A stretch of 39,830 bases of DNA from Nocardioidaceae bacterium (lineage in GTDB: Bacteria; Actinomycetota; Actinomycetes; Propionibacteriales; Nocardioidaceae), in NCBI GenBank assembly GCA_013697585.1, contig JACCWP010000291.1, forward strand, positions 1 to 39,830, in the 5' to 3' direction. The position numbers and the translations under genes were made by a program. The notes under the pieces are model-generated. The model did no database searches. It was not told where the DNA came from and saw only the letters and a list, made by a program, of their open reading frames with translations. Shown here in pieces: positions 1 through 39,830 of the stretch. The first letter of the stretch is position 1. Each line of letters opens with the position of its first letter.

Positions 1-668
1 CCGATGGCGTCGAGCGCGGCCAGCGCGGACGGGTCGGTCTGCGCCCACCGGGCGACCAGGGCGCGGTCCGCCTCGGGGTGCGGCTGCAGGCCCCATGCGC
101 TGGGGCCGAACCGCGCAGCCTGCAGGGCGCCGTCCGGCGTACGCGCCAGCACGGTGCCCCCGGGTGGGAGATCGGTGACCACGTCGTCGTTCCACTGGAC
201 TGCCGGGACTGCCTCGCCACTGGCCGCCCCGGCTGCGAGCCCGCCGAACACCGGGTCGGTCCTGGCGGCGGCGGTCCAGCCCACGTCGAAGACGCCGATC
301 TGCCGGCCGGTCGGATGCGGGGCAACCCTGCCGCCGAGCGCCACAGCGGCCAGCTGGTGGCCGAGACAGATGCCGAGCAGCGGTGTCCCCGCTGCCGCCG
401 CCTCACGCGCCAGCCGCTTGGTGGGCGTGAGCCATGGGTGCGCCGTGTCGTCGTAGGCGCCCATCTCGCCGCCGAGCACGAGCAGCGCTGCGTGGTCGAC
501 GAGCGTCGTGGGCAGCGGGTCACCACGGTGGCAGCGGCGCACGTCGAGATCGGCGCCGGCGCCGCGCAACCACTCGCCGAGCAGCGCCGGCGGCGCATCG
601 TCCTCGTGCTGCACGACCAGGACCCGCGGTGCCTGCCTCGTCGACGGCAGCTGTGCTGCCTGCGTCAC
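1..668 (-). CDS. Class I glutamine amidotransferase (3' end cut by window edge)
   Basis: The minus-strand frame is open from a GTG at 668 to the left edge (222 codons, C-terminus missing). It encodes a class I glutamine amidotransferase domain: the nucleophile elbow GICLGHQLAA supplies the catalytic Cys, and GLQPHPEAD near the end supplies the His-Glu pair. Such domains release ammonia from glutamine, or hydrolyse gamma-glutamyl bonds in the PuuD-like branch. The GTG overlaps the glnA2 stop as GTGA, so translation is probably coupled to the glutamine synthetase upstream. With no synthase domain fused in the visible part, the acceptor is unknown. Because the partner is a GlnA2-type enzyme, a role in gamma-glutamyl-amine metabolism is an attractive but unproven idea. 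The family call is firm; the substrate is not. Confidence 0.85.
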   Translation of the reverse strand, partial: MTQAAQLPSTRQAPRVLVVQHEDDAPPALLGEWLRGAGADLDVRRCHRGDPLPTTLVDHAALLVLGGEMGAYDDTAHPWLTPTKRLAREAAAAGTPLLGICLGHQLAAVALGGRVAPHPTGRQIGVFDVGWTAAARTDPVFGGLAAGAASGEAVPAVQWNDDVVTDLPPGGTVLARTPDGALQAARFGPSAWGLQPHPEADRALVARWAQTDPSALAALDAI

Positions 669-2002
669 AGCACCGGCAACAGGCGGTCGAGCTCGAACTG
701 CGACACCTGGCGACGGTAGTCGTGCCACTCGGCCCGCTTGTTGCGCAGGAAGAAGTCGAAGACGTGCTCGCCCAACGTCTCGGCGACCAGCTCGCTCTCC
801 TCCATCCGCCGGATCGCCTGGTCGAGGTTGTGCGGCAGTGGGGCTATGCCGAGCGCGCGACGCTCGTCATCGGTCAACGACCACACGTCGTCCTCGGCCT
901 CGCGAGGCAGCTCGTACCCCTCCTCGATGCCCTTCAGCCCGGCCGCCAGCAGCAGCGCAAAGCTCAGGTAGGGGTTGCACGCGGCGTCGATCGACCGCAT
1001 CTCGGCCCGGGTCGACGGTCCCTTGTTGGGCTTGTACATCGGCACCCGGACCAGCGCGGACCGGTTGTTGTGTCCCCAGCACACGTACGACGGGGCCTCG
1101 CCACCGCCGATCAGCCGCTTGTAGGAGTTGACCCACTGGTTTGTGACCGCGGTGATCTCGGCGGAGTGCCGGAGCAGGCCGGCGATGAACGAGCGACCAA
1201 CCGTGGACAGCTGGTATTCCGCGCCGGCCTCGAAGAACGCGTTGCGGTCGCCCTCGAACAGCGACAGGTGGGTGTGCATGCCCGAGCCGGGATGGTCGGT
1301 GAACGGCTTGGGCATGAACGACGCGTAGATGCCCTGGCTCAGCGCGACCTCTCGTACCACGACCCTGAACGTCATGATGTTGTCGGCTGTCGTCAGCGCG
1401 TCCGCGTAGCGCAAGTCGATCTCCTGCTGCCCGGGCGCACCCTCGTGGTGGCTGAACTCCACCGAGATGCCCATGGTCTCGAGCATCGTGATGACCTCGC
1501 GGCGAAAGTCAGGCCCAACGCCCTGTGCGGTGTGGTCGAAGTAGCCGGAGTGGTCCACCGGCTCGGGCTGCCCCCCAGGGCGCGGCCTGTCCTGGAACAG
1601 GAAGAACTCGATCTCGGGGTGGGTGTAGAAGGTGAATCCCAGCTCAGCGGCCTTCGACAGCGCCCGCTTCAGCACGTGCCGCGGATCGGCGTAGGACGCA
1701 CCGCCGTCGGGCAGCACGATGTCGCAGAACATCCGGGCGGTCGACACCACCTCGCCTCGCCACGGCAGCACCTGGAACGTCGACGCGTCGGGCTTGGCGA
1801 GCATGTCGGCCTCATAGACGCGGGCGAAGCCCTCGATCGCCGATCCGTCGAAACCGATGCCCTCGTCGAACGCGTTGTCGAGCTCGGCCGGCGCGACCGC
1901 CACGGACTTGAGGAATCCGAGCACGTCGGTGAACCACAGGCGCACGAAGCGCACGTCGCGTTCCTCCAGTGCACGCAGCACGTAGTCCTCTTGCTTGCCC
2001 AT
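665..2002 (-). CDS. glnA2: GlnA2-type glutamine synthetase family protein
   Basis: This 445-aa protein is the length of actinobacterial GlnA2 (about 446 aa). It has the beta-grasp N-terminus (FTDVLGFLKSVAV, GIGFDGSAIEGF) and the catalytic domain (HPEIEFFLF, EFSHHEGAPGQQEIDL, GSGMHTHLSLF, NRSALVRVP). Family members ligate glutamate to ammonia using ATP. Some actinobacterial GlnA2/GlnA3 proteins are reported to gamma-glutamylate polyamines instead. The loop that carries the adenylylation tyrosine in GlnA1 reads EDDVWSLTDDE here, with Trp and no Tyr, so GlnE control is unlikely. Position next to nadE and panB also fits glnA2. The ATG at 2002 has no good Shine-Dalgarno but has CAGACT 7 nt upstream, suggesting a leaderless mRNA. 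The amidotransferase gene follows with a 4-nt overlap. The exact substrate cannot be read from sequence. Confidence 0.93.
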   Translation of the reverse strand: MGKQEDYVLRALEERDVRFVRLWFTDVLGFLKSVAVAPAELDNAFDEGIGFDGSAIEGFARVYEADMLAKPDASTFQVLPWRGEVVSTARMFCDIVLPDGGASYADPRHVLKRALSKAAELGFTFYTHPEIEFFLFQDRPRPGGQPEPVDHSGYFDHTAQGVGPDFRREVITMLETMGISVEFSHHEGAPGQQEIDLRYADALTTADNIMTFRVVVREVALSQGIYASFMPKPFTDHPGSGMHTHLSLFEGDRNAFFEAGAEYQLSTVGRSFIAGLLRHSAEITAVTNQWVNSYKRLIGGGEAPSYVCWGHNNRSALVRVPMYKPNKGPSTRAEMRSIDAACNPYLSFALLLAAGLKGIEEGYELPREAEDDVWSLTDDERRALGIAPLPHNLDQAIRRMEESELVAETLGEHVFDFFLRNKRAEWHDYRRQVSQFELDRLLPVL

Positions 2003-2009
2003 GGGAAAC

Positions 2010-2015
2010 AGTCTG
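2010..2015 (-). promoter_or_regulatory. Candidate -10 of glnA2 (leaderless)
   Basis: CAGACT on the minus strand fits the NANNNT -10 pattern and lies 7 nt before the glnA2 ATG, so transcription would begin at or next to the start codon. The hexamer is weaker than TANNNT. Confidence 0.4.
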
Positions 2016-2257
2016 ACAGCCTGTGCCCCTCACCCGCGATTGTGGGGAACGGGGGGTCCGGGCCGAGGTCACGTCAGCCAACCTGGCCGAGGCGGCCGGC
2101 GTCCACCGAGCCGACAACGAGGTCGCCCAGATCAGTCAGCCAGTCGAGCGGCTCACCGCCAGCGCGCCGCACTCACAACGACTCCGGCACCGGCAGCGAC
2201 ACCGATCGGCGCCACACGGCGCGGTCATCCGTCGATGTTGCGATCCGGGCTGGCATC

Positions 2258-2263
2258 TAGGCT
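2258..2263 (+). promoter_or_regulatory. Candidate -10 of nadE (leaderless)
   Basis: TAGGCT is followed by exactly 6 nt and then the nadE GTG. No Shine-Dalgarno is visible. This is the spacing expected when the start codon is the first transcribed base. Confidence 0.6.
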
Positions 2264-2269
2264 GCTGAC

Positions 2270-4036
2270 GTGCCGCAGCTGCGCCTCGCGCTCGCCCAGG
2301 TGAACCCCACCGTCGGCGACCTGGCCGGCAACGCCGAGCAGATCGCCCGATGGTGTCGGGAGGCGGCCGAGGTGGGAGCGCACCTGGTCGCGTTCCCCGA
2401 GATGGCGTTGAGCGGGTACCCGATCGAGGACCTCGCGCTGCGGTCGTCGTTCGTCGAGGCAGCGCGCGGCGAGCTGACAGAGCTGGCGCGGCGACTCGAC
2501 GTCGACGGGCTGGGTGACCTGCCCGTCGTGGTGGGATGCCTCGACCGGGTCGAGGGTGCGAGCGGCGGGGTCGGGGTCCCGAAGGGGTCCCCGCAAGACT
2601 CCGCCGCGGTCCTGCACCGAGGCGCCGTGGTGCTACGACAAGCCAAGCACCACTTGTGGAACTACGGGGTCGGCGACGAGATCCGCTACTTCGTACCGGG
2701 AGACGCGGTCAACATCGTGCGGGTGCGTGGCGTCGACGTGGCGCTCGCCGTATGCGAGGACATCTGGCGCGACGGCCCCTCGGAGGCGGCCACCGCGGCC
2801 GGAGCCGGTCTGCTGCTGGTGGTCAACGGCTCGCCCTACGAGCGCGACAAGGACGACACCCGCCACGAGCTGTGCGCGCGGCGGGCCCGGGAGGCCGGTT
2901 GTGCGCTGGCGTGGGTCAATCTCGTCGGTGGGCAAGATGAGCTGGTCTTCGACGGCGACTCGCTCGTCGTCGGCGCCGACGGCGCCCTGATCGCGCGTGG
3001 CGAGCAGTTCGTCGAGCAGCTGCTCGTCGTCGACCTCGACCTCCCGGCAGGCTCGGATGCCGCGGTGCCCGAGATGGTGGGCAAGCTTCGCCTGCAGCGA
3101 CACGTGCTCAGCAGTGATCCCGTTGCCGCGTACCCACCGGTCGCAACCGACGTCGCGAGCCCGGCGGCCAACCAGGCCGACGACGGTGTCGGTGTGGTGT
3201 GGCGGGCCATCGTCCTCGGGCTGCGCGACTACGTACGCAAGAACGGGTTCGGCTCCGTGCTCCTCGGCATGTCGGGCGGCATCGACTCGACCGTGGTCGC
3301 CCAGCTGGCGTGCGACGCGGTCGGCCCCGACAACGTGCACGGGGTGTCCAACCCGAGCGCCTGGTCCACCGAGCACTCCCGCTCCGATGCCGCCGAGCAT
3401 GCCCACCGCACCGGCTTGCACCTGCGTACGGTCCCGATCGCCGAGCTGGTGGACGGCTACGAGCGGCAGCTGCCAGGACTGGGCGAGATCGCGGGCGAGA
3501 ATCTGCAGGCCCGGTTGCGGGCGGTCACCTGGATGGCGCTGTCCAACGACGAAGGGCACCTGGTGCTCGCGTGCGGCAACAAGTCCGAGCTGGCTACCGG
3601 ATACTCCACGATCTACGGCGATGCCGTGGGCGGCTTCGCGCCGATCAAGGACGTGCCCAAGACGACGGTGTGGGAACTCGCCCGGTGGCGCAACGCCCAG
3701 GCCGACGCGGCGGGCGACGCGCCGCCGATCCCCGAGAACATCATCGCGAAACCACCGAGCGCCGAGCTGCGACCCGGCCAGCTGGACACTGACTCGTTGC
3801 CACCCTACGAGCTGCTCGACGACATCCTGGACGACTACGTCGAGCGCGACGCCAGCTCCACCGATCTGGTCGAGCTCGGCTTCGATCGTGAGCTGGTCGA
3901 GCACGTGATCCGCCTGGTCGACCAGGCGGAGTGGAAGCGCCGGCAATACCCGCCCGGCCCCAAGATCAGCATCCGCAACTTCGGCCGCGACCGCCGCGTG
4001 CCCATCACCAACGCCTGGCGAGAGCACCTCCCCTAG
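2270..4036 (+). CDS. nadE: Glutamine-dependent NAD+ synthetase
   Basis: This 588-aa two-domain enzyme makes NAD+ from deamido-NAD+, ATP and glutamine, the last step of NAD synthesis. The N-terminal nitrilase-type glutaminase domain shows the Glu-Lys-Cys triad: E44 (FPEMALSGYP), K126 (QAKHHLWNYG) and C162 (LAVCEDIWRDG). The C-terminal synthetase domain has the ATP-pyrophosphatase P-loop LGMSGGIDST near residue 335, then ACGNKSELATGYSTIYGD and the KPPSAELRPGQLDTDSLPPYE region. Length and domain order match bacterial glutamine-dependent NadE. The GTG at 2270 is preferred because the nitrilase fold begins at once (LRLALAQVNPTVGD) and a -10 box sits 6 nt upstream. The gene ends just before a 22-bp tandem repeat array and panB follows on the same strand. 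Confidence 0.97.
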   Translation: MPQLRLALAQVNPTVGDLAGNAEQIARWCREAAEVGAHLVAFPEMALSGYPIEDLALRSSFVEAARGELTELARRLDVDGLGDLPVVVGCLDRVEGASGGVGVPKGSPQDSAAVLHRGAVVLRQAKHHLWNYGVGDEIRYFVPGDAVNIVRVRGVDVALAVCEDIWRDGPSEAATAAGAGLLLVVNGSPYERDKDDTRHELCARRAREAGCALAWVNLVGGQDELVFDGDSLVVGADGALIARGEQFVEQLLVVDLDLPAGSDAAVPEMVGKLRLQRHVLSSDPVAAYPPVATDVASPAANQADDGVGVVWRAIVLGLRDYVRKNGFGSVLLGMSGGIDSTVVAQLACDAVGPDNVHGVSNPSAWSTEHSRSDAAEHAHRTGLHLRTVPIAELVDGYERQLPGLGEIAGENLQARLRAVTWMALSNDEGHLVLACGNKSELATGYSTIYGDAVGGFAPIKDVPKTTVWELARWRNAQADAAGDAPPIPENIIAKPPSAELRPGQLDTDSLPPYELLDDILDDYVERDASSTDLVELGFDRELVEHVIRLVDQAEWKRRQYPPGPKISIRNFGRDRRVPITNAWREHLP

Positions 4037-4046
4037 CCCAGCCCGC

Positions 4047-4200
4047 GATCCGCACCCCGTGGTTGCGTGATCCGCGCCCCGTGGTTGCACGATCCGCGCC
4101 CCGTGGTTGCGTGATCCGCGCCCCGTGGTTGCGTGATCCGCGCCCCGTGGTTGCGTGATCCGCGCCCCGTGGTTGCACGATCCGCGCCCCGTGGTCGCGT
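4047..4200. repeat. 22-bp tandem repeat, 7 copies (nadE-panB intergenic)
   Basis: Seven head-to-tail 22-bp units begin at 4047, 4069, 4091, 4113, 4135, 4157 and 4179. Each starts GATCCGC, continues RCCCCGTGG and ends TYGCGT or TTGCAC. The units are nearly identical, differing at one to three positions. There are no spacers. On the minus strand the unit contains CAACCACG followed by a GGATC motif, which links it to similar 22-bp units at 23351-23422 and 30688-30753. The array begins 10 nt after the nadE stop. Apparent minus-strand repeat peptides across it are by-products of the repeat, not a gene. Confidence 0.97.
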
Positions 4201-4305
4201 GACCAAGCAGACACGCGGCTGCCCTGGCTCGTTGCGGTCCGGGGTGCGACGCTGAGCAGGTCCGGGGACTCCGGCGTCGGAGCCTCGAGATCCGGAGGTG
4301 TCCCC

Positions 4306-5130
4306 ATGACCCAGCAGCCACCGTCCCGACCCCCGCGCCACGTCCGCATCCACCATCTGCGCCAGCTCAAGACCGAGGGCACGCGGTGGGCCATGCTCAC
4401 CGCCTACGACCAGTACGCTGCCTCGATCTTCGACGAGGCAGGCATCCCGGTGCTCCTGGTCGGCGACTCGGCGAGCAACAACGTGTACGCCAACGAGACC
4501 TCGCTACCGGTCACCGTCGATGAGCTGCTTCCGCTCGTACGCGCGGTGACCAGGTCGGTCAGCCGCGCGCTCGTGGTGGCAGACCTGCCCTTCGGCTCGT
4601 ACCAACGCTCCCCCGAGCAGGCGTTCGACACGGCCGTGCGGTTCATGAAGGAAGCGGGAGCGCACGCCGTGAAGCTCGAGGGGGGGCTGGCGATGCTGCC
4701 TCAGGTGCGCTTGCTGGGCAACGCGGGCATCCCGGTCATGGCGCACATTGGCTTCACCCCGCAGGCCGAGCACACCCTGGGCGGCTACCGGGTTCAAGGC
4801 CGCGGCGACGCAGCCGCCCGGGTGCTCGACGACGCAGTTGCGCTGGAGGAGGCGGGGGCGTTCGCGCTGGTCATGGAGATGGTGCCCGGCGAGGTGGCGC
4901 GCGAGGTCACAGCCAAGCTGGCCATCCCGACCATCGGCATCGGCGCCGGGCCGGACTGCGACGCCCAGGTGCTGGTCTGGCAGGACATGGCCGGGCTGCG
5001 TACGGGTCACCCGTTGCGGTTCGTCAAGCAGTACGCCGACGTGCACGGCGTGCTTCGCGAGGCCGCCGAGACATTCGCCCGAGAGGTAGCCGACGGCACC
5101 TTTCCCGGCGACGAGCACACCTTCGCCTGA
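4306..5130 (+). CDS. panB: 3-methyl-2-oxobutanoate hydroxymethyltransferase
   Basis: PanB transfers a hydroxymethyl group from 5,10-methylene-tetrahydrofolate to alpha-ketoisovalerate, giving ketopantoate for pantothenate and coenzyme A. The 274-aa TIM barrel has the family signatures: [32 protein letters not shown] (metal-binding Asp), [35 protein letters not shown] and the catalytic-Glu region [20 protein letters not shown]. Length matches the family. The ATG at 4306 has a good Shine-Dalgarno (GGAGGT at about 4293) 7 nt upstream, in contrast to the leaderless-looking neighbours. A large stem-loop follows the stop. The supply of CoA here is functionally linked to the fatty-acid genes further right, but the two are not in one operon. 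Confidence 0.97.
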
Positions 5131-5158
5131 GCCTCGCCGTCCTGACGCTCCACGGATC

Positions 5159-5199
5159 TCGTGCCCTTGCGGTGGGCCCCGACCACCGCAAAGGCACGA
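5159..5199. terminator. Long stem-loop after panB
   Basis: An inverted repeat with arms 5159-5175 and 5183-5199 can form a 17-bp stem with one C/A mismatch and a 7-nt loop (5176-5182). It lies 29 nt after the panB stop and about 60 nt before the map promoter. No T-run follows on the plus strand, so it is either a U-less terminator of the kind seen in high-GC genomes or a transcript-stabilising structure. Confidence 0.6.
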
Positions 5200-5258
5200 C
5201 ATTCGCCCCCTCACCCCGCGGGAGACCTCGTCGCGGGCCTGCCTGGCACCCAGGCTCC

Positions 5259-5264
5259 TACACT
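5259..5264 (+). promoter_or_regulatory. Candidate -10 of map (leaderless)
   Basis: TACACT is followed by 6 nt and the GTG at 5271. No Shine-Dalgarno lies between them. Confidence 0.6.
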
Positions 5265-5270
5265 CGTCGG

Positions 5271-6143
5271 GTGAGCCCCACCCGCACCGCTCTTGCACCC
5301 GCGGCAGTCTCGCCGCGCCGGCCGGTTCCTTCGACGATCCCCCAACCGGAGTACGTCGACCGGCCCGCACCCCGCCCCTACGACGGGCCACACGTCATGC
5401 CGCCCGAGGTGGTCGAGGTGATGAGGGTGGCCGGGCGCATCGCGGCCCGAGCGCTCGACGTCATCGCCGACGCGGTGGCACCGGGCGTGCCGACCGACGA
5501 GCTGGACCGGGTCGGGCACGAGTTCGTGCTCGATCATGGTGCATACCCGTCGACGCTTGGCTACAAGGGCTTTCCCAAGTCTGTATGCACAAGCGTCAAC
5601 GAGGTCATCTGCCACGGCATCCCCGACGCTCGCCGGCTCGAAGACGGGGACGTCGTCAACGTCGACATCACCGCCTACCTCACCGTCGACGGGATCGGAG
5701 CACACGGCGACACCAACCGCACCTACCTCGTCGGCGACGTCGACGACGAGTCCCGGCTGCTGGTCGAGCGCACCCGCGAGGCGATGCTGCGTGGCGTCAA
5801 GGCGGTCCGCGCCGGCCGCCAGGTCAATGTCGTCGGGAGGGTGATCGAGTCGTACGCCAAGCGCTTCGGCTACGGCGTCGTACGCGACTTCACGGGCCAC
5901 GGTGTCGGTACGGAGTTCCACTCCGGCCTGGTGATTCCCCACCACGACGAGCCGCACTTCGACACGCTCATCGAGCAGGGCATGACGTTCACCATCGAGC
6001 CGATGCTCACACTGGGCACGTACGAGTGGGATCTGTGGGACGACGGGTGGACGGTCACGACGACAGACAAGTCGCGCAGCGCGCAGTTCGAGCACACCGT
6101 CCTGGTCACCGCCTCCGGGCCTGAGATCCTCACCCTGCCCTGA
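5271..6143 (+). CDS. map: Type I methionine aminopeptidase
   Basis: This enzyme removes N-terminal Met from nascent proteins. The protein is 290 aa from the GTG at 5271. The five metal ligands are in place: Asp in VNVDITAYL, Asp in AHGDTNRTY, His in GHGVGTEFH, Glu in FTIEPML and Glu in FEHTVLVT. The proline-rich N-terminal extension of about 40 residues ([19 protein letters not shown]) is typical of the actinobacterial type Ic enzyme (M. tuberculosis MapB). The start is chosen because this extension matches that family and TACACT lies 6 nt upstream; an in-frame extension to about 5172 would overlap the panB stem-loop. The secreted HNH nuclease begins 1 nt after the stop. Confidence 0.96.
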
Positions 6144-6144
6144 C

Positions 6145-6837
6145 ATGCCCGCGCCGCGACGACTGCTGGCGGGCTGCCTGTGCGCGGTGTTCACAACCGG
6201 GCTCCTGACAGTGGTCCCGGCAACGGCTGGTCCCGTGGCTGACCCGGCCGCCGACGACCGAGCCGTCACCCTCCGGCTGCGCGAAGCCGTCCGTCGCCTG
6301 GACGCTGGTCGGGAGCGGCGCGGGGGCTATGACCGGGACAAGTTCGAGCACTGGATCGACACCGACGGCGACTGCCGTGACACCCGCGACGAAGTGCTCC
6401 GGCAGGAGTCACGACGCGCGACCACGGGAGGCAGCTGCGACGTCACCGGCGGCAGGTGGTTCTCTTACTACGATCGGGTCAGGTGGACCGACGACGACGA
6501 CGTCGACATCGACCACCTGGTGCCACTTGCCGAGGCCTGGGACTCCGGTGCCCGGCGGTGGGACAGCGGCACACGACGTCGCTTCGCCAACGACCTTCGC
6601 GACCGGCGATCACTGGTCGCCGTGACCGACGACGTCAACCAGTCCAAGGGCGACCAGGACATCGCCCAGTGGCTGCCTGACTTCGGCCGTTGCCGCTATG
6701 TGCGCCAGTGGGTGGTGGTGAAGATCCGCTGGTCCCTGCGGGTGGACCCACCCGAGGACCAGCGCCTGCGTACTCTCGCTGGCCGCTGCCGCAACGCCCG
6801 GCTGATGATCACCAAGGCGACCATCGGCCGCGGCTGA
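6145..6837 (+). CDS. Secreted HNH-family (DUF1524-like) nuclease
   Basis: This 230-aa protein starts with a signal peptide: basic MPAPRR, then hydrophobic LLAGCLCAVFTTGLLTVV, then PATAGP as the likely cleavage region. The mature part matches exported HNH/DUF1524 (GmrSD C-terminal type) proteins: HWIDTDGDCRDTRDEVL, then DIDHLVPLAEAWDSGA with the catalytic Asp-His, then LVAVTDDVNQSKGDQDIAQW with the motif Asn. Four Cys residues in the mature region could form disulfides, as expected outside the cell. The likely role is hydrolysis of extracellular nucleic acid, for nutrition or competition. It follows map with a 1-nt gap, so it is probably co-transcribed, although the functions are unrelated. 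It converges on rnpB. The family is clear; the substrate is inferred. Confidence 0.88.
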   Translation: MPAPRRLLAGCLCAVFTTGLLTVVPATAGPVADPAADDRAVTLRLREAVRRLDAGRERRGGYDRDKFEHWIDTDGDCRDTRDEVLRQESRRATTGGSCDVTGGRWFSYYDRVRWTDDDDVDIDHLVPLAEAWDSGARRWDSGTRRRFANDLRDRRSLVAVTDDVNQSKGDQDIAQWLPDFGRCRYVRQWVVVKIRWSLRVDPPEDQRLRTLAGRCRNARLMITKATIGRG

Positions 6838-6855
6838 GCCACGGTTCCAGGCGAG

Positions 6856-7280
6856 GCGGACGAGCCGGCCTGTAGGCCGGATTCTGTCCGGCCGCCGCCA
6901 CTGGCGACGGCCGGGGCGGCCATCCATCTCGAGACGCCGTCACCGACGCCGTCGTGCGGCCTACCCGCGGACATCGGGCGAGCAGCCCTCGATCGTCCGC
7001 GCAGCGGGCCGCACGTGGCGACCCGCCAACTTGGCCTTGCTCCAGACGGGGTTTACCGAGCCGCCCCGGTCACCCGGGGCGCTGGTGGTCTCTTACACCA
7101 CCGTTTCACCCTTGCCCGCACCGCGCGCCCGAAGGCCCGCGGCCGTTGGCGGTCTGTTCTCTGTGGCACTGTCCCGCAGGTCACCCTGGGTGGGTGTTGC
7201 CCACCGCCCTGCCCTGTGGAGTCCGGACCTTCCTCGACAGGCTTGCGCCTGCCGCGGCCGCCCGGCCGGCTCGTCCGCGC
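6856..7280 (-). ncRNA. rnpB: RNase P RNA, class A
   Basis: This is the catalytic RNA that matures tRNA 5' ends. Diagnostic blocks on the minus strand are GAGGAAGGTCCGGACTCCAC (start of the catalytic core) and GGTAAACCCCGTCTGGAG (P4-proximal element). The ends are set by the P1 helix, where 7264-7278 pairs perfectly over 15 bp with 6856-6870. The length of about 425 nt fits actinobacterial class A RNA. A TAGGCT -10 box lies 7 nt before the predicted 5' end. Several spurious reading frames across the region are not genes. Confidence 0.96.
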
Positions 7281-7285
7281 CGCAC

Positions 7286-7291
7286 AGCCTA
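7286..7291 (-). promoter_or_regulatory. -10 box of rnpB
   Basis: TAGGCT on the minus strand lies about 7 nt upstream of the predicted mature 5' end, so transcription would start at the P1 helix. It is the same hexamer as the nadE -10. Confidence 0.6.
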
Positions 7292-7367
7292 GCCCCACCG
7301 CTGAGCCTGACGTTCGGCAGCCGACACTCCGGGCAAGCCCAGTGAGACGTCAGGGTCAGCGGGCGGG

Positions 7368-8483
7368 TCACTCGGGGAGGGCGGCGAAGGTGCCCAGCAC
7401 GGCGGCGCCGTCCGGCCACCACCGCACCTGGCTGACCGACCCGGGAGCCAGCTGCATCCGGTGCACCACCTCCGGTGGGGCAGCGAGCGCCCGCCGCACG
7501 ACTGACTTGATCGGCGTCGCGTGACAGACCAGGACCACCGCCTGCTTCTCGTACGCAACCAGGGCGCGGTCCACCGCGCGGTCGACCCGAGCCGCGAGCG
7601 CCGTCAGCGACTCCCCGCCCGGCGGCGCCTGGTCAGGGTCAGCGAACCACCGGCCCAGCTCGGCCGGCCAACGCTCGCGCACGGAAGCCAAGTCGAGCCC
7701 GTCCCAGTCGCCGAACGCCAGCTCGGCAAGGTCGTCGTCAAAGGTCACCTCGACTCCGAGGGCGGCGCCGGCCGCGGCAGCAGTCTCGCGGGCGCGCCGC
7801 AGCGGCGAGCTCACGACCCCGCCGACGTCGCCGCGCCGGGCCAGCCAGACCGCCGCCCGCTCCGCTTCCGCCCTGCCCTGTTGCGTCAGCTCCGGGTCGG
7901 AGCCACCGCGGCCGCAGAACAGCCGCCGCTCGGTGCTCTGGGTCGTGCCGTGCCGCAACAGCAGCAGCGTCGTCGGCGTCCCCCTCGACACGTCATGTAT
8001 CGCGAGGCCCCTCGGCGGCGCATCGGATGACGTCCGGGGGTGGGGGGTCGGGGACCAACGGCCGTCGAGCACCGCATTGACGAGGGCGTCGGCACGGGAG
8101 TTGTCGGCCCGCGGGACCCAGGTCCACGACACGTCGGGCGGTGCCAGTCGTCGGGCTTGCACGGCGAGGGGGCGCAGGTCGGGGTGCTTGACCTTCCAGC
8201 GCCCTGCCATCTGCTCGACGACCAGCTTGGAGTCCATCCGCACCTCGAGCCGGGCGTCGGGAGCGTGCTCGCGGGCGAGCTCCAAGCCAGCGATCAGCCC
8301 GCGGTACTCCGCGACGTTGTTGGTCGTCCTGCCGATCGTGGCTGCCGACTCGCCGAGCAGGCTGCCGGTGTCGGCATCGCGCAGCAGCGCGCCGTACGCC
8401 GCCGGGCCGGGATTGCCGCGCGCTCCCCCGTCGGCCTCGACGACGACACGTACGGGCTTCGCCGAGCTCGAGGCGGCGCTCAC
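7368..8483 (-). CDS. Bifunctional RNase HI / histidine phosphatase (CobC-like)
   Basis: This 371-aa fusion resembles M. tuberculosis Rv2228c. The N-terminal RNase HI domain (about 1-135) has the acidic residues of the active site: Asp in VEADGGARGN, Glu in NNVAEYRGL, Asp in RMDSKLVVEQ and Asp in ADNSRADALVN. It degrades RNA in RNA-DNA hybrids. The C-terminal histidine phosphatase domain (about 165-371) has the LLRHGTT motif with the phospho-accepting His, SSPLRRARETA, and the second catalytic His in VCHATPIKS. It resembles alpha-ribazole phosphatase (CobC) of B12 synthesis. The GTG at 8483 overlaps the stop of the zinc-ribbon gene as GTGA; a longer reading would overlap that gene heavily. It is the last gene of the nif3 operon and ends next to the rnpB promoter. 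Confidence 0.93.
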   Translation of the reverse strand: MSAASSSAKPVRVVVEADGGARGNPGPAAYGALLRDADTGSLLGESAATIGRTTNNVAEYRGLIAGLELAREHAPDARLEVRMDSKLVVEQMAGRWKVKHPDLRPLAVQARRLAPPDVSWTWVPRADNSRADALVNAVLDGRWSPTPHPRTSSDAPPRGLAIHDVSRGTPTTLLLLRHGTTQSTERRLFCGRGGSDPELTQQGRAEAERAAVWLARRGDVGGVVSSPLRRARETAAAAGAALGVEVTFDDDLAELAFGDWDGLDLASVRERWPAELGRWFADPDQAPPGGESLTALAARVDRAVDRALVAYEKQAVVLVCHATPIKSVVRRALAAPPEVVHRMQLAPGSVSQVRWWPDGAAVLGTFAALPE

Positions 8484-9223
8484 AGCCCCGACTCGGCGGT
8501 GCGCACCAGCAGCCGGTTGCACTCGGGGCAGCGCAGCACCTCGTTGGCTGGCGTGGCGGCGATCTCGCGCACGTCGGCCGCGTTGAGCTCGAGCCTGCAG
8601 CCCTCGCAGCGCCGCTGCCACAGCGGCGCGACGCCCACCCCGTCGTGCTGGCCTCGGACCTTCTCATAGAGCATCAGCAAGTCGCCGGGCAGCGTGGCCG
8701 CCGCCCGGTCGCGCTCATCGCGCTCTGTCGCCGCCTCGGTGGCAATCGCCCGCAGCTCGGCGTCCTGGGCATCGGTTGTCACAGTGAGGTCGGCGTCGAG
8801 GGCGGTGAGCTGGGCCTCGGTGCCTTGCTGGGCTCTCTGGGCGTCCTCCAACCGCTGCATCACCTCCAGCTCGGCGTCCTCCAGGACACCGATCCGCCGG
8901 TCGAGGCTGACGATCTCGCGCTGCAGTCCCTCGAGGTCCTTGGCGGACGTGACAGCACCGGTGTCGAGACGTCGCTGGTCACGCTCGCGCCGGCTGCGTA
9001 CCTGCGTGATGTCGGTCTCTGCCTTGCGGATCTCGTCGGCCATGTCGTCGACTTCCGTACGCTGCACAGCCAACCGCGACGCGAGCTCGGACCGCTGCGC
9101 GCCCAGCTCAGTGAGGCGTGCCGTCTCGGGCAACGTCCGCTGCCGGTATGCCAGCCGGTCGAGCCGGCTGTCGTGGGCCTGGACGTCGAGCAGGACTGCC
9201 TGCGCGGCTGGCTCGGCTCTCAG
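8480..9223 (-). CDS. Coiled-coil zinc-ribbon protein (CT398 type), CTG start
   Basis: This 247-aa protein has a long charged coiled coil (about residues 20-180, rich in Glu, Arg, Gln and Leu) and a C-terminal C4 zinc ribbon with CEGC and CPEC. It matches the Rv2229c family (245 aa), which is conserved beside Nif3 and the RNase H fusion but has no settled function. No ATG or GTG occurs near the expected start: the first in-frame ATG encodes Met about 56 residues into the coiled coil, and an upstream ATG at 9358 would overlap nif3 by 46 codons. A CTG at 9223 overlaps the nif3 stop as CTGA and has GGAGAGGAG just upstream. It gives the family length, so a rare CTG start is proposed. The gene is coupled on both sides. 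Confidence 0.88.
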   Translation of the reverse strand: MRAEPAAQAVLLDVQAHDSRLDRLAYRQRTLPETARLTELGAQRSELASRLAVQRTEVDDMADEIRKAETDITQVRSRRERDQRRLDTGAVTSAKDLEGLQREIVSLDRRIGVLEDAELEVMQRLEDAQRAQQGTEAQLTALDADLTVTTDAQDAELRAIATEAATERDERDRAAATLPGDLLMLYEKVRGQHDGVGVAPLWQRRCEGCRLELNAADVREIAATPANEVLRCPECNRLLVRTAESGL

Positions 9224-10410
9224 CGTGGGCTCCTCTCCGCCCCACCGGTCATGGGCAGGTGGTCGGTCCAGGGGTCGGTGATCGTCCGCGAGACGCGGAC
9301 CTCCACCGTAGTGGTCGCCCTCGCCAGCCGGTCGGCAAGCACCGGCAGCCACGTCCACTCAGCAGCAGCGTGCGGCACATCGATCACCGCCGGCACGGTC
9401 GGGTCGTCGCGGGCGTGTTCGCGCAGCTCGGACACCGGGTGGTGCCGCAGGTCGGAGGTGACATAGACGTCGGCACCACTGCGGTGTGCTCGGTCGAGCA
9501 GGAAGTCGCCCGCTCCGCCGCACACCGCCACGGTCGACACCATCCGGTCGGGGTCGCCGGCGATCCTGGCGACGCTGCTCGTGGGCGGCAGGGCTGCGAC
9601 CACGCGCCTGGCAAACTCACGCAGCGGGGCCGGCTCCGGCAACCGACCGATGCGACCGCTTCCGCGCGAACTCACCGTGTCGGCGAGCTCGAGCAGGTCG
9701 AAGCCGGGCTCCTCGTAAGGATGCGTCGCGCGCAGCGCGGCGACGACCGCGTCGCGCCGAGGTCTGGGGAGCACCATCTCCACCCGGCTCTCCGGCACCT
9801 CCTCGACCGCGCCGACAGTCCCGATGCTCGGCTGGGCGCCCTGTCTCGGCCGAAACGTGCCGGTGCCGCTGGTCACGAACATGGCTCGCTCGTAGTCGCC
9901 GACAGCGCCCGCACCGGCGATGGCGAGCGCGTCGACCAGCTGCTGTACGAAATCGTGCGGCACGAACACGGTGAGCTTGTCGAGCGGGTCCGCTGGGCTG
10001 GGTTCCAGCGGCTCCAGCCCGCCGACCCCGAGCGCGGCTGCCATCGCCTCGGACACCCCGCCCTCGGGGGAGTCGGCGTTGGTGTGGCAGACGTGCAGGG
10101 CGATCCCCTGGCGTACCAGCGTGTGCACGACCCGTCCCTTGGGCGTCGTCGCAGCGACCGAGTGGACGGGGGTGAGCAGCAGCGGGTGATGGGTCACCAG
10201 CAGGTCGGCGTCCCAGGCGACGGCTTCGTCGACGATCTGCTGCACCGGGTCGACCGCGAGCAGCGCCCGGCGTACGGGGGCGTCGGGTTCGCCGACCACG
10301 GTGCCGACTGCGTCCCATGAGTCGGCCCAGCGCGGCGGGTACCAGTCGTCGAGGAGCCGGACGACGTCGGCCACCTTTTCGGGCCGGGTCGCGGGTGATC
10401 CTTCGGACAC
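9220..10410 (-). CDS. Nif3-like dinuclear metal-centre protein
   Basis: This 396-aa member of the NIF3/YbgI family (GTP cyclohydrolase 1 type 2 homologue) is like M. tuberculosis Rv2230c. The metal-site motifs are visible: VTHHPLLL (tandem His), CHTNADSPEGGVSEA, and near the C-terminus VYVTSDLRHH and VIDVPHAAAEW. Family members form hexameric rings with two metals; their physiological role is unsettled. A middle PII-like insertion domain (about 120-260, including THPYEEPGFDLLEL) accounts for the length. The GTG at 10410 is chosen because TAACCT lies 6 nt upstream and the frame gives the full N-terminal helix. It is the first gene of the nif3 / zinc ribbon / RNase H operon. Confidence 0.93.
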   Translation of the reverse strand: MSEGSPATRPEKVADVVRLLDDWYPPRWADSWDAVGTVVGEPDAPVRRALLAVDPVQQIVDEAVAWDADLLVTHHPLLLTPVHSVAATTPKGRVVHTLVRQGIALHVCHTNADSPEGGVSEAMAAALGVGGLEPLEPSPADPLDKLTVFVPHDFVQQLVDALAIAGAGAVGDYERAMFVTSGTGTFRPRQGAQPSIGTVGAVEEVPESRVEMVLPRPRRDAVVAALRATHPYEEPGFDLLELADTVSSRGSGRIGRLPEPAPLREFARRVVAALPPTSSVARIAGDPDRMVSTVAVCGGAGDFLLDRAHRSGADVYVTSDLRHHPVSELREHARDDPTVPAVIDVPHAAAEWTWLPVLADRLARATTTVEVRVSRTITDPWTDHLPMTGGAERSPR

Positions 10411-10416
10411 CGGCTC

Positions 10417-10422
10417 AGGTTA
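10417..10422 (-). promoter_or_regulatory. Candidate -10 of nif3 operon (leaderless)
   Basis: TAACCT on the minus strand is followed by 6 nt and the nif3 GTG. No Shine-Dalgarno is present. Confidence 0.6.
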
Positions 10423-10486
10423 GACGGTGCGCCAGTAGGGGCGGACCTCCGAGGGCTGATGCCAGCGGGTACGCGCCAGCCACCGG

Positions 10487-10729
10487 GTGGCAGGTGTTCG
10501 CGCGACCATCTGTCCTCTCGGGCAGAACCGGGCGTTCGGTGCGGGTTCGCCGCCGAAGCGTCCTAACGTACGAGTCGACCGGCTGTCCGGCAGCGACGGC
10601 CGTGACGTCATCGACCTGCTCGACGGCCGGCGCCGCAACGACCATGGCGACGGCGGACCCGGGCGCGACCGGTGCCCGGGGCGACCGCGGGGATGCGCCC
10701 ACCGGCTGTCTGTGACCCGGACGGGCTGA
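10487..10729 (+). pseudogene. Possible remnant of an RTX-type calcium-binding protein
   Basis: The 467-bp gap between nif3 and the GGDEF-EAL gene holds an 80-codon open frame. Its middle (LSGSDGRDVIDLLDG, then NDHGDGGPGRDRC) resembles the Asp/Gly nonapeptide calcium-binding repeats of secreted RTX proteins, with Arg-rich substitutions where Gly is expected. No Shine-Dalgarno or signal peptide is visible and flanking residues look non-coding. It may be a decayed fragment or a chance likeness in GC-rich DNA. The rest of the gap contains a hairpin at 10773-10804 and nothing else I recognise. Confidence 0.25.
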
Positions 10730-10772
10730 CCGAACGGCTGAAATCGGACCCGCCGTCTGGCCAGTCCGTGCG

Positions 10773-10804
10773 CCCTGATCGCCGGACGCCTGGTGCGATC
10801 GGGG
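10773..10804. other. Inverted repeat upstream of GGDEF-EAL gene
   Basis: CCCTGATCGC at 10773-10782 pairs with GCGATCGGGG at 10795-10804 (10 bp, one G-T pair, 12-nt loop). It lies 74 nt before the start codon, where an operator or leader hairpin could act. Confidence 0.35.
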
Positions 10805-10877
10805 AGACACCCAGCCGCCGAGAGACCATGCTGGGACGTGACCAGGGAGTTGATCACGTAGCTGGAGGTGGCGCGCA

Positions 10878-13166
10878 GTGCCCAGCATCGCGCCGTCAGT
10901 GCTCCTGGCCGGGCTTCGCGTGGTTCCTTGGCTGATCGTTGCCGGCGGGCTCGTCGTGCAGGTCGTGATGCCCGACGCCATGGATCACGCCGCCGGGATG
11001 CTTGCCTCGGTGCTGTCCACCGTGGCCCTGTTCGGCGCGCTGCTCATGATGATCGCAGTTGCAGCGGTACGCAGCCGTCGCCGCCGCCCGATGCTGGCTG
11101 CGCTCACCGCCGGCGTACTTCTGTGGCTCGCGGGCTCGGCTGTGCTCCAGGGGTCGGCCACGATCGCGCCGGTCCGCTTCCCGTCCCTGAGCGAGACGCT
11201 GTTCCTCCTCTCGTACGTCGGGCTCGCGGCGTTCGTCTTGACCGACACGGTGCGGAGGGGTCCGCGGGACTGGATCCCTTGGCTCGAGACGCTCGTCTTG
11301 TGCGGTGCAGGCATCTCGGTCGCGGGGACCATCGTGCTCACCCCGATCGCGCTCGCGTTCGACCGCGGTGGGTTGCCGCTGCTTCTTGCCGTGGTCTACC
11401 CGCTGCTCGACATCGGCCTAGCCGCCCTGGTGCTGGCCCAGCTGCTGCTGCACCAACGGGATCGCTCGTGGCGCACGGCGGTACTAATCGTCGGGTTCGT
11501 GGTGCTCGCCGCCGCCGACAGCAGCGTCGTCCTCAACCTCGCCAGCGGCTCCTACCCGATCAGCCCGGGGCTGAACTCGCTGTGGGGAGCAGCGTTCGCG
11601 CTCATGGTGGGCGCGGCGACGACGCCGTCGTCGACCGAGGCGCGGGTCCTGCACGTGCCGCGCCGTTCTCGCACGCTGCTCGCCGCGGTCGCCTCCGCGC
11701 TGGTCGTGCTCGTCGTCAGCCCGCTGGGAGGTCTGGGACTGGTGCTCATCCCAGTCGCGACTGTCACCGTCGCTGCAGCGGGCGCCCGCATGGCGATCGC
11801 GCTGCGGGAGGCGCAGGGCGCCGCCGAGGCGCTGCGGTTGTCTCGTACCGACGACCTGACCGGGCTACCGAACCGTCGCGCCGTCCTCGCTGAGCTGGAC
11901 GAGGGACTGCGCTCGGACTCGCCGCTGGGCTTCATGTTGCTTGACATCGACGGCTTCAAGGACGTCAACGACAGTGTCGGGCACGCAACGGGCGACGCCC
12001 TGCTGGTCCTGGTGGCCGACCGCCTGCGCGACGCGCTGGACAGCCGTACGAGCGTCGCTCGGCTGGGAGGCGACGAGTTTGCCATCGTCGTGCACCACCA
12101 GGACCCGCTGAGGCTGATCGAGACCGCCCGATCGGTGCGTGACCTGCTGGCCGAGCCGCATCCCGTTGACGGGCTGCAGCTGTCGGTCCACGTGTCGATC
12201 GGGATCAGCGTGCGCTTGCCGGCCGACACGCGATCCACCGACCTGCTGCGCCGCGCCGACGTCGCGATGTACGAAGCCAAGGCCTCGCGGGCCGGGGCGC
12301 TGCTCTATGACCCGGCCCAAGACTGCTTCACCCGAGACCGGCTGCGGCGCACCGAGCAGCTGCGTCGCGGGATCCGCAGCGGTCAGCTGGAGATGTGGTA
12401 CCAGCCGCAGATCGACGCCGCGACCCAAGAGGTTGCCTCGGTCGAGGCGCTGGTCCGTTGGAGGCACCCCACCGACGGGTTGCTGGCTCCGGTCATGTTC
12501 CTTCCCGACGCCCGCCGGTACGGGCTGATGAGCGAGTTGTCGTTGGCGGTCATGGGGATGGTTCTCGACGACGCGCGGGCGTGGGTCGACTGCGGCTTCG
12601 AGTTCCGCGTGTCGCTGAACTGCGCTCCGCCCGAGCTGCTCGGGGGAACCCTGCTTCCCGAGTTCTTCGCGATGCTCGACCGAGCCGCGCTGCCACCGGG
12701 CACGCTGGTCGTCGAGATCACCGAGGACTCGTTCATGTCCGACCCCGATCGGGCCCGTGAACGGATGCTAGAGCTTCGCTCCCACCACGTGGAACTGGCC
12801 ATCGACGACTATGGCACTGGCTTCTCCTCGTTGTCGTACCTGCGTGACCTCCCGGTTCAGGAGCTCAAGATGGACCGGTCCTTCGTCGCCACGATGCGCA
12901 GCGATGCCCGCAGCCGGGTGATCGTCGACACCACCCGTCAGATGGCACACGCGATGGGCTTGCGGCTGGTCGCCGAGGGCGTCGAGGACGCTGCAACCGC
13001 GGCCGCCCTGGTCGCGATGAACATCGACCTGCTGCAGGGCAACCACATGTCTCCACCCATGCCGGCGGCTGCGGTCGCCGGCTGGGTGAAGACCTGGTCG
13101 GGCGGCCTCAGTGCCCACCCCGCGTCACTGCCCGAGGTGCAAGGCCCCCCACGAGGCCAGCACTAG
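10878..13166 (+). CDS. Membrane-bound GGDEF-EAL protein (c-di-GMP cyclase/phosphodiesterase)
   Basis: This 762-aa protein can make and break cyclic di-GMP. The N-terminal 310 residues contain about ten hydrophobic segments and no recognisable sensor domain. The GGDEF domain (about 320-480) has DDLTGLPNRRA, DIDGFKDVND and an intact RLGGDEF near residue 397, so cyclase activity is plausible. The inhibitory RxxD site before it is absent. The EAL domain (about 500-745) has SVEALVRWRHP, DDYGTGFSSLSYL, LKMDRSFV and LRLVAEGVED, also intact. The GTG at 10878 has a strong GGAGGTG 7 nt upstream. The gene converges on the LuxI-like operon, with 44 bp between stops. Which activity dominates, and the input signal, cannot be told from sequence. 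Confidence 0.94.
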   Translation: MPSIAPSVLLAGLRVVPWLIVAGGLVVQVVMPDAMDHAAGMLASVLSTVALFGALLMMIAVAAVRSRRRRPMLAALTAGVLLWLAGSAVLQGSATIAPVRFPSLSETLFLLSYVGLAAFVLTDTVRRGPRDWIPWLETLVLCGAGISVAGTIVLTPIALAFDRGGLPLLLAVVYPLLDIGLAALVLAQLLLHQRDRSWRTAVLIVGFVVLAAADSSVVLNLASGSYPISPGLNSLWGAAFALMVGAATTPSSTEARVLHVPRRSRTLLAAVASALVVLVVSPLGGLGLVLIPVATVTVAAAGARMAIALREAQGAAEALRLSRTDDLTGLPNRRAVLAELDEGLRSDSPLGFMLLDIDGFKDVNDSVGHATGDALLVLVADRLRDALDSRTSVARLGGDEFAIVVHHQDPLRLIETARSVRDLLAEPHPVDGLQLSVHVSIGISVRLPADTRSTDLLRRADVAMYEAKASRAGALLYDPAQDCFTRDRLRRTEQLRRGIRSGQLEMWYQPQIDAATQEVASVEALVRWRHPTDGLLAPVMFLPDARRYGLMSELSLAVMGMVLDDARAWVDCGFEFRVSLNCAPPELLGGTLLPEFFAMLDRAALPPGTLVVEITEDSFMSDPDRARERMLELRSHHVELAIDDYGTGFSSLSYLRDLPVQELKMDRSFVATMRSDARSRVIVDTTRQMAHAMGLRLVAEGVEDAATAAALVAMNIDLLQGNHMSPPMPAAAVAGWVKTWSGGLSAHPASLPEVQGPPRGQH

Positions 13167-13210
13167 GCAGGTTGCGGGGCCGACTGCTCGAGCCAGTACC
13201 TGATTCCCAC

Positions 13211-13936
13211 CTACGCAGGCACCCGTTCGTCCACCCACCCCGCCCACGCCGGCTGAGCAGCCGGGATCCGACGCCGAAACGCCGACTGGTGCGGCACCAG
13301 CACCCCGTCGAGGCCGATGCCGAGCGTGACCAGGCGGTGGGCGTCCGGCAGCTCGCGGCGCTGCCGGTCCAGCATCGGGCCGATGTGCGCGTACACGGGC
13401 GTGCTGGCGGGTGAGCCATCGAACGGGGCGGTATGTGCGCCCGGCAGCGGCTGGGTGACGATGCCGACCGAGTCGAGCAGTGCCCGCACCGGCTGGGCCA
13501 GGACCGCCAGGAAACACGAGCAGTCATTGACCCGCGCGACCGTGATGAGCGCGTGATACAACGCCAATGCCATGACCGGCCGGCTGTGCGCGTGCATCCC
13601 GCGCACCCCCAGGGTGGCTACGTCCCAGCTGCTGGCCACGTCGATTCGCGCCGCGGCGGCGCTGCGCCTGGCGTCCACCGACCACGGCGCGCGGGACAAG
13701 TGGTCGAGCGTCTTGGGCCGGCCGAAGCCCGGAGCGAGCAGGCGTACGGCGCCGTGTACATCCCCCTGGTCGTCGGCCAGGGCCACAAACACCGAGCTGG
13801 CCTCGTAGGGACTGAACTCCTCCTCCAGCTCGGCACGGCTTTGGCCGAACCGCTGGTGGAAGACCTCTGCCTCGCACGCGCGGCTGGCTTCCAGGAGGCT
13901 GCCCACGGGGTCGAAGACAAGTCGCAGCTGCTCCAT
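13211..13936 (-). CDS. LuxI/FeeM-like acyltransferase (autoinducer-synthase fold), putative
   Basis: This 241-aa protein has the order of motifs seen in acyl-homoserine-lactone and N-acyl amino acid synthases: SRACEAEVFHQRFG (Arg and Phe as in LuxI R24/F28), an acidic ELEEEFSPYE stretch, VALADDQGDVHGAVRLLAPG (the core strand with the conserved Arg), then SSWDVATLGVR in the place of the WELSRFAV motif. The C-terminal half (LALYHALITVARVNDCSCFLAVLAQPV, then DSVGIVTQPLPG) also fits. LuxI proteins use acyl-ACP and S-adenosylmethionine; FeeM uses acyl-ACP and an amino acid. Several canonical catalytic residues are replaced (Asp by Glu, the motif Trp missing), so the product is unknown. The ATG at 13936 overlaps the stop of the preceding 53-aa gene as TGATG. 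A general GNAT acyltransferase is the main alternative. Confidence 0.55.
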   Translation of the reverse strand: MEQLRLVFDPVGSLLEASRACEAEVFHQRFGQSRAELEEEFSPYEASSVFVALADDQGDVHGAVRLLAPGFGRPKTLDHLSRAPWSVDARRSAAAARIDVASSWDVATLGVRGMHAHSRPVMALALYHALITVARVNDCSCFLAVLAQPVRALLDSVGIVTQPLPGAHTAPFDGSPASTPVYAHIGPMLDRQRRELPDAHRLVTLGIGLDGVLVPHQSAFRRRIPAAQPAWAGWVDERVPA

Positions 13937-14097
13937 CAGAAGTCCCTCCAGACGATCTGGTTTGCGGCGACAAAGTCGGCGGTGCAGCCGAACAGCTCGG
14001 ACAGGTAGTCACGGGTCGCCGCGGCGTCGATGGGCTCGGGGCTCGAGCCCTCGACGACGAGGGGCTGACGGCGGGTCTCGGGGGGAAGGTCTCGCAC
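13936..14097 (-). CDS. 53-aa hypothetical peptide coupled to the LuxI-like gene
   Basis: From a GTG at 14097 this frame encodes 53 residues: a charged, Pro-rich first half (RDLPPETRRQPLVVEG) and an aromatic second half (DYLSELFGCTADFV, then NQIVWRDF). GGAGGA lies 8 nt upstream of the GTG and third positions are C/G-rich, supporting real translation. An in-frame extension to 14157 is possible. The stop overlaps the ATG of the LuxI-like gene (TGATG), so the two are coupled. I do not recognise the family. It has no transmembrane segment and one Cys. It could be a small partner protein, a regulator or a leader peptide for the downstream enzyme. Confidence 0.6.
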   Translation of the reverse strand: MRDLPPETRRQPLVVEGSSPEPIDAAATRDYLSELFGCTADFVAANQIVWRDF

Positions 14098-14109
14098 GGA
14101 AGAAGTCCT

Positions 14110-14128
14110 CCAACTGGGTCTGAGTTGG
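14110..14128 (-). promoter_or_regulatory. Dyad/hairpin overlapping the RBS of the LuxI-like operon
   Basis: A perfect 6-bp dyad, CCAACT - 7 nt - AGTTGG. On the transcript the 3' arm shares its final GG with the GGAGGA Shine-Dalgarno of the 53-aa gene, so folding would hide part of the ribosome binding site. As DNA, the 19-bp dyad could also be an operator, about the size of a lux box. Confidence 0.5.
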
Positions 14129-14146
14129 CAAGTCACGGTGGGTGAC

Positions 14147-14152
14147 AGAGTA
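14147..14152 (-). promoter_or_regulatory. Candidate -10 of the LuxI-like operon
   Basis: TACTCT on the minus strand fits TANNNT. Transcription would start near 14140, giving a leader of about 43 nt that contains the hairpin at 14110-14128. Confidence 0.45.
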
Positions 14153-14338
14153 ACCACAGCGAATCATCACGGGCCGCCTAGAGCGTCCCACTCCGTTCGT
14201 GCAAATGCCGCGTTACCCGCCAACGGCGAGGAGGGTCCGAGGTCGACGTGCTGTCCGTGGCGATCACGCACCTTGCGGTGGTCCGCAACGAGCTGGTGAA
14301 GGTTGGGGGGTCGCTAGCTGAACGGTCCCCCATCCCAA

Positions 14339-14366
14339 GCGGCCCGTCACTTCGGTGGCGGGCCGC
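14339..14366. terminator. Strong hairpin with UUCG loop
   Basis: Arms 14339-14350 and 14355-14366 form a 12-bp stem (one G-T pair) capped by TTCG on the plus strand, giving the very stable cUUCGg loop. It begins 15 nt after the stop of the 38-aa minus-strand gene, so it probably ends that transcript. The tetraloop orientation is also suited to a plus-strand transcript from the gene-free stretch 14180-14338, where I see nothing else. Confidence 0.6.
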
Positions 14367-14381
14367 AGCAGCCTTGCTTGC

Positions 14382-14498
14382 TTAGTACCCGCCGACCCCT
14401 CCGCCACTACCGCCGCCGCTACCTCCGCTGTAAACCACGAGCACGACGATCAGGACCACAACAGCGAATGCTCCGACAATCAGCAGCCATCTGTTCAC
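14382..14498 (-). CDS. 38-aa membrane peptide with glycine/serine tail
   Basis: A short gene reads from GTG at 14498 to TAA at 14384-14382. The product is a three-residue N-terminus with one Arg (MNR), one strongly hydrophobic helix (WLLIVGAFAVVVLIVVLVVY, residues 4-23) and a 15-residue tail of almost only Gly and Ser ending in Gly-Tyr. GGAGGTG lies 6 nt before the GTG. The coding sense is supported by Shine-Dalgarno, clean single-helix topology and the hairpin just after the stop. It is probably a single-pass inner-membrane miniprotein with the flexible tail outside. It could be a small regulator, a hydrophobic toxin-like peptide or a scaffold. The family is not recognised. Confidence 0.65.
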   Translation of the reverse strand: MNRWLLIVGAFAVVVLIVVLVVYSGGSGGGSGGGVGGY

Positions 14499-14661
14499 GG
14501 CGACCACCTCCAGAGACGCTGGTGCGCCCGGCCGCGAGGTCACGAGCTCGGTGGGGCTGCCTTTCGACTCGCCATCAGACGCTTTGGGGCATTGTTACCC
14601 TAAGCGACCACGATAGCACCCGCGGTTACTCAGGGCGACTCCGCTCGCACCATCGGGTGAA

Positions 14662-14826
14662 CTACCGTTTGCGAACCATCTTGACCGCCCGGCCCACGAT
14701 CCCTCCTCCGGGAGTGCCGGGAGGAGTACGACCAGGCTTGTGCGGGCTGCGGCCGGTAGACGAGGTCGAGGTGCCCCGCTGCCGGCCGGCGCCGAGCATC
14801 TTGCGTGCAGTGCTGAGCAGGCTCAT
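14662..14826 (-). CDS. 54-aa basic hypothetical protein
   Basis: From the ATG at 14826 the product is 54 aa: MSLLSTARKMLGAG, then a Ser/Thr/Pro/Gly-rich linker with many Arg and Lys, then GGGIVGRAVKMVRKR. The two ends are short amphipathic basic helices joined by a disordered linker, a layout that could bind nucleic acid or membranes. GAGACT lies exactly 6 nt before the ATG, as in the leaderless genes of this window, which argues for this start over one 36 nt upstream. I do not recognise the family. The 405 bp to its right (14827-15231) hold only this promoter and the vapB1 operator. Confidence 0.5.
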   Translation of the reverse strand: MSLLSTARKMLGAGRQRGTSTSSTGRSPHKPGRTPPGTPGGGIVGRAVKMVRKR

Positions 14827-14832
14827 GCCTGC

Positions 14833-14838
14833 AGTCTC
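14833..14838 (-). promoter_or_regulatory. Candidate -10 of the 54-aa gene (leaderless)
   Basis: GAGACT on the minus strand is followed by 6 nt and ATG. It matches NANNNT but lacks the leading T. Confidence 0.35.
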
Positions 14839-15199
14839 GCAGTGCGGCAGAGTTCGCGCCATGCCACGCCGATCAGGACCCCCTTAGCCCGCAAACCCGC
14901 GGAGCATGGCCAGATCGACACGTCTGATGGCACTGTCTGCCAAATAGGGCATAACGAACTGCGCACGTGACCTACTGGCGGCGCAGTCAGCCGGTCCAAG
15001 AGCCCGGACGCAGCCTAAGTGCACCAGAACGGGTCCCGTCGAGGGGCCGATGAGGCCGGCGACCCGCTCGTGCATCCGTCGAGGCGCAAGAAACCGACTG
15101 ACAGCCCGCGGGGCATTTTGGCTTGTCCACCACGCCGAACCTCCCACGGTGCCCCAGCAGGCACCTGCCTGCAGGAACCACTACCCGTCCCGCCGTCCC

Positions 15200-15216
15200 G
15201 CTATCATATGCTATCG
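15200..15216 (+). promoter_or_regulatory. Operator-like direct repeat / -10 of vapBC-1
   Basis: GCTATCA at 15200-15206 and GCTATCG at 15210-15216 repeat with a 10-bp period, one helical turn. The -10 candidate TATGCT (15207-15212) lies inside. GGAGG and the vapB1 ATG follow. A related pair occurs before vapB2, inverted relative to that gene. This is the expected place for autorepression by the ribbon-helix-helix antitoxin. Confidence 0.5.
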
Positions 15217-15231
15217 AATGGAGGTGTCGCG

Positions 15232-15453
15232 ATGACTGACGTCCTCGTCCGTGACGTGCCCGAGGAGGTGATCACTGCGCTCGACGCTCGCGCGTCCCGC
15301 CTCGGGCTCTCCCGCAGCGAATACCTGCGTCGACGACTGGCTCAGGAGGCGAGGAGCAGCCCGCTGCCGGTGTCCCCCGAGGATCTCGCCGCCTTCGCGG
15401 AGACGTTCGCCGACCTCGCCGACCCGGAGATGATGAGAGGCGCCTGGGAGTGA
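15232..15453 (+). CDS. VapB-type (FitA-like) antitoxin
   Basis: This 73-aa protein has an N-terminal ribbon-helix-helix DNA-binding domain ([20 protein letters not shown], then [17 protein letters not shown]). It is followed by a short acidic C-terminus ([21 protein letters not shown]) that would wrap the toxin. FitA/VapB proteins neutralise the PIN toxin and repress their own promoter. The ATG at 15232 has GGAGG about 8 nt upstream and lies just after the operator-like repeats. The stop overlaps the toxin GTG (GTGA). Family and pairing are secure. Confidence 0.92.
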
Positions 15454-15857
15454 CTTCCTGGCTGATCGATACCTCGGCTCTCGTCCGTCTGGCGCGCACT
15501 AACGAGGCCGCCACGTGGACAGAACGGATCGAGCGCGGACTGGTGCGCATCAGCACCGTGACGCGACTTGAGATCGGCTACTCGGCGCGATCGGGCCCAG
15601 ACCTGCGCGCTGCGACACACCGACCTCCACTGGCATCGATGCCCGTGGAGTACCAGACACCGGCAATCGAGGACCGGGCCATCGAGGTCCAGATGCGCCT
15701 GGCCGACCTCGGACGCCACCGGGCCCCCTCGGTCGCAGACTTGATCGTCGCTGCCACTGCAGAACTGGCCGGTTTGACAGTCGTCCACGTCGACAAGGAC
15801 TTCGAGGTCATCGCCGAGGTCACCGCCCAGCCGATCGAGCGCCTCGTCGCGGCCTGA
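15450..15857 (+). CDS. VapC-type PIN-domain toxin
   Basis: This 135-aa PIN-domain ribonuclease is the toxin of the first module. The acidic metal-binding residues are visible: Asp7 ([12 protein letters not shown]), Glu near 41 ([10 protein letters not shown]), Asp in [12 protein letters not shown] and Asp in [11 protein letters not shown]. VapC toxins cleave specific tRNA or rRNA sites and halt translation when the antitoxin is degraded. The GTG overlaps the antitoxin stop by 4 nt, the usual coupled arrangement. The active site looks complete, so the module should be functional. It ends 32 bp from the stop of a second, convergent module. Confidence 0.93.
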
Positions 15858-15889
15858 CCGTCCGGTTGAGCATCCTTGACCGGGCAGCA

Positions 15890-16321
15890 TCAACCCTCTG
15901 GTGGGTGCCGGACGGTCACGACCTCGCACCGGATGATCGCGCCGGATCGTTCAACTTGGCTGTCAGCCGTCAGCAGCGCAGTCCCGTGCCGTTCGGCGGC
16001 GGCGACGTAGATCGCGTCGGCGTAGCGCAGCGACCCTTGCGCGAGGGCCCAAGCTCGGCGGACATCGGGCCACGGTGTCGCCTCGATGACAATCTCGAGG
16101 GCCTCCGCCGCCTGAAGGGCTGGTGCCAGGTCTGCAGGCTGCAACGGATGGTGCGGCCGGTTCGCAGCGGCGCCGAGACCGGACATGACCTCGAACGCGA
16201 AGTGGCCCGGCGCGGTGAGTTGCTCGGTTGCTGGCAGACCGGCCAACGCCGCCCGAGCCGCGACACCTCGCGGACCAGGATCGGCAACCACGTCGATGAC
16301 CAGCGACGCGTCGACGATCAA
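15890..16321 (-). CDS. Second VapC-type PIN-domain toxin
   Basis: This 143-aa PIN-domain ribonuclease has an intact acidic set: Asp4 (MIVDASLVIDVV), Glu in HFAFEVMSGL, Asp in LRYADAIYVAAAE and Asp in LLTADSQVER. It is only distantly similar to the first VapC, so the two modules are not a recent duplication. The ATG at 16321 overlaps the stop of its antitoxin as ATGA. The predicted activity is cleavage of a structured RNA target; which RNA is unknown. Confidence 0.93.
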   Translation of the reverse strand: MIVDASLVIDVVADPGPRGVAARAALAGLPATEQLTAPGHFAFEVMSGLGAAANRPHHPLQPADLAPALQAAEALEIVIEATPWPDVRRAWALAQGSLRYADAIYVAAAERHGTALLTADSQVERSGAIIRCEVVTVRHPPEG

Positions 16322-16593
16322 CTCGCTGGCCGACCACGCAGCTGCTCGGCTCGTTCGTCATGGCCGCGATCGACTTCCGCCAGGACGGCGCGCCTCTCGC
16401 TGTCGGGGACCACCGGCTGTCCCCGCAGTCGCTCCGCGGTGCGAGCAATCGCTGCCTGCCGGCGTAGGTACACCGCCTGGGCGTGGACGGCGTCGCGCAA
16501 GTAGCTCTGCAACGACGTGCCCCTCTCGGCTGCAGCCGCGCGGATCTGATCGAGGTCATCGGGAGGCACATCGCGAATGAGTACGTTCGGCAT
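16318..16593 (-). CDS. Second VapB/FitA-type antitoxin
   Basis: This 91-aa ribbon-helix-helix antitoxin (PNVLIRDVPPDDLDQIRAAA, then RGTSLQSYLRDAVHAQA) has a longer charged C-terminal arm than the first antitoxin. It pairs with the PIN toxin that follows with a 4-nt overlap. The ATG at 16593 has no Shine-Dalgarno, but TAGCAT lies exactly 6 nt upstream, so the mRNA is probably leaderless. The GATAGC-type direct repeat overlaps that -10, which would let the antitoxin block transcription directly. Confidence 0.92.
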   Translation of the reverse strand: MPNVLIRDVPPDDLDQIRAAAAERGTSLQSYLRDAVHAQAVYLRRQAAIARTAERLRGQPVVPDSERRAVLAEVDRGHDERAEQLRGRPAS

Positions 16594-16599
16594 GCACCG

Positions 16600-16620
16600 A
16601 TGCTATCAATTCCGCTATCG
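16600..16620 (-). promoter_or_regulatory. -10 and operator-like repeat of vapBC-2
   Basis: On the plus strand GCTATCA (16602-16608) and GCTATCG (16614-16620) are 12 bp apart. The minus-strand -10 TAGCAT (16600-16605) overlaps the first copy and lies 6 nt before the ATG. The heptamers are the same as those before vapB1. Confidence 0.5.
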
Positions 16621-16654
16621 TCACTGCAAGCAGTTTGAACGTGCCGAGCCGTAG

Positions 16655-16960
16655 CCGCGCATCGGCTGTGTCGGCTACCACACGCTTGCCGGGTCGTCGG
16701 TGGCGCTGAACCGGGCGCCGGGCGCGGTACGACTCAACATGCCCGACCCGATCCCGGTTGTCCTTCTCGGTCGGCTCGCCGTCGACCGCACGCACCAGGC
16801 ACAAGGCTTGGGCTCGTCGTTGCTGCAGGAGGGCACCGCCCACGACACCGAGCACGCCGAGCACCGGCCGGTCACCACACCGGTGACCGCCCTCGACGAC
16901 GCGGTCACGACTCTGCGGGCCGCCGCTGTACGGGTCGGCGCCGAACAGTCCGCACACTCG
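16655..16960 (+). pseudogene. Decayed GNAT acetyltransferase (TacT-like) fragment
   Basis: A plus-strand frame encodes VGYHTLAGSSVALNRAPG, then MPDPIPVVLLGRLAVD and QAQGLGSSLLQEG. These are the central strands and the acetyl-CoA-binding loop of TacT-type GNAT toxins. The expected N-terminal third is absent (a stop codon at 16652-16654 precedes the likeness), and after LLQEG the sequence loses the C-terminal GNAT motifs. No start codon with a Shine-Dalgarno is present. It is best read as the core of a dead GNAT gene, probably from an older DUF1778-GNAT toxin-antitoxin pair, next to two live VapBC modules. The right-hand boundary is approximate. Confidence 0.6.
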
Positions 16961-17003
16961 CTGCGGCCAGTCGCGGGATCGCGTGCAGCCGGTGAAAACC
17001 GCT

Positions 17004-17027
17004 TTGACCTGCGTAAACGCAGGTCAA
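17004..17027 (-). terminator. Terminator of tRNA-Val
   Basis: A perfect 10-bp inverted repeat, TTGACCTGCG and CGCAGGTCAA, with a 4-nt loop. It lies 7 nt beyond the tRNA 3' end in the tRNA's direction and is followed within 5 nt by a run of four T on the minus strand. Confidence 0.75.
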
Positions 17028-17033
17028 GGGCGG

Positions 17034-17105
17034 TGGGCGCAACAGGGATCGAACCTGTGACCGCCTGCTTGTAAGGCAGGTGCTCTGCCGCTGAGCTATG
17101 CGCCC
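17034..17105 (-). tRNA. tRNA-Val (anticodon UAC)
   Basis: A complete 72-nt cloverleaf: acceptor GGGCGCA with TGCGCCC, D arm GCTC/GAGC, anticodon stem CCTGC/GCAGG around the loop CTTACAA (anticodon TAC), and T arm ACAGG-TTCGATC-CCTGT. The discriminator is A and the CCA end is not encoded. It decodes the valine codon GUA. It sits between the accessory segment on its 3' side and the conserved ahpE-aceE block on its 5' side. Confidence 0.97.
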
Positions 17106-17174
17106 CGAACCGCAGCGCAGCCTAGCCGCGCAGCACGCGCTGCCCTCCCGGACGCGGCCCGTTCCCGGCCGGCG

Positions 17175-17639
17175 TCAGGCGGCGAGCCCGTCCAGCGCTC
17201 GGCGGCAGTCGTCGAGGTCGCGGGCATCGGGGATGGCGTTGACGACCGCCCAGCGCAGCACCCCGCCGCGATCGACGACGAACGTTCCCCGCAGCGCGCA
17301 GCCGCGCTCGGCGTTGAACACGCCGTACGCCCTGGCTACCTCACCGTGCGGCCAGAAATCGCTCAGCAACGGGTAGTCGAGCCCGTCGGCCTCGGCGAAC
17401 GCGCGCAGGCTGAACATGTGGTCGCAGCTGATCGCGAGCAGCTGCACCTCGTCGTTCTGGAACTGTGGCATCGCATCGCGCAGCTGGCGCAGCTCACTGG
17501 TGCAGACACGGCTGAACGCGTACGGGTAGAAGAGCACGACGACAGCCTTGTGGCCCACGTACGCGGACAGCACCGTGTCCTGGCCGTGCTGGTCCTTGAG
17601 GGTGAAGTCGGGGACGGTGCTGCCGACGGCCAGGCTCAC
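17175..17639 (-). CDS. ahpE: AhpE-type one-Cys peroxiredoxin
   Basis: This 154-aa thioredoxin-fold peroxidase matches M. tuberculosis AhpE in length and position. The peroxidatic Cys lies in FYPYAFSRVCTSELRQLRD, with the family pattern P-x3-S-x2-C. The conserved Arg appears later (NAERGCALRGTFVVD). It reduces hydroperoxides and peroxynitrite. Two further Cys (GCALRG, DDCRRAL) and one in LAISCDH are present; whether any resolves the sulfenic acid is unclear. The GTG at 17639 has GAGGAGAG just upstream and starts the fold directly (SLAVGSTVPDFTL), so it is preferred over an upstream ATG. DUF3052 lies upstream on the same strand. Confidence 0.93.
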   Translation of the reverse strand: MSLAVGSTVPDFTLKDQHGQDTVLSAYVGHKAVVVLFYPYAFSRVCTSELRQLRDAMPQFQNDEVQLLAISCDHMFSLRAFAEADGLDYPLLSDFWPHGEVARAYGVFNAERGCALRGTFVVDRGGVLRWAVVNAIPDARDLDDCRRALDGLAA

Positions 17640-17695
17640 GGGCTCTCCTCGATCCGGTGTGCTGAGCATGCGGCGCTATCAGCGCACGACTCAGC

Positions 17696-18151
17696 TCAGC
17701 GGGCGCGGCGGTCGCTTCGGGGCGGAACGAGCGTGGTCGCCGACCAGTCGGCACAGGCGGTCTGGGTGGTGGTCGTCGCCAGGCCTGCGACTGGGGCGGC
17801 CTCGTGGATGTCGGACGGGTCGACATAGCCGGGGCGGCCCACCTTGGGAGTGAGCAGCCAGATCGCGCCGCCCTCGCCGAGGTCGGTGAGCGAGTCGACC
17901 AGCGCGTCGACCAGGTCGCCGTCACCGTCACGCCACCACAAGAGCACCCCGTCGACGACGTCGCCGACGTCGCCGTCGACCATCTCGCCATCCAGCAGGT
18001 CCTCGACGGCGACCCGCAGCTCGTTGTCGACGTCCTCGTCCCAGCCGAGCTCCTGCACCACCATGGCGGGCCGGATGCCGAGCCGGGCGGCCGGGCCGCC
18101 GGCGGCCGGGTCGCCCACGGTCGATCCCACCAGATCCTCCTCCGTCGCCAC
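17696..18151 (-). CDS. DUF3052 family protein
   Basis: This 151-aa acidic protein matches the DUF3052 family (M. tuberculosis Rv2239c, 158 aa), which is conserved between ahpE and aceE. Visible features are GDPAAGGPAARLGIRPAMVVQELG, a very acidic middle (DLLDGEMVDGDVGDVVDG) and AIWLLTPKVGRPGYVDPSDI. No catalytic motif is evident and the function is unknown. The N-terminal ATEEDLVGSTVGD and the GTG at 18151 fit the family. It is divergent from aceE with 126 bp between start codons, so the two may share regulation. Confidence 0.88.
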   Translation of the reverse strand: MATEEDLVGSTVGDPAAGGPAARLGIRPAMVVQELGWDEDVDNELRVAVEDLLDGEMVDGDVGDVVDGVLLWWRDGDGDLVDALVDSLTDLGEGGAIWLLTPKVGRPGYVDPSDIHEAAPVAGLATTTTQTACADWSATTLVPPRSDRRAR

Positions 18152-18277
18152 GGCCGCCGAGCAGCCGAGTAGTCGGGGGTCACCCTAATGGAGCCGGTGG
18201 AGGTGAGGCATCCGGCCGCGGGTGGAACACTGGCAGGGCTGCACGCGTCCCAGTCTGCACCCACGGAAGGACCCCTC

Positions 18278-21043
18278 GTGTCTCCCGCTCCCGAACGCCG
18301 ATCCGTGATCCACGAGGGCCTGCCGACTCAGCTGCCAGACATCGACCCCGACGAGACCCAGGAGTGGGTCGAATCGCTCGATGCGATGGTCGACGAGCGC
18401 GGCCGCGACCGCGCCCGCTACGTCATGCTCCGCCTGCTCGAGGCTGCCCGGGCCCGTCAGGTCGGGGTGCCCGCGCTGCGCAGCACCGACTACATCAACA
18501 CGATCCCGTCCGAGCGCGAGCCATGGTTCCCCGGCGACGAGGACGCCGAGCGCCGCATCCGCGCGTACATCCGGTGGAACGCCGCCGTGATGGTGTCCCG
18601 GGCCAACCGCAAGGGTCTCGAGGTCGGCGGGCACATCGCGACGTACCAGTCGGCGGCCAGCTTGTACGAGGTCGGGTTCAACCACTTCTTCCGTGGCCAC
18701 GATCACCCGAGCGGTGCCGACCAGGTGTACATCCAGGGCCACGCCTCGCCGGGCATCTACGCCCGCGCGTACCTCGAGGGGCGACTCGACGAGACCCAGC
18801 TCGAACGCTTCCGCCAGGAGGTTCAGCACGGCCGCGGCGCCGGACTGTCGTCGTACCCCCACCCGCGCCTGATGCCCCAGTTCTGGGAGTTCCCGACCGT
18901 CTCGATGGGGCTCACCGCGATCAACGCGATCTATCAGGCCCGCTTCAACCGCTACCTGCACAACCGCGACATCACCTCGACCGACGGACAGCACGTGTGG
19001 GCCTTCCTCGGCGACGGCGAGATGGGCGAGCCCGAGTCGCTGGGAGCGATCGGGGTGGCGGCGCGCGAGGAGCTCGACAACCTCACCTTCGTCGTCAACT
19101 GCAACCTGCAGCAGCTCGACGGACCCGTGCGCGGCAACGGCAAGATCATCCAGGAGCTGGAGGCCTACTTCCGCGGTGCCGGCTGGAACGTGATCAAGGT
19201 CGTGTGGGGCCGCGAGTGGGACAGCCTGCTCGCCCGCGACGTCGACGGGGTCCTCGTCAACCGGATGAACGTGACACCTGACGGTCAGTTCCAGACCTAC
19301 AGCGTCGAGGAGGGCAGCTATATCCGCGACCACTTCTTCGGCGCCGACCAGCGGCTGAAGCGGATGGTCGAGCACCTGTCCGACGACGAGCTGCGCAAGC
19401 TGCCGCGCGGAGGGCACGACTACCGCAAGGTCTACGCGGCGTTCGATGCCGCCCGCAACCACGCCGGTCAGCCCACGGTGATCCTCGCCAAGACGATCAA
19501 GGGCTGGACGATCGACGCCCTCGAGGGCCGCAACGCGACGCACCAAATGAAGAAGCTCACCAAGGACGACCTCAAGACGTTTCGCGACCGGCTGTTCCTG
19601 CCGATCAGCGACAAGACCATCGACAACGCCGACGTCGCGCCGTTCTATCACCCCGGCTCCGACTCCGACGAGATCCTCTACATGCACGAGCGGCGCAAGG
19701 CGCTCGGCGGACCGCTGCCTCAACGGCGCGTACGCGCCAAGCCGCTCCCGCAGCCCGACGACGACCTGTACGCCGAGCTGAGACAGGGATCGGGCAAGCA
19801 GCAGGTTGCCACCACGATGGCGTTCGTCCGGCTCCTCAAGGACCTAATGAAGGACCCCGAGATCGGCCGCCGGATGGTGCCGATCGCGCCCGACGAATAC
19901 CGCACGTTCGGCATGGACTCGATGTTCCCGACCGCCAAGGTCTACAGCCCGGCCGGGCAGACGTACGAGTCGGTCGACCGCCGGCAGTTGCTGACGTACA
20001 AGGAGTCGGCTCAGGGCCAGATGCTGCACGAGGGCATCAGCGAGGCCGGCGCGATGGGGTCGTTCACCGCGGCTGGCACCGCGTACGCCACGCACGGCGA
20101 GCCGATGATCCCGGTCTACCTGTTCTATTCGATGTTTGGCTTCCAGCGCACCGGTGACGCGATGTGGCTGCACGGCGACCAGCTCGGGCGAGGCTTTCTC
20201 GTCGGCGCGACCGCCGGCCGCACGACGCTGACCGGCGAGGGCCTGCAGCACGCCGACGGTCACTCACCGCTGCTGGCGACGACCAACCCCGCGATGGTCC
20301 ACTACGACCCCGCTTTCGCCTACGAGGTGGCGCATATCGTGCGCGACGGGCTGCGCCGGATGTACGCCGGCAGCGATGAGCACCCGCACGGTGAGGACGT
20401 CACCTTCTATCTCACCGTCTACAACGAGCCGATCGTGCAACCCGCTGAGCCGGACGACCTTGACGTGGCGGCGCTGCTCAAGGGGATGTACCGGCTGGCG
20501 CCATCGCCGGCCGGTGACGGCGACGAGTACCCGAGGGTGCAGCTGCTCGCGTCCGGGGTCTCGATGCCGTGGGCGCTGGACGCTCAGCGGGTGCTGGCCG
20601 ACGACTTCGGCGTCGCGGCCGACGTGTGGTCGGTGACGTCGTGGAACGAGTTGGCCCGCGAGGCTGTAGCCATCGAGAAGTGGAACCTCAACCACCCCGG
20701 TGACTCCCCGCGCACGCCCTACGTCACCCAGACCCTCGACGGTGCGGCCGGTCCGGTGCTCGCGGTCTCCGACTACATGCGGGCCGTACCCGACCAGATC
20801 GCCCGGTGGGTGCCGGGCCAGTGGCAGTCGCTGGGGGCCGACGGCTACGGCTTTGCTGACACCCGGGCCGCCGCGCGGCGGTTCTTCCAGATCGACGCCC
20901 CGTCGATCGTGGTGGCCGCGCTCCAGGCGCTGGCGCATCGAGGCGAGGTGAAGCCTGAGGTCGTCACCGAGGCCTACGACGGCTTCCGCATCGGCGACCC
21001 CACCGCCACCCGCGACGTGGCGCAGGAGGGCGGCGACGCCTGA
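18278..21043 (+). CDS. aceE: Pyruvate dehydrogenase E1 component (homodimeric type)
   Basis: From the GTG at 18278 the protein is 921 aa, the usual AceE length. It decarboxylates pyruvate with thiamine diphosphate and passes the acetyl group to E2, feeding acetyl-CoA to the TCA cycle and to fatty-acid synthesis nearby. The ThDP motif begins at [13 protein letters not shown] (about residue 245) and ends at [20 protein letters not shown] near the N-terminus and [26 protein letters not shown] and [15 protein letters not shown] are family landmarks. GGAAGGA lies 8 nt before the GTG. A longer frame to 18188 encodes non-conserved residues and overlaps the promoter region. A hairpin follows the stop at once. 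Confidence 0.97.
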
Positions 21044-21062
21044 GGCCGCGACAGGGGCGGCC
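21044..21062 (+). terminator. Hairpin after aceE
   Basis: GGCCGC - 7 nt - GCGGCC starts directly after the aceE stop codon, with no T-run. The next gene is convergent. The 135 bp up to the methyltransferase stop hold no clear gene. Confidence 0.5.
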
Positions 21063-21197
21063 GAATCAGTGCCGGCGCCCAGCGGCGACGGGGTGCAGCG
21101 CGGGGCAGCGCCGGACTCGGGGGCCGCGGGTGCGGCAGGTCGGCGACGAGGACGGGCAGCTCGTCGAGGTACGTCGCGCGCAGGCAACCGTCGAGGC

Positions 21198-22091
21198 CTA
21201 CCTGTCCGCCGGCAAGGGTGCCGGTTCTCGCCACCTGGTTCCGCCGCCCTTGCGGGCCCGCGCCTCGTACGACAGCACCGAGGCGGCGACCGCGGCGTTG
21301 AGCGAGTCGCCGCGACCGAGCATCGGAACCTGGACGGCGTCGAAACCGTAGGCACCCCATGCGGACGACACCCCGTACCGCTCGTTGCCGACCACGACCG
21401 CTGTTGCCCCGGACCAGTCCGCCCGGCGGTAGTCGATCGCGTCCGGCGCGGCGACGGCGAGCAGCACCCGACAGCCCTGCCCGTGCAGCCAGTCCACCGC
21501 CACTCGCGTGTCTGGGAACACCAGGGACGGCACAGTCAGGCTGGTGCCGTGCGACGCGCGGAACACTCGCGGGTGCAGCAGCGACGTCCGAGGCTCGGTG
21601 ACGACCAGCGCATCAGCCGCGCAGCCATCCAGGGTGCGGATCAGCGTGCCGAGGTTGCCCGGCGTCTCGAGCGCGTCCGCGACCAGCACCAGCGCCTGCT
21701 CCGGGAGCTCCACGTCCTCGGGCAACCAGGACCGCGGCAGGACCACCGACACCGGTCCGTCGGGGCGGTCGCGCTCGACCAGCCGGTGCAGGGTCCGACC
21801 CGAGACCCGGTACGCCCGCTGCGCCCGCTCGGCGACCTCCTGGGCGAGGTCGCGCGCCCGCCCTGACCACATCACGTCGGGACACACCCACGACGACTCG
21901 ATCACTGTCCCCGTCGCGAGCACCACCTCGTGCGCCCAGATCCCTTCGACCAGCAGCCGTTGCCCCTCCGGATCGGCCGCGCGTACGAGGCCCAGTGCCT
22001 GCTGCACCGTCGGGTGCGTGGACCCGACCTGCCGGAGCCGCTCGACATTCATCGGCCCAGCATCACCGAACCGGGAGTTGGTGCGCGCCAT
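21198..22091 (-). CDS. TrmH/SpoU-family RNA methyltransferase
   Basis: This 297-aa protein has the C-terminal SPOUT knot motifs in order: LVADALETPGNLGTLIRT, VVVGNERYGVSSAW and VPMLGRGDSLNAAVAASVLS. These bind S-adenosylmethionine and form the trefoil. The N-terminal part (about 1-120) would be the RNA-binding domain. Family members methylate ribose 2'-OH in 23S rRNA or tRNA; the exact site cannot be assigned. The ATG at 22091 is used, but an in-frame ATG 13 codons later (MNVERLRQVG) is a reasonable alternative. The gene is convergent with aceE. The 181 bp before the PHP gene stop contain a short open tail on the minus strand without a start codon. Confidence 0.88.
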   Translation of the reverse strand: MARTNSRFGDAGPMNVERLRQVGSTHPTVQQALGLVRAADPEGQRLLVEGIWAHEVVLATGTVIESSWVCPDVMWSGRARDLAQEVAERAQRAYRVSGRTLHRLVERDRPDGPVSVVLPRSWLPEDVELPEQALVLVADALETPGNLGTLIRTLDGCAADALVVTEPRTSLLHPRVFRASHGTSLTVPSLVFPDTRVAVDWLHGQGCRVLLAVAAPDAIDYRRADWSGATAVVVGNERYGVSSAWGAYGFDAVQVPMLGRGDSLNAAVAASVLSYEARARKGGGTRWREPAPLPADR

Positions 22092-22272
22092 GCCCTGGCG
22101 TTCCGACGCTCAGGCGGTGCGGTCGCGTGACGCGTCCCGCCGGAAGACTTTGTACGGTGCCCCGGCACGTAGCAGCAGCCCCGGCGCATCGGCTTCCCCG
22201 GCAGGCGGATGCGTTGGGTGGTGCGGCGGGGCCTGGCGAACGGGTGGCTCGTCGCCGGTCAGTGTCGCGGGA

Positions 22273-23304
22273 TCAGCCGCGGGACCAAGCCAACAAGTCG
22301 TCCACCGGCCACGCGTTGACCACCCGCTCCAGCGGCACCTCGCGCGCGGCGGCCCGCGCCGAGCCGTGGTCGAGAAAGTCCAGCTGGCCCGGGGCGTGCG
22401 CGTCGCTGTCGATGCTGAACAGGCACCCCGCCTGCAGCGCGAGGTCGAGCAGGTCGTCGGGGGGATCGGACCGCTCGGGACGCGAGTTGATCTCCACCGC
22501 GACCCCCTGCTCAGCGCAGGCAGCGAACACTGCAGCCGCATCGAAGCGGGACTGCGGCCGGGCCTTGCCCCCACCGCGCCGGTCGTCACGGCCCGAACCC
22601 AGGAGCCGGCCGGTGCAGTGGCCGAGCACGTCGACTCGCGGGTGGCGTACGGCGGCAAGCATCCGTCGGGTCATCGCGGCAGGCTCCATCGAGAGCTTGG
22701 AGTGGACGCTGGCGACCACGATGTCGAGCTCGGACAGCAGGTCGTCGTCCTGGTCGAGCGACCCGTTGTCGAGGATGTCGACCTCGATGCCGGTCAGCAG
22801 CAGGAACGGCGCCAGCTGTTCGCTCAGCTCACGTACCAGCACCAGCTGCTCGCGCAGCCGCTCGGCCGACAGCCCTCGTGCCACCGTCAGCCGGGGCGAG
22901 TGGTCGGTGAGCGCGGCGTAGTCGTGGCCGAGCGCCTTGGCGGTCGCGGCCATCTCGGCGGGCGGGCTGCCCCCGTCGGTCCAGTCGGAGTGGGTGTGCA
23001 GGTCCCCACGCAGCGCCGCGCGCACGTGCTCGCCGCCCGCAGCCAGTGGCCCCGACGTCTCGTCCAGGCGCGCCAGATATGCTGGCATGCCGTCTCTCAG
23101 CGCCTCGGTCACCACGGTGGCGGTCTTGTCGCCCACGCCCTTGACCCGCGCCAGCGACCCGTTGTCGGCCATCCGGCGCACGTCGTCGGGATCCAGGACC
23201 TCCAACGCGTTGGCCGCGCCACGGTACGCCTTGATCCGATAGCTCGACTCGCGCTGCCGCTCGAGCAGGAAGGCGATCTGGCGCAGCGCGACGACGGGAT
23301 CCAC
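22273..23304 (-). CDS. PHP-domain phosphoesterase with helix-hairpin-helix N-terminus
   Basis: This 343-aa protein resembles the C-terminal part of PolX-type proteins. The N-terminal 90 residues (ALRQIAFLLERQRESSYRIKAYRGAANAL, then SLARVKGVGDKTATVV) form a Pol-X-like 8-kDa/HhH DNA-binding unit. The PHP domain follows with its metal ligands: RGDLHTHSDWTDGGSP, ALTDHSPR, GIEVDIL, VVASVHSK, DVLGHCTGR, VEINSRPER and SIDSDAHAP. No polymerase palm is present. The likely role is a DNA-repair phosphoesterase or histidinol-phosphatase-like enzyme. The GTG at 23304 gives VDPVVALRQIAFLL, the standard beginning in actinobacterial homologues, and GATACT lies exactly 6 nt upstream. Confidence 0.9.
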   Translation of the reverse strand: MDPVVALRQIAFLLERQRESSYRIKAYRGAANALEVLDPDDVRRMADNGSLARVKGVGDKTATVVTEALRDGMPAYLARLDETSGPLAAGGEHVRAALRGDLHTHSDWTDGGSPPAEMAATAKALGHDYAALTDHSPRLTVARGLSAERLREQLVLVRELSEQLAPFLLLTGIEVDILDNGSLDQDDDLLSELDIVVASVHSKLSMEPAAMTRRMLAAVRHPRVDVLGHCTGRLLGSGRDDRRGGGKARPQSRFDAAAVFAACAEQGVAVEINSRPERSDPPDDLLDLALQAGCLFSIDSDAHAPGQLDFLDHGSARAAAREVPLERVVNAWPVDDLLAWSRG

Positions 23305-23310
23305 TAGGTC

Positions 23311-23316
23311 AGTATC
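23311..23316 (-). promoter_or_regulatory. Candidate -10 of the PHP gene (leaderless)
   Basis: GATACT on the minus strand is followed by 6 nt and GTG. This fixes the start inside a longer open frame. Confidence 0.5.
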
Positions 23317-23350
23317 TCCCGACACGCCGACCCCCACATGCCGCGGACCG

Positions 23351-23422
23351 CACAACGACCAGTCGCTGATCGCTGCACCACGACCAGTCGCTGATCGCTG
23401 CACCACGAGCCGCTGATCGCTG
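23351..23422. repeat. 22/25-bp tandem repeat, 3 copies (between divergent genes)
   Basis: Units occupy 23351-23375, 23376-23400 (25 bp each) and 23401-23422 (22 bp). All start CACMACGA and end CGCTGATCGCTG. The 25-bp units carry a 3-nt insertion in the middle. The 22-bp unit aligns with those at 30688-30753 and more loosely with 4047-4200. The array lies between the divergent PHP and PucR-type promoters. Confidence 0.9.
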
Positions 23423-23444
23423 CGGAGGGGGCGGGCTCGGGCAC

Positions 23445-23450
23445 TAGCCT
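23445..23450 (+). promoter_or_regulatory. Candidate -10 of the PucR-type regulator gene (leaderless)
   Basis: TAGCCT is followed by 7 nt and the GTG at 23458. No Shine-Dalgarno precedes the start. Confidence 0.55.
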
Positions 23451-23457
23451 GTCGGGC

Positions 23458-24636
23458 GTGGCGGCTCACGCGCGCAGCGCTCTGGCCCGCCGGCTGGAGA
23501 AGTCGGTAGGGCCGCTGGCCGCGGCTACGACCACAAGGATGGAGCGCGAGCTCGGCTGGTTCGGCGAACTCTCGGCCGAGGACCGGTCCTGGGTCGGCCT
23601 CATCGTCCAGAACGGCATCGGCAGCTTCGCCCGCTGGTTTCGCGACCCTCAGCCCGTCGGCACCCTGGTCGTCACCGTCTTCGGCCAGGCTCCCCGGGCG
23701 CTGACCCGGGTGGTCAGCCTGCAGCAGACGGTCGAGCTGGTACGGATGACGATCGCGGTCGTCGAGGAAGACGTGGAGGACCTGCTGGGCACCGCCGACG
23801 GCGCCGTCGTACGAGAGGCGATGCTGCGCTACTCCCGCGACGTGGCGTTCGCCGCCGCGGAGGTCTATGCCCGTGCCGCCGAGGTGCGCGGCGCGTGGGA
23901 CGCCCGGCTGGAGGCCCTGGTCGTCGACGCGGTGCTGCGCGGCGAGGCTGACGAGGCCGTACGCTCCCGCGCCTCGGCTCTCGGCTGGGAGGCCCGACCC
24001 GGGATCAGCGTCGTGCTCGGCCTGGCGCCGGAAGGCGCCGACGCGCAGGGCACTCCGCACGCCTACACAGCCGTCGACGAGCTGCGCCGCTCTGCCCGGC
24101 AGGCCGGTGCCGACGCTCTGTGCGCAGTGCAGGGCGACCGGCTCGTCGTGGTGCTGAGCGGGGTGGAGGATCTCGACAAGGCGGGGACGACCATCGCCGA
24201 CCACTTCGGCCCCGGACCTGTGGTGCTGGGGCCTGTGGTCGCCGACCTGCTGGCGGGTGCCCGCTCGGCCCGGGAAGCGACCGCCGGCCTGCGCGCAGCG
24301 GCGGGTTGGCCGGCCGCTCCTCGCCCGGTGGCGGCCGACGACCTGCTCCCCGAGCGCGCGCTGTCCGGTGACGGGCACGCCCGGCGCCGGCTGGTGACCG
24401 ATCTTTACGGTCCGATCGCGGTTGACGATGCACTGCTCCGAACCCTGGAGGCATACCTCGAGCACGGCGCCTCTATCGAGGGCAGCGCCCGCGCGCTGTT
24501 CGTGCACGCCAACACGATCCGCTACCGGTTGCGACGGATAGAGGCGGTGTCCGGGTTGGCTCCGACACACCCGCGCGACGCCTACACCCTGCGGGTGGCA
24601 CTGACCCTCGGACGGCTCCGCGCGCCGGAGGCCTGA
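23458..24636 (+). CDS. fasR: PucR-family transcriptional regulator (FasR-like)
   Basis: This 392-aa protein has a C-terminal PucR helix-turn-helix (LEHGASIEGSARALFVHANTIRYRLRRIEAVSG, residues 335-370) and a central GGDEF-like degenerate region (about 175-290). The N-terminal domain starts SALARRLEKSVG. Between aceE and fabD this position is held by Rv2242 in M. tuberculosis and by FasR in Streptomyces, where FasR activates the fabD-fabH-acpP-fabF operon. The same role here is inferred from position and architecture. Its probable target site is the dyad at 24646-24662. The GTG start is supported by TAGCCT 7 nt upstream. Confidence 0.88.
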   Translation: MAAHARSALARRLEKSVGPLAAATTTRMERELGWFGELSAEDRSWVGLIVQNGIGSFARWFRDPQPVGTLVVTVFGQAPRALTRVVSLQQTVELVRMTIAVVEEDVEDLLGTADGAVVREAMLRYSRDVAFAAAEVYARAAEVRGAWDARLEALVVDAVLRGEADEAVRSRASALGWEARPGISVVLGLAPEGADAQGTPHAYTAVDELRRSARQAGADALCAVQGDRLVVVLSGVEDLDKAGTTIADHFGPGPVVLGPVVADLLAGARSAREATAGLRAAAGWPAAPRPVAADDLLPERALSGDGHARRRLVTDLYGPIAVDDALLRTLEAYLEHGASIEGSARALFVHANTIRYRLRRIEAVSGLAPTHPRDAYTLRVALTLGRLRAPEA

Positions 24637-24645
24637 GCACGCGGG

Positions 24646-24662
24646 TTGTAGGAAACCTCCAA
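24646..24662 (+). promoter_or_regulatory. Candidate FasR-type operator upstream of fabD
   Basis: A 17-bp imperfect palindrome, TTGTAGG - AAA - CCTCCAA (6 of 7 pairs). Its centre is 77 bp upstream of the predicted fabD transcription start, a typical distance for an activator. It starts 9 bp after the regulator stop codon and is the clearest dyad in the 94-bp gap. Confidence 0.5.
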
Positions 24663-24717
24663 GAGAAGTCTGGGATCTTCGTCCGTTGCGGTCCGCGGCC
24701 TGGCCTTGCCGACCCGG

Positions 24718-24723
24718 CAGGCT
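24718..24723 (+). promoter_or_regulatory. Candidate -10 of fabD operon (leaderless)
   Basis: CAGGCT is followed by 7 nt and the fabD GTG. It lacks the first T of TANNNT, consistent with a promoter needing an activator. Confidence 0.45.
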
Positions 24724-24730
24724 GGCAGCC

Positions 24731-25930
24731 GTGCTTGTCATCGTCGCTCCCGGGCAAGGGGCCCAGAAGCCCGGCTTCTTGAGCCCGTGGATCGAGGACC
24801 CGGTCTTCGCCGAGCGACTGCACTGGCTGTCAGCGGTCGCCGGTCTCGACCTCGCGCACTACGGCACGCAGGCCGACGCCGACACCATCCGCGACACCGC
24901 GGTGGCCCAGCCGCTGCTGGTCGCCGCCGGCCTCGTCTCGGCGGTCTCGTTGTTCCCGCACCCGTCCGACGCCTTCAGCGCCGTCGGCGCAACCAGCGGC
25001 CACAGCGTCGGCGAGATCACCGCCGCGGCCGGCGTAGGAGTGATCTCGGCCGAGCAGGCGATGGTGCTCGTACGCGAGCGGGGCAAGGCGATGGCAGCGG
25101 CCTCCGAACGCACCGCCACGTCGATGACCGCCGTGCTCGGTGGGGACCACGACGAGGTGCTGAGTCTGCTTGGAAACCTTGGCCTCACCGCCGCCAACGA
25201 CAACGGTCCCGGTCAGGTGGTGGCGGCAGGCACCGTCGAGCAGCTCGCCGCGCTTGCCGATGCGGTGGCGGCCGGCAAGGGTCCGGCCAAGGCCCGGCTG
25301 ACCGCGCTGTCCGTGGCGGGTGCGTTCCACACCGCGCATATGGAACCGGCCGTCGAGTCGCTGGCCCGCTACGCCCGCTGCGTCTACACCCACGACCCAC
25401 GCGCAAGGCTGATCTCCAACCGCGACGGCCAGGTCGTCCATGACGGCCCCGAGGTGATACGTCGGATCGTCGGCCAGGTCGCCCGTCCCGTGCGCTGGGA
25501 CCTGTGCATGCAGACGATGGCCGACCTCGGAGTCACCGGGCTCTTGGAGATGCCACCGGCGGGAACGCTTGTCGGTATCGCCCGCCGCAGTCTCCCCGGG
25601 GTCGCGACCTTCGCGCTCAAGACGCCCGACCAGCTCGACGACGCCCGCGCCTTCGTCGACGAGCACGCGGTGGCCTCGCCAATGGAGGGATCGCCGACGT
25701 GGCGGCTGCTGGTGGCGCCGGCCAAGGGCACGTTCGTGCTGGCCGACGACCGCGACCGCGACAAGCCGCTGCAGCCCGAGGAGCAGGTCGGGGCCGTACG
25801 AAGCCTGCGCGACGAGATCCCGGTACTGGCCCCGCACGGTGGCACGGTCGTCGAGTGGCTGGTCGAGGACGGTGACCTGGTCGCGCCCGGCCAGCCGCTG
25901 GTGAGACTCCATCCGGAGGCGATCGCATGA
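24731..25930 (+). CDS. fabD: Malonyl-CoA:ACP transacylase with C-terminal biotinyl/lipoyl-like domain
   Basis: FabD moves malonyl from CoA to acyl carrier protein, the first committed loading step of type II fatty-acid synthesis. The 399-aa product has VIVAPGQGAQ at the N-terminus, the catalytic Ser in SGHSVGEITAA (about residue 93), the catalytic His in AGAFHTAHME (about 200) and MPPAGTLVGIARR. About 90 extra residues follow the usual end: a linker (PTWRLLVAPAKGTFVLAD) and then VLAPHGGTVVEWLVEDGD with LVAPGQPLVRLHPE. That tail has the hairpin pattern of a biotinyl/lipoyl domain but no modifiable Lys. The GTG at 24731 starts the fold directly. The stop overlaps the fabH ATG (ATGA). Confidence 0.95.
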   Translation: MLVIVAPGQGAQKPGFLSPWIEDPVFAERLHWLSAVAGLDLAHYGTQADADTIRDTAVAQPLLVAAGLVSAVSLFPHPSDAFSAVGATSGHSVGEITAAAGVGVISAEQAMVLVRERGKAMAAASERTATSMTAVLGGDHDEVLSLLGNLGLTAANDNGPGQVVAAGTVEQLAALADAVAAGKGPAKARLTALSVAGAFHTAHMEPAVESLARYARCVYTHDPRARLISNRDGQVVHDGPEVIRRIVGQVARPVRWDLCMQTMADLGVTGLLEMPPAGTLVGIARRSLPGVATFALKTPDQLDDARAFVDEHAVASPMEGSPTWRLLVAPAKGTFVLADDRDRDKPLQPEEQVGAVRSLRDEIPVLAPHGGTVVEWLVEDGDLVAPGQPLVRLHPEAIA

Positions 25931-26937
25931 CCGCGCTGCCGGCACCCACTCCGGGACCCGCCGTCGCTCTGCTCGGTCTCGGCGTCTACCGACCTGCCCG
26001 GGTCGTGCCCAACGCCGAGATCGTCGACCTGATCGGCTCGTCCGACGAGTGGATCCGTACCCGCTCGGGCATCGAGACCCGCCGCTTCGCCGGCGCCGAC
26101 GAGACCGTGGTGTCGATGTCGGTGGCCGCCTCGCGGACCGCGCTGGAACAGGCAGGCATCGCGGCCGAGCAGCTCGACTGCGTCGTCGTGGCCACCGTCT
26201 CGCACCTGCTGCAGACGCCGTCGGCCGCCGCGATGATCGCCGAGCAGCTGGGCGCCACGCCAGCCGCGGCGTTCGACTTGTCCGCGGCGTGCGCGGGCTT
26301 CTGCTACGGCGTCTCGCTCGCGTCCGACATGGTGCGGGCGGGGTCCGCCCAGCACGTCCTCGTGATCGGGGTCGAAAAGCTCAGCGACATCACCGACCCG
26401 ACCGACCGCTCGACCTCGTTCATCTTCGCCGACGGTGCCGGCGCGGTCGTGGTGGGGCCGACCGACGAGCACGGCATCAGCCCCGTGGTGTGGGGATCCG
26501 ACGGCGCCCGCTATGACCTGATCCGGCAGGAGGCGCCGTGGCCGGTCAAGGTCGACCCCGACCCCGAGTCCGAGAAGGGGTCCCACACACTGCGGATGGA
26601 GGGCAACCCGGTCTTTCGGTGGGCCAGCTTCGAGATGGCCAAGGTGGCCAAGCAGACCCTCGAACGCGCCGGCCTCACCGTCGACGATCTTGACGTGTTC
26701 ATCCCGCACCAGGCCAACATGCGCATCACCGACGCGATGGCTCGCGCGCTCAAGCTGCCACCGCACGTCGCCATCGCCCGCGACATCGCCCAGCAGGGCA
26801 ACACGTCCGCGGCATCCGTGCCGCTGGCGATGGAGCGGCTGATCGCCGACGGCGAGGCACGGCGGGGCGATCTGGCACTGCTGATCGCGTTCGGCGCCGG
26901 CCTCGTCTATGCCGCCCAAGTGGTGCGACTGCCGTGA
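25927..26937 (+). CDS. fabH: 3-oxoacyl-ACP synthase III
   Basis: FabH starts each fatty acid by condensing an acyl-CoA primer with malonyl-ACP. The 336-aa thiolase-fold protein has the catalytic triad: Cys in LSAACAGFCYG (about 122), His in FIPHQANMRI (about 260) and Asn in QGNTSAASVP (about 291). The expected GIETRRFA and FADGAGAVVVGPT motifs are present. In actinomycetes FabH often accepts branched primers, giving iso and anteiso acids; specificity cannot be read here. The ATG overlaps the fabD stop by 4 nt, so translation is coupled. acpP follows after 65 nt. Confidence 0.97.
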   Translation: MTALPAPTPGPAVALLGLGVYRPARVVPNAEIVDLIGSSDEWIRTRSGIETRRFAGADETVVSMSVAASRTALEQAGIAAEQLDCVVVATVSHLLQTPSAAAMIAEQLGATPAAAFDLSAACAGFCYGVSLASDMVRAGSAQHVLVIGVEKLSDITDPTDRSTSFIFADGAGAVVVGPTDEHGISPVVWGSDGARYDLIRQEAPWPVKVDPDPESEKGSHTLRMEGNPVFRWASFEMAKVAKQTLERAGLTVDDLDVFIPHQANMRITDAMARALKLPPHVAIARDIAQQGNTSAASVPLAMERLIADGEARRGDLALLIAFGAGLVYAAQVVRLP

Positions 26938-27002
26938 CCGCCGTCCGCGGCCACTGACTGTCCTGTCCCGCACACGCCACGCCCCCAACAGAAGGAGAAG
27001 AC

Positions 27003-27248
27003 ATGGCCACCACCGAGGAGATCCGCACCTCGCTCGCCGACATCGTCAACGAGGTCGCTGGCATCCCCGCTGACGACGTCCAGCTGGACAAGTCGTTCGT
27101 CGACGACTTGGACGTCGACTCGTTGTCCATGGTCGAGGTGGTTGTCGCCGCCGAGGAGAAGTTCGACGTCAAGATCCCCGACGACGAGGTCAAGAACCTC
27201 AAGACCGTGGGTGACGCCGTGGCGTACATCGAGCGCCAGCTCGCCTGA
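27003..27248 (+). CDS. acpP: Acyl carrier protein
   Basis: An 81-aa acidic four-helix protein that carries growing acyl chains on a 4'-phosphopantetheine arm. The attachment Ser is in DLDVDSLSMVEVV. A strong AGAAGGAGAAG lies just before the ATG at 27003, suiting high expression. The position between fabH and fabF is standard. The LuxI-like acyltransferase at 13211-13936, if it uses acyl-ACP, would draw on this protein. Confidence 0.97.
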   Translation: MATTEEIRTSLADIVNEVAGIPADDVQLDKSFVDDLDVDSLSMVEVVVAAEEKFDVKIPDDEVKNLKTVGDAVAYIERQLA

Positions 27249-27273
27249 CCCCAACCCCCCGTCCCCTGCCGCC

Positions 27274-27335
27274 AATTGCGGGGTTCTGGGGGTCGCAAGC
27301 CACGTCCTGACACCCGTTTCCCGCAATTGCGACCC
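27274..27335 (+). promoter_or_regulatory. Two competing RNA dyads between acpP and fabF
   Basis: Arm A (27274-27282, AATTGCGGG) pairs with A' (27320-27328). Arm B (27290-27298, GGGTCGCAA) pairs with B' (27327-27335). Each is a perfect 9-bp pairing. A' and B' share two bases and the order A-B-A'-B' is interlocked, so the helices exclude each other or form a pseudoknot. B' ends a few nt before the fabF Shine-Dalgarno (GAGGTGA). It may set the acpP to fabF ratio by attenuation or processing. Confidence 0.5.
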
Positions 27336-27354
27336 TTTGTGAGGTGAGCGCCCC

Positions 27355-28590
27355 ATGACCCGCACCGTCGTCGTGACCGGCCTCGGTCTGACCAGCCCCC
27401 TCGGAGGCGACGTCGGCTCGACCTGGGAGGCCCTCCTTGCCGGCCGTTCGGGCGCCAACCGGCTCGAGCACGAGTGGGCCGCGCAGCTGCCGGTACGGAT
27501 CGCCGCCGAGGTCGCCGTCGAGCCCTCCGAGGTGCTCGAGCGCGTCAAGGCGAGGCGGATGGACCGCTCGGCGCAGTTCGCCGTGATCGCAGCCAAGCAG
27601 GCATGGGCCGACGCGGGGCTCGAGGACGTCGAGGTCGACTCCGAGCGGCTCGGTGTCGCCTGCGCATCCGGCATCGGCGGTGTCACCACATTGCTCTCCA
27701 GCTATGACGCGCTGCGCGACAAGGGGCCGCGCCGCGTGTCTCCCTTTGCCATCCCGATGCTGATGCCCAACTCGGCGGCCGCCAACATCGGGCTGGTTGT
27801 CGGAGCTCAGGCGGGAGTGCACACACCGGTTTCGGCGTGCGCGTCGGGCAGCGAGGGTGTTGCGCTGGGGGTGGACATGATCCGGCTCGACCGCGCCGAC
27901 GTCGTCGTGGTCGGTGGTACGGAGGCAGCGATCCACCCGTTGCCGCTCGCCGCGTTCGCGAACATGATGGCGCTGTCAAAGCGCAACGACGAGCCCGAGG
28001 CGGCGTCCCGGCCATGGGACACCGACCGCGACGGGTTCGTGCTCGGCGAGGGTGCGGGCTTGTTGGTGCTCGAGTCGGAGGAGCACGCCAAGGCGCGCGG
28101 CGCGCGGGTCTATGCCGCGGTTGCCGGCGCCGGCGTCACCTCAGACAGCCACGACATCGCCCAGCCCGACCCCGAGGGCCGCGGTGGGGCGCGGGCGATG
28201 GCGATCGCGATGCGTGATGCCCGGCTTCAGCCGGCAGACATCAAGCACATCAACGCACACGCCACATCGACCCCACAGGGCGACGTCGCCGAGGCGTTGA
28301 TGGTCCACGCGACTCTCGGGGCCGCCGCTTCTTCGGTGGTGGTGACCAGCACCAAGTCCATGACGGGGCACCTGCTGGGGGCGGCCGGTGCGCTCGAGTC
28401 GATCGCGACGGTGCTCGCCCTGTACAACCGGGTGATCCCGCCGACAATCAACCTGCACAAGGTCGACGAGGCGGTCGACCTCGACATCGCCACCAAGCCG
28501 CGCGACTTGCCACCGGGCGACCTCGCCGCGCTCAACAACTCCTTCGGCTTCGGCGGTCACAACGTCGCCCTGGCCTTCCGCACCGTCTGA
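27355..28590 (+). CDS. fabF: 3-oxoacyl-ACP synthase II
   Basis: FabF extends acyl-ACP with malonyl-ACP. The 411-aa protein has the Cys-His-His set: VSACASGSEG, NAHATSTPQGD and SMTGHLLGAAGA. The C-terminal NNSFGFGGHNVALAF is typical. It corresponds to the KasA/KasB position of mycobacteria but lies in a simple one-copy fab operon, so it probably makes ordinary membrane fatty acids. GAGGTGA precedes the ATG at 27355. accD follows after 15 nt. Confidence 0.97.
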   Translation: MTRTVVVTGLGLTSPLGGDVGSTWEALLAGRSGANRLEHEWAAQLPVRIAAEVAVEPSEVLERVKARRMDRSAQFAVIAAKQAWADAGLEDVEVDSERLGVACASGIGGVTTLLSSYDALRDKGPRRVSPFAIPMLMPNSAAANIGLVVGAQAGVHTPVSACASGSEGVALGVDMIRLDRADVVVVGGTEAAIHPLPLAAFANMMALSKRNDEPEAASRPWDTDRDGFVLGEGAGLLVLESEEHAKARGARVYAAVAGAGVTSDSHDIAQPDPEGRGGARAMAIAMRDARLQPADIKHINAHATSTPQGDVAEALMVHATLGAAASSVVVTSTKSMTGHLLGAAGALESIATVLALYNRVIPPTINLHKVDEAVDLDIATKPRDLPPGDLAALNNSFGFGGHNVALAFRTV

Positions 28591-28605
28591 CCGAGAGGTG
28601 CCCGC

Positions 28606-30048
28606 ATGAGTGCAGCCACCAGTTCGCCCGCGCCGAGCAGGCCCGTCAAGCCGCCGCGGGACGCGGACCCGCGTCACCCCGCCGTCCGGCTCGGCGCACT
28701 GTTCGACGCCGGCTCGATGGAGCTGATCACGCCCGACGACCTGTCGGGCATGCGCGCGGCGGTTGGCACCGTTGACGGCACCCACACCGTCGCCTTCTGC
28801 TCAGACGCCACCGTCATGGGCGGCGCCATGGGCGATGCTGGCTGCAAGGTGGTCGTCCAGGCGTACGCACGAGCGGTCGCCGACGACGCCCCGATCGTCG
28901 GGCTGTGGCACTCCGGCGGCGCCCGGTTGGCCGAAGGAGTGCTGTCGCTGCACGCGGTCGGCGAGATCTTTCACCAGATGACTCTCGCGTCCGGCCGCGT
29001 CCCGCAGATCTCGGTCGTGCTTGGCCCGGCGGCTGGCGGCGCTGCGTATGGACCCGCGCTCACCGACGTGGTCATCCTCGGTCCCGCGGGCAGGATCTTT
29101 GTCACCGGGCCCGATGTCGTGCGCTCCGTCACCGGCGAGGACGTCGACATGCTCCGGCTGGGCGGACCGGAGCCACACGGCCGCCGCTCGGGCGTCGTGC
29201 ACGTGCTGGCCGAATCGGATGAGCACGCGATCGGGGAGGCGCGCCGGCTGACGTCGCTGCTAGGCGCCCAGGGCGAGCTGACGGTCAGCGCCGTCGACGA
29301 CGTCGACCTGGGTGCCGCGCTGCCCGAGTCGATGCGACGTGCCTACGACGTCCACCCGCTGCTGGAGCGGGTCCTCGATCCCGGCAGCGCACTCGAGCTC
29401 CACGCCCGCTGGGCACCCAACATCACGACCACCCTCGGGCGGTTCGGTGGTCGTACGGTCGGCGTCATCGCCAACAACCCGCTGCGCCTCGGCGGCTGTC
29501 TCGACTCTGCGTCAGCCGAGAAGGCGGCACGGTTCGTCCGGATGTGCGACGCGTTCGGTGTGCCACTGCTCGTGCTCGTCGACGTTCCGGGCTACCTGCC
29601 AGGCGTCGGGCAGGAGTGGGACGGAGTGGTCCGTCGAGGGGCCAAGCTGCTGCACGCGTTCAGCGAGGCGACGGTGCCGCGGATCACGCTGGTGACCCGC
29701 AAGGCCTACGGCGGTGCGTACATCGCGATGAACGCACGCTGTCTTGGGGCGACCAAGGTGTTCGCTTGGCCGGGCGCGGAAGTGGCGGTGATGGGGGCCG
29801 TTGCAGCGATTCGCGTCCTGCACCGCCGGCGGTTGGCGGAGGTGGTGCCCGAGCTCCGCACGAAGGTCGAGGGCGAGCTGGCAGCCGAGCACGAGCTGCT
29901 GGCCGGTGGTGTCGGCAAGGCCGCCGAAATCGGTGTGATCGATGAGATCGTCGAGCCCGCTCGTACCCGCTCGGTCCTGGCAGCGGCACTGGCTGAGGCA
30001 CTCGCCGGCGGACCGGTGCGGGGACGGCACGGCAACATCCCGCTCTGA
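28606..30048 (+). CDS. accD: Acyl-CoA carboxylase beta subunit (AccD6-like)
   Basis: This 480-aa carboxyltransferase subunit moves CO2 from carboxybiotin to acetyl-CoA or propionyl-CoA, supplying malonyl-CoA to the operon. The crotonase-fold halves are visible: WHSGGARLAEGVLSLH with LGPAAGGAAYGPALTD in the first, and DVPGYLPGVGQEWDG with TRKAYGGAYIAMN and WPGAEVAVMG in the second, the two oxyanion-hole regions. The position after fabF matches accD6 of M. tuberculosis. It needs a biotinylated alpha subunit, which is not in this window. The biotin-like tail of FabD lacks the Lys and cannot replace it. GAGAGGTG precedes the ATG. Confidence 0.95.
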   Translation: MSAATSSPAPSRPVKPPRDADPRHPAVRLGALFDAGSMELITPDDLSGMRAAVGTVDGTHTVAFCSDATVMGGAMGDAGCKVVVQAYARAVADDAPIVGLWHSGGARLAEGVLSLHAVGEIFHQMTLASGRVPQISVVLGPAAGGAAYGPALTDVVILGPAGRIFVTGPDVVRSVTGEDVDMLRLGGPEPHGRRSGVVHVLAESDEHAIGEARRLTSLLGAQGELTVSAVDDVDLGAALPESMRRAYDVHPLLERVLDPGSALELHARWAPNITTTLGRFGGRTVGVIANNPLRLGGCLDSASAEKAARFVRMCDAFGVPLLVLVDVPGYLPGVGQEWDGVVRRGAKLLHAFSEATVPRITLVTRKAYGGAYIAMNARCLGATKVFAWPGAEVAVMGAVAAIRVLHRRRLAEVVPELRTKVEGELAAEHELLAGGVGKAAEIGVIDEIVEPARTRSVLAAALAEALAGGPVRGRHGNIPL

Positions 30049-30129
30049 GGCTGCCCGCACACTGGTCCTGGCAGACTGGCGGCGCGTCCTGGGGTCGGCC
30101 CTGGGTCACTGCGACCTGCAGGAGGTGTC

Positions 30130-30672
30130 GTGAGCTCGGACCAGGAACCGTTCTGGCGCGGGCGACGCGGCAAGATGCTGGTCGCGTCGCTGGCCGGTCT
30201 GATCACGTTCGGGATCGTCCTGGGTCTGGTCATCGCCTGGGCCAGCACGACCGTGCTGGACGCCGCCGGCTTCGACGATCAAGAGACGCCCCCGACCCTC
30301 GGCGCAGGTCCCTCCACGCCCGAACCATCCGACAGCGAGCCCCCTGCGACGTCGGAGTCGCCCGTCGCCGACTCACCGAGCAGCAGTGCCGACCCCGCCG
30401 CGCCGACGCTCAGCGCGTCGCCGACGCAGGTCGCCAGCTATGAGGAGATCACGCTGACGGGACGCTTCCCCGGGCTGCCCGCCGGCGCGCCACTGCAGAT
30501 CGAGCGCAAGGAGGGCGGACTCTGGGCGCTGTTTCCGGTGGGCTTGAGCACAAGCGAGCTGGGCACGTTCTCCACCTTCGTGCAGACCGGCCAGCCGGGC
30601 CAGAACCTGTTCCGCGTGACCGACCCGGGCACCGGGCTGAGCACGCCGGTGGTCACCGTCAGCGTCGGGTGA
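30130..30672 (+). CDS. Membrane-anchored protein with Ser/Pro/Glu linker and Ig-like domain
   Basis: This 180-aa protein has a basic N-terminus (WRGRRGKMLV), one membrane helix (ASLAGLITFGIVLGLVIAWA, about residues 19-38), a disordered Ser/Pro/Glu-rich linker (about 50-100) and a C-terminal beta-rich domain (SASPTQVASYEEITLTGRFP, ending DPGTGLSTPVVTVSVG). The last part resembles bacterial Ig-like or fibronectin-like modules. It should face outside the cell as a type II membrane protein. GGAGGTG lies 3 nt before the GTG at 30130. It follows accD by 81 nt and could be read through from the fab operon, but no functional tie is evident. The family is not recognised. Confidence 0.75.
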   Translation: MSSDQEPFWRGRRGKMLVASLAGLITFGIVLGLVIAWASTTVLDAAGFDDQETPPTLGAGPSTPEPSDSEPPATSESPVADSPSSSADPAAPTLSASPTQVASYEEITLTGRFPGLPAGAPLQIERKEGGLWALFPVGLSTSELGTFSTFVQTGQPGQNLFRVTDPGTGLSTPVVTVSVG

Positions 30673-30687
30673 GCACCCGGCCAGTCC

Positions 30688-30753
30688 CAACCACGAGCCG
30701 CTGACCGCGCAACCACGAGCCGCTGACCGCGCAACCACGAGCCGCTGACCGCG
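30688..30753. repeat. 22-bp tandem repeat, 3 perfect copies (convergent ends)
   Basis: Three identical 22-bp units at 30688, 30710 and 30732 each start CAACCACGAGCCGC and end TGACCGCG. They fill nearly the whole gap between the stop codons of the membrane protein and DUF3145. They align with the 22-bp unit at 23401-23422 and match the minus-strand unit of 4047-4200 at 17 of 22 positions. Confidence 0.96.
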
Positions 30754-30755
30754 CG

Positions 30756-31253
30756 TCACACGACCTGGTGCAGCCAGCGCACCGGAGCACCCTCGCCCGC
30801 GTGGCGGAACGGCTCGAGCTCGTCGTCCCATGGCTGGCCCAGCAGGGCCGCGATCTCGTCGGCCAGCGTCTCGCCGTGCTCCCCTTTCGCCGTCGCCGCG
30901 CGCAGCCGGTCCTCGGGAATCATCAGGTCTCCGTGCAGACCGGTGACCGCGTGGAAGACGCCGAGCTCGGGTGTGTACGAGAAGCGCCCGCCCTCGCTCA
31001 CCGGCGTCGGGTCCTCCGTCACCTCGTACCGCACGTGGGGCCAGCCGCGCAGCGCCGAGCACAAGACGGCCGCGGTGCCCGGCCCCGCCTGCCAGGACAG
31101 CTCGGCCCGGTAGGCCCCCTGCTCAGCAGGCTGGGACGTCCAGGGCAGGGAGATCGGCACGCCAAGAACTCCACCGACGGCCCACTCGATGTGCGGGCAC
31201 AACGCCGACGGTGCGGAGTGGACGTAGATCACGCCCCGTGCAGAGCTGCTCAC
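30756..31253 (-). CDS. DUF3145 family protein
   Basis: From the GTG at 31253 the product is 165 aa, the standard DUF3145 length, beginning SSSARGVIYVHSAPSALCPHIEW. Other conserved stretches are LRGWPHVRYEVTEDP, GVFHAVTGLHGDLMIPEDRL and LLGQPWDDELEPFRHAGEG. GGGAGGA lies 4 nt before the GTG, so the longer open frame upstream is rejected. The family is nearly confined to actinomycetes and often lies near the fab operon. Its function is unknown and no catalytic motif is obvious. Confidence 0.9.
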   Translation of the reverse strand: MSSSARGVIYVHSAPSALCPHIEWAVGGVLGVPISLPWTSQPAEQGAYRAELSWQAGPGTAAVLCSALRGWPHVRYEVTEDPTPVSEGGRFSYTPELGVFHAVTGLHGDLMIPEDRLRAATAKGEHGETLADEIAALLGQPWDDELEPFRHAGEGAPVRWLHQVV

Positions 31254-31394
31254 GGTGTCCTCCCAGGCTCGAGGTGCGCCTTCCCCAGCGGCCTCGCGTG
31301 CGGGCGGACAGTGACGTGCCGTCACCCATTGTGCACCATCAGCCCCACGGGCACCAGCACAGTTCAGGACGGCGGTCGGTAGGGTGAGCAGGTC

Positions 31395-32528
31395 ATGCCG
31401 CACCGCCCGTACGCCTACGCCATCGCCATCGCGATGCTCTCGGGCCTGATCGCGGCGGTGGGAGCGCTCGTGCTCGACCTCCCGCTGCGCGACCCCGACG
31501 GCGTCGCTGGTCCCTCATACATCAGGCTGCCCGCCATCGTGCTGGTCGCGCTGCTCGCCGACATCGTCCCGCGGGCCTGGTATCGCACCCCGCGCATGAT
31601 CGACTTCTTCACCACGGCTCGGACCATCCTCGGCCAGCGTTGGAGCTGGGCACGGCTGCGGGTGGTCGTGATCGGGCTGGGTTGCTTCTATCTCAGCTAT
31701 GTCTCGTACCGGAACATCAAGAGCTTCCTCCCGGCAGTGACTGAGCCGGTCTACGACGACTTCCTGGCCGCGACCGACCGGCTGCTGCTGTTCGGCCACC
31801 GGCCCGCAGACGTCCTGCACGACCTGCTCGGCGTCGGTGTGTCGGCGCACGTGCTGTCGTGGGTCTACGTCAGCTATCTGTTGTTTGTGCCGGTCTCGTT
31901 GGCGGCCGCGCTGGTGTGGACCGCCAACGTGCGCAGGGGATTCTGGTACGTCACGGCGCTGTGCCTCAACTGGCTGCTCGGAGCGCTCAGCTACTACGCC
32001 ATCCCATCCCTCGGGCCCGGGTACGTGCGCTTCGGGGACTTCAGCGACTTGCCTGACACGGGCGTGGCTGCCCTGCAGGAAGGCCTGCTGCGATCCAGGA
32101 TATTCGTCATCTCCGACCCGATCGGCACCGAGGCGGTGCAGGGCATCGCGGCGTTCGCGTCCCTGCACGTGTCGGTCGTGGTCACTGCCGCACTGATCGC
32201 GCACCGGCTCGGCCTGCACAGCTGGATCCGGTGGACGTTGTGGACCTACACCGGTCTCACAGTGCTCGCCACCATCTACTTCGGCTGGCACTACTTGGCC
32301 GACGACATCGGCGGCGCCCTCATCGCCTACCTGTCGGTCGCCGTCGGTGCCAAGGCGACGGGGTACGAACCCTGGTCACTGCGTCGAATCCCCCAGACTC
32401 CGGACGACGACCCATCCGCCCACGACGTTGCGTCGCGGTCCGAGGCCGCCGACCAGCAGTCAGTCGACAGCCAGGGCAGCGATGAAGGCGTCTCCAACGC
32501 ACGGCGTACCGGCTCGGCAAACGGCTGA
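31395..32528 (+). CDS. PAP2-superfamily integral membrane phosphatase/transferase
   Basis: This 377-aa protein has about six to eight membrane helices and the PAP2 (inositolphosphotransferase-like) motifs: IPSLGPGYVRF, AAFASLHVSVVV with the catalytic His, and IYFGWHYLADDIGGALIAY with the second His and Asp. Such enzymes act on lipid phosphates at the membrane surface; actinobacterial relatives join phosphatidylinositol or glycolipid synthesis. The last 50 residues are hydrophilic and probably disordered. TAGGGT lies 9 nt before the ATG at 31395. It is divergent from DUF3145 with 141 bp between starts. Confidence 0.88.
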   Translation: MPHRPYAYAIAIAMLSGLIAAVGALVLDLPLRDPDGVAGPSYIRLPAIVLVALLADIVPRAWYRTPRMIDFFTTARTILGQRWSWARLRVVVIGLGCFYLSYVSYRNIKSFLPAVTEPVYDDFLAATDRLLLFGHRPADVLHDLLGVGVSAHVLSWVYVSYLLFVPVSLAAALVWTANVRRGFWYVTALCLNWLLGALSYYAIPSLGPGYVRFGDFSDLPDTGVAALQEGLLRSRIFVISDPIGTEAVQGIAAFASLHVSVVVTAALIAHRLGLHSWIRWTLWTYTGLTVLATIYFGWHYLADDIGGALIAYLSVAVGAKATGYEPWSLRRIPQTPDDDPSAHDVASRSEAADQQSVDSQGSDEGVSNARRTGSANG

Positions 32529-32724
32529 GCATCACCGGAGCGCCACTGCCGTTGCGCGGGTCCGCCGACGACCAGGCCGTTCGCACAGACAACGGGGAAG
32601 GAATCGGCGAGGATCAGTCGGTGGTAGATGCGGAGACACGCTCGCACGGACGGCGGTGCGGCGAGGCCGGCGCCAACGAGCAGGCGCACGTCCCGCTCAC
32701 CGCAACGTTGCACGTGGCGCTGCC

Positions 32725-32977
32725 GTGACCATCGACGCGGTCGTGACATTGCGCGAGATCACAGACTCGAATCGTGCCGAGGTGCTCCGCCTCGCCGTGA
32801 CACTCGAGCAGTCCGACTTCGTCGACGGCGTCGCGTCCTCGCTGCACGAGGCCGCCAACACACCCGACGCTCACCCGTGGTTCCGCGCGCCCGATGTCGT
32901 TCTACGAGCGTTCCGGATTCCACGCCACCGGCGGCATGCTGGACCGCGAGCATGTCTACGTCCTGCCGATCCAGTGA
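32725..32977 (+). pseudogene. GNAT acetyltransferase gene with internal deletion
   Basis: The GTG at 32725 starts a frame whose first 55 residues (VTLREITDSNRAEVLRLAV, FVDGVASSLHEAANTP, HPWFRA) match the N-terminus of a GNAT acetyltransferase. Near 32890 the reading shifts frame and continues as FYERSGFHATGGMLD and EHVYVLPIQ to a TGA at 32975-32977, which is the GNAT C-terminus. The central strands with the acetyl-CoA-binding RxxGxG/A loop are missing, so the gene lost an internal segment of roughly 60-70 codons and cannot work. The rest of the 511-bp gap (32529-33040) shows no gene. Confidence 0.65.
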
Positions 32978-33040
32978 CCCCGGCCAACCTCTGGCCTGTT
33001 CCCGATTGCAGCTGACGGCGCCTTTGGATAGGCAGTGCGG

Positions 33041-33940
33041 ATGAGCGATGACCTTCAGCTGGTCGACCCATCACCCGGGAACGTAACGGTTGCCGTACTC
33101 GGCACCGGCACGATGGGGGCAGCGATGGCGCGCAACCTGCTCGCGGCGGGTTATGCCACCCGGGTGTGGAATCGCACCGGTGAGCGGGCCGTGCCCTTGG
33201 CAGCCGACGGCGCAACTGTCTGCGGGACCGCAGCCGAGGCAGCCCGCGGCGCGACGCACCTGCTGACGACGCTGTGGGACCTCGACTCTGTCCGCGAGTC
33301 GGCTCGCGAGGCGCTCCCCGCTCTCTCGGCCGGGGCCGTCTGGCTGCAGGCGAGCACGGTTGGTCTCGACGGCTCACGTGCCCTGGCGGCTCTCGCCAAG
33401 CAGCACGATGTCGGCTTCGTCGACACCCCGGTCCTCGGCACGAGGGCCCCGGCCGAACAAGGCACGCTGGTGGTGCTCGCCACCGGTGACGCTGCCCTCC
33501 ACCCGGCAGTCGCCCCGCTGCTCGAAGCGGTGGGCGCTCGCACGATCTGGGTGGACGGAGAGGTCGGCGCCAGCCGGCTGAAGCTTGTTGTCAACGCGTG
33601 GGTGCTCGCACTCATCGAGGGCATCGCCGAGTCCGTGGCCCTGGCCGAGCGCCTCGGCATCGCTCCACAGCTCTTCCTGGACGCGATCAACGGTGGACCT
33701 ACGGACACGCCGTACGCCCAGATCAAGGGAGCGGCCATGATCGCCCGCGACTTCCCGTCGGCGTTCAGCCTCGCCGGGGCCCTCAAGGACGCTGGGCTCG
33801 TGCTGGACGCCGCCCGCGAGGCCGGTCTGGAGATGGCCGTCACGGAGGCTGCCCGGGACCAGCTGGCACGGGCAGCGGCGGCAGGTCACGGGGACGAGGA
33901 CATGGCTGCCATCTATCGGGCCGTGCGCACCCGGAAGTGA
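33041..33940 (+). CDS. NAD(P)-dependent beta-hydroxyacid dehydrogenase (HIBADH family)
   Basis: This 299-aa protein has the N-terminal Rossmann motif VAVLGTGTMGAAMARNLLAAG with VWNRTGERA, the GTRAPAEQGTL substrate region and the catalytic Lys in GASRLKLVVNAWVL. Helix-rich C-terminal sections (FLDAINGGP, FSLAGALKDAGLVLDAARE) complete the family plan of 3-hydroxyisobutyrate dehydrogenase, tartronate semialdehyde reductase and related imine reductases. The usual substrate motif DAPVSGG is altered to DTPVLGTRAP, so the substrate is uncertain. The ATG at 33041 is used; a GTG two codons earlier is possible. It stands alone between two gene-poor stretches. Confidence 0.88.
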   Translation: MSDDLQLVDPSPGNVTVAVLGTGTMGAAMARNLLAAGYATRVWNRTGERAVPLAADGATVCGTAAEAARGATHLLTTLWDLDSVRESAREALPALSAGAVWLQASTVGLDGSRALAALAKQHDVGFVDTPVLGTRAPAEQGTLVVLATGDAALHPAVAPLLEAVGARTIWVDGEVGASRLKLVVNAWVLALIEGIAESVALAERLGIAPQLFLDAINGGPTDTPYAQIKGAAMIARDFPSAFSLAGALKDAGLVLDAAREAGLEMAVTEAARDQLARAAAAGHGDEDMAAIYRAVRTRK

Positions 33941-34403
33941 GCAGGGGCGTCATGACGCCCCGTTCTGAACCGGCCTTCACGGCTGGCGGTCGGTCGTGTC
34001 GGTCAGTGACGCCCTGGCTGATGACGTACTCGTCGCGGAGCGCCTCGACGGCAGCCCGCTGGACTGTGACCAGGGAGCACCAACCAGGTTGGCCGGCCCG
34101 AAGCAGTACGGCTGTCAGCACCAAGCACCTGTGCCGCATCGAAGTGCATACCGGCGAGCCGAGAGCCACGCACGGGTCTCTGCCAGACGATTGGAGCTGC
34201 GGCTGCCAGCCCCATCCAAGGGCGAGGGTCTGGGAAGAGGAGCGTCAATCACTACCCCCCTGGTTGGTGCGCCGCGTCTATCGACGCTCCGCCGCCTCCA
34301 TCGCGCATCTCAGACAGCGACGCCACCGGGAAGGCCGCATCCCGCTGCAGTCCCGCTCACCGGCTGGGCGCACTGTGCGCCGTCGACGGCGTCGCGCCCG
34401 CAG
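33941..34403. other. 463-bp stretch without a convincing gene
   Basis: Frames are open on both strands, but none has a ribosome binding site, a recognisable domain or consistent codon bias. A minus-strand tail (EALRDEYVISQGVTDRHDRP) could be the end of a lost gene. I see no repeat, hairpin or promoter of note. Confidence 0.4.
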
Positions 34404-34952
34404 TCACTGGCCGGTGCGGCCGTCGATGCGCTCGCGCAGCAGGTCTGCGTGCCCAACGTGGCGGGCGTACTCCTCGATCATGTGCACGACGATGTCGCGC
34501 ACTGGCGTGATGTCGTCGGCGAACGGCACCATGGCGTCCATCGCAACGTCTCCGGCCAGCCATGCGTCGGCGGCCGCAACCTCGCGACGCCAAGTCGACC
34601 ATGCCTCCTCAACGACAGCCGGGTCGGCAACCGCACCGTTGAAGTCGTGGTCGCAATCGGTCTCGGACCGATAGAGCCGGGGCACGTCATGGCCTTGCAG
34701 GACCCGCTGGAACCAATGGTGCTCGACCTGCGCAAGGTGGCGCACCAGACCGAGCAACGACATGGTCGACGGCGGGACGGACCGCTGCGCCAGCTGTGCC
34801 GCATCGAGCTCCTCGCACTTCATCTGCAAGGTCAGGCGGTAGTGCTGCAGATAGCCCCACAGGGTCTCCTTCTCGCCGACGGGTTGCTCGCCGGTCTTGC
34901 GGGGATCCTCCGGGGGGTCCACCCACATGTCTGGGGCCGTTCGCTCGCTCAT
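34404..34952 (-). CDS. DinB-family (DUF664) protein
   Basis: This 182-aa four-helix protein has the three-His metal site pattern of the DinB/YfiT superfamily: LVRHLAQVEHHWFQRV in helix 2 and IVVHMIEEYARHVGHADLLRE in helix 4. The N-terminal LWGYLQHYRLTLQMKCEEL and STMSLLGL are typical of DUF664 actinobacterial members. Some relatives are metal-dependent thiol transferases using mycothiol or bacillithiol; whether this one is cannot be decided. The start at 34952 (MSERTAPDMW) is preferred to one six codons upstream by similarity of ending rules and spacing. It is divergent from DUF2237 across a perfect dyad. Confidence 0.9.
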   Translation of the reverse strand: MSERTAPDMWVDPPEDPRKTGEQPVGEKETLWGYLQHYRLTLQMKCEELDAAQLAQRSVPPSTMSLLGLVRHLAQVEHHWFQRVLQGHDVPRLYRSETDCDHDFNGAVADPAVVEEAWSTWRREVAAADAWLAGDVAMDAMVPFADDITPVRDIVVHMIEEYARHVGHADLLRERIDGRTGQ

Positions 34953-34999
34953 GCATCCACAGTGCTCCACGCGGGGTGAGGGACTCGCAGCGACTGGCT

Positions 35000-35023
35000 G
35001 CCGGTGGCACGAATGCCACCGGC
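35000..35023. promoter_or_regulatory. Perfect 10-bp dyad between dinB-like and DUF2237 genes
   Basis: GCCGGTGGCA - CGAA - TGCCACCGGC has no mismatch. It covers the expected -35 region of the DUF2237 gene (predicted start of transcription 35042) and lies 48 bp upstream of the divergent dinB-like start. A shared repressor site is the simplest reading; an RNA hairpin would lie outside both leaders. Confidence 0.55.
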
Positions 35024-35029
35024 GTGCGC

Positions 35030-35035
35030 GATGCT
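35030..35035 (+). promoter_or_regulatory. Candidate -10 of the DUF2237 gene (leaderless)
   Basis: GATGCT is followed by 6 nt and the GTG at 35042. No Shine-Dalgarno is present. Confidence 0.45.
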
Positions 35036-35041
35036 GGATCG

Positions 35042-35434
35042 GTGACAGAGCGCAACGTCCTTGGCGACGAGTTGCACCCGTGTGGCACGGACCCGCTGAC
35101 CGGGTACTTCCGCGATGGCTGCTGCAGCACCGGTCCAGAGGACCTCGGGAGCCACACCATCTGCGCCGTCGTCACAGCCGAGTTTCTCAACCACCAGCTC
35201 AGCATCGGTAACGACCTCTCGACACCGAGACCCGAGTACCGCTTCGCCGGACTCTCACCCGGCGACCGCTGGTGCGTCACCGCGGCGAACTGGGCGCGAG
35301 CCTATGACGCCGGCGTGGCTGCGCCGGTCGTGCTGGCCGCCACCAACGAAGCGGTGCTGAAGGTCGTGCCACTGGCAGCGCTCCGGGAGCACGCTATTGA
35401 CGTCCCGAGCGACCCGAGCTCACTCGAGCCGTAG
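35042..35434 (+). CDS. DUF2237 family protein
   Basis: This 130-aa protein matches the DUF2237 family: NVLGDELHPCGTDPLTGYFRDGCCSTGPED, GSHTICAVVTAEFL, GNDLSTPRPEYRFAGLSPGDRWCVTA, and WARAYDAGVAAPVVLAATNEAVL. Members have an almost fully conserved NVLG...C...GFYRDGCC pattern; here the aromatic pair is inverted to YF. The clustered Cys (CGTD and GCC) suggest metal or redox chemistry, but the function is unknown. The GTG at 35042 starts just before the conserved core, with GATGCT 6 nt upstream. The following 456 bp are the long leader of the helicase gene. Confidence 0.9.
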   Translation: MTERNVLGDELHPCGTDPLTGYFRDGCCSTGPEDLGSHTICAVVTAEFLNHQLSIGNDLSTPRPEYRFAGLSPGDRWCVTAANWARAYDAGVAAPVVLAATNEAVLKVVPLAALREHAIDVPSDPSSLEP

Positions 35435-35613
35435 GCGTCCGCCCGCGGGCCGAATCCTGCCCGTCCAACCCCCGGGGAGGTCACTCAGCCGAGAGGGTCA
35501 CGACACCTGGGTGGCCGGCGGCGGTGGCGGGCCCTGCCTCAGGAGTGCCCGGTGGGCTCTACGCCCGGCTCCAGTTCGAGAACCGCAGCCCCCCGCGCGC
35601 GTCAATTGGGCGC

Positions 35614-35619
35614 TACACT
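35614..35619 (+). promoter_or_regulatory. Candidate -10 of the SNF2 helicase gene
   Basis: TACACT, identical to the map -10, is the best promoter hexamer in the 456-bp gap 35435-35890. If used, the leader would be about 265 nt, unlike the leaderless genes elsewhere. I find no strong conserved structure in that leader. Confidence 0.35.
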
Positions 35620-35890
35620 GGACTTTGTCCGGCGCACGGGGTGAAGTCGCTCGTTCGGCGATGTCATCGGTTCGGCGGTCGCTGACTCGGCCATCGACTG
35701 TTGGTCGAGTTTCCGCTCGGGCGGGGCGTCGGGCCCGACGAGTCGATCTGTCGCAGATCCGTGGGACCGGGGTGCACAGCCACCGGGCCCACCTGTCCGA
35801 TCGACTTCTCGTCGCCCGGCCGCGGGACTGCGGGCGGGTGTTGTCAGTGCGCAGTGCTGAGCGTGCCTGGGCACTTCAGAGGAGGAGTTT

Positions 35891-38026
35891 GTGGCTCGAC
35901 GAGGCCAGCGCCAATCGAGCGCTCGCCGTATCGTTCCCCGAAACCAGCGACGCGTCCGAGACCTCGACAACCGGGGCATCATCCCGGTGCTCGCCCGCGC
36001 CGTGCGCGAGGTCGAGGCGGCCGCCGAGCGCGGACCGGTGATGGCTTCGGTGCGCACGAAGTTCCAGGTCGTCGCCCTGCTGGTGCGCGAGCAGCGCGCC
36101 CTCGTCAAGGCTGACGAGACCAGCAGCGAGGCGCACCGGGCTGAGCAGCTCAAACGCCTCGACGGGGTCGCGACGATCTTGGCAAAGACCGCTGCCCGCG
36201 ATACCTCGCTGCTCGCGCTACTCGCGGAGGACGCCGTCGTCTCCGACGCGGCCAGGTCGCTCAAGCGCGACATGCTACGGACTGCCGGTGTCGAAACCGC
36301 CCCTGACGAGGCCCCACCCACCAAGCCCGCTCTCGCCGATGCCACAACCGAGCGCCGAGTGGTGCCGCAGTCGGTCATCTCGCGACAGCTCGCCAACCCC
36401 TTCCTCGCACCCGACTTCGCGTCCGCCGCGCGGAGCCAGCCCCGTCCTCGCCGCCTGGCTGGTTGGGAGCTGCTCGGCCCACTCTTGAGGTCGTTCGAGT
36501 ACGCCGGCAGTGGAGCCCCGGCCTGCCTTGCCCTGCCAGAGCCGTCCTCCTTGGGAGCGCCAGGGGGCCTACAGCTGATGTCGCACCAGGCGCGACTGGT
36601 CGCTGCCGCCGCCGCCGGCCACCGGACCTTCCTGCTGGCCGACGAGCCGGGCCTCGGCAAGACAGCCCAGGCACTGCTTGCCGCGAAGGCCGCGAACGCC
36701 TATCCGCTGCTCGTGGTCGTACCGAACGTCGTCAAGACCAACTGGGCACGCGAGGCAGGCCTCTGGACACCCAACCGACCCTCCACCGTGATCCACGGCA
36801 ACGGTGACACGATCGACGGCTTCGCCGACATCGTCATCGTCAACTACGACATCCTCGACCGCCACGTCGATTGGCTCGGTGACCTCGGCTTCCGCGGCAT
36901 GGTGGTCGACGAGGCGCACTTCATCAAGAACAAGACCTCCCAGCGCTCACAGCACGTGCTGCAGCTCTCCGATCGCATCCGATCCCGCAGTGCGCATCCC
37001 CTGCTGATGGCGCTGACCGGCACCCCGCTGATCAACGACATCGAGGACTTCTCGGCCATCTGGCAGTTTCTAGGCTGGATCAATGACACGAAGCCGCTCG
37101 CCGAGCTGATGGAGTCGCTCGAGGAGACCGGCCTGACGCCGGCCGACCCGGGGTTCTACCCCGCCGCTCGCAGCTGCGTGGTCGACCTCGGCATCGTCCG
37201 TCGCCGCAAGGTCGACGTGGCCGCCGACCTGCCCGCCCGCCGCATCGCCGACCTCCCTGTCGAGCTCGACGGCGAGGCCAGCCGTTCGATCCGGGAGGCT
37301 GAGCGTGACCTGGCTCGCCGCCTCGTGTCGCGATACGAGGGCGCACTCGCGACGCGCACATCCGGCCTCGTCATCGAGGGCATCGACCATGACCTCGTGC
37401 GCCAGGTCGCCACCTGGGAACGGAAAGACACCACCACGGCAAAGACCGACCAGAACGTGTTCACCATGATGCGGCGCATCGGCCAGGCGAAGGCTGGCCT
37501 CGCCGCCGACTACGCCGCACAGCTCGCGCGAAATGTCGGCAAGGTCGTCTTCTTCGCCAAGCACGTCGACGTGATGGACATCGCCCAGCAGACCTTCACC
37601 AAGCGCGGGATCCGTTACTCGTCGATCCGTGGCCAGCAGACCCCAGCGTCGCGACAGCAGAACATCGACGCCTTCGTGAACGATCCCGACGTCTCCATCG
37701 TGGTCTGCTCCCTGACGGCGGCTGGCGTGGGCATCAACCTGCAGGTCGCGTCCAACGTCGTGCTTGCGGAGCTTTCCTGGACCGACGCGGAGCAGACTCA
37801 GGCCATCGACCGCCTGCACCGAATCGGTCAGGGGGACCCGGTCACCGCATGGCGCATCATCGCCGCACAGACCATCGACGCGAGGATCGCGGAGCTCATC
37901 GACAGCAAGGCCGGGCTTGCCGCCAGGGCGCTCGACGGTTCGGACGAGGAGGTGTCGTCATCGGCCGACGTGCAGCTGGAGGCGCTCGTCGCGTTGTTGA
38001 CCGACGCATTGTCGGCGTCACAATAG
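35891..38026 (+). CDS. SNF2-family DEAD/DEAH helicase-like ATPase
   Basis: This 711-aa superfamily 2 ATPase has motif I in LLADEPGLGKTAQALLAA (about residue 249), motif II VVDEAHFIKN (about 338), motif III ALTGTPLIND, and the C-terminal lobe motifs VVFFAKHVDVMD, SIRGQQTPASRQQ, GVGINLQVAS (about 613) and QAIDRLHRIGQ (about 637). The RIGQ form is the SNF2 type, closest in plan to SMARCAL1-like annealing helicases, which translocate on duplex DNA. The first 225 residues are basic and then helical, with no domain I know; they may bind DNA or a partner. AGGAGGAG lies just before the GTG. No nuclease or methylase partner is adjacent, so a defence-system role is not supported. Confidence 0.92.
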   Translation: MARRGQRQSSARRIVPRNQRRVRDLDNRGIIPVLARAVREVEAAAERGPVMASVRTKFQVVALLVREQRALVKADETSSEAHRAEQLKRLDGVATILAKTAARDTSLLALLAEDAVVSDAARSLKRDMLRTAGVETAPDEAPPTKPALADATTERRVVPQSVISRQLANPFLAPDFASAARSQPRPRRLAGWELLGPLLRSFEYAGSGAPACLALPEPSSLGAPGGLQLMSHQARLVAAAAAGHRTFLLADEPGLGKTAQALLAAKAANAYPLLVVVPNVVKTNWAREAGLWTPNRPSTVIHGNGDTIDGFADIVIVNYDILDRHVDWLGDLGFRGMVVDEAHFIKNKTSQRSQHVLQLSDRIRSRSAHPLLMALTGTPLINDIEDFSAIWQFLGWINDTKPLAELMESLEETGLTPADPGFYPAARSCVVDLGIVRRRKVDVAADLPARRIADLPVELDGEASRSIREAERDLARRLVSRYEGALATRTSGLVIEGIDHDLVRQVATWERKDTTTAKTDQNVFTMMRRIGQAKAGLAADYAAQLARNVGKVVFFAKHVDVMDIAQQTFTKRGIRYSSIRGQQTPASRQQNIDAFVNDPDVSIVVCSLTAAGVGINLQVASNVVLAELSWTDAEQTQAIDRLHRIGQGDPVTAWRIIAAQTIDARIAELIDSKAGLAARALDGSDEEVSSSADVQLEALVALLTDALSASQ

Positions 38027-38135
38027 CCCCGAGCGGTCGTGGACCCAATGGACGTTCAGGACGACGCGAGCTGCTCCCGGCCGTGCGGACTTGGCCCTGC
38101 CAGCGACCTCCTGGACCAGGAGCGAGTCAACGCCC

Positions 38136-38483
38136 ATGAGCTGGACGAGCGCGGCGAAGTTGCTCGAGCTGGGCGGCTCCTATCTCCTTGATCGAGTGAA
38201 CCTGGAGTTCAGCGGCGAGATGTGGTTCTGGAAGGGCCCGGCGCCGTGGCACTTCATCACCGTTCCGGAAGAGCAGTGCGATGAGCTGGGCGCGACTTCC
38301 GCGTTCGTGACCTACGGCTGGGGCATGATTCCGGTCGAGGCGCAGATCGGGGACACCCGGTGGAAGACGTCGCTGTTCCCGCAGGATGGGCGGTACATCG
38401 TGCCGGTGAAGGCGTCCGTGCGGAGGGCCGAAGGGCTCGAGGTGGGCGACCTGGTGACCGTCCGCCTAGCCGTCGACGTCTGA
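38136..38483 (+). CDS. DUF1905 domain protein
   Basis: This protein of about 115 aa consists almost wholly of a DUF1905 domain: [76 protein letters not shown]. The family is a small beta-barrel of unknown function, often fused to a bacteriocin-protection (YdeI/OmpD-associated) domain, which is absent here. The start is uncertain: ATG 38136 has AGGAG 13 nt upstream, while GTG 38196 begins right at the domain (NLEFSGEM). The shorter form would have 95 aa. It ends 182 bp before a large inverted repeat and is convergent with the UvrA-like gene. Confidence 0.85.
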
Positions 38484-38667
38484 CGCCGGACCAACGCGTT
38501 CGACGTGCACCGGGCGAACTGCTCGATCAGGTGAATCATGACGCGTCGAAGGCGTGCGTGCCCACATCACGGACCTCGGCGATCACGGCTGGCAGGTCGC
38601 CGGCGCTAGGGTCACCGGGCCAACGGGGAGTCACTCGCCCGTGTCGAACACTCCCGTTCCCGGTTCA

Positions 38668-38707
38668 CCTGAGACGAGTCGAAGCAGGCGAGAGCACTCG
38701 TCTCAGG
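38668..38707. terminator. Perfect 12-bp inverted repeat between convergent genes
   Basis: CCTGAGACGAGT (38668-38679) pairs fully with ACTCGTCTCAGG (38696-38707) around a 16-nt loop. It lies 18 bp beyond the UvrA-like stop and downstream of DUF1905, so it can end both transcripts. There is no T-run. Confidence 0.55.
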
Positions 38708-38725
38708 GTGTCCTCGAGGGCTCGG

Positions 38726-39830
<1,105 letters not shown>

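Follow-up and report, generated by a model that had tools for sequence, protein, structure and literature searches.

The window, by which we mean the whole stretch of 39,830 nucleotides that was analysed, is one whole contig (C294) of a draft Nocardioidaceae genome of 2.94 Mb (299 contigs, 98.9% complete). Its minus strand encodes a 241-aa protein resembling the LuxI/FeeM superfamily of acyltransferases (P0001; 13211..13936), assigned through an AlphaFold2 model, Foldseek and residue comparison. Directly upstream on the same strand is a 53-aa ORF (13936..14097), in which alignment with homologues points to an in-frame deletion of the core of a SpeD-like (AdoMet_dc, PF02675) gene. This ORF starts with a GTG at 14097 and ends at 13936, where the stop/start overlap with the 241-aa ORF is TGATG; its frame is open back to 14157 (73 aa), and 14097 is the start it has in common with its relatives. 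A Shine-Dalgarno-like GGAGGA on the minus strand (TCCTCC on the plus strand; 14106..14111), found by direct reading, precedes the GTG, and the related locus L022 has the same layout.

Converging on this pair across a 44-bp gap (13167..13210) is a plus-strand gene (10878..13166) for a 762-aa protein with GGDEF and EAL domains (PF00990, 2e-37; PF00563, 3e-62), both with intact motifs. Its N-terminal domain of 8-9 transmembrane (TM) segments (10878..11845), common to the acyltransferase-linked GGDEF-EAL proteins, is a candidate sensor. The arrangement described in an earlier note on this DNA was confirmed. Two further features lie beyond the pair: a minus-strand 53-aa ORF (14382-14543), which has a single hydrophobic segment, a tail rich in glycine (GGSGGGSGGGVGGY) and no Pfam match, and two tail-to-tail pairs of RHH antitoxin and PIN toxin of the FitAB/VapBC type (15019-15857, plus strand; 15890-16593, minus strand), with Pfam PIN matches of 6e-13 and 1.5e-13 and RHH matches slightly under the cut-off.

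The acyltransferase and its SpeD-like partner

P0001 on its own yields a single, weak profile match, to the exosortase-associated acyltransferases of TIGR03694, and its 22.9 bits against a curated cut-off of 111.95 bits do not make it a member; as the sole query in a protein scan of genome contigs it found no relatives. Using a profile of 56 homologues against all PDB sequences, we recovered LasI at E=0.0022. Most of these homologues match TIGR03694 (40/56) and some match Autoind_synth (14/56), while the FeeM Pfam family PF21926 is matched by 3 of the 56 (best 9e-5) and by P0001 itself not at all. The LuxI-like motif order that the earlier note had read by eye is thus real. Foldseek placed BjaI and LasI in the top two positions among PDB matches to the AlphaFold2 model of P0001 (pLDDT 93.4), with LuxI-type entries 5w8a and 1ro5 at probability 1.00, and FeeM (2g0b, TMt 0.73-0.78) and EsaI within the top 13. 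Judged by this modelled fold, the 241-aa protein belongs to the LuxI/FeeM superfamily, as had been proposed.

The conserved residues of LuxI proteins are R23, F27, W33, D44, D47, R70, E101 and R104 in LasI numbering. Across the acyltransferase family the alignment retains the F27 and R70 equivalents, with D or E at the E101 position and mostly E or D at the D47 position; nearly all members have E, N and T in place of R23, W33 and R104, and most have G in place of D44. The altered catalytic residues that the earlier note had remarked on are therefore a property of the whole family, and since most AHL-synthase residues are changed, AHL is not the product expected from these sequences. The family shares with LuxI AHL synthases (LasI, BjaI, EsaI) a GNAT-related fold, the motif order and the F27 and R70 equivalents, but differs from them in these replacements and in its linked partners, which are a decarboxylase and either a GGDEF-EAL protein or a kinase. 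Compared with N-acyl amino acid synthases of the FeeM and exosortase-linked kinds (PF21926, TIGR03694), it shares their fold, with a TMt of up to 0.78 to FeeM, and shows weak profile similarity, but it scores far under the TIGR03694 cut-off and its gene is coupled to those for a decarboxylase and a signal transducer.

Where the window has the 53-aa ORF, its three nearest relatives carry a gene for a full protein of ~113 aa. Alignment with these full-length homologues, which belong to the AdoMet_dc family, shows that the ORF keeps the first ~35 residues and the C-terminal tail and lacks, in frame, the part between them, so that the AdoMet_dc catalytic core is missing; its profile match (E=3e-5) is confined to the first 42 positions. 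Additionally, A5P, I8T, R12P and I28T change four positions that are invariant in intact homologues. On this alignment, the ORF is what remains of a SpeD-like gene and not a new peptide of unknown family, as had been thought, which leaves an acyl-peptide system unsupported.

The intact partner is recognised by PF02675 in all 51 members scanned (E<=0.01; the first member scored 33.4 bits against a cut-off of 25), and its AlphaFold2 model (pLDDT 96.3) has a TM score of 0.78 to Thermotoga maritima AdoMetDC (1tmi). Searched against PDB sequences, the SpeD-like profile gave only chance matches to RNA-binding proteins. Among 80 homologues, the equivalents of the T. maritima pyruvoyl Ser63 and of Cys83 are kept (S66 and C87), His68 and Ser55 are replaced by Tyr (Y71) and Ala, and H62 and H69 are newly invariant. 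The position of T. maritima Phe49, which is presumably part of the adenine-binding site, is occupied by Ser in the alignment. The replacement of His68 and Ser55 leaves self-processing in question, and with H68 replaced the family lacks the full set of S63, H68 and C83 of AdoMetDC sensu stricto, the roles of these residues being taken from PMC10407285. SpeD has neofunctionalised forms, SpeDA and SpeDC (PMC10407285); the present family shares with all of these the PF02675 fold, the pyruvoyl Ser and the catalytic Cys, but differs in H68 to Tyr, S55 to Ala and the invariant H62 and H69, and in being linked to an acyltransferase rather than to polyamine genes. No canonical SpeD was seen in the nearest genomes, a weak result because the same search overlooked the known SpeD-like genes of two genomes (G001, G035).

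Conservation of the gene set and exchange of its parts

With the SpeD-like alignment as query, a scan of 84,980 species genomes gave 133 relatives, 80 of which were fetched as loci; the gene occurs in ~1% of sampled Actinomycetota genomes (3/396). The LuxI-like gene lies directly downstream of the SpeD-like gene at 75 of the 80 loci, and in the closest relatives the overlap is exactly TGATG. The other five are without an acyltransferase profile match, and one of them (L090) has a divergent candidate seen by eye (YESSSVF). A GGDEF-EAL gene adjoins the pair at 57 loci (28 convergent, 23 upstream and co-directional, few otherwise arranged), and 314 kb of outer flanks held four stray domain matches, some of them from the linked genes themselves. 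The co-occurrence envisaged in the earlier note was thus borne out for the GGDEF-EAL gene, the other partner being a full SpeD-like gene instead of a 53-aa peptide, and of the small acyl-signal or acyl-peptide system linked to c-di-GMP that it had suggested, the linkage to a GGDEF-EAL gene is supported across many actinobacteria and the acyl-peptide is not.

Other loci carry a different transducer in place of the GGDEF-EAL protein. At 10/80 a histidine kinase lies downstream (nine Saccharibacteria-type bins and Mycolicibacterium sphagni); the histidine kinases scanned have 7-9 hydrophobic segments, PF16927 (HisKA_7TM) was detected in the M. sphagni kinase, and the Saccharibacteria loci have a response regulator upstream. 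At 4/80, all in Micromonosporaceae, the place is taken by a Ser/Thr kinase, in which a hydropathy scan found no TM segment, so not every partner resembles a membrane receptor. The remaining 9/80 loci are without any of the three, several of them because the contig stops there. Traced over the acyltransferase tree, the label of the neighbouring gene switches 11 times or more, indicating that the association of acyltransferase and GGDEF-EAL protein survives rearrangement. SpeD-like and acyltransferase similarities are correlated (Mantel r=0.62, 0/999 permutations as high), for which shared ancestry alone could suffice. Neither a transporter nor a route of export was identified for the module.

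Several loci depart from these patterns. M. sphagni (L085) has the histidine-kinase form otherwise seen in Saccharibacteria, and gene transfer between the two groups is possible. Second SpeD-like genes without an acyltransferase occur at L037 and L050, in assemblies that also hold the full module (L028 and L023), and in a Bdellovibrionales bin (L059) the SpeD-like locus is followed by a 369-aa ORF without known function and an aminotransferase. No SpeD-like relative was present in the phage collection; the plasmid collection held three distant ones, one beside a GNAT gene, namely on an Acaryochloris marina plasmid (L095:3908-5357), where the GNAT gene is directly followed by the distant SpeD-like gene (32% identity).

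Most linked GGDEF-EAL proteins have a multi-TM N-terminal domain. It is homologous among their three main lineages, with hhalign probabilities of 70-95%, and none of the 8 further EAL loci fetched from the window's genome has it. Comparing it with the histidine-kinase TM domain revealed no similarity. Using the TM domain alone as query in 337 genomes of the same family, we obtained 32 with a match and read 20 loci not known before: at 19 a LuxI-like gene follows directly downstream and a SpeD-like gene is missing, and a contig end cuts the twentieth. In 18 of these 19 SpeD-less Nocardioidaceae loci, a PLP-dependent amino-acid decarboxylase gene (PF00282) lies immediately upstream in the same direction, its nearest named relatives including diaminobutyrate, tyrosine and aromatic amino-acid decarboxylases. 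One such gene is L134:3368-4786. The acyltransferases of the SpeD-less loci group in a single clade (SH-aLRT 99) nested among the SpeD-bearing ones, so the exchange counts as one event, not eighteen; on the tree it looks like a single replacement of the SpeD-like gene by a PLP decarboxylase, kept since. PLP decarboxylase homologues (E about 1e-94) also occur at three Acidimicrobiia loci of the SpeD type (L039:866-2266, L048:54-1394, L052:156-1658), several kb upstream and on the other strand.

It is mainly because a non-homologous decarboxylase takes its place that we think the SpeD-like protein supplies an amine. The same exchange bears on a different account, in which the LuxI-like enzyme is a SAM-using AHL synthase and the SpeD-like protein merely tunes or competes for SAM. 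The fold and the weak profile matches to LuxI proteins are consistent with such an enzyme, and a LuxI homologue in a different gene context has been reported to be necessary for AHL production in Rhodococcus (PMC13136126). However, the PLP amino-acid decarboxylase found instead of SpeD in one clade does not suit a SAM-tuning role, the LasI residues R23, W33 and R104, and mostly D44, are replaced as described above, and Ser stands at the Phe49 position of the adenine-binding site, which together make an AHL synthase improbable.

Alternatively, the product could be an N-acyl lipid with a structural or secretory role, for example a biosurfactant or an aminolipid, whose production c-di-GMP only regulates. 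FeeM is a maker of N-acyl amino acids, and both its close fold match and the standing of TIGR03694 as the nearest family model fit a lipid. Yet three kinds of signal transducer occupy the neighbouring position, and the acyltransferase is accompanied by a TM domain dedicated to it; we regard a lipid without a signalling role as unlikely.

State of the copy in the window

P0001 departs from the family at six of 19 near-invariant columns (N32Q, Y41F, D79H, D147A, Y172F and L173D), and these changes are unique among 75 acyltransferases. The 55 SpeD-linked homologues have a median of 0 and a maximum of 3 departures at such columns, partly gaps. A further candidate explanation, that the odd residues mark enzymes without a SpeD-like partner, was ruled out: 19/19 SpeD-less enzymes keep all six residues, and the changes in P0001 are therefore not adaptations to SpeD absence. 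Together with the lost SpeD core, they suggest that the operon copy in the window is probably decaying beside a seemingly intact GGDEF-EAL gene, and we infer a loss of function. P0001 itself may still be active, as its branch on the acyltransferase tree is only moderately long and its fold is predicted to be intact.

The same features could belong to a functional operon in which the acyltransferase has changed its substrate and the 53-aa ORF is newly employed or harmless. The deletion is in frame, the ribosome-binding site and TGATG are retained, a SpeD-less clade exists, and the window's genome has two distant PLP decarboxylase homologues elsewhere. Against this, SpeD-less enzymes retain the very residues that P0001 has lost, and conserved positions are also changed in what is left of the 53-aa ORF; we consider a functional operon rather doubtful. 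Assembly error is also conceivable as the origin of the core deletion in a draft genome of 299 contigs, but the near-invariant changes in the residual codons and the private changes of the acyltransferase look like real decay and make an error very improbable.

A proposed amine-based signalling module

Considering the evidence as a whole, we favour reading the locus as a conserved module, present here in a decaying copy, that consists of a decarboxylase, a LuxI/FeeM-superfamily N-acyltransferase and a signal transducer and in which an amine is acylated and the product sensed; we think this somewhat more probable than its denial. The decarboxylase, usually the SpeD-like pyruvoyl type and in one clade a PLP enzyme, would make the amine. 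The LuxI-like enzyme would then add a fatty acyl chain to it, with acyl-ACP or acyl-CoA as donor, and the N-acyl-amine would act as a signal sensed through the linked transducer, leading to changes in c-di-GMP or in phosphorylation. The transducer would usually be the 8-9 TM GGDEF-EAL protein, and otherwise a membrane histidine kinase with a response regulator or a Ser/Thr kinase. In the acyltransferase, N32, D105 and T108 would line the acceptor site. Observed here are homology, modelled folds, gene linkage, the exchange of one decarboxylase type for another and the losses in the window's own copy; the SpeD-like activity, the acceptor and donor, the reaction and the sensing of its product are what we infer.

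A full-text search of open-licence literature for SpeD/AdoMetDC together with LuxI, AHL synthase, GGDEF or diguanylate cyclase turned up no account of this gene set, which is conserved and apparently undescribed. LuxI homologues beside a sensory kinase gene are on record in CPR bacteria (PMC7567580); in the part of that report drawn on here, their residues are mostly canonical for LuxI and no SpeD-like gene is mentioned. A 2026 study described actinobacterial LuxI homologues without proximal LuxR partners carrying ligand-binding domains (PMC13136126). We give about even chances to the broader proposal that the module represents an undescribed class of bacterial signal system, common to actinobacteria and Saccharibacteria, in which a decarboxylase-derived amine becomes a LuxI-superfamily N-acyl-amine signal with the linked GGDEF-EAL protein, histidine kinase or Ser/Thr kinase as receptor or effector.

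Actinobacterial acyl signalling lacks known receptors, and this module places a candidate receptor next to a synthase. It occurs in cultured genera (Blastococcus, Actinotalea, Geodermatophilus and Actinoplanes), so the proposal is testable at once. If true, it would carry LuxI-type chemistry beyond lactones to amines, find a use for an orphan SpeD subfamily and tie an acyl signal directly to c-di-GMP. The module suggests that soil actinobacteria and Saccharibacteria have a fatty-amine signal of a new kind. Some Saccharibacteria live on actinobacterial hosts, and the presence of the module in both groups raises the possibility of shared signals.
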